This document shows, piece after piece, positions 1 through 44,860 of a DNA stretch of 44,860 bases (within the stretch, counting starts at the first letter, position 1; each line of letters begins with the position of its first letter). The position numbers and the translations under genes are program-made. The notes below the pieces were generated by a model. That model searched no databases. It worked only from the letters and a program-made list of their open reading frames with translations, and had not been told where the DNA came from. Source of the DNA: a virus; IMG/VR virus record IMGVR_UViG_3300042517_000316, positions 1-44,860 of that record; one strand, given 5' to 3'.

Positions 1-2
1 TT

Positions 3-161
3 AATGATGACATTGTTGAAGTTATTTATTTAGAAAGTGATTCAACAGGAGATAACTATTCAGTAGAAACTCAAAACGAGTTTGGTGAAAAAGAAGTTGT
101 GTTGTATAGTTACACTGATACAATTCCATTTTATGTTTTTATTGAAGATGATGACGATTAA
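3..161 (+). CDS. C-terminal fragment of an acidic hypothetical protein
   Basis: One frame is open from the left edge to a TAA at 159-161 and gives about 52 residues ending in EDDDD. The start lies outside the window. The fragment is acidic and rich in short polar segments. I recognise no family. A GGGCGCCCC element follows 22 bases after the stop, as after other transcription units here. Confidence 0.6.
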   Translation, partial: NDDIVEVIYLESDSTGDNYSVETQNEFGEKEVVLYSYTDTIPFYVFIEDDDD

Positions 162-183
162 TAAATAAATTCCCTGAAAAAAT

Positions 184-192
184 GGGCGCCCC
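184..192. repeat. GGGCGCCCC intergenic element, copy 1
   Basis: This GC-rich palindrome lies in AT-rich DNA and is preceded by CCCTGAAAAAAT. It is followed by CCCCGTTCGGG, which can fold as a short hairpin. Four related copies occur at 1499, 3326, 4625 and 7416, each between the end of one gene set and the promoter of the next. It may be a terminator-like or processing element. Confidence 0.6.
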
Positions 193-216
193 GTTCGGGT
201 GTGTCTGGGGATAACC

Positions 217-225
217 TGTGGATAA
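217..225 (+). promoter_or_regulatory. DnaA box (TGTGGATAA)
   Basis: This is an exact match to the complement of the DnaA-box consensus TTATCCACA. A near match (TGGGGATAA) ends 3 nt upstream. Four more exact boxes in the same orientation lie at 8206-8442. Confidence 0.6.
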
Positions 226-312
226 CTTCAATCTACTCACGAGTAACCTATATATAATTTCTTTAAGAAGGAGCATTTATTTTCCCCGAATTTTTGGCTG
301 GGAAAAATTTTT

Positions 313-328
313 TGTGATTTTAATCACA
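313..328. promoter_or_regulatory. CRP/GlxR-type palindrome
   Basis: TGTGATTTTAATCACA has perfect TGTGA-N6-TCACA symmetry. It sits just upstream of the -35 box of the promoter at 339, a position typical of a CRP-family activator. Actinobacterial GlxR binds TGTGANNTANNTCACA. This site keeps both arms but differs at the first central base (TT instead of TA). A second, fully matching site is at 4636. Confidence 0.55.
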
Positions 329-338
329 CGATCAAGAT

Positions 339-368
339 TTGACATTTTTACCCTAAGTCTGCTAAGAT
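339..368 (+). promoter_or_regulatory. Sigma-70-type promoter for a leaderless gene
   Basis: TTGACA (339-344), an 18-nt spacer and TAAGAT (363-368) are followed after exactly 6 nt by the ATG at 375. Transcription would start at or next to the start codon. The -35 box is part of a TGACATTTTT motif shared with promoters near 1592 and 1859. Confidence 0.75.
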
Positions 369-374
369 TAACTT

Positions 375-524
375 ATGAAGAAAACACCTGAAGAATTACG
401 CAGACTCATGGAACTAAGGCGTTCTAATGCTGCCTCAGCCGTGCCTTCAAAGAAATCCTACAACCGTAGGAAATGTCAGTCCGAAATGATACAATTAAAG
501 AAATACAAAGGAGACCCCCTATGA
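375..524 (+). CDS. Small basic hypothetical protein (49 aa)
   Basis: This 49-residue protein is rich in Lys and Arg (LRRLMELRRSNAAS, KKSYNRRK), so nucleic-acid binding is possible. There is no room for a ribosome binding site between the -10 box and the ATG, so the mRNA should be leaderless. The stop overlaps the next ATG (ATGA), which implies translational coupling. No family is recognised. Confidence 0.6.
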   Translation: MKKTPEELRRLMELRRSNAASAVPSKKSYNRRKCQSEMIQLKKYKGDPL

Positions 525-688
525 ACGACTACGCACTAGATGAGTACTACGCAACAACCTGCCCTTCATGCAAAGAAAATGCCGTTGATGACTATGAAGA
601 TAAGTGCACACATTGCTTGCTTGAAGAAATGTCTGCAACCTATAACGAAGACATCGCACTAGAAATGAGCCTAGGCCTTGACTACTAA
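521..688 (+). CDS. Zinc-ribbon-like micro-protein (55 aa)
   Basis: Start chosen at the ATG at 521, because AAAGGAGA lies just upstream and the ATGA overlaps the previous stop. The open frame runs further left, but that part belongs to the preceding gene. The protein contains CPSC and CTHC separated by 17 residues, which suggests a zinc ribbon, followed by an acidic tail. It overlaps the next gene, which uses a TTG start. Confidence 0.65.
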   Translation: MNDYALDEYYATTCPSCKENAVDDYEDKCTHCLLEEMSATYNEDIALEMSLGLDY

Positions 689-1403
689 ACTAAAAAGATC
701 ATTTGACAGAAAGGTCGCTAATGCCGTCTCACCTAATGGAAAAACCGCAACAATCGCTAACACATTTGGACTACCTGCTGGAAAGGCTTTCTCGTGCCCT
801 GGTGCCACTAGTGTTTGTGAAAGCGTTTGCTATGCAGGAAAACTTGAAAAACTCTTCAAAGGAGTAAAGGCTAACCTACTACATAATTGGGACCTAGTCA
901 AAGACGCAGACCATGATACTATAGAAGAATTGTTAACTGATATGATTAACGATTTTCGTGCAGACTGTGTAAAGAAAGACGCACCCCTACTCTTCCGCAT
1001 TCACTGGGACGGAGATTTCTTTAATGATACTTATACATTCGCATGGAAGCATGTCATCCTTAACAATCCTGATATTCAATTTTGGGTATATACACGTGTT
1101 AAGTCTGCAGCCGTAATGCTTAAAAATATTGATAATCTATCACTATACTATTCAACAGACAGTGAGAATAAGTCTATTGGTATTGGACTTAAAACCGATC
1201 ATGGCATTCGTCTTGCATACCTTGCTAAGAATTTTGCTATTGGCCAGGCTGACATGAAAGAATTAACAAATAGACCTGGTGCTAAGTGTCCTGAAAATAA
1301 TAAACAGATTCCACTTATTTCTAAGCAGGGCTCGGCTTGCGTTTCTTGCTCATTGTGTGTATACTCTAAGAGTGATATCATATTTAGTGCGAGTAAAAAG
1401 TAA
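678..1403 (+). CDS. GP88-like cysteine-rich phage protein
   Basis: This 241-residue protein has an N-terminal segment GLPAGKAFSCPGATSVCESV followed by C-Y-A, and a C-terminal CVSCSLC cluster. This resembles the actinophage 'gene product 88' family (PF17338), whose function is unknown. The Cys spacing could bind a metal or an Fe-S cluster. An in-frame TAG at 672 and the absence of an in-frame ATG near the N-terminus leave TTG at 678 as the only plausible start, inside the end of the previous gene. The family call is from memory of the motif and was not searched. Confidence 0.65.
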   Translation: MTTKLKRSFDRKVANAVSPNGKTATIANTFGLPAGKAFSCPGATSVCESVCYAGKLEKLFKGVKANLLHNWDLVKDADHDTIEELLTDMINDFRADCVKKDAPLLFRIHWDGDFFNDTYTFAWKHVILNNPDIQFWVYTRVKSAAVMLKNIDNLSLYYSTDSENKSIGIGLKTDHGIRLAYLAKNFAIGQADMKELTNRPGAKCPENNKQIPLISKQGSACVSCSLCVYSKSDIIFSASKK

Positions 1404-1475
1404 ATGAGTCCTTGGTTCTATTTACTAATGATGTTAATAGTTCTATTGTCTATTAGTGGTAGTTCTGGTATTTAA
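1404..1475 (+). CDS. Single-span membrane micro-protein (23 aa)
   Basis: The ATG immediately follows the previous TAA. The product is almost entirely hydrophobic (FYLLMMLIVLLSI) and would form one membrane helix. No separate ribosome binding site is visible, so it could be expressed by reinitiation or be spurious. Function unknown. Confidence 0.35.
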   Translation: MSPWFYLLMMLIVLLSISGSSGI

Positions 1476-1482
1476 ATAAATC

Positions 1483-1510
1483 CCCTGCCAAAAATGCAGG
1501 GCGCCCCCTG
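1483..1510. repeat. GGGCGCCCCCTG element, copy 2, with hairpin
   Basis: CCCTGC and GCAGGG form a 6-bp stem around CAAAAAT and run directly into GCGCCCCCTG. This is the best-folding copy of the element and could act as a transcript 3' end, although no T-tract follows. Confidence 0.55.
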
Positions 1511-1564
1511 ACCAGTCATTTGTCAAGTCACGACACGCATAAAAAATGTGATTAAGGACACACT

Positions 1565-1611
1565 AAAAAATGTCACTAAGATTTGTATTTATGACATTTT
1601 TCTGCTAAAAT
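1565..1611 (+). promoter_or_regulatory. Promoter with AAAATGTCA/TGACATTTT inverted repeat
   Basis: TTGTAT (1583-1588), 17 nt and TAAAAT (1606-1611) form a promoter. The 9-base arms AAAATGTCA (1567-1575) and TGACATTTT (1592-1600) flank the -35 box, so a dimeric regulator could bind here. The same half-sites recur at 1841-1866, and one arm at 340. Confidence 0.55.
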
Positions 1612-1655
1612 TATACTATAAGCAATTAACCCCCACAAGGAAAGGCAAGACCCAA

Positions 1656-1826
1656 ATGACACTACACGGATACACATACCAAATTGGTGACTTGTTCACA
1701 ACAAGCAAGACAGGCGTTACAGGTCGTATCGCAGGTTTCGAGCCAATGTCTAATAAGGTTACTAGAGTTTCACTCGTCCTAGCAAATGGCTCACGCCGTC
1801 TGGCTATGGTCAAGACATCTAAGTAA
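1656..1826 (+). CDS. Small SH3/KOW-like protein, paralogue 1 (56 aa)
   Basis: Start at the ATG at 1656 after AAGGAAAGGC. The open frame upstream covers the promoter and is unlikely to be translated. The sequence Y-QIGDLFTTSKTGVTGRIAGFE reads like a small beta-barrel. It closely matches the next gene (YKVGDLYTTQKSKVTGTIVAIE), so the two are a tandem duplication. Function unknown. A role in binding nucleic acid or host polymerase is speculation from the fold-like pattern. Confidence 0.7.
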   Translation: MTLHGYTYQIGDLFTTSKTGVTGRIAGFEPMSNKVTRVSLVLANGSRRLAMVKTSK

Positions 1827-1840
1827 TCTCAAAATGTGAG

Positions 1841-1887
1841 AAATGTCAGATTTCGATTTGACATTTTTACAAGCAAAATGTTATACT
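1841..1887 (+). promoter_or_regulatory. Promoter with AAATGTCA-N10-TGACATTT operator
   Basis: TTGACA (1858-1863), an 18-nt spacer and TATACT (1882-1887) form a strong promoter. Perfect 8-base arms AAATGTCA (1841-1848) and TGACATTT (1859-1866) overlap the -35 box, which is the geometry of a repressor or activator operator. Confidence 0.65.
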
Positions 1888-1929
1888 TAGGTATAACGAA
1901 AACAACCCTCTAACAGAAAAGGAAATACA

Positions 1930-2094
1930 ATGTCAGTAGCAACAGCAACATACAAAGTCGGAGACCTCTACACAACACAGAAGTCAAAGGTAACAGGAAC
2001 AATCGTAGCAATCGAACCACAGGCTAACGGAAATGTTCGTGTTAAGTTAGATGTAAATGGCTCAGCCCGTTACACAACTTGGACGGCTAAGTAA
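1930..2094 (+). CDS. Small SH3/KOW-like protein, paralogue 2 (54 aa)
   Basis: The ATG at 1930 follows GAAAAGGAAATACA, a good ribosome binding site. The product shares the GDL(F/Y)TT.K..VTG.I.(G/A).EP pattern with the gene at 1656 and has its own promoter. The stop is followed by the first of the CCTGAG stem-loops. Function unknown. Confidence 0.7.
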   Translation: MSVATATYKVGDLYTTQKSKVTGTIVAIEPQANGNVRVKLDVNGSARYTTWTAK

Positions 2095-2108
2095 TCTAAT
2101 TACTAATT

Positions 2109-2132
2109 CCTGAGTATGAATAAAAACTGCTC
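2109..2132 (+). repeat. CCTGAG stem-loop repeat, copy 1
   Basis: A 24-nt element with GAGTA and TGCTC arms (one G-T pair) around an A-rich loop. It lies 14 bases after a stop codon. Confidence 0.6.
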
Positions 2133-2168
2133 AACCACCCCCCAACTAACAGAAAAGGAACAGACCCA

Positions 2169-2591
2169 ATGGCACGACAGAAAGCAATCTCAGTTAAAAT
2201 CGCAACACCAAAGGTAATCAAGGCACTAGAGCAAGCACTTGCTAAGTTAGAACTTGACTACACATCACAAGAAGCCAACGAAGCAAAGCACCAAAAGGCT
2301 ATGGAAAAGTATAAGAAGGAAGTTACTGCTTATGCTATTGCCAACATCAAGAAGGCAGAAAACTTCCGTACTAACTTCCGTTCTTGGAACAATCAACTCA
2401 ACATTGACTTCGACCTAACAGTATCAGAAGCAGACTTGCCTAAAGAGCCTGTAAAGGATTTTGAGTCAATGTCTATCTATAACTATCGTGAGCAGAAAGA
2501 GGAAATCTCTAACGCTATTCGCATACTAAAGATGACAGATGAGGAAACAGTTTCCACATCAACTTATCAAGCCGTTGCCCGTTATCTATAA
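2169..2591 (+). CDS. Hypothetical helical protein (140 aa)
   Basis: The ATG follows AGAAAAGGAACAGACCCA. Residues 15-70 are predicted from composition to be helical and lysine-rich, with possible coiled coil (LEQALAKLELDYTSQEANEA). The C-terminal half is more mixed. I do not recognise the family. Copies of the CCTGAG stem-loop lie on both sides, as for the neighbouring genes. Confidence 0.65.
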   Translation: MARQKAISVKIATPKVIKALEQALAKLELDYTSQEANEAKHQKAMEKYKKEVTAYAIANIKKAENFRTNFRSWNNQLNIDFDLTVSEADLPKEPVKDFESMSIYNYREQKEEISNAIRILKMTDEETVSTSTYQAVARYL

Positions 2592-2606
2592 TTAGATAAT
2601 AAACGA

Positions 2607-2630
2607 CCTGAGTATGTCGCTAAACTACTC
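2607..2630 (+). repeat. CCTGAG stem-loop repeat, copy 2
   Basis: Same 24-nt length as copy 1, but the 3' arm is TACTC, which pairs perfectly with GAGTA. The change relative to copy 4 (GAGCA/TGCTC) is compensatory. Confidence 0.65.
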
Positions 2631-2747
2631 AACCACGACCACAGAAATGCGTGGCTAAATAAATAGAGTGGAGATTCGCCAGGCTGATTAGGGCGATCAT
2701 AGAAATACTATAGAGCCAGTTCACACCAACTGCAAGAAGTGTAACTA

Positions 2748-2771
2748 CCTGAGTATGTATCAAAACTGCTC
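2748..2771 (+). repeat. CCTGAG stem-loop repeat, copy 3
   Basis: A 24-nt element with GAGTA/TGCTC arms, just upstream of the promoter at 2785. The 116 bases between copies 2 and 3 hold no gene I can support. Confidence 0.6.
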
Positions 2772-2784
2772 CCCGCAAGGGCCC

Positions 2785-2814
2785 TTGACAATTGTCAGTG
2801 GTACCTAGTACAAT
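2785..2814 (+). promoter_or_regulatory. Promoter with TGACAATTGTCA palindrome
   Basis: TTGACA (2785-2790), an 18-nt spacer and TACAAT (2809-2814). A perfect 12-bp palindrome, TGACAATTGTCA (2786-2797), covers the -35 box and is a natural operator candidate. It shares the TGACA/TGTCA half-sites seen at 1841-1866. Confidence 0.65.
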
Positions 2815-2846
2815 TAATGTAAACCAACAAACAGAAAGAGGCCCCC

Positions 2847-3263
2847 ATGGACCAACCAGTAATCGACAATCACTACATGACACGAGAGTTTTTAGAAACC
2901 ACTCTTGTGCAAAACAAAGAACGCATTCATCAACTTGAAGAGCACATCCAAAAGGTAACCCAACGTTCATATGGCGAGGCTGCAGAGCGTTCACGTATGC
3001 AAAACGAAATGCAAGAGTGGACCTTGGAAGCAATGGAAAACGGAACAATCGATGAGTCTACTGCACAAGAAATTGCAGACATTTGCGGATTCGAATTGTC
3101 AAAAGAATTCGAACTTGAAGTTGAAGTTCAATATTCAATTACAGTCAATGCACGTAATGAAGAAGAGGCACAGAATCTAATTCATGATATTGATTTTGAT
3201 TCAGTCTCATACCCTGACGGCGTAACTTATTTATCATCCAGTGTTGACCGTATAGAAATTTAG
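2847..3263 (+). CDS. Hypothetical acidic coiled-coil protein (138 aa)
   Basis: The ATG follows GAAAGAGGCCCCC. The N-terminal half (about residues 15-65) is helical and heptad-like (KERIHQLEEHIQKVTQRSYG). The C-terminal 60 residues read as beta strands (FELEVEVQYSITVNARNEEE). The whole protein is acidic. Function unknown. It has its own promoter and is followed by CCTGAG copy 4. Confidence 0.7.
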   Translation: MDQPVIDNHYMTREFLETTLVQNKERIHQLEEHIQKVTQRSYGEAAERSRMQNEMQEWTLEAMENGTIDESTAQEIADICGFELSKEFELEVEVQYSITVNARNEEEAQNLIHDIDFDSVSYPDGVTYLSSSVDRIEI

Positions 3264-3281
3264 TAGGGGGCTACTAATAAA

Positions 3282-3305
3282 CCTGAGCATGTTTTAAAAC
3301 TGCTC
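3282..3305 (+). repeat. CCTGAG stem-loop repeat, copy 4
   Basis: A 24-nt element with perfectly paired GAGCA/TGCTC arms, 18 bases after a stop codon. Confidence 0.65.
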
Positions 3306-3325
3306 CTCTCTTCCCTCAAAATTTT

Positions 3326-3338
3326 GGGGCGCCCCCTG
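3326..3338. repeat. GGGGCGCCCCCTG element, copy 3
   Basis: Identical over 13 bases to the copy at 4625 and preceded by CCCTCAAAATTTT. It precedes a promoter by about 75 bases. Confidence 0.6.
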
Positions 3339-3412
3339 TCAAGTCGACACGCCGATGCTTAGGGGTGATCTTTTACGAAATGTCCGATTTGTCCATGATT
3401 AACTATCCCGAT

Positions 3413-3441
3413 TTGCATTTGTCAGTCCGTCCTGTTATACT
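3413..3441 (+). promoter_or_regulatory. Promoter of the DUF932 gene
   Basis: TTGCAT, a 17-nt spacer and TATACT. A 5' leader of about 25 nt with AAAAAGGAGAAAA precedes the ATG at 3472. Confidence 0.65.
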
Positions 3442-3471
3442 TAAATCTCAACAACAAAAAGGAGAAAACTC

Positions 3472-4485
3472 ATGGCACATGACCTAGAAACACAAAACGG
3501 TAAGGCATCTTTTGCATCTTTCCGTGAACCTGCTTGGCATGGATTGGGTACCGTATTCACAGAAGAAAAGACCACAAAAGAAATGTTAGACCTTGCTAAC
3601 CTTTCTAATTGGAATGTTCGTCTTGAGGATTTGGAAACCCCATCACATTTGACAAGTGATAAAAACTATCAGTACGTTTTGCGTACTAACCCTACAGATA
3701 ACACACAGACCGACATTCTTGGTGTCGTTGGTGAGCGTTACCATGTAATGCAGAATGAAGATTTATTCTCATTCGGTGATAACATTCTAGACGGTGGTGG
3801 TCGTTGGGAAACGGCTGGCTCAATCAAGGGTGGACGTGTCGTGTTCGGTGCATTGGCACTAGAGCGTGAAACAATTCTAGACCCTAACGGTGTTGCAGAT
3901 AAGGTAAAGACTTATTTACTTATCAACACATCACATGACGGCTCAATCGCTATTCAAGCATCTATTACACCTGTTCGTGTTGTATGTGCTAACACTCTTA
4001 ACCTTGCACTAAATACTACACGCAAGAAGAATGGTGTCAAGCAATCTTTCAAGATTCGCCACACACAGACAGCATCTGGTAAGGTTGCCGTTGCTCGTGA
4101 AACTCTTGGGCTTGCTCATAAGTACATGGATTCTTTTGACCTCATGGCTAACGCTATGATTCAACAAGAAGTTTCTGCTAAGATGTTTAACGACATCATT
4201 CTTGCTGCATACCCAAAGCCTGAAAAGGATTCTAAGGGTGCTTTCAAGAAGTGGGAAAACAAGGTTGATGTTATCAATGACATCTACACAGGCGAGTTTA
4301 ACGGAATGATTGCTGGTAATGCGTGGGGTGCTTTCAATGCACTTACTGAGCGTTTAGATTGGTATCGTTCTGCACGTGGTGGTTCTAACGAATCAATCCT
4401 TGCATCTGCAAGTGGTTTTGACCCTGCTATCAATGCAGAAAAAAATCGCTTACTAAAAATTGTGCGTGAATTAACTAACGCATAA
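3472..4485 (+). CDS. DUF932 phage/plasmid-like protein
   Basis: This 337-residue protein begins with a REPAWHGLG motif near residue 22, the hallmark of the DUF932 / TIGR03299 'phage/plasmid-like' family. Its length fits that family. Molecular function is not established. The gene is widespread in phages and plasmids as an early, often highly expressed gene. A strong ribosome binding site (AAGGAGAAAA) and its own promoter agree with high expression. The only near neighbour downstream is tRNA-Asp. Confidence 0.85.
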   Translation: MAHDLETQNGKASFASFREPAWHGLGTVFTEEKTTKEMLDLANLSNWNVRLEDLETPSHLTSDKNYQYVLRTNPTDNTQTDILGVVGERYHVMQNEDLFSFGDNILDGGGRWETAGSIKGGRVVFGALALERETILDPNGVADKVKTYLLINTSHDGSIAIQASITPVRVVCANTLNLALNTTRKKNGVKQSFKIRHTQTASGKVAVARETLGLAHKYMDSFDLMANAMIQQEVSAKMFNDIILAAYPKPEKDSKGAFKKWENKVDVINDIYTGEFNGMIAGNAWGAFNALTERLDWYRSARGGSNESILASASGFDPAINAEKNRLLKIVRELTNA

Positions 4486-4508
4486 ATAAAAAAAATAAAT
4501 AAATGCCA

Positions 4509-4536
4509 CCTGAGCAAGTGGATGCAAAAACTGCTC
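4509..4536 (+). repeat. CCTGAG stem-loop repeat, copy 5 (longer loop)
   Basis: GAGCA/TGCTC arms as in copy 4, with four extra bases in the loop. It ends 4 bases before tRNA-Asp. Confidence 0.55.
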
Positions 4537-4540
4537 ACAT

Positions 4541-4614
4541 GGTCCGTTAGAATAGTTGGTTAGTTCGCTACCCTGTCACGGTAGAGGTCACGGGTTCAAG
4601 TCCCGTACGGATCG
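4541..4614 (+). tRNA. tRNA-Asp (GUC)
   Basis: The acceptor arms GGTCCGT and ACGGATC pair (one G-T), the anticodon loop CTGTCAC carries GTC at 4575-4577, and the T-arm contains GGGTTCAAGTCCC. CCA is not encoded. It stands alone between the DUF932 gene and the next promoter. Confidence 0.93.
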
Positions 4615-4624
4615 CAAGAAAAAT

Positions 4625-4637
4625 GGGGCGCCCCCTG
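4625..4637. repeat. GGGGCGCCCCCTG element, copy 4
   Basis: Identical to copy 3 over 13 bases, 10 bases after tRNA-Asp. Its last two bases overlap the GlxR-type palindrome. Confidence 0.6.
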
Positions 4638-4651
4638 TGATCTATATCACA
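4636..4651. promoter_or_regulatory. GlxR/CRP-type palindrome
   Basis: TGTGATCTATATCACA fits the actinobacterial GlxR consensus TGTGANNTANNTCACA at every fixed position. It lies about 65 bases upstream of the -35 box of the next operon, so host cAMP-receptor control is plausible. Confidence 0.6.
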
Positions 4652-4716
4652 TGAGATTTTTGTCAAAACTTAATTACGATAGAGTGATATTTTTCCTGGA
4701 ATTTCTTTACGAAGAG

Positions 4717-4745
4717 TTGATTTTTTTCCCGAAACCTGCTAGAAT
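4717..4745 (+). promoter_or_regulatory. Promoter for the 4752 operon (leaderless)
   Basis: TTGATT, a 17-nt spacer and TAGAAT (4740-4745), then TAATCT and ATG. The 6-nt gap between -10 and start codon implies a leaderless mRNA for the operon running to about 6.8 kb. Confidence 0.7.
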
Positions 4746-4751
4746 TAATCT

Positions 4752-4919
4752 ATGACCCAAACCATGAATACTATAGACGACCTCATAAATGAAATATACG
4801 AAAGCAACTACTCTCACCTAGAGTTTGAAGAAAATATGGGTGGAGATGCCTGTGACTGCCATATCCATACTACACTAAACACTATAGCATTTTATGCTGG
4901 GATAGAGGTAGGACAATAA
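4752..4919 (+). CDS. Hypothetical protein (55 aa)
   Basis: First gene of a coupled operon, with no leader. The product is acidic (DDLINEIYES, LEFEENMG) with a CDCHIH motif in its second half that might bind metal. The stop TAA overlaps the next ATG (TAATG). Family not recognised. Confidence 0.6.
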   Translation: MTQTMNTIDDLINEIYESNYSHLEFEENMGGDACDCHIHTTLNTIAFYAGIEVGQ

Positions 4920-5077
4920 TGCTAGGCTATGAACTACAAGATCTAAATGATATGACCTATGGCATTGACTCTGCCCTCTTGATGATAAACCAGGACGAGA
5001 ACCCTGCTATTGCTAGATACCTATCCAACGCCTCAGACTTTCTTAATGGCCTATGGGCAGAAGGGTACTTTGACTAA
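4919..5077 (+). CDS. Hypothetical acidic protein (52 aa)
   Basis: A TAATG overlap at both ends shows it is translated in a chain with its neighbours. The product is helical and acidic (DLNDMTYGIDSALLMINQDE). No motif points to a function. Confidence 0.55.
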   Translation: MLGYELQDLNDMTYGIDSALLMINQDENPAIARYLSNASDFLNGLWAEGYFD

Positions 5078-5283
5078 TGTGGACTAAGTATAGTTATGTT
5101 TGTACTATATGTGATGCTTTAATTGAGATAACTACTCAGGTGATCCCCGAAGAAAATGCACACTGTACCTGTAGCCGTGGTGCTTGGGTAACTCGTACTG
5201 CCCAGGAGCCAATGGTACAGCCGAATGTGATTAGTTTCACATCAAAGGGAGTTGTCAAAATCAATACGAACCCGTATAATTAA
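5077..5283 (+). CDS. Zinc-ribbon-like protein, CTIC/CTC type (68 aa)
   Basis: CTIC near residue 9 and C-T-C near residue 30 give a short treble-clef or ribbon pattern, with a beta-rich tail. The first 35 residues resemble the 45-residue protein at 13316 (CVEC...CPC with the same ITxVT strand between), so the two are probably paralogues. Start overlaps the previous stop. Function unknown. Confidence 0.6.
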   Translation: MWTKYSYVCTICDALIEITTQVIPEENAHCTCSRGAWVTRTAQEPMVQPNVISFTSKGVVKINTNPYN

Positions 5284-5286
5284 TAT

Positions 5287-5442
5287 ATGGACCTAAACAC
5301 ATTTATTGAGTACATCAAACTACATCTAATCAGTCTTGAACAAGACCTTGAAGAAAACCCTGCTTCTATCCATGTGGTAGACATCGAGGGACAAATCTAT
5401 GCTACTAAACATCTTTTGTCAGTGGCAGAGGGTAGAATATAA
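5287..5442 (+). CDS. Hypothetical protein (51 aa)
   Basis: ATG three bases after the previous stop. One helical, acidic region (LEQDLEENPASIHVVDIEG) and no cysteines. Spacing to both neighbours is 2-3 bases, so it sits inside the operon. No family recognised. Confidence 0.5.
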   Translation: MDLNTFIEYIKLHLISLEQDLEENPASIHVVDIEGQIYATKHLLSVAEGRI

Positions 5443-5444
5443 CT

Positions 5445-5723
5445 ATGATGAACACACAACTAGAACCAAGACTACAGAAACTCGTTGACCTAGGGGAGTC
5501 AGGTACAGACATCCTTCACGGAGAACTTAAGAACTTAATGCTAGAAGCAGAAAATGACTACATTGAGATTGAGAAAGAGGAGCGTGAGGGTGACTACTCA
5601 GACGCAATGCTTTCTATGGAGAGAACACGGGCTGAAGGAAGAATGGACGCTCTAGTAGAAATCTATGCCCTTACATACCAACTAGCGTTTGCTATTAGTG
5701 ATAGGATAAAGGCTCGTGGATAA
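5445..5723 (+). CDS. Hypothetical helical protein (92 aa)
   Basis: Begins with ATGATG two bases after the previous stop. Rich in Glu, Leu and Arg (EAENDYIEIEKEEREGDYSD), which reads as one long helix pair. The end overlaps the next gene by 8 bases. No known domain is visible. Confidence 0.6.
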   Translation: MMNTQLEPRLQKLVDLGESGTDILHGELKNLMLEAENDYIEIEKEEREGDYSDAMLSMERTRAEGRMDALVEIYALTYQLAFAISDRIKARG

Positions 5724-6087
5724 CTTTATTGAAATGACAATGGAAGAGTGGGAAGCCACTTATAAGCCTATCTATAATCATATAGATACTAATGCCTCCT
5801 TTGACGGTATTATGTTTGAGACCTATGGTAGTGAGGTAGAGTTTGTTAAGTCTCAGTCCCCTGCCAATATCTGGATGTTTGGGGATGGGGACGACGGAGG
5901 CCTCTATATCTGGAATGGCTGGGGATTTGTAAATAGATTAGGATACTTTGTCACTGAGGTGCCGTGCCCTGATGGTCTGACCATTCAGATACAGGTGGCT
6001 GAGCCTGACTTGACATGTGATTTCTGTGGTGATATACTTGATGAAGAACTACCCCACGACCCACAATGCGAAGGATTGAACCAATGA
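5716..6087 (+). CDS. Hypothetical protein with C-terminal CxxC (123 aa)
   Basis: The start is GTG at 5716 after AAAGG, overlapping the previous gene. An alternative is the in-frame ATG at 5734. The centre is Gly/Trp-rich (GDGDDGGLYIWNGWGFVNRL), and the C-terminus has CDFC...H.PQC, probably a zinc site. Stop and next start overlap as ATGA. Function unknown. Confidence 0.6.
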   Translation: MDNFIEMTMEEWEATYKPIYNHIDTNASFDGIMFETYGSEVEFVKSQSPANIWMFGDGDDGGLYIWNGWGFVNRLGYFVTEVPCPDGLTIQIQVAEPDLTCDFCGDILDEELPHDPQCEGLNQ

Positions 6088-6284
6088 AAGAAACATACAC
6101 TTGCCCACGGTGCTTAATCCAATACGGAGATAGACACGAAGAAGATAACCTATGGTTTCTTAAAAATGCTGGGTACATAAGCCTTGGCTGCTGCGTAGAA
6201 TGTGAAACACCTGAAGAAGGTGTAATCATTACTAATACTTGGAAAGACTATTGCGACTCAACAGGAATTGGAGTAAAGAAATGA
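6084..6284 (+). CDS. Zinc-ribbon-like protein (66 aa)
   Basis: Start chosen at the ATG at 6084 because of the ATGA overlap and GAAGGATT upstream, rather than the in-frame ATG at 6066. CPRC near residue 7 and CVEC near residue 40 form a zinc-ribbon pattern. One of many such micro-proteins in this arm. Confidence 0.6.
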   Translation: MKETYTCPRCLIQYGDRHEEDNLWFLKNAGYISLGCCVECETPEEGVIITNTWKDYCDSTGIGVKK

Positions 6285-6427
6285 ACGAATACAAAGTAGA
6301 AATTATCTTTGAGCCCACAGGTGATTACATGACATTTAGATACGAGGCTGAATCAGACAATGAAGAGGACCTCTGCAGAGAAATTTTAAACCAACTATCA
6401 ATTGTATCTTTTAAGGAGCAAGACTAA
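6281..6427 (+). CDS. Hypothetical acidic protein (48 aa)
   Basis: ATGA overlap with the preceding gene fixes the start at 6281. The longer reading from 6239 would lie in the previous gene. The product has a beta-like N-terminus (YKVEIIFEPTGDYMTFRYEA) and an acidic helix. Function unknown. Confidence 0.55.
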   Translation: MNEYKVEIIFEPTGDYMTFRYEAESDNEEDLCREILNQLSIVSFKEQD

Positions 6428-6792
6428 TGGGAGCACGTATTAACTTTGTATTTAAAGATGTTGAGGATGAAGCACACGTAGTTCTATATAGCCACTGGGG
6501 TGAGACAGAATGGCAACGGGACCTGGCAATGGCCCTGCAGCATTCAAAGCCTAGGTGGAAAGACTACTCCTACTTCACACGTATGATGATTAGTTACCTT
6601 ATGCAAGATTCAGTCCTGGAGGAAACAGGGTTTGGTATCTATGCTATTACTGGTACCAACTTTGATTTAGGTGAGACCACTGTGGTCATCGATATTGCTA
6701 AAGAAACTATCAATCATGTAGGCTCCACTGTAGTGGTTGACTGGGATAAATTTATGGTAGCATACCTGCCCGTTTTGGCTGAGCAGATCTAG
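6427..6792 (+). CDS. Hypothetical protein (121 aa)
   Basis: Starts on the last base of the previous stop (TAATG). Alternating strand-like segments (INFVFKDVEDEAHVVLYSHW, TTVVIDIAKE) and conserved-looking Trp residues. Last gene of the operon. CTAGGG/CCCTAG arms at 6789-6808 could form a weak terminator hairpin. Family not recognised. Confidence 0.65.
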   Translation: MGARINFVFKDVEDEAHVVLYSHWGETEWQRDLAMALQHSKPRWKDYSYFTRMMISYLMQDSVLEETGFGIYAITGTNFDLGETTVVIDIAKETINHVGSTVVVDWDKFMVAYLPVLAEQI

Positions 6793-6839
6793 GGAGTGGG
6801 TCCCCTAGATTAATAAGGTGGGAGGGGCTGGCGTGGGGC

Positions 6840-6868
6840 TTGCCCTTCCCCCTACTTTTTGGTACAAT
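6840..6868 (+). promoter_or_regulatory. Promoter for the 6887 gene pair
   Basis: TTGCCC, a 17-nt spacer and TACAAT, followed by AGAAGGAGATAACT and the ATG at 6887. Confidence 0.6.
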
Positions 6869-6886
6869 GGATAGAAGGAGATAACT

Positions 6887-7126
6887 ATGACTTATTCGGT
6901 CAGACGAACGGCAAGCCATAACAAGGAAACTCGTATGGCAGAACAGTTAGGCAAACTCCTTACCCAAGATTTTGCGGTAGACTTAGAAAGAGTAGGATTT
7001 TACATAGTAAGAAACCTACCCTTGATTAACTACCACAGACTAGAGGTTTTGAGTTTGACATCTATGGAAGAGTATGATAAACTTATGTTAGAGATGAAAG
7101 GACCCGCAAATGGACTACGCAGATAA
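6887..7126 (+). CDS. Hypothetical protein (79 aa)
   Basis: A strong ribosome binding site (AGAAGGAG) and a good promoter precede the ATG. The product is mixed helix/strand, basic at the start and acidic near the end. It overlaps the next gene by 17 bases. No family recognised. Confidence 0.6.
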   Translation: MTYSVRRTASHNKETRMAEQLGKLLTQDFAVDLERVGFYIVRNLPLINYHRLEVLSLTSMEEYDKLMLEMKGPANGLRR

Positions 7127-7403
7127 GACAGGACTACTAGGTCAACTATGGATTGACTATCGTGAGGACGAGAACTTCTCGCTCTTTATGGAATACAACG
7201 ACATTGGTTTGCCATTGTCCTATGTAGTGGCAGAAGGTTTGGTACCAGCACTAACAGAACTGGGTGAGGACTATGTTGATGAGACTATAGAGATGTTATT
7301 TAAACTTCTTGAGATTACAGAACAAGAAGTAGAACTGTTACCTAGAATCAATTTAGATTCAGTTCTAGAATTCGCACACCAAAAGAAAAACACAATCGAG
7401 TAA
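7110..7403 (+). CDS. Hypothetical acidic protein (97 aa)
   Basis: ATG at 7110 lies after GAAAGGACCCGCAA inside the end of the previous gene. The product is strongly acidic and Leu-rich (LTELGEDYVDETIEMLFKLL), probably all helical. Last gene before the GGGGGCGCCC element and a regulatory region with AAACC motifs. Confidence 0.6.
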   Translation: MDYADKTGLLGQLWIDYREDENFSLFMEYNDIGLPLSYVVAEGLVPALTELGEDYVDETIEMLFKLLEITEQEVELLPRINLDSVLEFAHQKKNTIE

Positions 7404-7406
7404 TCT

Positions 7407-7425
7407 GGCCCCTGCGGGGGCGCCC
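7407..7425. repeat. GGGGGCGCCC element, copy 5, with hairpin
   Basis: GGCCCCTGCGGGGGCGCC can fold with CCCC/GGGG arms around TGC. It starts four bases after a stop codon and begins a 189-base spacer rich in AAACC motifs. Confidence 0.55.
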
Positions 7426-7554
7426 TATATTTTCTCATATGTCAAACCATGCAAACCACATTTTCAAAAGATGATTACGAACGATCAAAAATTTTTCCCC
7501 AAACCTAGGCATATTACGATGGGCCAATTCTTTTCCCCAAACCTAGCATATCCT

Positions 7555-7567
7555 GGTTTGCCAAACC
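7555..7567. promoter_or_regulatory. GGTTTG-C-CAAACC palindrome
   Basis: Perfect 6-base arms around one base. The half-site CAAACC recurs many times in 7440-8100 and as a full palindrome at 9758. It lies about 35 bases upstream of the -10 box of the 7615 gene and could be a phage repressor operator. Confidence 0.45.
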
Positions 7568-7614
7568 TTATACCATACAAACCTTGTATTGTCAAACCAT
7601 GTTATAATTAAACC

Positions 7615-7869
7615 ATGCCAAGAGATCACTTTGCAGCAATGTATAGAAACCCATCACATAGACATGATATCCCTCATGACTCATATAACTTTGATAAGGC
7701 TGTTGGAACCTTAACTGGTATGTTATATTCTATTGTTACTCTTAAGGCTTTCTTTCCTTTCTTTAGATCCCCTGCCGAAATCATTGATAATACTGCTAAT
7801 CATGCCCCTTATCCTATGCCGTCGCAAAAATCGGGGGATCAAAAGTATACCCAATTAACCCTATGGTAA
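7615..7869 (+). CDS. Hypothetical protein, leaderless (84 aa)
   Basis: TATAAT (7603-7608) plus exactly 6 nt precedes the ATG, so the mRNA is leaderless; no good -35 box is seen. The N-terminus is His-rich and polar. One hydrophobic stretch (MLYSIVTLKAFFPFF) in the middle may associate with the membrane. No family recognised. Confidence 0.55.
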   Translation: MPRDHFAAMYRNPSHRHDIPHDSYNFDKAVGTLTGMLYSIVTLKAFFPFFRSPAEIIDNTANHAPYPMPSQKSGDQKYTQLTLW

Positions 7870-7945
7870 ATAACAAACCATTATGTCCTGGTTTCTCAAT
7901 ATTTCATATTGGTTTTATAAAATAAGATTACGATTATCGACAATT

Positions 7946-7971
7946 TCTCCCTGGTTTTGGGAGATTTTTTT
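7946..7971 (+). terminator. Rho-independent terminator
   Basis: TCTCCC and GGGAGA form a perfect 6-bp stem around TGGTTTT, followed by seven T. It ends transcription of the 7615 gene on the plus strand. Confidence 0.85.
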
Positions 7972-7986
7972 ATGCAGCAAATGGGC

Positions 7987-8067
7987 TTGACAAACCTTAA
8001 AAACTAGGATATAATGCCCAAACCCTGCATATGATGGTTTGACAGATATGAAGGTTTGCGCTATAAT
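7987..8067 (+). promoter_or_regulatory. Tandem perfect promoters P1 and P2
   Basis: P1 is TTGACA (7987-7992), 17 nt, TATAAT (8010-8015). P2 is TTGACA (8039-8044), 17 nt, TATAAT (8062-8067). Both match the sigma-70 consensus exactly. ATATGA(T/A)GGTTTG occurs three times (about 8029, 8047, 8072), overlapping P2, and could be the binding unit of a regulator. P1 has no ATG at its start site and may feed P2 or make a short RNA. Confidence 0.75.
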
Positions 8068-8073
8068 CCCGAT

Positions 8074-8190
8074 ATGATGGTTTGGAGGTTTGGGGTTTGT
8101 CGCCCAGAAGATTACGACGCCATCTATAAAAGAGCCCTATACTCCACTATCCTCCACTTTGCTCCACTTCTAGACTGTCTAATAATATAA
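8074..8190 (+). CDS. Leaderless micro-protein (38 aa)
   Basis: The ATG lies exactly 6 nt after the P2 TATAAT. The reading frame codes for MMVWRFGVCRPEDYDAIYKR and a hydrophobic end (LHFAPLLDCLII). A consensus promoter driving so small a frame suggests either a regulatory peptide or an RNA-level role. No family recognised. Confidence 0.45.
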   Translation: MMVWRFGVCRPEDYDAIYKRALYSTILHFAPLLDCLII

Positions 8191-8205
8191 TCAGTAAGAT
8201 TAATC

Positions 8206-8259
8206 TGTGGATAACTTGTGGATAACTATGATATTTTTAGCCTATCAGGGTGTGGATAA
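8206..8259 (+). other. DnaA-box cluster, possible replication origin
   Basis: Three exact TGTGGATAA boxes at 8206-8214, 8217-8225 and 8251-8259, all in one orientation; the first two are 11 bp apart, one helical turn. A fourth exact box is at 8434, and AT-rich DNA (AATAATATAATCAGTAAGA) lies next to the first. This is the arrangement expected for DnaA binding at an origin, or for DnaA titration or control of the promoter at 8266. Confidence 0.6.
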
Positions 8260-8277
8260 CTCTGATATAATATTCCA

Positions 8278-8430
8278 ATGCATAAGTTTGAGTCATCTTA
8301 TAGTAGGTTTATAACTGAAGAATTAGACCCATTGGGTGTATCTTGGAAAGATGCTCCAGACTGGTGTGATGATTGTAACTCAAGCCCAGGAGAGAAATGT
8401 CCAGATTGTGGATATACTCATAACTGCTAA
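8278..8430 (+). CDS. Leaderless zinc-ribbon micro-protein (50 aa)
   Basis: TATAAT (8266-8271) plus 6 nt precedes the ATG. The C-terminal half has CDDC and CPDC followed by H and a terminal C, so it probably binds zinc. A DnaA box lies between the -35 and -10 regions of its promoter, and another follows its stop. Function unknown. Confidence 0.6.
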   Translation: MHKFESSYSRFITEELDPLGVSWKDAPDWCDDCNSSPGEKCPDCGYTHNC

Positions 8431-8433
8431 ACC

Positions 8434-8442
8434 TGTGGATAA
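8434..8442 (+). promoter_or_regulatory. DnaA box (TGTGGATAA)
   Basis: Exact box, 7 bases upstream of the -35 hexamer of the next promoter and in the same orientation as the cluster at 8206-8259. Confidence 0.6.
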
Positions 8443-8448
8443 CTATGC

Positions 8449-8477
8449 TTGACAGGCAGACACATCCGTAATATACT
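8449..8477 (+). promoter_or_regulatory. Consensus promoter, leaderless gene
   Basis: TTGACA, 17 nt, TATACT (8472-8477), 6 nt, then ATG at 8484. Confidence 0.8.
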
Positions 8478-8483
8478 TAGAGT

Positions 8484-8792
8484 ATGAATGAATTAGATAG
8501 GATGACTCGTATCGCAGGGTATATGGTTATTACACTGTTAGCAATTGCTATTGGTGGGTTATTTATGCCTAATGATCAGACAAAGGTAATCCCTAAACCA
8601 ATGGTTGAGGAAGTAATCTCATACGAATATTTGCCTGGGTATCTTGATATTATTAATAGAGAGCCTGTCCCAACTCCATCTCCAACCAAAAGCATTTACT
8701 ATCCTAATTCCTATGGTGACGATAGCGATGTAGACTATGACCTATTTGATGATGAAGACGACATTGAATCATATTACGAAGAAGAGAACTAA
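8484..8792 (+). CDS. Single-pass membrane protein with acidic tail (102 aa)
   Basis: Residues 10-28 (IAGYMVITLLAIAIGGLFM) form one membrane helix after a short charged start. A Pro-rich linker (PVPTPSPTKS) and a very acidic C-terminus (DDSDVDYDLFDDEDDIESYY) follow. Its end overlaps the convergent oxygenase gene by 4 bases. Function unknown. Confidence 0.65.
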   Translation: MNELDRMTRIAGYMVITLLAIAIGGLFMPNDQTKVIPKPMVEEVISYEYLPGYLDIINREPVPTPSPTKSIYYPNSYGDDSDVDYDLFDDEDDIESYYEEEN

Positions 8793-9661
8793 ACCTGTGG
8801 CTTACCATCTCTAAAGGCTACAACAGACTTAAACATATCATCATCTGGATACTCTGGTAGGTGTGAGTAATCTGATGGGCTATCTGGATTAAACAACCTT
8901 ATAAATAGCATCCTGACATACTCACCATCTTTAAACTCTTTATAAACTCTCCAATGGATCTCCTTATTAGGATTAAAGACAAGGGCAGAGTTGTCCTCTA
9001 TCTCGTATGTCTGAAGGTTTAAACCCAAAGCCCAATTGGTATTAGACTCTATCTGGATATTAAGAATCAGATCATTTGTGTCTCTATCAAGGTGTGGTGG
9101 AAGGTTAGGTGTACCATACAATGAGTTATACTCTACATAGGTAGCACTGCGTATTTGAAACGGTAGGTCTGTAACCTGCTTCACAACATTTATCAATTTG
9201 TCAAAAGTCTTTTGCTTCACGGTACTAACCAAAAGGTTATATTGAACCCTACCTAACTCATGATGAATCTCTGGCTCATTAGCCTCTACAGTTTCATATA
9301 AAGATGCTATCTCTTCTTCTGAAAAAATATCGGTAACTGTGCTTATGTCCACATGCTTATTCACCTGTGGCTGGGCCTCTGGCTCTGATATTTTTGCGGT
9401 ACATGGATCAAAAACCCTATGTGACAAAAACTCCCCACATGGGCATAGAGTTGACATACATCCAGACCTAGACACTTTTTCTGATCCTGGAACCACACAG
9501 TCGCACTCATGGGTGAAATCTTCTTTAAGGTTGTTTATAACATCACATGGCTTATTGGATTCGTGAGCAACATATGCCTTACATGGGGAAAACCCTATCT
9601 TGCCATATTCACCTGCATGGCCTATCCCATAGGGGCTTGCATTACATAGTTCTGGTTTCAT
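8789..9661 (-). CDS. Cys-rich protein fused to a 2OG-Fe(II) oxygenase-like domain
   Basis: This 290-residue protein has two parts. Residues 1-90 hold nine Cys (6, 27, 39, 53, 55, 68, 73, 75, 87), suggesting one or more zinc sites. Residues 105-260 look like a 2-oxoglutarate/Fe(II) dioxygenase: H190-L-D192 and H236 would bind iron and R250 the 2OG carboxylate. TAGAAT plus 6 nt precedes the ATG, so the mRNA should be leaderless. It is one of only two leftward genes in this arm. Substrate unknown; a protein or nucleic-acid target recognised by the Cys-rich part is inference. Confidence 0.6.
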   Translation of the reverse strand: MKPELCNASPYGIGHAGEYGKIGFSPCKAYVAHESNKPCDVINNLKEDFTHECDCVVPGSEKVSRSGCMSTLCPCGEFLSHRVFDPCTAKISEPEAQPQVNKHVDISTVTDIFSEEEIASLYETVEANEPEIHHELGRVQYNLLVSTVKQKTFDKLINVVKQVTDLPFQIRSATYVEYNSLYGTPNLPPHLDRDTNDLILNIQIESNTNWALGLNLQTYEIEDNSALVFNPNKEIHWRVYKEFKDGEYVRMLFIRLFNPDSPSDYSHLPEYPDDDMFKSVVAFRDGKPQV

Positions 9662-9757
9662 ATAGGTATTCTATCATGCTATTGGGGATTACGATGACAT
9701 CTTTTTATTCCCCGCATTTTAGGCTAATAACCAATATCGCCCTTGTAGGGCGTAGGA

Positions 9758-9771
9758 AGGTTTGCAAACCT
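9758..9771. promoter_or_regulatory. AGGTTTGCAAACCT perfect palindrome
   Basis: A 14-bp perfect palindrome directly downstream of the 9772 gene. Half-sites (GCAAACCT or AGGTTTGC) recur at 8053, 10008, 10363 and 10784, and a related palindrome at 7555. Candidate operator of a phage regulator. Confidence 0.5.
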
Positions 9772-10101
9772 CTATTTTGCGCCGAACTCTAAAGACTTAC
9801 CTATAGCATTATTGACCATGCGGACCAAACCTCGTCTCGTAATTTTTGAGGCATCAAACGTCTCCGTATACCCACCTTGAGGCATATCTGCCTTATCTAG
9901 GAAATGTCCGTACTTAGTCCTGAGTGTGTCTAATACTAGGGATTCTACTGCTCTTGCTTGATCCCGTTCGGAAAACCACCAATACCTGATTAGGACCCAT
10001 CCCTTCTGCCTGTGGCTTGCAAACCTTCTACCTGATACATCTGATATACCTATCTTAACAGCCTTATACACAGGGCTGTAGAGTATATATAGTAGGGTCA
10101 T
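9772..10101 (-). CDS. GIY-YIG / T5orf172-like domain protein (109 aa)
   Basis: The ATG at 10101 is preceded by TATAAT and exactly 6 nt, so translation should begin at MTLLYILYS rather than 10 codons upstream. The pattern YILYSP...VKIGIS...R...H...GW matches the N-terminus of GIY-YIG-like (T5orf172/MUG113) domains. R in GRRFASH and E in AVESLV could be active-site residues. Such proteins are free-standing nucleases or DNA-binding modules. Shares a 48-bp divergent promoter region with the 10150 gene. Confidence 0.6.
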   Translation of the reverse strand: MTLLYILYSPVYKAVKIGISDVSGRRFASHRQKGWVLIRYWWFSERDQARAVESLVLDTLRTKYGHFLDKADMPQGGYTETFDASKITRRGLVRMVNNAIGKSLEFGAK

Positions 10102-10107
10102 GTATCT

Positions 10108-10143
10108 ATTATACTTGACATACCCTGCCAAAATCGCTATACT
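10108..10143. promoter_or_regulatory. Overlapping divergent promoters
   Basis: Rightward: TTGACA (10115-10120), 17 nt, TATACT (10138-10143), 6 nt, ATG at 10150. Leftward: TATAAT (complement of 10108-10113), 6 nt, ATG at 10101. Both genes are leaderless and the promoters overlap, so they cannot easily fire together. Confidence 0.75.
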
Positions 10144-10149
10144 TGTATT

Positions 10150-10356
10150 ATGATCAATCTAGAAATACCAGACCCATTCACGCAGTTCAGGATAGATAAA
10201 TATAACCGCACAAAAGGATTACGATATGACTTCTTTTCTGGGGAATGGGATATGGAGTGTGGCTGTTGTGGAGAACCCCTCAATGCTCCAAATCGAAAGA
10301 CCATGACAAAAATCAGACTATACCATACAAGAAATGAGTGCCTAGGTGGATACTGA
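10150..10356 (+). CDS. Leaderless zinc-binding micro-protein (68 aa)
   Basis: Starts 6 nt after a consensus promoter. Residues 37-40 give CGCC, with a later H and C (YHTRNEC), so one zinc may be bound. Overlaps the next small gene. Family not recognised. Confidence 0.55.
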   Translation: MINLEIPDPFTQFRIDKYNRTKGLRYDFFSGEWDMECGCCGEPLNAPNRKTMTKIRLYHTRNECLGGY

Positions 10357-10468
10357 GCAAACCTTCGATCAAGAGTTTAGTGTTGAAGAAATTACGAAAG
10401 CCATTGTTAATCAGGCTAAGGCTGAAGTCAAGTCTAAGTTTGGCAATAAGAAACGGCATAGACAATAG
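10346..10468 (+). CDS. Small hypothetical protein, GTG start (40 aa)
   Basis: GTG at 10346 overlaps the end of the previous gene. The product has an acidic first half and a basic end (VEEITKAIVNQAKAEVKSKF, then GNKKRHRQ). It ends 3 bases before the promoter of the Excalibur gene. No ATG is available. The call rests on position and composition. Confidence 0.4.
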   Translation: MDTEQTFDQEFSVEEITKAIVNQAKAEVKSKFGNKKRHRQ

Positions 10469-10470
10469 AC

Positions 10471-10499
10471 TTGACTTATCCCAGCGCAAAGTGTATACT
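10471..10499 (+). promoter_or_regulatory. Promoter of the Excalibur-domain gene
   Basis: TTGACT, 17 nt, TATACT (10494-10499). A short leader with AAAAGGATAAAA precedes the ATG at 10529. Confidence 0.75.
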
Positions 10500-10528
10500 T
10501 ATAATATAACTACTACAAAAGGATAAAA

Positions 10529-10783
10529 ATGAAAAAGACAATCGCATCTATCGCTATCGTAGGACTATCAGTTGCCCTTGCTACACCATCTTATGCATCA
10601 GAAACATTTGCTAACTGCACAGCATTAAATAAAGTATATAAGTCTGGAGTAGGTCTTGAGGGTGCTCAGAATATGGTTAAAGGCAAGCCAAAGCCATCTA
10701 AGCACATTGTAGATGCTGCTATTTATGAGGCCAATAAGAAGAAGTTGGATCGTGACAAAGACGGAATTGTTTGCGAGAAGTAA
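10529..10783 (+). CDS. Secreted Excalibur-domain protein
   Basis: Residues 1-23 form a signal peptide (KK, then IASIAIVGLSVALATPSYA). The mature part has C30 and ends with DRDKDGIVCE (74-83), the calcium-binding core of the Excalibur domain (PF05901), common in secreted actinobacterial and firmicute proteins. Likely exported and attached to or acting near the cell wall. In a phage it may modify the envelope or exclude other phages, which is inference. Heads a coupled operon (TAATG with the next gene). Confidence 0.8.
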   Translation: MKKTIASIAIVGLSVALATPSYASETFANCTALNKVYKSGVGLEGAQNMVKGKPKPSKHIVDAAIYEANKKKLDRDKDGIVCEK

Positions 10784-10941
10784 TGCAAACCTGGACCGTA
10801 GATGTAGTGCATAAGCCTACTGGACAAACTTCTCAGGTTATTTGGACAACTCAGGCTTACTCAGACCTTAACGAACAGCAGGTTTTTGATATAGCCATGC
10901 AGGAACTATCTATTAAAGTTAGTATGAATGATTTAGCATGA
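10783..10941 (+). CDS. Hypothetical protein (52 aa)
   Basis: TAATG overlap with the Excalibur gene and ATGA overlap with the next show coupled translation. Begins with strand-like sequence (QTWTVDVVHKPTGQTSQVIW), then an amphipathic helix. No family recognised. Confidence 0.55.
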   Translation: MQTWTVDVVHKPTGQTSQVIWTTQAYSDLNEQQVFDIAMQELSIKVSMNDLA

Positions 10942-11039
10942 TCTGCAAAACCTGCGGGATGGACAAAGAAAACATTGAGTACTGGGATACTCATCAAACT
11001 ATGAGTGATTACAGGGTGTGGTGTGCCAAGAGACTGTAG
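10938..11039 (+). CDS. Zinc-finger-like micro-protein (33 aa)
   Basis: ATGA overlap with the previous gene. CKTC at residues 3-6, then H19 and C29, suggest one metal site. The next gene starts inside it. Confidence 0.5.
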   Translation: MICKTCGMDKENIEYWDTHQTMSDYRVWCAKRL

Positions 11040-11268
11040 TTCCTTAACTAAAAAAGGTCTTCCATGCAAGTATAAAGTAGAAGACTGGCGGATAGTAGAT
11101 AAATGTCATATTCATGATCCGAATGGTATCTTTAGACAGCAAGTTAAAGAAGGGGTTCATAGAAAACCTAAAAACAAAATTTTTGGTTGTGACCACACTT
11201 GGTATATGCGTGAGAATGGTATACAATGTACTAAGTGCTTAATTTTATGGGAAAGGGATATGGGATGA
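11023..11268 (+). CDS. Cys/His-rich protein (81 aa)
   Basis: GTG at 11023 is the likely start (GTG at 11005 is also possible). Two metal-site-like groups are seen: C...C...CHIH in the first 35 residues and CDH...CTKC in the last 25. This resembles two small zinc modules joined by a basic linker (VHRKPKNKIFG). Overlaps genes on both sides. Function unknown. Confidence 0.55.
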   Translation: MPRDCSSLTKKGLPCKYKVEDWRIVDKCHIHDPNGIFRQQVKEGVHRKPKNKIFGCDHTWYMRENGIQCTKCLILWERDMG

Positions 11269-11342
11269 TAAGTTTTGTACTTGGTATGGGGGCAGGGTTT
11301 ATTCTTGCTGTTATACTTATCTGGTTTGCAATAGGAGAATAA
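11265..11342 (+). CDS. Single-span membrane micro-protein (25 aa)
   Basis: ATGA overlap upstream and TAATG overlap downstream. Sequence FVLGMGAGFILAVILIWFAI is one membrane helix ending in GE. Coupling on both sides supports it despite its size. Confidence 0.45.
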   Translation: MISFVLGMGAGFILAVILIWFAIGE

Positions 11343-11464
11343 TGAAAGAGCCAAAGATCGCCCAGATGGACTGGCGTAGCCTTGGATATTGGCCCGTATG
11401 GAAAGATGGAAAAAAGGTATGGGTACCCAAAGACAGGATAAACACTGATGATGAACAAACTTAA
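11342..11464 (+). CDS. Hypothetical protein (40 aa)
   Basis: TAATG overlap with the preceding membrane peptide. Trp-rich (MDWRSLGYWPVWKDGKKVWV) and basic, then acidic at the end. No family recognised. Confidence 0.5.
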   Translation: MKEPKIAQMDWRSLGYWPVWKDGKKVWVPKDRINTDDEQT

Positions 11465-11482
11465 ACATGATATAATCGGTAT

Positions 11483-11608
11483 ATGAATAAATCTAAGTGT
11501 TTTTTCTGCGAAAAAGATGCAACTCATTACGATGTTGTAGTAGATCACGCTGACTACATAGTTGCAGATGTCTGTCTAACTCATTTGTCTGTGAGCCATG
11601 TTTCATAA
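11483..11608 (+). CDS. Leaderless zinc-binding micro-protein (41 aa)
   Basis: TATAAT (11471-11476) plus 6 nt precedes the ATG; the -35 box is weak. CFFC at 6-9, with H15, C31 and H34, forms a C-C-C-H or C-C-H-type zinc site. TAATG overlap with the next gene. Confidence 0.55.
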   Translation: MNKSKCFFCEKDATHYDVVVDHADYIVADVCLTHLSVSHVS

Positions 11609-11844
11609 TGGACAAAAGAATCCTTAAAGATGGATCTGAGGTTGACTCTTTTAATAAGCCAGTTGATCTAGTTATTCATACTAAGGCCCCTGGAAAATGG
11701 AAATTAATTGATTTAGAAACAGGGGAAGAGTACCTTGGATCTGAGATAAGCACAGACTTTGCAGAAGTGCTTAGAGAAAAGGTTAACATTAATAAAATAG
11801 GCACTTGGGTAAAAACCAAGTGGAAACAAAAGCAAGTTGACTAA
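11608..11844 (+). CDS. Hypothetical protein (78 aa)
   Basis: Coupled to the previous gene by TAATG. Lysine-rich with a strand-rich centre (PVDLVIHTKAPGKWKLIDLE) and a basic tail. The promoter of the next gene starts within its last codons. Function unknown. Confidence 0.55.
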   Translation: MDKRILKDGSEVDSFNKPVDLVIHTKAPGKWKLIDLETGEEYLGSEISTDFAEVLREKVNINKIGTWVKTKWKQKQVD

Positions 11845-11865
11845 GCCCTAACTTTAAGGTATACT
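11837..11865 (+). promoter_or_regulatory. Promoter, leaderless membrane-protein gene
   Basis: TTGACT, 17 nt, TATACT (11860-11865), 6 nt, ATG at 11872. The -35 box lies in the end of the preceding gene. Confidence 0.75.
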
Positions 11866-11871
11866 TGATAT

Positions 11872-12156
11872 ATGGAACAATGGATTAATGACTATGCCTC
11901 ATGGGTGCTCGCTCTCAGTGGGGTTGCAGCAATCTATTTTGTTGGAAGAAAACAAATTTGGGCATGGATCTGGGCTACATTTAATGAGGCTATGTGGATC
12001 TACTATGCCCTAGTAACTAAGCAGTATGGCTTTATCTTTGCTGCAATTGCATACTCTATTGTTTATATTAGATCTTACAGACACTGGAAAGACTTAGAAA
12101 AAGAACAGTTGTCTTGGAAAAGTTTTACACAATTGATATGGAAGGATAACAAATGA
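11872..12156 (+). CDS. PnuC-like membrane protein (94 aa)
   Basis: Two or three membrane helices at residues 10-25, 30-50 and 52-68, rich in Trp (WIWATFNEAMWIYYALVTKQ). The arrangement resembles part of the PnuC nicotinamide-riboside transporter family, but it is much shorter than full PnuC (about 200 residues), so the similarity may only reflect membrane composition. Leaderless. Overlaps the next membrane peptide by ATGA. Confidence 0.5.
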   Translation: MEQWINDYASWVLALSGVAAIYFVGRKQIWAWIWATFNEAMWIYYALVTKQYGFIFAAIAYSIVYIRSYRHWKDLEKEQLSWKSFTQLIWKDNK

Positions 12157-12245
12157 TGATTAACGCTTTATTTTTAATACCAACTGCTATTGCAGCGTAT
12201 TTACTGTGTTACTTTATAATGACATATAAAGTAGATCAAGACTAA
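12153..12245 (+). CDS. Single-span membrane micro-protein (30 aa)
   Basis: ATGA overlap with the preceding membrane protein. One hydrophobic helix (ALFLIPTAIAAYLLCYFIM), then a charged end. It may work with its neighbour in the membrane. Confidence 0.45.
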   Translation: MMINALFLIPTAIAAYLLCYFIMTYKVDQD

Positions 12246-12261
12246 TTCTAGGAGAATAAAG

Positions 12262-12435
12262 ATGAGTATAGATGAGATGGCATTAAGAGAAGAAATAGCA
12301 AGGGAAATTGAAGCCCTTCCTATTGAGACATCTGTAACAAATGCATTAGGCATGCGTCTTGCTGCTGCACATGTGGCAAGAGGTAAAGATAACTATATGA
12401 GCAGACTTTTTGAAAACCAAAAAGATTTTGAGTAA
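12262..12435 (+). CDS. Hypothetical helical protein (57 aa)
   Basis: AGGAGAATAAAG directly precedes the ATG. The first 20 residues are acidic helix (SIDEMALREEIAREIEALPI), the rest is polar. No family recognised. Confidence 0.6.
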   Translation: MSIDEMALREEIAREIEALPIETSVTNALGMRLAAAHVARGKDNYMSRLFENQKDFE

Positions 12436-12438
12436 CAG

Positions 12439-12741
12439 ATGACACGAACAACAAAGATAGAGAAAACCAGAGTATGGCCATTAAGAGTAATAGGAAACTT
12501 CTGTGGTGGGTTTGCTGGTAATCATTTATTTAAGGCTTTAATGCTGGAAGAAGAATTAGATGCTGACCTAGGATTTCGTCATAAATACCACGCAAGAATG
12601 TGGGTAATTCTTAACAAACCGTATAGTTGGTGGGGGACATACTACCAACTCGACATAGAGGGAATGAAAAAAGACTTAGAGGGGTCTGGGTGGGATGATT
12701 ATGATGAGTTTGGCAAAGCCTACTGGGATAAAGATGAGTAG
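12439..12741 (+). CDS. Hypothetical Trp-rich protein (100 aa)
   Basis: Starts three bases after the previous stop. Aromatic-rich (ARMWVILNKPYSWWGTYYQL) with an acidic C-terminus (GSGWDDYDEFGKAYWDKDE). The end overlaps the next gene. No known domain seen. Confidence 0.6.
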   Translation: MTRTTKIEKTRVWPLRVIGNFCGGFAGNHLFKALMLEEELDADLGFRHKYHARMWVILNKPYSWWGTYYQLDIEGMKKDLEGSGWDDYDEFGKAYWDKDE

Positions 12742-12838
12742 GATCCTTGTTTGTTCTATTTGTAAAAAAGAATGGGATCTTCGATGGGGAATTATGGCTA
12801 ATGAATCTATGTCTAGACACATGAAAGAACACCAATGA
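12734..12838 (+). CDS. C2H2-like zinc-finger micro-protein (34 aa)
   Basis: CSIC at residues 7-10 and H-MKEH near residues 29-33 give a CxxC...HxxxH zinc-finger pattern in a 34-residue protein. Overlaps both neighbours (ATGA with the next). Such single-finger proteins may bind DNA or a protein partner. Confidence 0.55.
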   Translation: MSRILVCSICKKEWDLRWGIMANESMSRHMKEHQ

Positions 12839-13284
12839 AACCTCTTGCATACATCTTTGACGTAGACGGAACTCTTGCTAATGTAGATCCTTATCTTCAC
12901 TATGTTCGTGGCTCTAATAGGGACTATGAGGCTTTTCATGAGGCCTCTATAGATGCCCTGCCAAATTTTGAAGTAGTAGAAATGCTAAATGAAGCCTTTT
13001 TTGATCAAATGCATATTCTTATTGTTACCTCACGAAAAGAAAAATGGCGTGGCTTAACCTCACACTGGCTTGCTAAAAATGACATTGGACATCATGCACT
13101 ATACATGCGTGGTGATGATGATAACAGACCAGACTACGAAGTTAAAAAAGATATCTTACTTAAGATTAAGAAACATTGGAATATTTTTCATGCAGTAGAT
13201 GATAACCCAAACGTGATTAAATTATGGGAACAATATGGAATTCCTGTTACTAAGATTGGTACATGGGACGGAGATAAGTCTTGA
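12835..13284 (+). CDS. HAD-family phosphatase, polynucleotide-kinase 3'-phosphatase-like
   Basis: This 149-residue HAD enzyme has D9-V-D-G-T (nucleophile and acid), T65-S-R (motif II), K104 and V-D-D-N-P (121-125, motif III/IV). This layout resembles the phosphatase half of T4 Pnk, which removes 3'-phosphates from nucleic acid ends. No kinase P-loop is present. It may help repair nicked tRNA or DNA ends. ATGA overlap with the zinc-finger gene places it in the same operon. Confidence 0.75.
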   Translation: MKPLAYIFDVDGTLANVDPYLHYVRGSNRDYEAFHEASIDALPNFEVVEMLNEAFFDQMHILIVTSRKEKWRGLTSHWLAKNDIGHHALYMRGDDDNRPDYEVKKDILLKIKKHWNIFHAVDDNPNVIKLWEQYGIPVTKIGTWDGDKS

Positions 13285-13309
13285 CACAGACATCTCAATA
13301 TGATATGAT
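13281..13309 (+). promoter_or_regulatory. Consensus promoter, leaderless gene
   Basis: TTGACA, 17 nt, TATGAT (13304-13309), 6 nt, ATG at 13316. The -35 box overlaps the end of the HAD gene. Confidence 0.8.
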
Positions 13310-13315
13310 TAGATC

Positions 13316-13453
13316 ATGAGCAAACGAGTTAAGAAAATTTATAAGTGCGTTGAGTGTGAGACTATGATTACTATTGTAACTAAGGTTCACGAACTACCAG
13401 AGTCAATTATCTGTCCATGTGACAGCGTAGCAGAAAATCAGGGTGCAAAATGA
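13316..13453 (+). CDS. Zinc-ribbon-like micro-protein (45 aa), paralogue of the 5077 gene
   Basis: CVEC (11-14) and CPC (33-35) with an ITIVTKV strand between match the N-terminal half of the protein at 5077. Leaderless. ATGA overlap with the next gene. Function unknown. Confidence 0.6.
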   Translation: MSKRVKKIYKCVECETMITIVTKVHELPESIICPCDSVAENQGAK

Positions 13454-13614
13454 GAAAGTCTAATAATAAAGCCTCTCAACATAAAATTAAGAGAGCAGTT
13501 AAGAATAAGAAAAGAACACAGGCTAAGCCATATCTTTCAAAGTTTGAGCGCAAACAAAAAAGGATTAGAGAAGCAATCATTCTTGGAGCCCTAAAGTCAT
13601 CAGTACCTAACTAG
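13450..13614 (+). CDS. Very basic small protein (54 aa)
   Basis: About a third of the residues are Lys or Arg (KIKRAVKNKKRTQ, KFERKQKRIRE), pointing to RNA or DNA binding. ATGA overlap upstream. No family recognised. Confidence 0.6.
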   Translation: MRKSNNKASQHKIKRAVKNKKRTQAKPYLSKFERKQKRIREAIILGALKSSVPN

Positions 13615-13628
13615 AACTGGAGATGTTC

Positions 13629-13772
13629 ATGGTAGATCATGAAGAGTTAAATAAAATATCAAAAGAACTAAAGCGTTATATTATTAAGCAGCATATGAAA
13701 ACATATTACCATACCACTATAGGTATTTTATGTTTTCTGCTTGGAACATTCTTTGGTTTATTAATTAAATAA
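13629..13772 (+). CDS. C-terminally anchored membrane protein (47 aa)
   Basis: Start at the ATG at 13629, six bases after GGAG; the ATG at 13623 is too close to it. A charged helix is followed by a C-terminal membrane segment (TTIGILCFLLGTFFGLLI). Ends 6 bases before tRNA-Met. Confidence 0.5.
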   Translation: MVDHEELNKISKELKRYIIKQHMKTYYHTTIGILCFLLGTFFGLLIK

Positions 13773-13778
13773 GGACTA

Positions 13779-13856
13779 GCACCAGTAGCCAAGTTGGTTA
13801 AGGCACCGAACTCATAATTCGGCTATTCGTAGGTTCAAGTCCTACCTGGTGTACCA
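13779..13856 (+). tRNA. tRNA with CAU anticodon (Met, or Ile if lysidine-modified)
   Basis: Acceptor arms GCACCAG and CTGGTGT pair (one G-T), the anticodon loop CTCATAA has CAT at 13813-13815, the T-arm has GTAGGTTCAAGTCCTAC, and CCA is encoded. The first pair G-T and general shape do not mark an initiator. A tRNA-Ile2 role after TilS modification cannot be excluded from sequence. Confidence 0.9.
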
Positions 13857-13857
13857 T

Positions 13858-13929
13858 ATCTCTGTAACTCAGTGGAAGAGTGACACCCTTCTAAGGTGTA
13901 GGTCGTAGGTTCGAATCCTACCAGGGATG
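13858..13929 (+). tRNA. tRNA-Arg (UCU)
   Basis: Acceptor arms ATCTCTG and CAGGGAT pair (one G-T). The anticodon stem ACACC/GGTGT encloses CTTCTAA with TCT at 13890-13892, and the T-arm has GGTTCGAATCC. CCA is not encoded. It starts one base after the CCA of the previous tRNA. UCU reads AGA, a frequent codon in AT-rich phage genes. Confidence 0.92.
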
Positions 13930-13944
13930 CTATAATAGTAGCAA

Positions 13945-14005
13945 GGGTGTGGTTAAAGTGTATGTGTCGGGAAACATATATATTTTATGTTGCAACACCA
14001 CACCC
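13945..14005 (+). other. Leader hairpin before the glycosyltransferase
   Basis: GGGTGTGGT (13945-13953) and ACCACACCC (13997-14005) form a perfect 9-bp stem. A TATAAT at 13931-13936 would start transcription near the base of this stem. The hairpin could protect the mRNA 5' end or act as an attenuator. Confidence 0.5.
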
Positions 14006-14030
14006 TCCTAAAATTTTGGAGTTAATTAAT

Positions 14031-15098
14031 TTGATCAAAGATTCAATATTTATACCAATAGCAGCCTGCGAAGAGAGATTTATAGAGCAAACTGTAAAAA
14101 GTGCTTTGTTAAATGCTGAAAACCCAGACAATATCTATTTTGGAATATTTAATAATATCCTTAACAAAGACCATTCTTTATTAAACAATGAATTTTTACT
14201 TACTGATCATAGAATTTTTTATGTTGAAGTAATAACTCCAGCACCTATGGGTACAGGGTTTGGCAGAATGAACGCCTCTTTGTTACAGTTTAAAAATTTT
14301 GATTATATGTTTCAGATAGATGCTCATACATTCTTTAGTAAAAACTGGGATACTCAGTTAATAAATGTTTTTAATAAAATTAAAGACCAGGAGAATATTG
14401 ATGAAAATAAACTAATTCTTTCTGCATCCAGTGGGTTTATGTGGACCTATTATGATGAGGATCCTGAAAAAGTTTATGCTGTTGTAGATCATGAGAAAAA
14501 AATATTTGAAATAGATCCATTGAACTTAGAAAAAAATGCCAAAGATTTGGTAGGCATAGGAATGACAAATCTTAAGTTTGTCTATGATGGAAAACAAAAT
14601 CAAAATTTTAACAAAGACACTTTAGGGTTTCCAATAGTTTACGGAGATCACTATTTAGAAGAAGAAGAATACAAAGAGTCAGGATGTGTCCATGCAACTT
14701 TTATGTTTTCTAAAGCAAAACTAACTAGAGAGGTTATGCATGATCCAGAAGATCATTTTCATGGAGATCAAACTAACTATTCTATTAGACTTTTAAGTAG
14801 GGGGTATAGAATTTTTAGTCCTAAATATCCAACTATTGCTACTTTAAATAAAGGTTTTGTAAGTAAAGAATTTATAAATAAACCTTTAAAACAAAGCCAT
14901 GACTGGAGAATATACGAACCAAATCAGGTTGGATCAAACTATTTAGATACAAAAATAACTAATTCAAAAATAAATTTTAATCAAATAATATCTGGAAAAT
15001 ATTTTGGATACTGGGGAACAACAGACAATGATTCTTTAAATAAAGTAAAAGAACAGATTAATTATCCATCAGAGGATAGTTTTGGGATTCCAGAATAA
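14031..15098 (+). CDS. GlcNAc-type glycosyltransferase (355 aa)
   Basis: Residues 4-100 match the start of the GlcNAc glycosyltransferase family (PF11397): SIFIPIAACEERFIEQTVKS, NPDNIYFGIF, GFGRMNAS, then QIDAH with D97 and H99 as the metal-binding DxH. The enzyme would transfer GlcNAc to a protein or glycan, using UDP-GlcNAc. TTG at 14031 is the preferred start (GGAG 9 nt upstream); the open frame further left is the leader hairpin. Very AT-rich. Ends convergently with a sulfotransferase, overlapping by 30 bases. Joint action on a surface glycan is inference. Confidence 0.75.
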   Translation: MIKDSIFIPIAACEERFIEQTVKSALLNAENPDNIYFGIFNNILNKDHSLLNNEFLLTDHRIFYVEVITPAPMGTGFGRMNASLLQFKNFDYMFQIDAHTFFSKNWDTQLINVFNKIKDQENIDENKLILSASSGFMWTYYDEDPEKVYAVVDHEKKIFEIDPLNLEKNAKDLVGIGMTNLKFVYDGKQNQNFNKDTLGFPIVYGDHYLEEEEYKESGCVHATFMFSKAKLTREVMHDPEDHFHGDQTNYSIRLLSRGYRIFSPKYPTIATLNKGFVSKEFINKPLKQSHDWRIYEPNQVGSNYLDTKITNSKINFNQIISGKYFGYWGTTDNDSLNKVKEQINYPSEDSFGIPE

Positions 15099-15812
15099 AG
15101 AATCGTTTTCGTATATTTTTTTATCTAGTGTAAAATTTTCAAGGATTAGATCTTTTTCGCTTTGAGTTAAAGAGTCAAATAGTCTTTTTGAAGCATCATT
15201 CTTGAAATATGTTTTGTCAATTTGTGATAAATCAACATCTAGTTCTACGCCTAAGTCTTCTGATATTTTTTTAACCAGCAATGTGTAATCCATATTTTTT
15301 AATTCATCAGTTCTAATAAACAAGTTCGTTCTATTAATTCTATTGTATATTAACTCTTCATCATACTCTTTTTGCTCATCATGGAAAAATTGTGCTTCCT
15401 TAATAACAGACATTGCTGCTGGGTCTGGACTTAAAGCAAAATTGTGCGCTTGAAAATCTTTCATATAGTGCCAGTAAGATAACTTATTAAACAATTCTTC
15501 TTTTTCAACATTGAGGTTTTCTCCTCTTATAACATGCCAGTTTTCTTTGTCTATTAAGTCTGCTCTACCTGCAGCAGCATGACAGACAGTGCTAACAAAA
15601 AACTCAGAAGGCTCTCTAAAAAGTGAGATAACATATGTTTCATCATCTATAAAGAATGGCCATCCACCGTGCTGTCTCATGTCTTCTGGCATTCTAAGAT
15701 ACTCAATACCGTGTTTAGCAAGAGTATCTTCCATAGGTCTGAGAATATACTTTGTTAAGAATCTACCACCAGTCTTTGGTATATGTAAAAAATAAACCTT
15801 GTTGTATTTCAT
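15069..15812 (-). CDS. Sulfotransferase family protein 1 (247 aa)
   Basis: FLHIPKTGGR at residues 8-17 is the PAPS 5'-phosphosulfate loop of the sulfotransferase superfamily (compare HIPKTAGSS in the gene at 26712). SLFREPSEFF (63-72) fits the 3'-phosphate-binding R...S loop. The enzyme should move sulfate from PAPS to a hydroxyl, often on a sugar or tyrosine. It starts one base before the end of the small gene at 15813. Acceptor unknown; the neighbouring glycosyltransferase suggests a glycan. Confidence 0.75.
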   Translation of the reverse strand: MKYNKVYFLHIPKTGGRFLTKYILRPMEDTLAKHGIEYLRMPEDMRQHGGWPFFIDDETYVISLFREPSEFFVSTVCHAAAGRADLIDKENWHVIRGENLNVEKEELFNKLSYWHYMKDFQAHNFALSPDPAAMSVIKEAQFFHDEQKEYDEELIYNRINRTNLFIRTDELKNMDYTLLVKKISEDLGVELDVDLSQIDKTYFKNDASKRLFDSLTQSEKDLILENFTLDKKIYENDSLFWNPKTIL

Positions 15813-15941
15813 TTACTTTGCCTTGTGCTTTGGTTCATATGGTGCGATCTTAGACTTAACTCGACCATCTTTATATAATCTAACAATCCATCCATCTTTA
15901 ATCTGAATAGGATTAAACGCTGTTGCTTTTTTCTTTGGCAT
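15813..15941 (-). CDS. Small basic hypothetical protein (42 aa)
   Basis: The ATG shares a base with the stop of the gene at 15941 (TAATG). The product starts MPKKKATAFNPIQIKDGWIV and is rich in Lys, ending in KHKAK. Coupled to both neighbours. Function unknown. Confidence 0.55.
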   Translation of the reverse strand: MPKKKATAFNPIQIKDGWIVRLYKDGRVKSKIAPYEPKHKAK

Positions 15942-16888
15942 TATAGTGAGTGTCTTTCTGTTTGTACCTTTGTGTAATCCTTGCCAAAATCAGCAAACAA
16001 AGCCTTATCTTTTTCACGATTAACAATTCCTCTTGACCAAGAGAATCCTGCATCTCCACCCCATGCTAACCACATGATGTATCCATTAGATGGGTTTGCT
16101 GAGTTGCCCCAGTCCTTACCCTTCTTGTCTACCTCATGACGTGAGAAGTATGAATACATTCTCTTAACAGTACTAAGAGATAGTGATTCTCCTCTTGCTA
16201 ACTGCCCTGCACGAGTCCAGCCTACAGATGTTCCTGCACCGTTAGCCTTACCATCTTCTTTAAACTTAATTGCTCTACGAGCAGCAGATCTTGCTCCTGC
16301 TGGTGGAGAATATCCATCTGCCTTAGCAACTGAATCTGTTTCATATTCAACTGTGTCATCGTCTTCAAATAGATCATCTGCTTTTGCTGCAGGAACACAA
16401 TTAGGAACTGGCTTGCTATTTTCTCCTGGCTTCATTCCTCTTTGAACATATCCATCCCAGCAAGGTGCTTGCTTTACTACATTGCCACAACAACTTGACT
16501 TAGAGTCACCAGACTGACACTGTGGGCATTCTTCACATGTTACATCTAATTCTTTACACATTGGGCAACCGCATCCATCATACGCTTTACCTATTGATGA
16601 GTCATACATTGCCATAGCAACTTCTGAATCCATTGAATGAGTCTCCATATCTATCTTAGTGGCGTCCTGATACATCATACCAATACTGTATGCAGTTGGC
16701 TCCCACTTACCATCTTCTTGTTCGTAAATTCTAACAGCCATTGCTGGATTGTCTGGTGGCATTGATTGAATTGCATACTCTGTTCCAGGAACTCCGTATA
16801 CTCCACCTTCTGTCATGATGTGTTCTACGACTCCGTGGACTGTTCCTTCGGATGTTGAACCCATAACAAAATCGCCTTCATTGATCAT
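15941..16888 (-). CDS. Phage protein with conserved C-terminal GxA..ARRA / GGDAG domain (315 aa)
   Basis: Residues 125-165 hold a Cys-rich cluster (CGCPMCKELDVTCEECPQC) and a CWDGYVQRGMKPG segment. Residues 195-295 have the SPPAGARSAARRAIKFKEDG ... SRHEVDKKG ... WLAWGGDAGFSWS pattern, which I know from C-termini of many phage head-maturation or portal-associated proteins. Its role is not established; head assembly or packaging is inference. TATAAT plus 6 nt precedes the ATG (leaderless). Confidence 0.6.
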   Translation of the reverse strand: MINEGDFVMGSTSEGTVHGVVEHIMTEGGVYGVPGTEYAIQSMPPDNPAMAVRIYEQEDGKWEPTAYSIGMMYQDATKIDMETHSMDSEVAMAMYDSSIGKAYDGCGCPMCKELDVTCEECPQCQSGDSKSSCCGNVVKQAPCWDGYVQRGMKPGENSKPVPNCVPAAKADDLFEDDDTVEYETDSVAKADGYSPPAGARSAARRAIKFKEDGKANGAGTSVGWTRAGQLARGESLSLSTVKRMYSYFSRHEVDKKGKDWGNSANPSNGYIMWLAWGGDAGFSWSRGIVNREKDKALFADFGKDYTKVQTERHSL

Positions 16889-16895
16889 ATAACTA

Positions 16896-17168
16896 TTATA
16901 GCATGCCGTTTAGCCTGTTGTGGGTCCTGATCCTGTGGCAGTTAGCACAAACCACCTCACACTTTTCAATCTCTTTCTTGATAGCCTTCCATGAAAAACC
17001 ATCATGAATCATCCTTGATACATTATATTTCTTGTCTTTTATGTGGTCAAAGTCTAAGATTATGTGGTTACTAACACCACAGTCCACGCAGCCAGAATCC
17101 TCTTTTATCTTAGCAAGCATCTTTTTATACTGCTGCTTATTATAATGGTCTAACTCTTTGTCAGTCAT
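16896..17168 (-). CDS. HNH endonuclease (90 aa)
   Basis: Start at the ATG at 17168, 7 nt after a TATAAT, not at 17243, which would translate through the structured RNA. C27-C30 and C74-C77 bind zinc. DFDHI (39-43) and CANCHRIRTHNR hold the catalytic His and HNH core. A free-standing nicking or homing nuclease; it might be mobile or help packaging, but terL lies 18 kb away. Confidence 0.85.
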   Translation of the reverse strand: MTDKELDHYNKQQYKKMLAKIKEDSGCVDCGVSNHIILDFDHIKDKKYNVSRMIHDGFSWKAIKKEIEKCEVVCANCHRIRTHNRLNGML

Positions 17169-17197
17169 TGTTTCTATTATACCGTGCAATATTGAGG

Positions 17198-17292
17198 CCC
17201 CACACAGGCAATTCACCTGACTTGCGCCACGGTCTCTATCCAATGGGTAACTACTCCATCACTAAGGTCCTGTGTGGGACACTTCTATTATA
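17198..17292 (-). ncRNA. Structured RNA B between pstS and HNH
   Basis: On the minus strand TATAAT (complement of 17287-17292) is followed by a 10-bp closing stem (CCCACACAGG, 17269-17278, with CCTGTGTGGG, 17199-17208). The interior shares ordered blocks with RNA A (plus-strand text): GACTTGC (17219), GGTCTC (17231), TACTC (17252), TAAGGT (17263). TATCC/GGGTA gives an inner hairpin. It lacks a T-loop TTC, so it is not an ordinary tRNA. Confidence 0.5.
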
Positions 17293-17295
17293 CTC

Positions 17296-18339
17296 CTACT
17301 TTGAACTTATTTCTGCTGCTCTTGCTTTTGAGAACTTTAGCATGGCACCTCTTATTGGGGAGTAGCCAAGATCTTCAGCCTTTTTTCCACAAGTATCAAG
17401 CATAAAGTTGAAGAACTTTTTAACTGAACCATTCTTTGAGTTCTTTTCTTTGTATGCTACACCGTAGGTAAATGTAGATATGTTGTAGGATAGTTTGTTA
17501 GGGTTTTTATAGTTAATCTTAACCACACCACTCTTATCTGAAACAAAGTCTCCAAGGAATACTGACGCTGCACTTACTGTTGGTTGGATAAACCTTCCAA
17601 CCTCATTCTCAACAGATACTGTCTTTAGTCCTCTTGCATATGATATCTCATTGTATCCAATAGATCCATTTGTAGTTCCCTGAACCATTGCAACACCATG
17701 AGATCCAGAAGCACTGTTCATGTACTGCTTAGATATATCTCCAGGGAATGCAGTTACAAAGTTTTTATTTCCTGGCTTTGTCCAGATTGATGGAGCAACT
17801 GCATTAAGGTATGAAGTAAAAACCTCTGAAGTTCCAGAGCCATCAATACGGTATACAACTCTAATCTTTGTTGCTGGTATCTTTGGTAGTCTTGTTCCTA
17901 TTAGATTTTCTTTTAGTATTTGTGGATCATTCCACATTGTTATTTGTCCCGCAAAAACTTTAGCAAGTGTATCCCTACTCATCTTAATAGTAACCTTGTA
18001 TCCATCAAGTTTATAGATTACTCCGATTGGCCCTGCGACTAATGGAACATATACAAACTCTTTTGATGGCTTTACTTCTGTCCCAGAGTAAGGAACATCT
18101 GACATAGCAAAGTCTGTTACTCCATTTGAAAACATATTCTTTCCAGCACCTGACCCAGATGCTCCGTACACAACAGAATCTCCTGTTGATTTCATAAATT
18201 CGACCCTGCATCTGTCTATAAAGTTAGCAGCAAATGTGGATCCAGCACCCTGAAGGTTATCGGCATGTGAAGGGGTAATAAAAAAAGCATTAGCAAATAT
18301 GGCTAATGCTACTGGTAAAGCAATGAATTTAAATTTCAT
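17296..18339 (-). CDS. pstS: Phosphate ABC-transporter substrate-binding protein
   Basis: This 347-residue protein starts with a signal peptide (about 1-26, ending PSHA) and then the PstS pattern LQGAGSTFAANF, ASGSGAGKNMF, DFAMSDVPYS and a GSGTSEVF phosphate-binding segment. It would bind phosphate outside the membrane and pass it to the host PstCAB transporter, raising phosphate supply for phage DNA. pstS is known cargo in aquatic phages. TATACT plus 6 nt precedes the ATG at 18339 (leaderless). It is flanked by the two homologous RNAs. No clear Pho box was found. Confidence 0.9.
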   Translation of the reverse strand: MKFKFIALPVALAIFANAFFITPSHADNLQGAGSTFAANFIDRCRVEFMKSTGDSVVYGASGSGAGKNMFSNGVTDFAMSDVPYSGTEVKPSKEFVYVPLVAGPIGVIYKLDGYKVTIKMSRDTLAKVFAGQITMWNDPQILKENLIGTRLPKIPATKIRVVYRIDGSGTSEVFTSYLNAVAPSIWTKPGNKNFVTAFPGDISKQYMNSASGSHGVAMVQGTTNGSIGYNEISYARGLKTVSVENEVGRFIQPTVSAASVFLGDFVSDKSGVVKINYKNPNKLSYNISTFTYGVAYKEKNSKNGSVKKFFNFMLDTCGKKAEDLGYSPIRGAMLKFSKARAAEISSK

Positions 18340-18417
18340 ACTTATAGTATATACGACAAGACTATAAAGTTTTGTTATAAATGGCAAACAAACAAAGAAC
18401 TTTAGATGAATAATGGA

Positions 18418-18530
18418 GCAGTTTATGGACTTGCTCAGGTCTCCCAGGGTGCGACCCTGGCTTATCCGTACTCAGCAATAAGGTTGCTATAAGCAACTGC
18501 ATGTATCATGACGGAATAGTATCTATTATA
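18418..18530 (-). ncRNA. Structured RNA A upstream of pstS
   Basis: TATAAT (complement of 18525-18530) lies directly after the Hsp20 stop. The following RNA has a perfect 7-bp hairpin (CCAGGGT/ACCCTGG, 18444-18460) and a closing stem GCAGTT/AACTGC (18418-18423 with 18495-18500). A competing hairpin GTTGC/GCAAC (18483-18497) shares bases with the closing stem, so two folds exclude each other. Shared blocks with RNA B (plus-strand text): GACTTGC (18428), GGTCTC (18438), TACTC (18469), TAAGGT (18479). It may be a cis-regulator of pstS or a small RNA. Confidence 0.5.
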
Positions 18531-18935
18531 CTATTGAATTTCAATAGTTTTTGGTAGTTTATCTTCTGGGATTTGCTTTTCAAGTCTGATATCTAAGATA
18601 CCATCTTTGAATTCGGCCCCGACAACTTCTACAAACTCAGGAAGAGTGAAGATATCAGTGAACTTGCGAGCAGCAATTCCCTTGTGCAAATACTCAGCAC
18701 CCTCTGGTAACTCAGTATCCTGCTTCTCGCCCTTGATTGTAAGTTTGCGATTGTCTAGCGATACTGAGACATCATCCTTAGAGAACCCAGCCAAAGCAAA
18801 TGAAAGAATATACTCTTTATCATTTAGTTTGATTTGATTGTAAGGTGGATAGTTTGTTGTTGTTGTTACCTTCTGTAGGTTTGAGAAGGTATTAAAAAAT
18901 GGATCATTAAAAAGATCCAGTGCTGTTTTTACCAT
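18531..18935 (-). CDS. hsp20: Small heat-shock protein, Hsp20/alpha-crystallin family
   Basis: 134 residues with an alpha-crystallin domain at about 40-128: YILSFALAGFSKDDVSVSLD, then KLTIKGEK, an ARKF strand and a terminal LPKTIEI tail. An ATP-independent holdase that keeps unfolded proteins soluble, found in several aquatic phages. AAAGGGG precedes the ATG. The promoter at 19014 gives a 50-nt leader containing CCCATATGGG and G-runs that could fold over the ribosome binding site. Confidence 0.9.
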   Translation of the reverse strand: MVKTALDLFNDPFFNTFSNLQKVTTTTNYPPYNQIKLNDKEYILSFALAGFSKDDVSVSLDNRKLTIKGEKQDTELPEGAEYLHKGIAARKFTDIFTLPEFVEVVGAEFKDGILDIRLEKQIPEDKLPKTIEIQ

Positions 18936-18990
18936 ATTATTCCCCTTTCAAGCGAATAAGTTAATTCCCCCCATATGGGCAGGTAACAAT

Positions 18991-19032
18991 ATTATAACAT
19001 AGAAAAGCAGGCCTGTCAAATAACAAGCCTGC
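18991..19032 (-). promoter_or_regulatory. hsp20 promoter overlapping a terminator-like hairpin
   Basis: On the minus strand TTGACA (19014-19019), 17 nt and TATAAT (18991-18996) form a consensus promoter. The -35 box lies in the loop and arm of a hairpin (GCAGGCTTGT, 19023-19032, with ACAGGCCTGC, 19007-19016, one mismatch) followed by TTTT, which would end the upstream holin-like gene. One short segment thus serves both units. Confidence 0.65.
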
Positions 19033-19047
19033 CATTCTATAGTAAAA

Positions 19048-19347
19048 TTACTTTACTTGATGGGTTGTCTTTCCTCCGCCAGATGACTTCTTTGCAGGAG
19101 CCTTCTTTGCGGTCTTCTTAACAACCTTTGCAGACTTAACTGCTGCATCTACCTCATCTACAGATGGCATCTTGCCGAATGCAGGATCGTTAGGGTTGGC
19201 TGCTCTCAATACAACGGGCACAAGTGCTCCAAGTAGTGAGTATGCTAGTGTCTGGGGATCTGTAACTCCAGAAGCATACATTGCTGTTGCTGCTCCAAGT
19301 ACTGATCTTCCGTATGACGCCAGTGCGTTTTTGATTTGTTGATTCAT
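19048..19347 (-). CDS. Holin-like or membrane-associated protein (99 aa)
   Basis: Hydrophobic helices at about 15-28 and 33-48 (TLAYSLLGALVPVVLR) are followed by a Lys/Ala-rich tail ending AKKSSGGGKTTHQVK. The tail nearly matches the C-terminus of the CHAP endolysin (AKKSSGGGGKGHVAL). A TAGGAGGAAAAT ribosome site precedes the ATG. Holin is a fair guess from size and tail, not proven. Confidence 0.5.
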   Translation of the reverse strand: MNQQIKNALASYGRSVLGAATAMYASGVTDPQTLAYSLLGALVPVVLRAANPNDPAFGKMPSVDEVDAAVKSAKVVKKTAKKAPAKKSSGGGKTTHQVK

Positions 19348-19357
19348 AATTTTCCTC

Positions 19358-19516
19358 CTAGGATATTATTTTTGTTAGTACTGTAAAACCAATCCATAGA
19401 CCAATAATTCCTGCGACTCCCGCAAAAACTGGTGGTGCTGGGACTGGCAATTTGAATGCAGCAAATACTACACCACATCCAAAACCTGTTAATACTGATA
19501 GTATCACATCTTTCAT
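19358..19516 (-). CDS. XapX-domain membrane protein (52 aa)
   Basis: MKDVILSVLTGFGCGVVFAA, then KLPVPAPPVFAGVAGIIGLW matches the XapX family (DUF1427): two membrane helices joined by a P-x-PAPPV turn. Function of XapX is unknown. The start overlaps the end of the luciferase-like gene by ATGA, so the two are translated together. Confidence 0.65.
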   Translation of the reverse strand: MKDVILSVLTGFGCGVVFAAFKLPVPAPPVFAGVAGIIGLWIGFTVLTKIIS

Positions 19517-20394
19517 TTTTTATTTTCCTCTACATATCGTTTAATAAATGGAACTATTACGTTTACTTCTTCTGACGGTACCGCATTAATAAGCATATGG
19601 TTTATACCTCTACTTTCAAGAGTCTTTACAAGATCGTCAAACTGATCATATGTAAGGTAGGCAGTATCAAGAACGGGCTGTGGAACCTCTCCTTTTCTCC
19701 ACACTGGTCTAACTACATGGTTTGTTAGCAAGTCAAGTTCTTCTTCTGTTTTTCTAATAACGGGAGTAATTGCAATCATCACTTCCATCCCGTCTAATTC
19801 AAGTGGTACTGATGCAGAACGATGCTTTAGAAAATCGGACCAGCCCCTACGAGCATAAATATGATAAGGCAAAATAATCTTGTGACCATATTTTTTTGCT
19901 GCTTCAAAGACGTAACTATTCGTTGTTGATACATATATGTCTAACTTGTTTCTATGGTTTGGATCACGCCAATATCCTGGAGACTCTTTGTCTTGATCCA
20001 TTTCATTTAATACTCTAAGAAACTCTATCATATAGTTTGATCTGTCAAGAGCACTGGCATTGTCATTGATATCTCCAACAACACCACCAACTCCGTCTTC
20101 ATGGTCTTTTATATATCCAGAAATTAAATTAATTTGAAGTCTGCCTTTGTCTATCCTGTCCATAGATCTATTTATCATAGAAAGATATTGAGGAGATATT
20201 GTGTATGGACGAATGGCCACTAAGTATTTAATGTCTTCGCCTTTTTCTATATCTTTTGCTGTCTTTACAAACATGTCTCCTTCTGGGATATCATGTGTAA
20301 ACATTACTCCAGAAAAGTTATGCTTGTTTAAGTTTGAGGGATCTTTTGGATCTTCAGGGTTTCCCATTACTCCACCAAAATAATAAAATTTCAT
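19513..20394 (-). CDS. Luciferase-like monooxygenase 1 (LLM, 293 aa)
   Basis: The segment IKYLVAIRPYTISPQYLSMI, then DRIDKGRLQINLISGYIKDH is diagnostic of the bacterial luciferase-like / alkanesulfonate monooxygenase fold, a TIM barrel using FMN or F420. Actinobacteria use F420 widely. 41% or so of the alignable central blocks look alike by eye with the LLM at 27286, so they are paralogues. The oxidised substrate is unknown. It starts inside the previous gene's stop (ATGA) and ends in XapX. Confidence 0.75.
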   Translation of the reverse strand: MKFYYFGGVMGNPEDPKDPSNLNKHNFSGVMFTHDIPEGDMFVKTAKDIEKGEDIKYLVAIRPYTISPQYLSMINRSMDRIDKGRLQINLISGYIKDHEDGVGGVVGDINDNASALDRSNYMIEFLRVLNEMDQDKESPGYWRDPNHRNKLDIYVSTTNSYVFEAAKKYGHKIILPYHIYARRGWSDFLKHRSASVPLELDGMEVMIAITPVIRKTEEELDLLTNHVVRPVWRKGEVPQPVLDTAYLTYDQFDDLVKTLESRGINHMLINAVPSEEVNVIVPFIKRYVEENKK

Positions 20395-20537
20395 TCTGTT
20401 GCCTTAATGTAGTGATAATCGCACAAATCAACTATTCTTGTTTGAGAATTTGCCCAGATACGAGTGCTTTCTTCTTCGCAAAACTCTTCCTCACATATAA
20501 ATAGATTAACATTCTTTGTGCTTTTTAGTTGTATCAT
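20391..20537 (-). CDS. Hypothetical acidic protein (48 aa)
   Basis: ATGA overlap with the luciferase-like gene and TAATG overlap with the upstream gene. Contains C15, C20, C39 and H42 (ICEEEFCEEES, LCDYHY), a possible metal site. Too small for other features. Function unknown. Confidence 0.55.
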   Translation of the reverse strand: MIQLKSTKNVNLFICEEEFCEEESTRIWANSQTRIVDLCDYHYIKATE

Positions 20538-20947
20538 TACATTATTCTATCATAGTCTTCTGGGAGTAGTTTCTTTAACTTTTCAAATTCTGAAGATATT
20601 TTTTTTAAAGCAAAATCATGAGGGGCAAGCATGCCCTCAACTGATGACCCATACTCATTATAGTAGTCAATCTGTGGGCCAACCTCATTAATAAAAGAAC
20701 TTAGGCCAGCCTGTACCTCTTCTATGTATTGGTATGCCCAATCACGAGAATCTGAAACAAATTTCAAAAAATCCTCATTAGACTGATCTTTATCTGTCTT
20801 GCCTGCTTCCCTGGTCAATTGCTGTAGCAGCAAAGCCTCCAAAGTCTTTGAGATAAGAACCTTGTTGGCCCTTTTTTGTATAGCGTACAAAGACAAGAAA
20901 AGCAAGGTTAAAGAAGACAGGATGCATATAAAAATCAACTCAATCAT
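20537..20947 (-). CDS. N-terminally anchored protein (136 aa)
   Basis: Residues 3-23 (ELIFICILSSLTLLFLSLYA) form one membrane helix. The rest is helical and charged, with possible coiled coil near the C-terminus (KKISSEFEKLKKLLPEDY). Coupled to both neighbours. No family recognised. Confidence 0.6.
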   Translation of the reverse strand: MIELIFICILSSLTLLFLSLYAIQKRANKVLISKTLEALLLQQLTREAGKTDKDQSNEDFLKFVSDSRDWAYQYIEEVQAGLSSFINEVGPQIDYYNEYGSSVEGMLAPHDFALKKISSEFEKLKKLLPEDYDRIM

Positions 20948-21183
20948 AATTCTTTACCACCTTCTCTTACTAATAGAACAATCGCTCCATTATCTTCTAG
21001 TGCTTTTTTAACACGAATCATATACTCTATTGCCTGCTTTTTCTTTTCAACTGTTTCAAGAGACATGAAAACTTTTTCTTTTGCTTTGACGGTTATGAAT
21101 GTATCATTATCTATTAACTCTAAAGAAAATCCTTCAGGACATCTAAGGGATCTGAACGCTCTTCTCATTTGATCTGTATACAT
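20944..21183 (-). CDS. Hypothetical protein (79 aa)
   Basis: Small alpha/beta-type sequence (FSLELIDNDTFITVKAKEKV, then a helix and IVLLVREGG). Overlaps the next gene by ATGA and ends the gap to WhiB with one base between. Function unknown. Confidence 0.6.
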   Translation of the reverse strand: MYTDQMRRAFRSLRCPEGFSLELIDNDTFITVKAKEKVFMSLETVEKKKQAIEYMIRVKKALEDNGAIVLLVREGGKEL

Positions 21184-21184
21184 A

Positions 21185-21466
21185 TTACTCCATTGTTAGG
21201 GACTGCCATGTTACTCCCCAGTCTGTTTTTGTTTTATGGCTAGAAAATTCTTTTGATATTTCTCCATTTTCTAAGTATACACCACCCCATACACCCCACT
21301 CTTTACCAGAAATTCCAACAGAAAAGCATTCTTTCCTTACGGGACAGTCTGAACACATTAGGTCTATAGCAGGCCTTAGCAGTTCATCTTCTTCATACTT
21401 GTCAAAGAATATGTTTGTATCATAATCCAGGCATGCAGCATCATCTTTCCACTCATACTTATTCAT
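21185..21466 (-). CDS. whiB: WhiB-family Fe-S transcription regulator
   Basis: 93 residues with the four WhiB cysteines C12, C38, C41 and C47 (ACLDYD...MCSDCPVRKEC) and the GVWGG turn (58-62). WhiB proteins hold a [4Fe-4S] cluster and bind the host housekeeping sigma factor. They occur only in actinobacteria and their phages, which fixes the host phylum. Phage WhiB can redirect host transcription or block superinfection. The basic tail after GVWGG is short and not AT-hook-like. Confidence 0.92.
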   Translation of the reverse strand: MNKYEWKDDAACLDYDTNIFFDKYEEDELLRPAIDLMCSDCPVRKECFSVGISGKEWGVWGGVYLENGEISKEFSSHKTKTDWGVTWQSLTME

Positions 21467-21467
21467 G

Positions 21468-21680
21468 TTACCTTACATACTTGTCAGGTATTTCCCATCC
21501 AGTTCTAGAAACGACAAAGATCTTTTTTAAGTGCCAAGCATTATTTTTTAATGCTCCTTGCTTTGATGTAAAGGCCTTATCTGACCTTGTCATCTCTACA
21601 ACATCCCATCCATCCCAGGAAAGGTTGCTGTTCTTGGAAACAATTGCTTCCATTTTTTCAAGAGAACTGATTGATACCAT
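21468..21680 (-). CDS. Hypothetical protein (70 aa)
   Basis: One base from WhiB, so co-transcribed. Basic and Trp-containing (NLSWDGWDVVEMTRSDKAFT), with FVVSRTGWEIP near the end. May work with WhiB, but no family is recognised. Confidence 0.6.
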   Translation of the reverse strand: MVSISSLEKMEAIVSKNSNLSWDGWDVVEMTRSDKAFTSKQGALKNNAWHLKKIFVVSRTGWEIPDKYVR

Positions 21681-21692
21681 TATGTGTGCTCC

Positions 21693-22043
21693 TTAGAAGT
21701 TGTATACGTTTGTATTGATATTTTTTGATCTTGATAAATTTACTATTCGAGAAGTCTGCTCTTTTGGATTAGAAACAAAAGCAAAATGATTAAAACTGTT
21801 CATGTTTTCTTCAATCCATTCGGGAGTAACTCTAAATAATTTAATAGACTTTCCTCTAGACTTCATTCCTCTTTCAGAAAGGTTAACAAACTCAGATGCC
21901 ATTGCACTAATATTTGACGGACCAGCAGTGTACAAGAAAAACTCCTTGTCACTCTCCTCTAATTCAGATAATGCAACTGCCATTGCTCTAAGAAAAATGT
22001 TGTAGTTGTTGAAATTAGTCGTTCCCTGCACCCCTACTATCAT
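21693..22043 (-). CDS. SLOG-like nucleotide-binding protein (116 aa)
   Basis: MIVGVQGTTNFNNYNIFLRA, then FFLYTAGPSNISAMASEFVN resembles YspA/YpsA-type SLOG (DprA-like Rossmann) proteins with a G-x-R/T start and a TGGA-like turn. GAAGGGATAAGC precedes the ATG, which lies inside the end of the upstream gene. SLOG proteins sense or process nucleotide derivatives. The assignment is tentative. Confidence 0.5.
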   Translation of the reverse strand: MIVGVQGTTNFNNYNIFLRAMAVALSELEESDKEFFLYTAGPSNISAMASEFVNLSERGMKSRGKSIKLFRVTPEWIEENMNSFNHFAFVSNPKEQTSRIVNLSRSKNINTNVYNF

Positions 22044-22428
22044 TGCTTATCCCTTCTCTTAGTTTGTCCAGTATGAATAACATCTTGTCTAATTGTACCT
22101 TATCCATGGTGCTCGTGTCAACTTGTATCGCAGAGTCTTTGCTGATCAAATTGTCTACCATTGGTGCTGTGTAAAACCCATTGTCTTTAATCCAGTACGC
22201 TTCATTTTCAACAATGATAACTCTAACATTTTCTTTTTCTTGACGAATTTTTGACTGGCTTTTTCTATTTATCTTTTCAATATATTTTCTCTGCTTGGAG
22301 TATTGATTATGGATCATAGATTGAGTCATCATAGGCTCATAAACCGTTTCCTTTTTAAAGAACACTATGTATCCTATTACTAATAATAGAGGAACAGTTA
22401 AGGCTAACGCTCCGTACAAGTTATTCAT
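22015..22428 (-). CDS. N-terminally anchored membrane protein (137 aa)
   Basis: Residues 6-25 (GALALTVPLLLVIGYIVFF) are a membrane helix. A basic helical region and a beta-like segment (NVRVIIVENEAYWIKDNGFY) follow. CTGGGGGCATCT lies just upstream of the ATG. No family recognised. Confidence 0.6.
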   Translation of the reverse strand: MNNLYGALALTVPLLLVIGYIVFFKKETVYEPMMTQSMIHNQYSKQRKYIEKINRKSQSKIRQEKENVRVIIVENEAYWIKDNGFYTAPMVDNLISKDSAIQVDTSTMDKVQLDKMLFILDKLREGISNDSRGAGND

Positions 22429-22462
22429 AGATGCCCCCAGATAATGATTGTATCACTTTTCT

Positions 22463-22684
22463 TTAAACCCTCAGTCTCCAGTTCATGGCTTTAGGACCTT
22501 GTTTTATCATTTGAAACATATGATGCTTGTATTGTTCTGTTAGTTCTGCATAGATTTCTGGATTGACCAACTCAAGTTTGTCTGTTATAGAATAAAGCAT
22601 TTCGCCCTTTTCATCTATTCCAGCCATCTCTATGGCACCTTGCATAATTAAATGCTCTACCATTGCCTGACCTTTTGGATTCAT
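22463..22684 (-). CDS. Hypothetical helical protein (73 aa)
   Basis: TAATG overlap with the upstream nuclease gene. Met-rich, probably all helical (VEHLIMQGAIEMAGIDEKGE). Function unknown. Confidence 0.55.
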   Translation of the reverse strand: MNPKGQAMVEHLIMQGAIEMAGIDEKGEMLYSITDKLELVNPEIYAELTEQYKHHMFQMIKQGPKAMNWRLRV

Positions 22685-23091
22685 TACTTGCCAGACTTCT
22701 TTCTTGCCTTTGCAAGTGCATCAAAGTCCTTAACCTTTGTGTCGCCCAGATATCCCCATGCATAGCCATCATTAATCATCATGTCATTTAAAGACACTGT
22801 GTCATCATTGACGTATATCCAACCCAAGATACGGCCATACTTTTCAGATGAATCCATCTTTTCAGTCTTAATGACAACAGACTTAGCATCCTTTAAAGCC
22901 TTCTTTAGGTACTCTTTTGACTCAAGGCCAAGAGCCTTCTCTTTTAGATCCTTAGTACGAGACTCAGGGGTATCAATACCCGCTAATCTAACACGGGATG
23001 AAAACAAAATGTCAAACCCTAAATCAATTAGAACGTCAATGGTGTCTCCATCTACTACGCCCTCTACTTTTCTTACATAATACTGATACAT
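22684..23091 (-). CDS. Thermonuclease-family (SNase-like) nuclease
   Basis: 135 residues from the ATG at 23091, chosen because AAGGGGGCTTATT precedes it. VDGDT (13-17), VRLAGIDTPE (34-43) and KYGRILG (84-90) supply the SNase catalytic set R35, E43 and R87, the same numbering as staphylococcal nuclease. No signal peptide is seen, so it acts inside the cell or after lysis. It may degrade host DNA or RNA for nucleotide reuse. Confidence 0.9.
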   Translation of the reverse strand: MYQYYVRKVEGVVDGDTIDVLIDLGFDILFSSRVRLAGIDTPESRTKDLKEKALGLESKEYLKKALKDAKSVVIKTEKMDSSEKYGRILGWIYVNDDTVSLNDMMINDGYAWGYLGDTKVKDFDALAKARKKSGK

Positions 23092-23102
23092 AATAAGCCC
23101 CC

Positions 23103-23387
23103 TTAGACCCAATGTTTAATTATAGCACTTACAGCAAGAGTTGTCCACAGGATATTAAACCAAATAATTGTAGGCAAAGTCTTTACTGTCGATGACCAAA
23201 TCAATGCAAGGCTTGATACCAATGCAAAGATGTATAGCCACCACCATTGCTTACCGAATAGTAAGCCTGGAAATATAATAGATATTTTTGTCATAAAAGC
23301 AAAGAACTCAACAGTATTTGGCTTGTTCCAATACTCTTTGTGTCTCATTGTCTTTAGAGCATTAATCCACTCTGTTCTAAATTTCAT
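23103..23387 (-). CDS. Membrane protein (94 aa)
   Basis: Start at the ATG at 23387 after TGGAGGGATTAAA, overlapping the halogenase stop by ATGA. Three hydrophobic segments (FAFMTKISIIFPGLLF, WWLYIFALVSSLALIW, IIWFNILWTTLAVSAII). Coupled to the halogenase; no family recognised. Confidence 0.65.
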   Translation of the reverse strand: MKFRTEWINALKTMRHKEYWNKPNTVEFFAFMTKISIIFPGLLFGKQWWWLYIFALVSSLALIWSSTVKTLPTIIWFNILWTTLAVSAIIKHWV

Positions 23388-24928
23388 TTTAATCCCTCCA
23401 AAAATTGCCTGTGATCTACACATTCCGACACCTTGTAGTCTTGATATTTCTTGTAATAGTCATACATGTCAGCACCCTTTTTATAGTCTGCAGAATTTTC
23501 TATATATGCTTTTGCAACATCTTTATTAATTGTGTCATGTGCAGACCCTACAAAGGTCCAACTATTTGATGTCCAGTGTTCTCCAGAGTCAGATTTGCTT
23601 GGAAGTCTGACCTTCCATTTGTTAATTTTTTCTTGCAGATCTTTTGGTGCATTTTCATATGAAAATTTGTTCCAAAATTCTGTATCATTTCTTAAAGTCA
23701 TATAGTGAAAATATATAAATTCAGAAATACTATTGTTCATACTAACTATGTTCTTGTTAAACTCTTGTCTTATATCTTTTGAATTTTTAAATAGCCATAG
23801 CGGATTTTCGAATATTTGTGTTAACCCCACAATGCTAACCCAAATTGATGTTGCCTCTAGTGGCTCAACAAAGTTTGCTGCAAGGCCTAATGCCACACAG
23901 TTATTAATCCATGGCTCTTCGTAACATCCAGCACTAAATTTAAAACCACCCTTGTCCTTTCTTGGATATGTTGGCTCATACCCCAAAAACTCTTCTATCT
24001 CTTTCACTGCTTCTTCTTCAGAAATAAGAGATGAGTCGTAGACATAGCCACAACCAAACCTGTTCTGTAGTGGGATCTTCCACATCCACCCGTATTTCAT
24101 AGCAATTGCCTCTGTGTAGGATGGAATTTTATCAGTCATCTCAACAAAAAATGGAACAGCAGAGTCTACTGGAAGAAAATCTTTATAACTTTTCCATTTA
24201 GCGTCATATACTTTGCCAATGATTAGCCTGTGAAATCCGCTACAATCAAAAACAAAATCACACACAATCTTTTCATCATTTTCTAAAGTCAAACCATTTA
24301 CATAGTTATCTTTATCTAGTGAGACATTTTTTATTGTGCCATCAACTACTTTAATTCCTCTTTCTTTTCCTATTTCTTTTAGTCTATTTGCTAGTTTGGT
24401 AGCATTAAAATGTATAGAAATATTTCCTATTTTTTTATAATCATCTATAGGATCTTTTTTAGATACAAATCCGAAATCTCTCTTGTTTGCTTCCAAAGTA
24501 AAGGGGACTTTATTCGCTTCTGAAATTTTTTCCATGAAGTCTATCTTCTTTACGCTATCGTTTAGAGCAATACTTGCTGCCATAAGAGGGCTATTAGAAA
24601 GATACCTGTCGTATACAGCATCAAAGCCTAAAGACTTGTCTGTTGTTGAAAAACCATGGTAATAAAACTCTCCATCATTGTTCCAATTTGTAAACTTGAT
24701 TCCATTTTTAATGGTTGCATCACAATTTTTTATTAGGTCAGACAAAGGAATATTTAAATGGTCAAAGAAATCTGCAAGGTATGGGGTAGATCCTTCTCCT
24801 GCCCCCAAGATTCCTATTTCTGTTGATTCTATAACAGTTATGTTTATGTCTGGGTATGACCTTTGGGCTTTAAGTGCAGTAAGCCATCCAGCACTTCCGC
24901 CACCAACAACAACTACATTCTTTGCCAT
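23384..24928 (-). CDS. Flavin-dependent tryptophan-type halogenase (514 aa)
   Basis: GGGSAGW (9-15) binds FAD. GEGSTPYL (44-51) stands where PrnA-type enzymes have GEATIP. ATIKNGIKFTNW (71-82) carries the probable catalytic Lys. WMWKIP (281-286) is the WxWxIP signature that separates halogenases from monooxygenases. Length fits the family (about 510-540). The enzyme chlorinates or brominates indoles, phenols or pyrroles through hypohalous acid. Start at 24928 after GGGGAAGAAAGTA, sharing a base with the DUF2061 stop. It needs FADH2 from a host reductase, as none is encoded nearby. Confidence 0.9.
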   Translation of the reverse strand: MAKNVVVVGGGSAGWLTALKAQRSYPDINITVIESTEIGILGAGEGSTPYLADFFDHLNIPLSDLIKNCDATIKNGIKFTNWNNDGEFYYHGFSTTDKSLGFDAVYDRYLSNSPLMAASIALNDSVKKIDFMEKISEANKVPFTLEANKRDFGFVSKKDPIDDYKKIGNISIHFNATKLANRLKEIGKERGIKVVDGTIKNVSLDKDNYVNGLTLENDEKIVCDFVFDCSGFHRLIIGKVYDAKWKSYKDFLPVDSAVPFFVEMTDKIPSYTEAIAMKYGWMWKIPLQNRFGCGYVYDSSLISEEEAVKEIEEFLGYEPTYPRKDKGGFKFSAGCYEEPWINNCVALGLAANFVEPLEATSIWVSIVGLTQIFENPLWLFKNSKDIRQEFNKNIVSMNNSISEFIYFHYMTLRNDTEFWNKFSYENAPKDLQEKINKWKVRLPSKSDSGEHWTSNSWTFVGSAHDTINKDVAKAYIENSADYKKGADMYDYYKKYQDYKVSECVDHRQFLEGLK

Positions 24929-25131
24929 TACTTTCTTCCCCATTGAATATAATTCCATCCACGCTCATGTGCGTAGTAAATAAATATTTTAACTACCGTT
25001 TCCCAAAACGCAATCGTTACGGAAAGAGCAGCATTGTTTGTTATCACATAGGCAACGGCAACAGATGAAAGAGTTCCCCATATGCGATAACTTAATGCCT
25101 TAACAAATGACCTTGCCTTGGTTACTGTCAT
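24928..25131 (-). CDS. DUF2061 membrane protein, copy 1 (67 aa)
   Basis: The pattern KARSFVKALSYRIWGTLSSV, then YYAHERGWNYIQWG matches DUF2061: a basic KSxxWR-type start, two membrane helices and an HExxW end. Start at 25131 because of the ATGA overlap with the next copy. Function unknown. Confidence 0.75.
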   Translation of the reverse strand: MTVTKARSFVKALSYRIWGTLSSVAVAYVITNNAALSVTIAFWETVVKIFIYYAHERGWNYIQWGRK

Positions 25132-25331
25132 TCCTTGCCCCACCTAACAGAATTCCAAATTCTTTCATGATAATAATATGCAACAAAGTTAACACCATTA
25201 GTTATTAGTGTAGCAATGGTAGCCATATTAATATCTTTGCTTAAAACATAAAGAGTTACAAATGTTGTTATTAGTGCAACAACTCTCCAGGTTAAAGACT
25301 TTGCAAGAGATCTACTTTTCTTTACGCTCAT
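25128..25331 (-). CDS. DUF2061 membrane protein, copy 2 (67 aa)
   Basis: KKSRSLAKSLTWRVVALITT, then YYYHERIWNSVRWG is closely parallel to copy 1, and ATGA coupling suggests a recent tandem duplication. Two membrane helices; a partner pair in the membrane is possible. A third, more distant copy is at 28653. Confidence 0.75.
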   Translation of the reverse strand: MSVKKSRSLAKSLTWRVVALITTFVTLYVLSKDINMATIATLITNGVNFVAYYYHERIWNSVRWGKE

Positions 25332-25440
25332 CTTTGTCCCCAAACATTATTCGCTCTTCTGCTTCGTTCATTAAGCGACCAGACTCTTCTAAATAATTAA
25401 AGACCCAACTGCTTGCGTTTTTCAGTAGCCGAAATAGCAT
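25312..25440 (-). CDS. Small protein nested between neighbours (42 aa)
   Basis: The ATG at 25440 lies out of frame inside the last codons of the APS-kinase fusion, after TTTGGGGGCAG. The frame runs through the whole gap and ends inside the next gene. Product MLFRLLKNASSWVFNYLEES and GRLMNEAEERIMFGDKDE looks like one amphipathic helix with a charged end. Overlaps of 44 and 20 bases fit the compact style here. Confidence 0.5.
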   Translation of the reverse strand: MLFRLLKNASSWVFNYLEESGRLMNEAEERIMFGDKDERKEK

Positions 25441-26155
25441 GAATGTCTGCCCCCAAATCTACCTGTTCAATCTTATACCCAACATCACGACCATATACAA
25501 TGTTGGTAATGTTAGGTAATCTTAATACTAATGCACCATCCATAAAGTCGTCCTTGGCAATATATTCTTTTACCTGATCAAACTTAAGAGGATCTTTCTC
25601 ACTGGTATTGTAGGTATTACGAACTCCTAGCAAAACTTGCTCTGTTCTCTTCCCTGCCTCTTTGTAAAGGGCGTGGTGTCCTTCATGCCATGGCTGATAT
25701 CTGCCCAGCATAAGGGTTGTAGGGGCTGTCCAGTCGTGTAACTGGCAAGCAGCAATGATAAGGTCAGCCTCTTCTTCTACGGTCATCCCACAAGGTATTC
25801 TGACATCGCATGACTCTGGGTCTTCCCACATCTTGTTTGTATCTTCAAATCTTCCAGACTCAATTCTGTCTACCCAAATTAAAATATCTGGCTTGCCAAA
25901 GGCTGCACGGGTTAGATCAGTTGGGCATACGAAGTCAACTATCACTGGAGCAACTCCCTGCTTAGAAATAAGTCTAGCCATGTCTCCCATACGTCTTGCC
26001 TGCTCGATTCTATCTTCAGGGCTAAAACCTAAGTCTGAGTTTACTGTTGCACGGACCTCATCTGCATTAAGGTGAATGGCGTTAATTCTTTCTTTGAGTG
26101 CCTTGGCCAACTCTGTCTTGCCTGCACCTGGCAGACCAATAATCTGAATAATCAT
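25397..26155 (-). CDS. APS kinase-like / nucleotidyltransferase fusion (252 aa)
   Basis: Residues 1-145 resemble adenylylsulfate kinase (CysC): P-loop GLPGAGKT (7-14), LNADEVR (29-35) and DLGFSPEDR (41-49), the family signature. Residues 147-252 form a cytidylyltransferase-fold domain with GRYQPWHEGH (151-160, HxGH) and ISATEKR (241-247). The first domain would make PAPS from APS and ATP, the sulfate donor of the sulfotransferases at 26712 and 15069. The second domain could activate sulfate or another substrate such as NMN; ATP sulfurylase also has an HxxH in this fold. Coupled to the oxygenase gene by ATGA. Confidence 0.75.
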   Translation of the reverse strand: MIIQIIGLPGAGKTELAKALKERINAIHLNADEVRATVNSDLGFSPEDRIEQARRMGDMARLISKQGVAPVIVDFVCPTDLTRAAFGKPDILIWVDRIESGRFEDTNKMWEDPESCDVRIPCGMTVEEEADLIIAACQLHDWTAPTTLMLGRYQPWHEGHHALYKEAGKRTEQVLLGVRNTYNTSEKDPLKFDQVKEYIAKDDFMDGALVLRLPNITNIVYGRDVGYKIEQVDLGADIHAISATEKRKQLGL

Positions 26156-26715
26156 TTTTCCCCTACCTCTGTGTTTGGCATAATGTCAATTAACAAATGC
26201 ACCCTATCTATTTCACTGCCATTGTTTACATAATGAGTTCTTGAGTTGTTTATTTCCCAACATTCTCCAGTGCCCATCTTGACCTTATCGTCTCCGACAC
26301 CAAAGAATACACTATCAGATGTGACTACTGGGATATGGTTCCTTCTTGAAAGCATAAGGTAGTCTCCTGCGTCATGATGATGTGCTATATCTTGACCTGC
26401 TTTTAACTTGATCAAAAGCACCATACCTCTAACACCATTATGAATTCTTTCAAGGTCTGAGATTATTGGCTCAAGAATTTCAAGCAGCCCAGTATCATTA
26501 GATGTTTTTTGAGTAGAAAATTTTTCTCCTTCTTTCCACATAAGGTCTGCGGTATAGACAAAGTATGAGTTAGTATCTTTATGAACATAGTAGTTGTCTT
26601 GTCTTGATGTATTGATAAACCACTCGTCAGAAAAACTATCTATATAGTTTTTGATGGGTTCAACATCATACTTACTGTGTTGCTTAAAATTAAAGTCTTC
26701 TAGCGTCTTTCTCAT
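26152..26715 (-). CDS. Aspartyl/asparaginyl beta-hydroxylase-like oxygenase (187 aa)
   Basis: Residues 95-180 match the Asp/Asn beta-hydroxylase domain (PF05118): LIKLKAGQDIAHHHDAGDYL with HHD (113-115), RRNHIPV (124-130), H161 and DRVHLLID (170-177). It should be an Fe(II)/2OG enzyme that hydroxylates a side chain of a peptide, free amino acid or small molecule. ATGA overlaps on both sides put it between the sulfotransferase and the PAPS-forming gene. Substrate unknown. Confidence 0.75.
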   Translation of the reverse strand: MRKTLEDFNFKQHSKYDVEPIKNYIDSFSDEWFINTSRQDNYYVHKDTNSYFVYTADLMWKEGEKFSTQKTSNDTGLLEILEPIISDLERIHNGVRGMVLLIKLKAGQDIAHHHDAGDYLMLSRRNHIPVVTSDSVFFGVGDDKVKMGTGECWEINNSRTHYVNNGSEIDRVHLLIDIMPNTEVGEK

Positions 26716-27296
26716 TTTGTCTCCAAGGTCTGATTAAAATCTTTAGAATATCCAAAGTTTGTGAAGTCAGAACTGTAGAAATCCTGAACCATTTTTATTG
26801 CCTCATCTGAATAGTCTCGTATATACGATTCTACCACATAGTTGCCTACATTGTAAAATCCAAGTTTCCAGCCGAGTTCATCCTCTAGTTCTTTTAGGTT
26901 CTCAAACTTATAGAGTCTTTCTACCTGCAGATCATCTTGGTCCATGATATAAAATGACTGAGGGATGTGAAGTAATGGGCTTACTGTAGATATTTTTCCC
27001 TGTTTAATATTATCTAAGTACTGTGCAAAAGATATGTCTGTTTGATTAGTTTTATTGTATTGCTTGTAGCAACTGTAGGTTCTTGTGTAGGGGTTTCTTA
27101 CAACAGCAAAAGAAAACACTCTCTCGTCCACTAGGTTTGCTTCTTTTAGATATGAGTATGGGTCGTGGTGCCTTGGCCATTCTCTCTTCCAGTTGTCTAA
27201 ATTATTTTCATCTAATATCTTAGAAATTGAAGATCCTGCGGTTTTTGGTATATGAACAAACAGTACAGAGTCATACTCTTTTTGATTAATTATCAT
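26712..27296 (-). CDS. Sulfotransferase family protein 2 (194 aa)
   Basis: VHIPKTAGSS (14-23) is a near-perfect PAPS 5'-phosphosulfate loop and FAVVRNPYTR (63-72) the 3'-phosphate loop of the Sulfotransfer_2 family (carbohydrate-type). ATG at 27296 is preferred over GTG at 27311 because GAGG lies at the right distance. It overlaps the luciferase-like gene by 11 bases. Probably uses PAPS made by the gene at 25397. Confidence 0.85.
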   Translation of the reverse strand: MIINQKEYDSVLFVHIPKTAGSSISKILDENNLDNWKREWPRHHDPYSYLKEANLVDERVFSFAVVRNPYTRTYSCYKQYNKTNQTDISFAQYLDNIKQGKISTVSPLLHIPQSFYIMDQDDLQVERLYKFENLKELEDELGWKLGFYNVGNYVVESYIRDYSDEAIKMVQDFYSSDFTNFGYSKDFNQTLETK

Positions 27297-28125
27297 CTTG
27301 TGCAGCCTCACTGGTTATTTCTTTAACAAGTTTATGGACCATGTTAGCGTTCTTCTCATTCCAAGAATCGTCTAGATTATTAGTATTAGTAAATACCAAT
27401 AGATCAGTTATTTTTTCATTTTTAAGATCAACTATCTTTTGTTTTACTGCTTGGTAGTTGCCAACTATAGAAAAATCTAGATGTCTGGGATTAAAGGTAG
27501 AAACCTTTGCTTTATACTCTTCAATATCTTTCTCTGATTCTATGATAGTAATGCCAGCACTAACCATTCTACCTTCAATGCCCTCGAACTTATCCATATT
27601 GTCTCTGTATGTGTCTAGCATACACAAAGATGTTCCATTAAACATTCTAACAGTTTCTAGGGCGTAATCAGAAAAACCACTAAATACCATTGGTGGTCTT
27701 ACTTTTGTTGGACAGTACAACTTGTACATGTTTACAAAATTTCTTAAGTAGGTGGTTCTTTTTTGAATGCTGTCTACTGATTCTGACTCTCCAAAAATGT
27801 CGAACTCTAAATCAGGCTCGTCTTCTCTTTGATGAAAATCTCCAGCAACCCAATTAAAAACAAGTCTATCTTTATCTATTTCACTATAGGCTCTAGTCAT
27901 CATTGCAGCATACTGAGCACTTACATGGTATGGCCTTAAAGCAATCATATACTTTAATTTGTGACCTGGTGTAAGAGCAGCAGCAGACTTTACAAAATAA
28001 TCTGCTTGCGCTGAATGAAATGTAAGCAATACTGAAATATATCCAGAGTCTTCTAGCATATGAGAAAGATCTTTTAATTGCTCTACATCGCAATGTTGAT
28101 CTCTCAACATATAGTGAATCTTCAT
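27286..28125 (-). CDS. Luciferase-like monooxygenase 2 (LLM, 279 aa)
   Basis: LKYMIALRPYHVSAQYAAMM, then SEIDKDRLVFNWVAGDFHQR aligns with the same region of the LLM at 19513 (KYLVAIRPYTISPQYLSMI, IDKGRLQINLISGYIKDHE). The fold is a flavin or F420-dependent TIM barrel. First enzyme of the metabolic operon; the gene for a CDRC protein lies 2 bases upstream. Likely performs an oxidation that precedes sulfation or halogenation, which is inference. Confidence 0.75.
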   Translation of the reverse strand: MKIHYMLRDQHCDVEQLKDLSHMLEDSGYISVLLTFHSAQADYFVKSAAALTPGHKLKYMIALRPYHVSAQYAAMMTRAYSEIDKDRLVFNWVAGDFHQREDEPDLEFDIFGESESVDSIQKRTTYLRNFVNMYKLYCPTKVRPPMVFSGFSDYALETVRMFNGTSLCMLDTYRDNMDKFEGIEGRMVSAGITIIESEKDIEEYKAKVSTFNPRHLDFSIVGNYQAVKQKIVDLKNEKITDLLVFTNTNNLDDSWNEKNANMVHKLVKEITSEAAQDDN

Positions 28126-28127
28126 TA

Positions 28128-28343
28128 CTACGCTAGTTTTTCTCGCTCATCAATGATACTAATCATAAAGGACATCATACTGTTATAGCCATCTGGAATA
28201 GCCATTATCTTATTATAGTGGTGGCCACAGAACATAAGTTCTCCAGTAATGCCAGTAACCTTAACCAAGGCTTCTGCATTGCATCTGTCGCAACGATCCT
28301 TTGGAGATAGTTGCCACTCTTGCTTTACATCATCTTTAATCAT
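28128..28343 (-). CDS. DUF7455-like zinc-binding protein (71 aa)
   Basis: CDRCNAEALVKV and FCGHHYNKI form the CxxC...CGHH site typical of a small actinobacterial and actinophage family. The ATG at 28343 lies 7 nt after TATAAT, nearly the leaderless geometry, so the longer frame from 28391 is not used. Function unknown. Confidence 0.7.
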   Translation of the reverse strand: MIKDDVKQEWQLSPKDRCDRCNAEALVKVTGITGELMFCGHHYNKIMAIPDGYNSMMSFMISIIDEREKLA

Positions 28344-28356
28344 TGTAAACATTATA

Positions 28357-28542
28357 CTACCGCTTTCTGTTGTCGGTGGAATAAAATCCACTACCGTTGA
28401 ATACTGCTCCTACATTAGAGTATACACGAACTAGAGGTGAATTGCAAGTTTCACATTTATATCCAGGATCGTTTTCTTGAATAGATCTTTCTTTGGTAAA
28501 TCTTTGTGCACATGGCATGCAATCATACTCGTACAGTGCCAT
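28357..28542 (-). CDS. FmdB-like zinc-ribbon protein (61 aa)
   Basis: MALYEYDCMPCAQRFTKERS and CETCNSPLVRVYS match the FmdB/CxxC-CxxC zinc-ribbon family (start MPxYEYxCxxC, end PxxxRxxS). Many are annotated as putative regulators; the true role is unclear. Ends in GSGFYSTD, as in the family. Confidence 0.8.
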   Translation of the reverse strand: MALYEYDCMPCAQRFTKERSIQENDPGYKCETCNSPLVRVYSNVGAVFNGSGFYSTDNRKR

Positions 28543-28545
28543 AGG

Positions 28546-28653
28546 CTACTTTTTCTTTTTTGCTTTTACTGTCCAGACAGGGGCTTTAAGGCTATCTCCA
28601 CCCCAGTCATATCCAAGTGCTTTTACAACAAACCTAATAATCTTAATACGCAT
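28546..28653 (-). CDS. Small basic protein (35 aa)
   Basis: TAATG overlap with DUF2061 copy 3. Sequence IKIIRFVVKALGYDWGGDSL ends in KAKKKK. Basic and partly hydrophobic; may lie on the membrane with its partner. Confidence 0.5.
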   Translation of the reverse strand: MRIKIIRFVVKALGYDWGGDSLKAPVWTVKAKKKK

Positions 28654-28871
28654 TACTTGATCCTCTTTCCAAACTTTACCCATACTCTTTCATGAAGAAA
28701 GTATCCTAGTGCTTCCCAAGCAATATAGCCAAGTGCGCCAAGAGTAGCATATTCATACTCTACTTCACCAGTTAGTCCGTAGGTAACTATTGCAATAATT
28801 CCAGCAACACCAACAAGATGAAATGTTTCCCAACTTAGGGTTTTTAGCAGCGTTCTTTTAGTTGATTCCAT
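28653..28871 (-). CDS. DUF2061-like membrane protein, copy 3 (72 aa)
   Basis: KRTLLKTLSWETFHLVGVAG and FLHERVWVKFG follow the DUF2061 layout with two membrane helices and an HERxW end. More distant from copies 1 and 2 than they are from each other. Stop and start overlaps place it after the endolysin. Confidence 0.7.
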   Translation of the reverse strand: MESTKRTLLKTLSWETFHLVGVAGIIAIVTYGLTGEVEYEYATLGALGYIAWEALGYFLHERVWVKFGKRIK

Positions 28872-29509
28872 TATAGGGCCACATGACCCTTTCCTCCGCC
28901 ACCAGATGACTTCTTTGCAGTAGGCTTTGCAGCCTTCTTTGGTGCTGGAGTCGCTGTTGTCGCAGATGCTACTATCTTGTTTAGTAGTGGAGCATTTTCT
29001 TCACCAGTATAAACTGGACGGCCCCAACCTACAACAGCATTAACCAACTTCTTCTTGTTGTTCTTTACGTATGCACGAGTCTTTTCTACGCACATTCCTC
29101 CGTTGCGCTGATCTCCCTTTGCAGTTCCTGAAGTGTTTCCTTCAATAACCTGAATAGTTCCGTCACCGTTGTTCTTAATGCACAAACCAACATGTGAAAT
29201 ACGATTTACACCGTCATCTGGGAAATCAAAATAGATCCAGTCTCCTGCTTGTGGATCATCATTACGAGCATCTGACCAACGCTCTGCCTTCTTAAACCAA
29301 TCTGCTGCTGCAACTGTCGATGCAGACTTAGGGAATGACTTTACGCCTGATGTAAACGCACACCAAGAAACGAATGACTGGCACCATGGCTGAAAGTTAA
29401 CCTTGATCCATGCACCGTATTTTGTTTCATTATCTTTTGGGCCTTCGATTGTGCCCACTTCCTTTTTTGCAACCTCAATGATTGCTTCTAGACTACCTTT
29501 TGCTGCCAT
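28871..29509 (-). CDS. CHAP-domain endolysin (212 aa)
   Basis: AAGGAGG precedes the ATG at 29509. Residues 10-150 form a CHAP amidase/endopeptidase: C43 in QPWCQSFVSWC, H106 in NRISHVGLC and E123 in IEGNTSG, with GDWIYFDFP typical of the fold. It should cut peptidoglycan at lysis. No signal peptide, so a holin is needed. The tail is Ala/Pro/Lys-rich and ends AKKSSGGGGKGHVAL, nearly shared with the 19048 protein. The C-terminus may bind cell wall. Confidence 0.88.
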   Translation of the reverse strand: MAAKGSLEAIIEVAKKEVGTIEGPKDNETKYGAWIKVNFQPWCQSFVSWCAFTSGVKSFPKSASTVAAADWFKKAERWSDARNDDPQAGDWIYFDFPDDGVNRISHVGLCIKNNGDGTIQVIEGNTSGTAKGDQRNGGMCVEKTRAYVKNNKKKLVNAVVGWGRPVYTGEENAPLLNKIVASATTATPAPKKAAKPTAKKSSGGGGKGHVAL

Positions 29510-29549
29510 GATATGCCTCCTTATTGACATGTGTTTCTATTATATCACG

Positions 29550-29622
29550 CTGCCTCACCTGGTCTCGATCCAGGGACATCCGAATTAACAGTTCGGCACT
29601 CTACCAACTGAGTTATGAGGCA
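29550..29622 (-). tRNA. tRNA-Asn (GUU)
   Basis: On the minus strand the acceptor arms TGCCTCA/TGAGGCA pair perfectly, the anticodon loop is CTGTTAA (GTT, complement of 29587-29589), and the T-arm has CTGGATCGAGACCAG. The T-loop starts with A-T-C-G instead of T-T-C-G, a small deviation. CCA is not encoded. A TATAAT just downstream belongs to the endolysin gene. Confidence 0.93.
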
Positions 29623-29658
29623 ATGGTAGGCAGTTTTAGTCATACCCAGGACTAGTAT

Positions 29659-30531
29659 TTAATTACGGATGTATGACACAGTGCCAATTAAAATCTTTGG
29701 AAGAGATGTTAGATACTCACCAAATGTTTTAAAGGTGTTACGATTTACGTAAGATGCTGCAGATACTACAGTTGCTACGGAACTACCAGCAGTGTCTGTT
29801 GGAGAACCGTTATACTTGGTGATACGTACCTTGCCAGGTGCAACCATGTCAAGTCCAGGACCTGTGTTTGTTGCTGCCTCTAGTTGTGTTGCATTACCTA
29901 GTGCTCCCACGCCGATTGCACCATTAACACATGAAGGAAATCCTACAACATCTCGTCGACGATCATTTCCTGTTGCAACAAAAACTGGAATGTTATTAGT
30001 GTTTAATGATGCTACTGCATTAATAACAACTTTATCTGTTGAGCATAGTGCAAGGTTTCCTGTACTTACTGTTGACTGACTAATTGACAAAGCATCAATG
30101 CTGTACTTTGCTGCATTTTGTGATACCCAATTAATTGCTGAAGCCAATGCTTTGACATCTCCTCGTGAGTTTCCAAGACTTGTGACATCGTTAAATCTAA
30201 CAAAGACAATCTTTAGATTTGGATTTACTGTTAGGGCAGCCTTTACCATAGAGTCTCCATGGTAGGTTGCATTGTTTACAGACGCTGGCCAAGGTGCAGA
30301 TGCTGCTCCCTTTCCTTCCATAAACAGTTCTCCGTTAGGGCAAGACATATTTTCCTTTGGGTTTGTTGACTTTACAGTTGTAAAGCAGACCTCATGAATA
30401 ATTGATGGAAAGTTATTTGAGTTAATAGCAGAGTCAATAATCGCTAAGACTCTTTCATCTTGTGCTTGTGCTGGTGCAACTGCTGTAAATGCAATTGCAA
30501 TTGATAGTAGTGCTAGTAGTGTCTTCTTCAT
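29659..30531 (-). CDS. Secreted subtilisin-like serine protease (290 aa)
   Basis: Start at the ATG at 30531 after GGAGAAACAA. A signal peptide (1-23, AVAPAQA) precedes a compact S8 domain with D33 (IIDSAI), H91 (YHGDSM), N189 (ATGND) and S251 (GSSVAT), so the full catalytic set is kept. No pro-domain of usual size is present. Four or more Cys may form disulfides. It could clear surface proteins for entry or exit, or cleave a host factor outside the cell; virion attachment cannot be excluded. Confidence 0.8.
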   Translation of the reverse strand: MKKTLLALLSIAIAFTAVAPAQAQDERVLAIIDSAINSNNFPSIIHEVCFTTVKSTNPKENMSCPNGELFMEGKGAASAPWPASVNNATYHGDSMVKAALTVNPNLKIVFVRFNDVTSLGNSRGDVKALASAINWVSQNAAKYSIDALSISQSTVSTGNLALCSTDKVVINAVASLNTNNIPVFVATGNDRRRDVVGFPSCVNGAIGVGALGNATQLEAATNTGPGLDMVAPGKVRITKYNGSPTDTAGSSVATVVSAASYVNRNTFKTFGEYLTSLPKILIGTVSYIRN

Positions 30532-30551
30532 TTTGTTTCTCCTTGTTGTTG

Positions 30552-30770
30552 TTATTGTTTGATTTTTAAAACTACTTGGCATGGGTCTCCGCCTGCTTCC
30601 CACTCTTCCTGCTCTTCTTGACTCATATATGGATCTCCATCATGAGTATTGCAGAACGGTTCCGTTATCCAGCCACGCTGAATACCGTTATCAAGCCAGA
30701 TTTCAAACTCGTCAAAATCTGATTCTATGTTTTGGATGTCTCTTAAAATCTCATTAAACTCTTCGTCCAT
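30552..30770 (-). CDS. Acidic actinophage protein with HDGDP motif (72 aa)
   Basis: The end CNTHDGDPYMSQEEQEEWEA, then GGDPCQVVLKI is a pattern I know from many small actinophage proteins of unknown role. Leaderless: TATACT plus 6 nt precedes the ATG. Its promoter lies in the last codons of the Ntn-hydrolase gene. Confidence 0.7.
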   Translation of the reverse strand: MDEEFNEILRDIQNIESDFDEFEIWLDNGIQRGWITEPFCNTHDGDPYMSQEEQEEWEAGGDPCQVVLKIKQ

Positions 30771-30776
30771 ATTAAA

Positions 30777-30805
30777 AGTATACTCCTAAAGACTGACAAT
30801 GTCAA
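30777..30805 (-). promoter_or_regulatory. Consensus promoter, leaderless gene
   Basis: Minus strand: TTGACA (30800-30805), 17 nt, TATACT (30777-30782), 6 nt, ATG at 30770. Confidence 0.78.
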
Positions 30806-31310
30806 CTGGGCCCATGCATGATGGGTTAAATTTAATTGCAGCATTTACTGCTTGGACTACTCTATTCCTTGCATTTTTCTGCTTATCTGTTGCATATAAA
30901 ACTCCATATGCATACTCTGCTCCAGACCCCATAGCAAGATAAGGAAGCATATACTTAGATAAAGACATGTCTGCAGAACTGTGTTCATAAATTTCTCCAC
31001 GAACTGCAACAATCAAACCAAGATCTCCATCTTTAGATGTGTCAACCCAGAACTCGTTGTAAAATTCTTTTAGTTCTTTAATAAATCTTGTCTGCATAAA
31101 CTTATCTGTATCTTTAATGTTAGGTGGTGTTGGCTTAAAGTTATAACGGATTCTTTCTCCGTCCATTGATCCAGCGTAACCAATAAGATAAGGACCTATC
31201 TTCCAAACCTTTGGAGCAGTAAGTGCTAGAATAGTTCCATCGTCTGATGCTCCACGATCTCCAGCCATGTAGATTTTATCTTCATGTTTTACTACAGCAA
31301 TACAGGTCAT
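30786..31310 (-). CDS. Proteasome/HslV-like Ntn hydrolase (174 aa)
   Basis: MTCIAVVKHEDKIYMAGDRG with Thr2 as the N-terminal nucleophile after Met removal, a later D in GDRGASD and KVWKIGPYLIGYAGSMDGER match the 20S-proteasome / HslV-type beta-subunit fold used by many phage Ntn hydrolases. Length (174) fits HslV. It may form a peptidase ring or process phage heads; no ATPase partner is in the window. Its own promoter has an enclosing inverted repeat. Confidence 0.75.
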   Translation of the reverse strand: MTCIAVVKHEDKIYMAGDRGASDDGTILALTAPKVWKIGPYLIGYAGSMDGERIRYNFKPTPPNIKDTDKFMQTRFIKELKEFYNEFWVDTSKDGDLGLIVAVRGEIYEHSSADMSLSKYMLPYLAMGSGAEYAYGVLYATDKQKNARNRVVQAVNAAIKFNPSCMGPVDIVSL

Positions 31311-31315
31311 GACAG

Positions 31316-31371
31316 AGCCCTCTCCAGATAGGTGATACTTAAGTATACCATTGCCCAGAGAGGGCTGTCAA
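31316..31371 (-). promoter_or_regulatory. Promoter of the Ntn hydrolase inside a 9-bp inverted repeat
   Basis: Minus strand TTGACA (31366-31371), 18 nt, TATACT (31342-31347). The arms AGCCCTCTC (31316-31324) and GAGAGGGCT (31358-31366) flank the -10 region. One arm touches the -35 box and the other contains the ribosome binding site, so the repeat works at DNA level, for example by looping, rather than as an RNA hairpin. Confidence 0.6.
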
Positions 31372-31387
31372 CTAAGGTCAATAATGA

Positions 31388-31672
31388 CTAATTAGCCTTT
31401 TTGTCTACCGTCTTAAACGCATCATTGATCTCTGCCAATGTGAGTTTTCCATCGTCCAAAAAAGCCCTTGCCAGTCTTTCAATGACTGTTGCTACGCCTA
31501 ATAGTCCTGCTAAGAATACTGCCTGCACTGTATCAATTCCTACAACTGCTCCAGCACCAAGTACTGATAGACCAGATGCTGCAAAGACTGCTACGATTCT
31601 CATCAGGATATTAGTGATTGCCTTTTGTGGGTGCTCCTTCTTAGGAGGCTCTACTACCTTTTTAGTTGCCAT
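31388..31672 (-). CDS. Holin-like membrane protein (94 aa)
   Basis: Start at the ATG at 31672 after AGGAGGAC. The longer frame to 31843 overlaps the upstream gene and is not needed. Two membrane helices (IVAVFAASGLSVLGAGAVVG, VQAVFLAGLLGVATVIERL) with a basic N-terminus and charged tail. Typical of actinophage holins; the CHAP endolysin lies 2 kb downstream. Confidence 0.65.
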   Translation of the reverse strand: MATKKVVEPPKKEHPQKAITNILMRIVAVFAASGLSVLGAGAVVGIDTVQAVFLAGLLGVATVIERLARAFLDDGKLTLAEINDAFKTVDKKAN

Positions 31673-31674
31673 AT

Positions 31675-31881
31675 TTAGTCCTCCTTTCTTAGCGGGATTG
31701 TGATAAGCCAAATTACTGTTGTTGCAAGTACTGCAATACCAACAATGTCTCTTGCTGATCCCGTCAAAGTTAGCCATGCGATGAAGAAGCCTAGGAGAGT
31801 AAAGGCTTGTGCAATTACTTCCACCCCTGCATCTTTTAGCCATGTGAAGAATCCCTTCACAACCTTTTTGATTATTTTCAT
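31675..31881 (-). CDS. Small membrane protein, possible holin partner (68 aa)
   Basis: Ends two bases before the holin-like start. Basic amphipathic start (KIIKKVVKGFFTWLKDAG), then two hydrophobic segments (AFTLLGFFIAWLTL, IVGIAVLATTVIWLI). Two-gene holin or holin/antiholin pairs are common; the role is inferred from position. Confidence 0.6.
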   Translation of the reverse strand: MKIIKKVVKGFFTWLKDAGVEVIAQAFTLLGFFIAWLTLTGSARDIVGIAVLATTVIWLITIPLRKED

Positions 31882-31882
31882 A

Positions 31883-34039
31883 TTACCTCCTCATCCCAAT
31901 CATTAAGTTCGCAATCTGTGAAACAATGATTACTGGGATAATGACTTCCTGGGCTTTTTCTCTCTGATCGTCTGTCATGTCCATACCCAACTCAGAGAAA
32001 TTGGATAGGAGTTCTGCTACGTCCACCTCTAGTACTGCTCCAAGTGGGTCTGCTAAGAATGCTTCTGTTTGTACTTCTGTTACTGCATCTGCTAATGTAA
32101 AGGGCATTGGTGTATCCCCTGCAGATTCTGCTCTGTCTGTGAACTCAACAAATGCTTCTGCAAGTACTGGGTTAGACTTCATCTGCTCAGCAATCTGTGC
32201 AACTTCTGAAGGCTTGATACCAAGGTCTTCTGCAACCTCTTGCTTTGCTTCTTGTGTCAATGCTTTGAGTGTTTGGCTTACTGCCGTGATTTGTTCAGGG
32301 GAAAGAACAACTAACTTATTATCCTTACTTGTAAGGTTAGCAATAACTCCAGACAAATCTTCTGATGTACCAGTTCCCTTTTCAGGAATAAGGGCTGCCA
32401 ATACTTCATCTTTAATTTCTGCATCTGGCTCAGTCCAAGGATTATCTTCTGGCTCTGGATCTGGTCCAGGTTCTGGTGAAGGTTCTGGAGTAGGCTCTTC
32501 AGTTGGGTCCACAACTGGCTCCTCAGTTGGTTCTGGATCTGGTGTAACCTCTGGGGTAGGTTCAGGTGTAGGCTCATCTGTAGGGTCTACTGTAGGCTCT
32601 GGAGATGGCTCTGGTGTAGGTTCTTCGGTTGGTTCATCTGTTGGGTCTGGGGAAGGCTCTGGGCTTGGTTCATCTGTTGGCTCTTCGGTTGGCTCTTCAC
32701 TTGGTTCTGGAGAAGGTTCTGGTGTTGGTTCTGGGGTAGGCTGATTGGCTGCAGCATTGGCTGCTGCTTGAGCAATAGCAGCATTAAGTTCTCTTTCTGA
32801 TTGCTCATAATAATATTCCCATGCATCACTAATAGCATTATTTAAATCAATTATTGACTGACTGTATGTTTCTATTCTGCTATTCTTCAACTCCAAAGCA
32901 TCTTCTGTATCTGCAACGGCATCAAGATGTTCCTGTGTCTTAGTTTGCAAGATCTGATTCATTGATGACAGTGTTGCATTTTCAGAGTTGTATACGCTTA
33001 GTTTGTCATTGTATACTGCCAATTTATTGTTATAGTTTGTTTGTGCTATAGCCTGTGCTGCAACAGCATCATTGTAAGCATTTATTTGTGATTGAGTTGG
33101 TCCTGATCCAGAAGAAAATGTATTAAGATTACAACTAAAATTTTGTCCCCAGACTCTTGGATTTCCAGCATAATCACATCCTGCTCCAGTCCATCCACCA
33201 GGTATAGCCCAGCCAAGATGATAGGAACCTGGTCCTCCACCGTTATACCACCATATTTCTACATCTAAAGTTTTGTCTTCACTAACATCATATACGGGAG
33301 AGTAGTCACTCCAAGTTGTCCCCTGCTCTACCCAGTTGTTAACGGCAAGTTGGCCATCTACATACATTCTAAAACCATCATCTGTATATCCCGCAAAGTA
33401 GGTTTGTGTAAACCATGAAGGAACTGTTATCTGTCCAGTAAATTTAACTATAAAGTTTTCGTATCTATTACCGCAAACTGGAAGTTGCATGCTGCTTGAG
33501 TTCCAGGTACCAGAACAGATAACTCCACTTGGAGTTGCTATTCCAGGGAATGTTCTCGTCAAATAATAGACAGTATATGCCAAACCTTGCCCTGCAGCAG
33601 ACTGAATATTTGATTGAGTGGTTTGAACATTAATATTGGCTATGCTGAGAGCATCTTGAGCATCATTCTTTTCTTCAAGGGCATTATCTTTATGCTCAAG
33701 AGCCAAGGCTACCGTGGCTGTCTGGCCATCTACATTTGACTGAGCAAGGTTCTTTGCTTCTAAGGCTGTCGCTTCTGCTTCTACTGCATCTTCGTGGGCA
33801 TCATAGGCATCATCTTTAAGTTCCTTCGCATTTGTGGCTGAGGCAAACTTATTTTCTGCTATCTCTATAAGGTCTATAAAATCATCTTGATAGCCAAGGT
33901 CATCTACGCTATCGTTAAGTTCCTGTATTTCTTGGGATGCTACTGTGAGTGGATCATCAGAGTGGGCTTCCTGGGGGGCTATAAGTAGCCAGCCAAAGGC
34001 TAGAACTGTGGCTGTTACTATTCTTAGTAGTCGTTTAAT
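31883..34039 (-). CDS. Exported PA14/coiled-coil protein with PEPT-repeat stalk (718 aa)
   Basis: The frame has no ATG, GTG or TTG near its true N-terminus. AAGGGGGAAAG lies 7 nt before an ATT at 34039 that begins (M)[19 protein letters not shown], a signal peptide ending near residue 27. Then follow a coiled coil (30-145), a PA14-like carbohydrate-binding domain (152-285, [18 protein letters not shown]), a second coiled coil (310-430), a Pro-Glu-Thr/Ser-Asp stalk (433-531) and a helical C-terminal domain. A cell-surface or virion adhesin is likely. TTG at 33706 is a poor alternative that loses the signal peptide. Confidence 0.7.
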
Positions 34040-34077
34040 TACCTTTCCCCCTTGCAGACGACATGTCTGATAGGATG

Positions 34078-34083
34078 ATTATA
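34078..34083 (-). promoter_or_regulatory. -10 box of the PA14 protein gene
   Basis: TATAAT on the minus strand, about 39 nt before the ATT start. No clear -35 hexamer; the upstream DNA is the U-tract of a terminator. Confidence 0.5.
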
Positions 34084-34097
34084 CCATTTTATTGCAC

Positions 34098-34130
34098 AAA
34101 AAAGGGGCTACCGTAATTGGTAACCCCTTT
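34098..34130 (-). terminator. Rho-independent terminator of the Ala-rich surface protein gene
   Basis: Minus strand: GGGGTTACC and GGTAGCCCC pair (one G-T) around AATTAC, flanked by AAA and a TTTTTT run. Confidence 0.88.
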
Positions 34131-34144
34131 AGTGTTGGACTAAT

Positions 34145-35338
34145 TTACTTAACTAGAGTAACCTTAGCCTTTGGATTCTTAGCATTCCACTTCTTAGCAA
34201 GTGAATTGAATGATGCCTTAATCTTTGCAAGAGCAGCAGCATTATCTGCTGTTAACTTAGCAATTGCTGCATCCTTAGCAAGTAGAGCAGCATCTGATGC
34301 TACCTTAGCAGCAGCAGCCTTATCTGTTTCTACCTTAACTGCTGCAGCAAGTGCTGCATCTGAAGCAACCTTAGCGTCTGCTAGGGCCTTCGCTGAAGCA
34401 GCCTTCTCTGCTGCAAGAGCAGCATCTGAAGCAGTCTTTGCAGCAACTGCATCCGCAGCAGCCTTTACAACTGCAGCATCTGCAACTGCCTTAGCAGCAA
34501 GTGCTGCATCCTTAGCAGCAGTTTGTGCAGCAAGTTCTGAGACTAGATCACGAACTGCAATTTCTGCGAATGGTGCTAGTGCACGAGCAGGAAGACCAAC
34601 TACGTCTGCAGATGTTGCATCAGAAGATGTTGTTGGAGCAAATGTAATAAGTGAGCGTGTTCCAGTTGCTGGAAGAGTTGCCTTAAATGTAGCAACTCCA
34701 AAGTCTGAAAGTGTAGCACCAGTTGTTGCTGTTGCTGTGTCTAGTACTGCTGTTGAGGCAAATACTGTTGCAGTAATTGACTTACCTGATACCTTGTTTC
34801 CAAATGTATCTGTTGCAGTTACTGTGATATCTTGCTTTGTTCCAGCAGCCCCTGTTGCAGGTGCTGATACTGTAAGAGCATTGATCTTTCCAGCAGTTCC
34901 CTGTACATAGTATGTAAGAGTTGTTCCACCGTTGTTGATTACAACTGTGCCAATTGCTGTTGTCTTTGTGTAGACAAAAAATGTTGCAGTTGTTCCAGTG
35001 CCTGTTGCAATTGTCAAAGATGATGATCCTGACGATGCTCCGACTGGTGCTGCTGATGTGTGTAGTGCAGATACGATTGTTGCGTTAGTTGCTACTGCAG
35101 TAACTGATGTTCCTGCTGCAACTGTTGCCACAAAGCGTAGTGCATCTGCTGCATCGATTGTGTTGTCTGCTGGTACTGGTAATGTGGCAGGGGTAGCAAG
35201 CACACCATTAGTTGTGTTTGCTGTTCCATCTAGCGTTACCGCTACTGTCATTACTGTAGCATTTGCAGGTGCTACTGCGACCATGCCCAAAGTCATGGCT
35301 GCAACCACGGCTAGTGCGATTTTCTTAAATGAGTTCAT
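34145..35338 (-). CDS. Exported Ala/Thr-rich surface protein (397 aa)
   Basis: Signal peptide at 1-27 (KKIALAVVAAMTLGMVAVAP, then ANA). Residues 30-240 are Thr/Ala-rich beta sandwich, including an Ig-like repeat (ITVTATDTFGNKVSGKSITA). Residues 255-370 are an Ala-rich helix with AALAAKAVADAAVVKAAADA-type heptads. It ends with a basic tail (KKWNAKNPKAKVTLVK). It resembles actinobacterial surface proteins, so it may be a host-derived decoy or a fibre. Flanked by a clear terminator downstream. Confidence 0.65.
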   Translation of the reverse strand: MNSFKKIALAVVAAMTLGMVAVAPANATVMTVAVTLDGTANTTNGVLATPATLPVPADNTIDAADALRFVATVAAGTSVTAVATNATIVSALHTSAAPVGASSGSSSLTIATGTGTTATFFVYTKTTAIGTVVINNGGTTLTYYVQGTAGKINALTVSAPATGAAGTKQDITVTATDTFGNKVSGKSITATVFASTAVLDTATATTGATLSDFGVATFKATLPATGTRSLITFAPTTSSDATSADVVGLPARALAPFAEIAVRDLVSELAAQTAAKDAALAAKAVADAAVVKAAADAVAAKTASDAALAAEKAASAKALADAKVASDAALAAAVKVETDKAAAAKVASDAALLAKDAAIAKLTADNAAALAKIKASFNSLAKKWNAKNPKAKVTLVK

Positions 35339-35358
35339 TTAATTTATTCCTTTTCTTT

Positions 35359-37155
35359 TTATAGTGTTTTTAGTCCATCCAAATAGTCTTGGATATCTGC
35401 TATTTGGCTAGGTTTATATTGTATCACATTACGACTTTCCAGGTCAAATTGCTCTTCTGGAGTCTTTGGTCTGTCTTTAAAGGTATGAACCTCTACTTCA
35501 GTGTCTATATTTTTTGAGGTATGTGATATTGCCCCAAATATTGCTCCACACACAGCATCGGCCAAGTCTTTTGACTTTTTGCGGGGGTGGTCAACTCTAT
35601 CATTTTTCATAATCTTTAACTGTGTTAGTTCATCAAACAATAAATCAATTGCAGGCATAGCAAGTCTTTCCTCGTATACAAGCATAGCCATGTCTTCGTA
35701 GTGCTTCTTAGCAACAGAAACAGTATCAGTCTTCATTCCAACCTGCTTCAACTCATTTTGAATATCAAATGATTGCCAACGGTCAAAAGAAACCATTCCA
35801 ATATCAAACCCTATTCTTCTTAGGTTCTGAATCCACTGCTTAACTTCTGATAGGTTAACTGGTCCTTCTACCTTTGGTTCCCACCACGCTACTGCATCTA
35901 CTACTACAATAGGTGCTACTTGTTCGTAGTTATTAATTACTTGTATGTTTACCCATTTTTCTACATGGGCAATTGCTACCGCACACTTATCGTGCTTCTG
36001 TGCAAGGTCAGCGTGAACATAATATTTTTTTGTTGGATCTGGTTTAAATGCTTCGTCAAACCTTCTAAAGTTGTCTACTGGGTTTCTTAGTGTCATGCAT
36101 GCTCTTACCTTGTCTGCCTGTTTAAAGAATGCATCAGAAGCAAAAGTTGGTACACACGCAAAGCGCATCATGGCATCTCCAAGGTCTGTCATAAATGCAA
36201 TCATAAAGTCATCGATCTTACGTGTAGGGTTTACTTCCCATGTAGGTCTCTTTAGTGCGAATACTCCTGGATATTTGTAAGAAATGATTTGATCTTCATC
36301 CCACGAAATTTCAAAGTTGTTGTCTGGGCTATCTTCTGGTAATAGTGGATTGATTGTAAACTTATGACTTCTTTCTACAACTTCTTTTTCAGCGACTACG
36401 TCGTCATATTTTTCTGAAATAAAGTCACCTGGATATCTTGGGAAAGAAAGCAAAACAACCTTTCCAAGGTCAGGAAAGCGAGAATCTACTGATCCACGGA
36501 AAGCCTTGTAGATGTTATCAGCAGTCTTTCCTTGTTCATTTCCTGTTCCAACTTCTGATGCAAAGCCAGAGATCTCGTCAAGAACTGCAAGGAGAAGGTT
36601 TAAACCCTCATGCGATTCACGTTCTGAGTGTCCAGAGTAAACAGTAATTGACTTATCAAATTCAATGGAGTCAGCCTTAGCGTAATACTTTCCAGCAAAC
36701 CATGGGGATCTTTCAATCTTTGATTTAAAACCTTTAAAGAAAACGTTCTTTGCTTGTTGTGCGTTAATTGCAACATTGATTAGGTCAATAGCATCTCCAG
36801 AGGGCTTACCAAAATATTTTGCTGGGTCTTTAAGACATAGAAGTTTGTATACGATGTATGAGCATGCTACGGTTGATGTAAAGTCTTTTCCAGATCCCTT
36901 GCCAAGTTGCAGGATGATCTCGTTCTTAGTGTACTTATTATAATATTGGATACCTTTTTCTTCACCCATGATGTTAATCAAATCTTCTTTACGATAGATC
37001 TGACTCATTGCTTCAACAATATCGTATTGAATATCTGACAATGGTGGCTGGCCTAGGTATGCTTCACCTTCAACAAATGTTCTTGCATCTACTGGAGTCT
37101 CTTCAAAATGATCATCTTGAAGTGCCTCAAGAAACTCATTGAACATCGTGGACAA
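35359..37155 (-). CDS. terL: Terminase large subunit
   Basis: 598 residues. LGKGSGKD (84-91) is the Walker A motif and LLLAVLDE (187-194) Walker B plus catalytic Glu of the packaging ATPase. YYVHADLAQKHDK (378-390) with D383 starts the RNase-H-like nuclease domain. It cuts and pumps DNA into the head. TTG at 37155 has GAGGTG 9 nt upstream; ATG at 37146 is the alternative. Overlaps the small-subunit gene by 11-20 bases. Confidence 0.92.
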   Translation of the reverse strand: MSTMFNEFLEALQDDHFEETPVDARTFVEGEAYLGQPPLSDIQYDIVEAMSQIYRKEDLINIMGEEKGIQYYNKYTKNEIILQLGKGSGKDFTSTVACSYIVYKLLCLKDPAKYFGKPSGDAIDLINVAINAQQAKNVFFKGFKSKIERSPWFAGKYYAKADSIEFDKSITVYSGHSERESHEGLNLLLAVLDEISGFASEVGTGNEQGKTADNIYKAFRGSVDSRFPDLGKVVLLSFPRYPGDFISEKYDDVVAEKEVVERSHKFTINPLLPEDSPDNNFEISWDEDQIISYKYPGVFALKRPTWEVNPTRKIDDFMIAFMTDLGDAMMRFACVPTFASDAFFKQADKVRACMTLRNPVDNFRRFDEAFKPDPTKKYYVHADLAQKHDKCAVAIAHVEKWVNIQVINNYEQVAPIVVVDAVAWWEPKVEGPVNLSEVKQWIQNLRRIGFDIGMVSFDRWQSFDIQNELKQVGMKTDTVSVAKKHYEDMAMLVYEERLAMPAIDLLFDELTQLKIMKNDRVDHPRKKSKDLADAVCGAIFGAISHTSKNIDTEVEVHTFKDRPKTPEEQFDLESRNVIQYKPSQIADIQDYLDGLKTL

Positions 37156-37672
37156 CTGTAATCACCTCATTATCCTTTGCAAATGAAGAAAGTCTACGCA
37201 TAATTTCATCACGAACCTGTGGATACTCTGATGCAATATCTTTTAGAATAAGCACAAGAATCTCTTGACGCTTTTCAATTTCCATCATCTCTTCAGCAAG
37301 TTCTTTGTTCTCAAGAAGTCCAGCCTTTTGTAGCATGTCAATTCGCTTAGACTCAATGTCCATAACAAGTTTAATTGCAGCAGTCTTTGCACTAAGATTG
37401 TTAGTCATAGACGCTTCATCGATTACCTCGTATGTGCGAGACACTAACTTACTGTAGTGTGTGTCTGCAGCAGCAAGGGCTTCTTTAGCACGAGCACGGA
37501 TAGCATCATTTGCAGATGCCATAACCTTCCATTCATTAATAAGTGTTACAACTTTTTGTCTTGGTATAGAAAGTTGCTTAGAAATAACTGTTGGGTCATT
37601 ACCTTTTAGGTATTCTTCTACTACTAGGTTGACTTGGTCAAGATGCTTAACGAGATCGTCTTCAGTTGACAT
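37136..37672 (-). CDS. terS: Probable terminase small subunit (178 aa)
   Basis: Directly upstream of terL and overlapping it. The N-terminal 45 residues look like a helix-turn-helix (VISKQLSIPRQKVVTLINEW), followed by long helices suited to ring assembly, as in TerS. It would recognise the packaging site. Assigned mainly from position and layout. Confidence 0.7.
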   Translation of the reverse strand: MSTEDDLVKHLDQVNLVVEEYLKGNDPTVISKQLSIPRQKVVTLINEWKVMASANDAIRARAKEALAAADTHYSKLVSRTYEVIDEASMTNNLSAKTAAIKLVMDIESKRIDMLQKAGLLENKELAEEMMEIEKRQEILVLILKDIASEYPQVRDEIMRRLSSFAKDNEVITVVHDVQ

Positions 37673-37904
37673 ACTTGCCTTCTAGTCTATTTATTTCATC
37701 TTTAATATAAAAGATTGCTTTCTCTAAATCTTGTATGGTCTTTGCCTCATCCTTAAGTCCTGCTCTCCAAAGATATTTAAAAGCATTACCAATATTAAAA
37801 TTACGATGACGAGTTATCTCAATACACTCAATACCAGATGGATCTGATGTGTAGTGCAGTGGATTATTTACTTGGTCAACTGTTATGTTTAGATTGTCAC
37901 TCAT
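37662..37904 (-). CDS. DUF3310 protein (80 aa)
   Basis: Start at the ATG at 37904 after GAGGAATCTT. NNPLHYTS, GIECIEITRH, FNIGNAFKYLWRAGLKD and LEKAIFYIKDEI match DUF3310, a common phage protein sometimes called nucleotide kinase-like, with no P-loop here. Overlaps both neighbours. Confidence 0.85.
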   Translation of the reverse strand: MSDNLNITVDQVNNPLHYTSDPSGIECIEITRHRNFNIGNAFKYLWRAGLKDEAKTIQDLEKAIFYIKDEINRLEGKYVN

Positions 37905-38031
37905 AAGATTCCTCTTCGTCAGATTCCCAATCAAATGTTTCTGGAATACCCTTTAACGCAGCAAACGCAAACGCAAAACCAACGCTACCTGCAACGGCAA
38001 GTGCTATCAATGCTTTTTCAAATTTATTCAT
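37897..38031 (-). CDS. Single-pass membrane protein (44 aa)
   Basis: MNKFEKALIALAVAGSVGFA continues as one membrane helix, ending with an acidic tail (DWESDEEESYE). ATGA coupling at both ends. Confidence 0.55.
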   Translation of the reverse strand: MNKFEKALIALAVAGSVGFAFAFAALKGIPETFDWESDEEESYE

Positions 38032-38183
38032 CGTTTTGATTTCCTTAGTCCAAACTTAGCAAGGTAAACATAGACAGTCTCTAGAGAACATCCACATTCC
38101 TTTGCAATCTCTTCTGGAGTCTTCTTATCCATAAGATATCTCTTACGCATAAAGACTTCTGATGTATATAGTTTAGCAGCCAT
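38028..38183 (-). CDS. Helix-turn-helix protein (51 aa)
   Basis: KTPEEIAKECGCSLETVYVY and LAKFGLRK is a resolvase-type HTH that takes up nearly the whole protein. It may be a small DNA-binding regulator, or it may act with RuvC-like or terminase genes beside it. ATGA overlap downstream. Confidence 0.65.
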   Translation of the reverse strand: MAAKLYTSEVFMRKRYLMDKKTPEEIAKECGCSLETVYVYLAKFGLRKSKR

Positions 38184-38187
38184 GATG

Positions 38188-38778
38188 TTATTTGTCAACT
38201 CCAATTGCTTTCCCCCAATTTTTTAGTGCCCAATGCCCAATCCCGCAAGCATCTGCTACATCGTTATCAGTAATTGATCTATCATAAATAGTATTGATAA
38301 ACTTAATTGTTCTCTCTTTGCGAATATTTCTTTCGTAAGATTTATACCAAGAAACAGATTTCCCTGGATTTTGAGAACGAATAAACAGTTGCTCGTCTTT
38401 CGATATTTTTTTATTACCAATATAGTTTTGCCAAGTAATAGGAGAAACCTTTCCTATAATCTTGGTTCCAGTTTGTCCTGCTGATCCAAGGATTGCACCC
38501 TGTACCAATGCAAGGTCTGCAGCAGTCTTAGGGCTATTCATAAATACAGTGTGCTCAATAATTATTGCCTCAAACCCACCATATATATCAAAGAATGCTT
38601 TTACTTTTTTGCCTGCATCCATAACCTTTTCATATATATCGTTTCCTTCAAAGTTAATTTTCCCTACAGACTCAAGATCATCTCCAGAAAATAATGCAAA
38701 GGCAAGACTATTTGTACTAGCGTCAATGGCGCAAATCTTGTGTGGCTTTATCTCTAGCCCCCACTTATTTTTTACCAT
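38188..38778 (-). CDS. RuvC-like Holliday-junction endonuclease (196 aa)
   Basis: CAIDASTNSLAFALF with D19, AIIIEHTVF with E75 and DNDVADACGIGHWAL with D173 and D176 give the four acidic metal ligands of RuvC. It should cut branched DNA before packaging. Overlaps the next zinc-finger gene by 14 bases. Confidence 0.85.
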   Translation of the reverse strand: MVKNKWGLEIKPHKICAIDASTNSLAFALFSGDDLESVGKINFEGNDIYEKVMDAGKKVKAFFDIYGGFEAIIIEHTVFMNSPKTAADLALVQGAILGSAGQTGTKIIGKVSPITWQNYIGNKKISKDEQLFIRSQNPGKSVSWYKSYERNIRKERTIKFINTIYDRSITDNDVADACGIGHWALKNWGKAIGVDK

Positions 38779-39049
38779 CTGTTTTATCCTTAATTTTTTT
38801 AATTGCCTTGCTCACTGCGTCTGGATTTATAGAGCAGGATGAGCACACTGGGAAATCATTGTAGATTGAAAGTGGCATAGAGCAAGACTTGCAAAGTCTT
38901 GTCTTTCCTTTTCTTTTTGCTCTTTTTGATTGTAGATATCTTGCAGCAATTTTTTCTTTTGTTGCAAGTTCTCTACATTCAACAGAGCAGTATATTTGAT
39001 ACGATACCGATTGAGTAAATTGTTTATCGCAAAAGTTACAATGTCTCAC
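38765..39049 (-). CDS. Double zinc-finger protein (94 aa)
   Basis: CNFC...CSVEC in residues 4-25 (an FCS/MYM-like finger) and CKSC...CSSC at 52-72, separated by a basic helix (SKRAKRKGKTR). Likely binds DNA. Located between the RuvC-like and Cas4-like genes, so it may belong to recombination. Confidence 0.65.
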   Translation of the reverse strand: MRHCNFCDKQFTQSVSYQIYCSVECRELATKEKIAARYLQSKRAKRKGKTRLCKSCSMPLSIYNDFPVCSSCSINPDAVSKAIKKIKDKTDGKK

Positions 39050-39851
39050 TTAGAATCTCCAGGGGTGCTATCTTTAACACGCCTGGACCTGCAGACTCAC
39101 ATGCTTTTTTAATTGGGCATGACTTGCATATCTTGGAATTTGATCTATAGTTTTTGTTTGGCAGGGTTCTGTCTTCCCATGTCTTGCGAACTAGTCTCAT
39201 CCAATCAAATGCCTGGTCTACCCACCGACGGTAATGATCGTTTACATCTACAGGTATCAAAAGAAGTTCATGGTTATTTTTATTTTCATAAATCATGACA
39301 CCTGTTGGTTTCTTTAAAATCTTCATATAGATAAGTAGTTGCATCAAGTGACCAGTCTTGGCCTTTCCAGATGCCTTTCTATATTCAAACCCTTCATTCA
39401 TCATTGTTTTAATTTCACCAATGAGTTCTTCTCCTTGCCAATTAAACATAACGTCACCGTATCCAAAGATGGGTGGGTCATCATGCTTAATCTTAAACTC
39501 TGTAGTCGCTTCATTATCTTCATCACGAAAGACCTTTACGATTCCAGCATTCATCATTGCATTCTGAATTCTTGCATGTGATAAAGTGCCAGCAGTCATA
39601 TTTGCTGATGCGTATGCATCTGCATTATCTTCAAACACCTGACCATCAAATGCAAGGTACCAATATCTTGCACACTCTCCATGACCATAGGCAATGGTTG
39701 ATGGTGCAAAAGTTTTCTTTGTTGTATGCTTGTCTACACGAGTAATCGTATAGCCTTCTTTAATCTTTGCCTCAAGTCCCGCTATATCCATGCGGTGAAT
39801 CGGCTTCTCTTCTGGCTTTATCATTACAGTGTGCAGTAAATTCTTCGTCAT
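39036..39851 (-). CDS. Cas4/RecB-like PD-(D/E)XK exonuclease (271 aa)
   Basis: C60 and C242, C245, C251 (KICKSCPIKKAC) are the four cysteines of a Cas4/AddB-type Fe-S cluster. D133 (GYGDVMF), E146 and K148 (IGEIKT) and Q171 with Y175 (MQLLIY) form the nuclease core. It would trim DNA ends for recombination with the RecA-like protein. No CRISPR genes are near. Confidence 0.82.
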   Translation of the reverse strand: MTKNLLHTVMIKPEEKPIHRMDIAGLEAKIKEGYTITRVDKHTTKKTFAPSTIAYGHGECARYWYLAFDGQVFEDNADAYASANMTAGTLSHARIQNAMMNAGIVKVFRDEDNEATTEFKIKHDDPPIFGYGDVMFNWQGEELIGEIKTMMNEGFEYRKASGKAKTGHLMQLLIYMKILKKPTGVMIYENKNNHELLLIPVDVNDHYRRWVDQAFDWMRLVRKTWEDRTLPNKNYRSNSKICKSCPIKKACESAGPGVLKIAPLEILSETL

Positions 39852-39885
39852 CGTTTCTCGTTTCTATTAGTATAAGTATAGCAGA

Positions 39886-40191
39886 TTAGCGTGTAATATA
39901 TTTGAGTGCAGACACTAAATTATTAATCGACTCTGCTGCCGTATAATAAAGGTTCTTCTTTCCACGATCAGACTTATCAACATTGGCCATCCATGTAGCC
40001 TTAAAAGCCATCTTTGCTGCGATTGCCTGAAGTCTTACAATCTCTACGTGAGCAACATTGATTGGGATGTCTGGCTTTATGATTAGTTTAGCAATCATTG
40101 TTAGTGCTACCGTAAGTTCTTCATCTTGCATATAGTCTGCAATCTCTGAAAGACCATTGACCATATCTATAGTTGTTTGTTGCTGTTCCAT
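39886..40191 (-). CDS. Hypothetical helical protein (101 aa)
   Basis: All-helical, Ala/Ile/Met-rich (LTVALTMIAKLIIKPDIPIN). Shares a base with the preceding stop (TAATG). Sits in the recombination operon, but no domain is recognised. Confidence 0.65.
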   Translation of the reverse strand: MEQQQTTIDMVNGLSEIADYMQDEELTVALTMIAKLIIKPDIPINVAHVEIVRLQAIAAKMAFKATWMANVDKSDRGKKNLYYTAAESINNLVSALKYITR

Positions 40192-40472
40192 TATTCCTCC
40201 ACCATGTCTTCTAGAATACTCATCTCAATTATAGCAAGTCTTACTTTAGAGTTACCCTCGCCTAGAACCACCACAATTGCTGGGTCCTTGCCATTTTTCA
40301 TAGCATCTGTAGTTGCCTTAGCCCAAACTTCTTTGTTCAAGGTAAAGGACTTGCCAACCTCTTTAAAATCTACAACAAAATTTTTCCAAGAAGCGTCTCC
40401 CTTTTGGGTATTACGACCAGAGTTTTTGTGCTGTTTCGCACCAATTCTCTTGCTTTCACTTTTCTCAGTCAT
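40191..40472 (-). CDS. PD-(D/E)XK-like small phage protein (93 aa)
   Basis: NTQKGDASWKNFVVDFKEVG has the G-D-A ... V-D-x-K-E spacing of small resolvase-type nucleases, followed by KSFTLNKEVWAK and IVVVLGEG, a pattern known from phages. Possible Holliday-junction or end-processing nuclease. Overlaps both neighbours. Confidence 0.6.
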   Translation of the reverse strand: MTEKSESKRIGAKQHKNSGRNTQKGDASWKNFVVDFKEVGKSFTLNKEVWAKATTDAMKNGKDPAIVVVLGEGNSKVRLAIIEMSILEDMVEE

Positions 40473-40641
40473 CTTGTTTTACTTTCTTGTATCCTTTTTT
40501 AAACAACACTATTTCTGACAAATGCTTATCAGAACACATCCAAGAGGCCATGCCAGTGTCTACATAGACTCTCATAGTCTTTACTTCTTTTTTGCAAGTC
40601 TTACAAAGAAACTTGCCTGGGTATATACTGTAGTTAGCCAT
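40465..40641 (-). CDS. Zinc-binding small protein (58 aa)
   Basis: FLCKTCKKEVKT and MCSDKH give CxxC with a later C and H. Basic C-terminus. Overlaps recA-like and resolvase-like genes on either side, so part of the recombination operon. Confidence 0.6.
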   Translation of the reverse strand: MANYSIYPGKFLCKTCKKEVKTMRVYVDTGMASWMCSDKHLSEIVLFKKGYKKVKQDD

Positions 40642-41644
40642 TTAACTTAGACTTGATTGATTCTTGCAAGTCAAGATCCTCTCTTACACGATTAACGAAT
40701 GCTTCCTTACCCTGTACTTTTGATCCGTCAGGAAGTATATACCATGCTCCTGTACGCTCTACAATACCGTTTAGTTCTGCGGTAGTAACCAGATCACCAA
40801 TGGTATCAAGACCAATATCGTCACCTCTAAAATAAAAATCGTACTCACCAGACTGGAACCCTGGAGAGGTTTTAGAGAACTGGAGTTCCCATTTAATAGT
40901 TCTGCCAATTTTTTCTTCAATTAATTTATCTCCTACCTTGATCTTACCCTTAATTGCTTGATTATCTGACTCTGAAGAAAAGAGTTTAATAATACATGAG
41001 GAATAAAACTTAGTAGCCTGACCACCAGAAGGCTGCTGGCTAGTATACATAGCATTGATATTGTTACGAGACTGAGAAATAAGAACAAGCAAAGTTGGCT
41101 TAACTTTATTGTTTGCATAGTTAAGCATTTTCCATGCGTTACTAAAGTCACGGGATTCGGCTCCAATCTGTTTTGTGTTTTCTAATGCCTTCATTTCATC
41201 TGTATCTTTTTCAAAATAGATTGCAGGAAGCATTGATGTAATAGAGTCTACCACGATTAGATCTACCCCAGCGTTCATAAGTCCAACACCAACGTCTACC
41301 ATGTCGCTAATAGTTCTTGCTTGTGAGTAGATAAGTTTTTCTGGATCTACTCCAAGAGTTCTGGCCCAATCTTCTGAGTATGACATCTCTGAGTCAATCC
41401 ACGCACATAACTTTCCTTCTGCTTGTGCCAAGGCAATCATCTGAAGGCACATAGAAGACTTTGCGGATGACTTAGAACCCCAAATTAGCACTTGCCTGCC
41501 GTAAGGAAGGCCACCACCCAAGGCACGGTTTAGGCCAAAACTAGGTGTAGGTTGGTACTCATAGTTAACTCCAACTCCACTGCCTAATCTCTTTCTTAAC
41601 TTAGGATCAAGTTGTGCTAACGCTTCTTCTATACTAACTGACAT
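40634..41644 (-). CDS. RecA/UvsX-like recombinase (336 aa)
   Basis: Start at the ATG at 41644 with GGAGG 6 nt upstream. GSKSSAKSS (56-64) stands for the RecA Walker A (usually GPESSGKTT) and has Ala in place of the last Gly. LIVVD (129-133) is Walker B. QIGAESRDFS and LVLISQSRNN fit L1 and the core, and PSGGQATKFYSS fits L2. It should coat single-stranded DNA and pair homologues. Length fits RecA (about 340). Confidence 0.88.
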   Translation of the reverse strand: MSVSIEEALAQLDPKLRKRLGSGVGVNYEYQPTPSFGLNRALGGGLPYGRQVLIWGSKSSAKSSMCLQMIALAQAEGKLCAWIDSEMSYSEDWARTLGVDPEKLIYSQARTISDMVDVGVGLMNAGVDLIVVDSITSMLPAIYFEKDTDEMKALENTKQIGAESRDFSNAWKMLNYANNKVKPTLLVLISQSRNNINAMYTSQQPSGGQATKFYSSCIIKLFSSESDNQAIKGKIKVGDKLIEEKIGRTIKWELQFSKTSPGFQSGEYDFYFRGDDIGLDTIGDLVTTAELNGIVERTGAWYILPDGSKVQGKEAFVNRVREDLDLQESIKSKLNG

Positions 41645-44600
41645 GTACATCCTCCAATGTTACTGTTCCGTCTTTAGTCTTGCCAAAATCAAACTTGTAT
41701 GACTTTCCTTCTTCAATATGCATATACGCTTTTGCAAAAGATGTAGGGAAAACTGTAATAGAGTGTAGATCTCTGCTTGTGTCTGCAAGTGTAAGAGATG
41801 CCATCTTCTTTCCAGCCTTTGTAATCCTTGGTTTAAACGATACAACAAACATTTCATCATCCTTGTACGGTAACTGCTTGTAACTTAAAAACTTTACAAG
41901 TGCGTGAGATGATTCTTTTATCTCATCTGAAGGTATGAAAGAAACAATCCTGTTATCATTACACAAGACCAGATAAGAACGACCTGTCTCAATAGTTGTA
42001 TTTTCATCGTCAAATATACCGACACTGCCAGTTTTGTCCAAAATTTCAACTCGTGACCATCCTGTTCCTCGTTTAATTGATTTTACCATACCCATAAAAA
42101 TGTATGATCCTTTTTCTTCAAAGTCAACAATATCCTGAATGAAGGCATAATAGTGAGAAGGTATTGTGATATTAAACTCTGGAAGGTTTAAATATTCATA
42201 CAGGTTCTCTTTAATCTCTTCGTCATTTCTAGGATTATCATTAAAGGTTGCAGCACCAATTGCTCTTAATGCTTGCAGTGCACGACTGTTTACTCCGTTG
42301 CCCTTGGTAAATGTAAACTCTTCAAGTTCTTTATACGAACTAAATGGTCGTGCTGATATGTATCGTTCACCAATCTTGTCAGATATGAACTTGATAGCAC
42401 TGAGTCCAAACCGAATACCTTTACCCTCAATTTTAAAATCGATATCCGAATCGTTAATGTGAGGTAACTTAATGCTAATGCCCATTCTTTTTGCTTCAAT
42501 AAGGTATTCAGTTCTTGCATCTTTGTCCTTTTCATTCTTTAGCACTGAGTACATAAACTCAAGTGGATAATAATACTTTAGCCATGCCGTCCAATAGGAT
42601 AGCGTTGAGTATGCTACTGCGTGTGACTTATTAAATGAGTACCCTGCGTGGGCCTCAAAGTCATGCCACAGATCTAGAGCAGCATGCGGAGTAATGTATC
42701 TAGATGCTCCCTCTACGAACTTCTCTTTAAACTGATCAAATTCTTTAGCATCTTTTTTCTTGCCAATGATCTTTCTAACTTTATCTGCTTCCGACATGGA
42801 CATACCGCCAAGGTGTACGCATGCTTGCATAACTTGTTCCTGGTAAAGAATACAGCCATATGTGTCCTCCGTAAATTGTTTTAATACCTGGTGTGTATAA
42901 GAAATATTTTGACGACCATGTTTACGATCAACATAGTCCTTTCCGATAGTGTTCATTGCACCTGGACGGACAAGAGCATTTGATGCTGCAAGTTCGTTTA
43001 GATTCTTGACACCCATCTTAACAAGAAGGTTTGTGTATGGTGCTGCTTCACACTGGAACACTCCCTTTGTATATCCGTCAGATAGCATCTGATAAACATT
43101 TGCATCATCCATCTTAATTTTAAGAAGGTCAATCTTCTTGCCATCTCGTTCTTTAATAATGTCGATTGTATTCTTAAGAACAGAAAGTGTCTTAAGACCC
43201 AACGCATCAATCTTAATTAGACCAATTCTTTCAGCCTCTTCCATGTCTACACCTACGACAGGAATTCTTTCATCAGACCCAGTAGATGATCTTGTTTCGA
43301 GTGGTGCGTACCTAAAAATTGGTTCTTTTGCAGTTACAACACCTGCAGCATGGATTCCTGTACCACGAATTCGACCACGTAGTTGTTCTCCATAAATCTC
43401 CACCTCTGGATACTTTTCACGGAACTCATATGTTGATTTAGATGTGCAGAAGTCATCCCATGTGTCTACAGTTTTCAATACTTTATTCACATCAGATAGC
43501 GGAATGTTTAATACTCGTGCAACGTCTCTCACAATTCCCTTACCTGTAAACTCAAGGAAGGTGGCAATAGATGCAACATGTCGATACTGTCTAACAAGAT
43601 AATCTTTAACTTCTTCACGACGAGTATCCTGAATATCTGTATCAATATCTGGAAAGTCATTACGCTCAGGATTAATAAAGCGGAAAAAGAGAAGGTTGTG
43701 CTCAATAGGATCAATATCTGTAATCTTTAGTGCATAACAAACCAGAGAGCCAGCAGACGAACCACGACCTGGACCAACCATAATCTCTTCTTTCTTAGCC
43801 CAGTTGATCATGTTACTCACAACAAGGAAGTATGGAGCAAACTTTTTATCCTTAATAATCTGCAACTCTTCTTCAAGTCTATCTAGATATTCTTGGTTTT
43901 CTGACAAACCTCGTTCTGCTAAACCTTCTAATGCTACCTTTGCAAGTTCTTTGTCAGGGCTTTTGTATTGTACTGGTAGAAGGTTTAGACCTTCTTGAAT
44001 TCCATAGTCTCCTACTGTGTCTGCTAATAGGAGTGTGTTTGAGTATATGTCTGGTCGATCAATACCCTGGGATTCCATCGCTGCCTTAATCTCTTCATAT
44101 GAAAGCAAGTGAATATCAAACTTATTAAATGTGATCTGACGGTCTTCTCCATACAGGTAGTCAAGGCGTTCCATCATGCTGCCTTTTTTCTTTGACTTTT
44201 CATATGTTGCATCTTTTACAAACTTGCCGTGTGTGTTCATGAGTAACTTAAACTCTTGAACTTCTTTTTGTGACGAATCGACATGATGGCAGTCTGGTGT
44301 TACAACAACCTTGATACCAAACTCGTCTGCAAGTTCAATTAAATACTTATTAATGTGTGCTTCGTTGTGAGGCATGACTTCAATGTAGTAGTCATCTTCA
44401 AAGCGTTCTTTGAACCAAGAGATATACTTCTTGGCAAGAGCAAACTCTTCTTCTTCTAATGCTTTTACAAGTACACTGCTTGGACAAGCAGAGGTAACAA
44501 TAATTCCTTCTTTATACTTTTCAAGAATAGTAAAGTCAAATCTTGGCTTCTTAAAGAAACCATCTGTCCAAGACAGTTCGCTGATCTTGTTAAGGTTTTC

Positions 44601-44860
44601 TAAACCAATTTGATTCTTGGCTAGAAGGATAATGTGATTATAGACAAGATCTTGTTGACCTTCTCTTTCAGACTTATCTCGTGTATCAGATATGTCTGCA
44701 CACATGTATCCCTCTAGCCCAAGAATTGGCTTAATGCCCTTTGCTTTTGCAATACGGTGCAGTTCCCTATGCCCAGATAAAGTACCGTGGTCAGTGATGG
44801 CAATTGCTGGCATCCCTAACTCAACTGCACGGTTCACGTATTCTTCTGGAGTAGCAATCC
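41634..44860 (-). CDS. dnaE: DNA polymerase III alpha subunit, N-terminus beyond the window
   Basis: At least 1075 residues are present. The frame runs off the right edge (IATPEEYVNRAVELGMPAIA, then ITDHGT), so about 30 residues including the first HxH of the PHP domain are outside. PHP, palm (GRGSSAGSL, NDFPDIDTDIQD with catalytic Asp), thumb/fingers and an OB-type end (SRVEILDKTGSVGIFDD) follow in order. A bacterial C-family replicase in a phage implies self-sufficient replication. It overlaps recA by 11 bases. Confidence 0.93.
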   Translation of the reverse strand, partial: IATPEEYVNRAVELGMPAIAITDHGTLSGHRELHRIAKAKGIKPILGLEGYMCADISDTRDKSEREGQQDLVYNHIILLAKNQIGLENLNKISELSWTDGFFKKPRFDFTILEKYKEGIIVTSACPSSVLVKALEEEEFALAKKYISWFKERFEDDYYIEVMPHNEAHINKYLIELADEFGIKVVVTPDCHHVDSSQKEVQEFKLLMNTHGKFVKDATYEKSKKKGSMMERLDYLYGEDRQITFNKFDIHLLSYEEIKAAMESQGIDRPDIYSNTLLLADTVGDYGIQEGLNLLPVQYKSPDKELAKVALEGLAERGLSENQEYLDRLEEELQIIKDKKFAPYFLVVSNMINWAKKEEIMVGPGRGSSAGSLVCYALKITDIDPIEHNLLFFRFINPERNDFPDIDTDIQDTRREEVKDYLVRQYRHVASIATFLEFTGKGIVRDVARVLNIPLSDVNKVLKTVDTWDDFCTSKSTYEFREKYPEVEIYGEQLRGRIRGTGIHAAGVVTAKEPIFRYAPLETRSSTGSDERIPVVGVDMEEAERIGLIKIDALGLKTLSVLKNTIDIIKERDGKKIDLLKIKMDDANVYQMLSDGYTKGVFQCEAAPYTNLLVKMGVKNLNELAASNALVRPGAMNTIGKDYVDRKHGRQNISYTHQVLKQFTEDTYGCILYQEQVMQACVHLGGMSMSEADKVRKIIGKKKDAKEFDQFKEKFVEGASRYITPHAALDLWHDFEAHAGYSFNKSHAVAYSTLSYWTAWLKYYYPLEFMYSVLKNEKDKDARTEYLIEAKRMGISIKLPHINDSDIDFKIEGKGIRFGLSAIKFISDKIGERYISARPFSSYKELEEFTFTKGNGVNSRALQALRAIGAATFNDNPRNDEEIKENLYEYLNLPEFNITIPSHYYAFIQDIVDFEEKGSYIFMGMVKSIKRGTGWSRVEILDKTGSVGIFDDENTTIETGRSYLVLCNDNRIVSFIPSDEIKESSHALVKFLSYKQLPYKDDEMFVVSFKPRITKAGKKMASLTLADTSRDLHSITVFPTSFAKAYMHIEEGKSYKFDFGKTKDGTVTLEDVHVS

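Follow-up and report, generated by a model that had tools for sequence, protein, structure and literature searches.

Does a cluster of DnaA boxes on a phage genome mark the place where phage DNA replication begins, with the host initiator DnaA acting upon it? The question is raised by positions 8206–8442 of the window, which here means the whole stretch of DNA analysed, a virus record of 44,860 bases. The DnaE and DUF932 proteins of the window are 55% and 53% identical, respectively, to those of Streptomyces phages of the Stanwilliamsviridae; kinship with this family is used here in the sense of homologous DnaE and DUF932. The host is very probably an actinobacterium, because WhiB is present in eight of nine larger relatives and, among the control genomes, matched Corynebacterium only. 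Freshwater Actinomycetota are weakly suggested as the host by the PstS of the window, which shows 35% identity to a freshwater Actinomycetota genome; a DUF932 search of genome contigs for the same purpose gave no match. This PstS-like phosphate-binding protein is encoded at 17296–18387, and a tryptophan halogenase is encoded at 23384–24958.

DnaA boxes in the window and its relatives

Five perfect TGTGGATAA boxes are found in the window (217–225, 8206–8214, 8217–8225, 8251–8259 and 8434–8442), all on the plus strand and between likely genes. This number was reached in none of 100 dinucleotide shuffles of the window (mean 0.66), placing perfect copies of the 9-mer TTATCCACA far above chance expectation. 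A sequence-only reading had described four same-strand boxes within 237 bp and a fifth at 217, two of them one helical turn apart; the positions are as claimed, and the boxes at 8206 and 8217 are indeed spaced by 11 bp, forming a core double box (8206–8225, plus strand) with a 2-bp gap. The box at 217 does not stand alone: a partner with one mismatch, TGGGGATAA, occupies 206–214, again with a 2-bp gap, and the site is therefore also a double box (206–225, plus strand). The third box (8251–8259, plus strand) lies 34 bp past the second.

Conservation in related phages had been proposed as a check, and was confirmed across a sample of 80 related viral loci. The exact 9-mer occurs 421 times in these loci compared to 15 times for its reversal, and one-base variants are far rarer; as the 80 loci share kinship, these box counts, and the spacing counts that follow, are not independent. 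CC is preferred before the box and CT after it. Boxes on the same strand are spaced by 11 bp (n=31) or 12 bp (n=33), once by 13 bp, and otherwise mostly by 21, 33–34, 44–45, 55 or 66 bp, giving a period of about 11 bp; opposite-strand pairs number only two. A partner with at most two mismatches is found 11 or 12 bp away for 194 of 342 boxes, in the arrangement of a double box with both members in the same orientation and a gap of 2 or 3 bp. In E. coli, the gap favoured by DnaA in vivo is likewise 2 or 3 bp, and binding is strongly reduced by an additional base pair (PMC11317965).

Enrichment of this 9-mer is also seen in dnaA loci from the family of the candidate host, itself only weakly assigned: 25 such loci hold 79 copies, compared to one reversed. 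The box is usually followed there by C and then T, and tandem spacings are 10–12, such that both the box and its tandem spacing recur in the dnaA region of this putative host. Taken together, spacing, flanks and conservation make it well supported that the boxes of the window are host-type DnaA boxes.

Individual records carry from one to 13 boxes. Double boxes recur upstream of DUF932 and at other sites, accounting for 96 of 180 boxes away from the core, and a double box alone is therefore no marker of an origin. Exact double boxes, TGTGGATAACNTGTGGATAAC, were also observed in at least 120 viral stretches (L086–L205); among the stretches listed, 114 lack the core described below, and none contains an open reading frame similar to five actinobacterial DnaA proteins.

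Comparable arrangements are found in cultured Streptomyces phages. In Annadreamy, Kenrey, Faust, Ankus, Moab, Sham and Byblos, the two members of a double box are separated by 3 bp and a third box follows after about 250 bp; in BillNye, Muntaha, TunaTartare and Karp the arrangement is inverted, and a third box is present. Arrangements in members of Samistivirus are mostly inverted, Paradiddles having a single perfect box. In most of these records no annotated gene covers the boxes, and the gene-free gap which holds them is about 1.4 kb in Annadreamy and Muntaha. No clear trio run was seen in the Streptomyces phages when inspected by eye. Separately, a non-coding sequence of 133 bp, located between boxes two and three of Annadreamy (L212:13913–14045), matches the 18-kb Deltatectivirus phages Forthebois and RickRoss (L271:1501–1633), with fold z-scores of -2.5 in Annadreamy and -0.7 in Forthebois.

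The conserved core as a candidate origin

The core double box adjoins a conserved non-coding block which runs from GATTACGACGCC to the first box (8110–8205, plus strand). Over the 80 bp before the first box, each column holds about 1.0–1.65 bits of information; the value falls to 0.84 over the following ten and to 0.44 past 90 bp. Among 53 distinct homologous cores, 50 carry at least two perfect boxes after the AT-rich block, and one more carries a perfect box together with one that has a single mismatch. In L051 and L084 the AT-rich core is retained with no DnaA box after it, suggesting that these two lineages either have no strict need of DnaA boxes or start replication in another way.

Within the block, an AT-rich run resembling DnaA-trios is found on the minus strand (8180–8203). 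It consists of eight NTN triplets in succession, read in the direction leading away from the box, includes the nearly invariant ATCAGTAA (8190–8197), and lies on the side of the box on which trios lie in oriC. AT-rich DNA yields such runs easily, and the cores have a common ancestry; it is with this in mind that the shared register of the middle-T triplets in 45 of 46 cores, and the frequency of T at the middle position (0.86, compared to 0.32 elsewhere), are to be read. Compared with the GAT consensus, the outer bases vary across cores while the middle base is conserved. Origins with a basal origin unwinding system (BUS) are recognised by tandem boxes and, 0–16 bp away, at least three NAN triplets in a row (PMC8287927), and the core contains both.

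Two kinds of repeat accompany the block. Three CTCCAC repeats at an exact spacing of 10 bp begin at 8142, 8152 and 8162 (8142–8171, plus strand), and an iteron-like array of GGTTTG direct repeats begins at 8036, 8053, 8079, 8087 and 8094 (8036–8099, plus strand). The GGTTTG array is found beside the core in relatives too, and the core site is where GGTTTG repeats are densest in each of the three near-complete genomes. The 60-bp stretch at 8208 belongs to the least stable 0.3% of the window in duplex stability. Two sigma-70-like promoters with 12 of 12 matches (7987–8015 and 8039–8067, plus strand) read into the non-coding core. Searching Rfam with the core and with the gap of the Streptomyces phages gave no match, and the core DNA found nothing among cultured phages beyond short, weak Proteus and Escherichia matches.

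A DnaB-type helicase domain (DnaB_C) is encoded by all ten relatives searched, and the annotation of BillNye lists a helicase, a primase, a single-strand binding protein and DnaE. DnaA domain IV was not detected in the 18 phage records searched, and the examined parts of the relatives' records contain no initiator annotation.

The earlier proposal that host DnaA recruits replication here thus finds strong circumstantial support in the unwinding-module layout, the repeat array, the low stability, the conservation, and the possession of a helicase and polymerase by phages in which DnaA was not found. The predicted GC-skew shift at 8.2 kb is absent, the extremum coinciding with the coding-strand switch at about 15 kb; because skew follows the coding strand it is a weak test for an origin, and it was set aside as an uninformative marker. 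On the strength of the double boxes, the trio-like strand, the low stability and the repeats, the segment at 8.0–8.26 kb is considered, at a probability of roughly 60%, a candidate phage replication origin which uses host DnaA, the remaining boxes sitting at leaderless promoters. The most likely reason for the conservation of a fixed box layout in a large family of actinobacterial phages is that phage copying starts there via host DnaA.

Initiation at such an origin may proceed as follows. Host DnaA would bind the tandem double box at 8206/8217, and the DnaA oligomer would extend onto the adjacent AT-rich trio-like strand (8180–8203) and melt it. The melted strand would then allow loading of the phage-encoded DnaB-type helicase, primase and DnaE, while the GGTTTG and CTCCAC repeats may bind an accessory factor, perhaps also encoded by the phage. 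With boxes 217, 8251 and 8434 lying in or before leaderless promoters, the genes concerned would respond to DnaA.

Boxes at leaderless promoters

The sequence-only reading placed the 8251 box between the -35 and -10 regions of a leaderless promoter. The box does lie just 5' of an extended -10, TGATATAAT (8263–8271), and a start codon occupies the position where +1 is expected (8278); the -35 is not recognisable (TATCAG, 1/6), and the box therefore occupies the spacer of a promoter lacking a -35. The leaderless ORF which follows (8278–8430, plus strand) encodes 50 residues with two CxxC pairs (MHKFESSY...CPDCGYTHNC). The fourth box (8434–8442, plus strand) was correctly placed immediately before the -35 of the next, near-perfect promoter, in which TTGACA at 8449 is separated by 17 bp from TATACT at 8472–8477; a start codon at 8484, again where +1 would fall, opens a leaderless ORF of 102 residues (promoter and ORF 8449–8792, ORF 8484–8792, plus strand). 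The segment 8251–8433 of the window is missing from the related locus L007. For this reason, box-promoter-gene cassettes, of which the 50-residue ORF is part, appear to be exchanged between phages, at the box.

The double box at 206–225 is likewise upstream of a leaderless promoter. A CRP-like palindrome, TGTGATTTTAATCACA (313–328, strand unassigned), is followed by TTGACA (339–344), TAAGAT (363–368) and an ATG at 375. Perfect CRP-like palindromes, TGTGAN6TCACA, number 420 in the related loci and the window, compared to one in total for spacers of 5, 7 and 8; those of the window are at 313–328, 4636–4651 and 5226–5241, and those of the relatives are in loci L006–L085. Ninety of 286 distinct palindromes are no further than 150 bp from a DnaA box, a zone which makes up 6% of the sequence. 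None was found in the examined parts of the Streptomyces phage records. A host-matched regulon was considered for these palindromes and rejected, as the candidate host family shows no corresponding enrichment, with a palindrome in only one of 26 genomes, although the control count was low too.

Judged by their positions, the boxes at 217, 8251 and 8434 are likely to act in transcription as well, alongside the candidate origin. A broader proposal holds that the large actinobacterial phages of a widespread family supply a helicase and polymerase of their own yet leave initiation to the host. Host DnaA would open a phage origin of the BUS type and, via double boxes combined with CRP-like sites, would also set the timing of early leaderless promoters, coupling infection to the replication and nutrient state of the host; this proposal is tentative and somewhat doubtful.

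Alternative explanations and known systems

The boxes could be transcriptional operators only, through which host DnaA turns early leaderless promoters up or down while replication starts elsewhere. The promoters at 217, 8251 and 8434 fit this account, as do the recurrent double boxes, which precede DUF932 among other sites and in many cases lie close to CRP-like palindromes, and the exchange of box-promoter-gene cassettes between phages. It is nevertheless judged unlikely, since promoters alone need no conserved non-coding block of about 95 bp, no two kinds of repeat and no very low duplex stability such as adjoin the core pair. Titration of DnaA had been offered as the other reading of the cluster; the boxes would then sequester host DnaA and shut down initiation on the host chromosome. 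The boxes are perfect, and many phage copies per cell would multiply them, but the small number of boxes per record argues against titration, which requires no strict position, spacing or flanking core; it leaves the layout poorly explained and is very unlikely as the main role.

A further account holds that another protein, encoded by host or phage, reads the extended CCTGTGGATAACT, the match to a DnaA box being incidental. Streptomyces oriC favours TTGTCCACA, yet Streptomyces phages use the same TGTGGATAA box as the window, and the flank preference spans about 13 bp. The similar following bases and tandem spacing in the candidate-host dnaA loci, and the agreement of the 2–3 bp gap with DnaA (PMC11317965), speak against such a protein and leave it with little probability. 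Least probable is a packaging or terminal-repeat signal: the inverted boxes of Jay2Jay (122001–122031; L211:12002–12032) are no more than 100 bp from where the long terminal repeat begins, but those of BillNye and Annadreamy are 5 to 6 kb from it, the repeats of all three phages being deduced from repeated gene coordinates.

Literature searches found no paper on DnaA boxes in actinophage origins and no account of how replication starts in large DnaE-encoding actinophages. The presence of the conserved candidate origin in cultured Streptomyces phages makes an origin using host DnaA directly testable. If it is true, a phage with its own replisome would rely on the host initiator, and host DnaA would be a control point of infection in freshwater actinobacteria.

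The core shares with the BUS of bacterial oriC its tandem boxes in fixed orientation, short spacer, in-register triplets with a conserved middle base and low duplex stability (PMC8287927, PMC6669920); it differs in being on a phage, in triplets which depart from the GAT consensus, and in that unwinding is here only predicted. Like the double box of the E. coli DnaA regulon (PMC11317965), it has a pair of equally oriented boxes separated by 2 or 3 bp, although the phage boxes are putative sites on phage DNA, often with more boxes at helical multiples. DnaA boxes, an AT-rich region and direct repeats also stand side by side in iteron plasmid origins such as those of RK2 or P1 (PMC4980987), whereas the GGTTTG repeats of the phage are short and irregularly spaced, and the record parts examined show no Rep-type initiator. 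In phage lambda, host DnaA sites lie near the phage origin and promoters, and DnaA-dependent transcriptional activation occurs at the origin region (PMC3985674); lambda, however, has its own initiator O which binds iterons, whereas the boxes here are perfect, double and part of the core. The Stanwilliamsviridae phages of Streptomyces share paired boxes and a third box in a gene-free gap, but their third box is about 190–255 bp away and their DNA does not match the core of the window.
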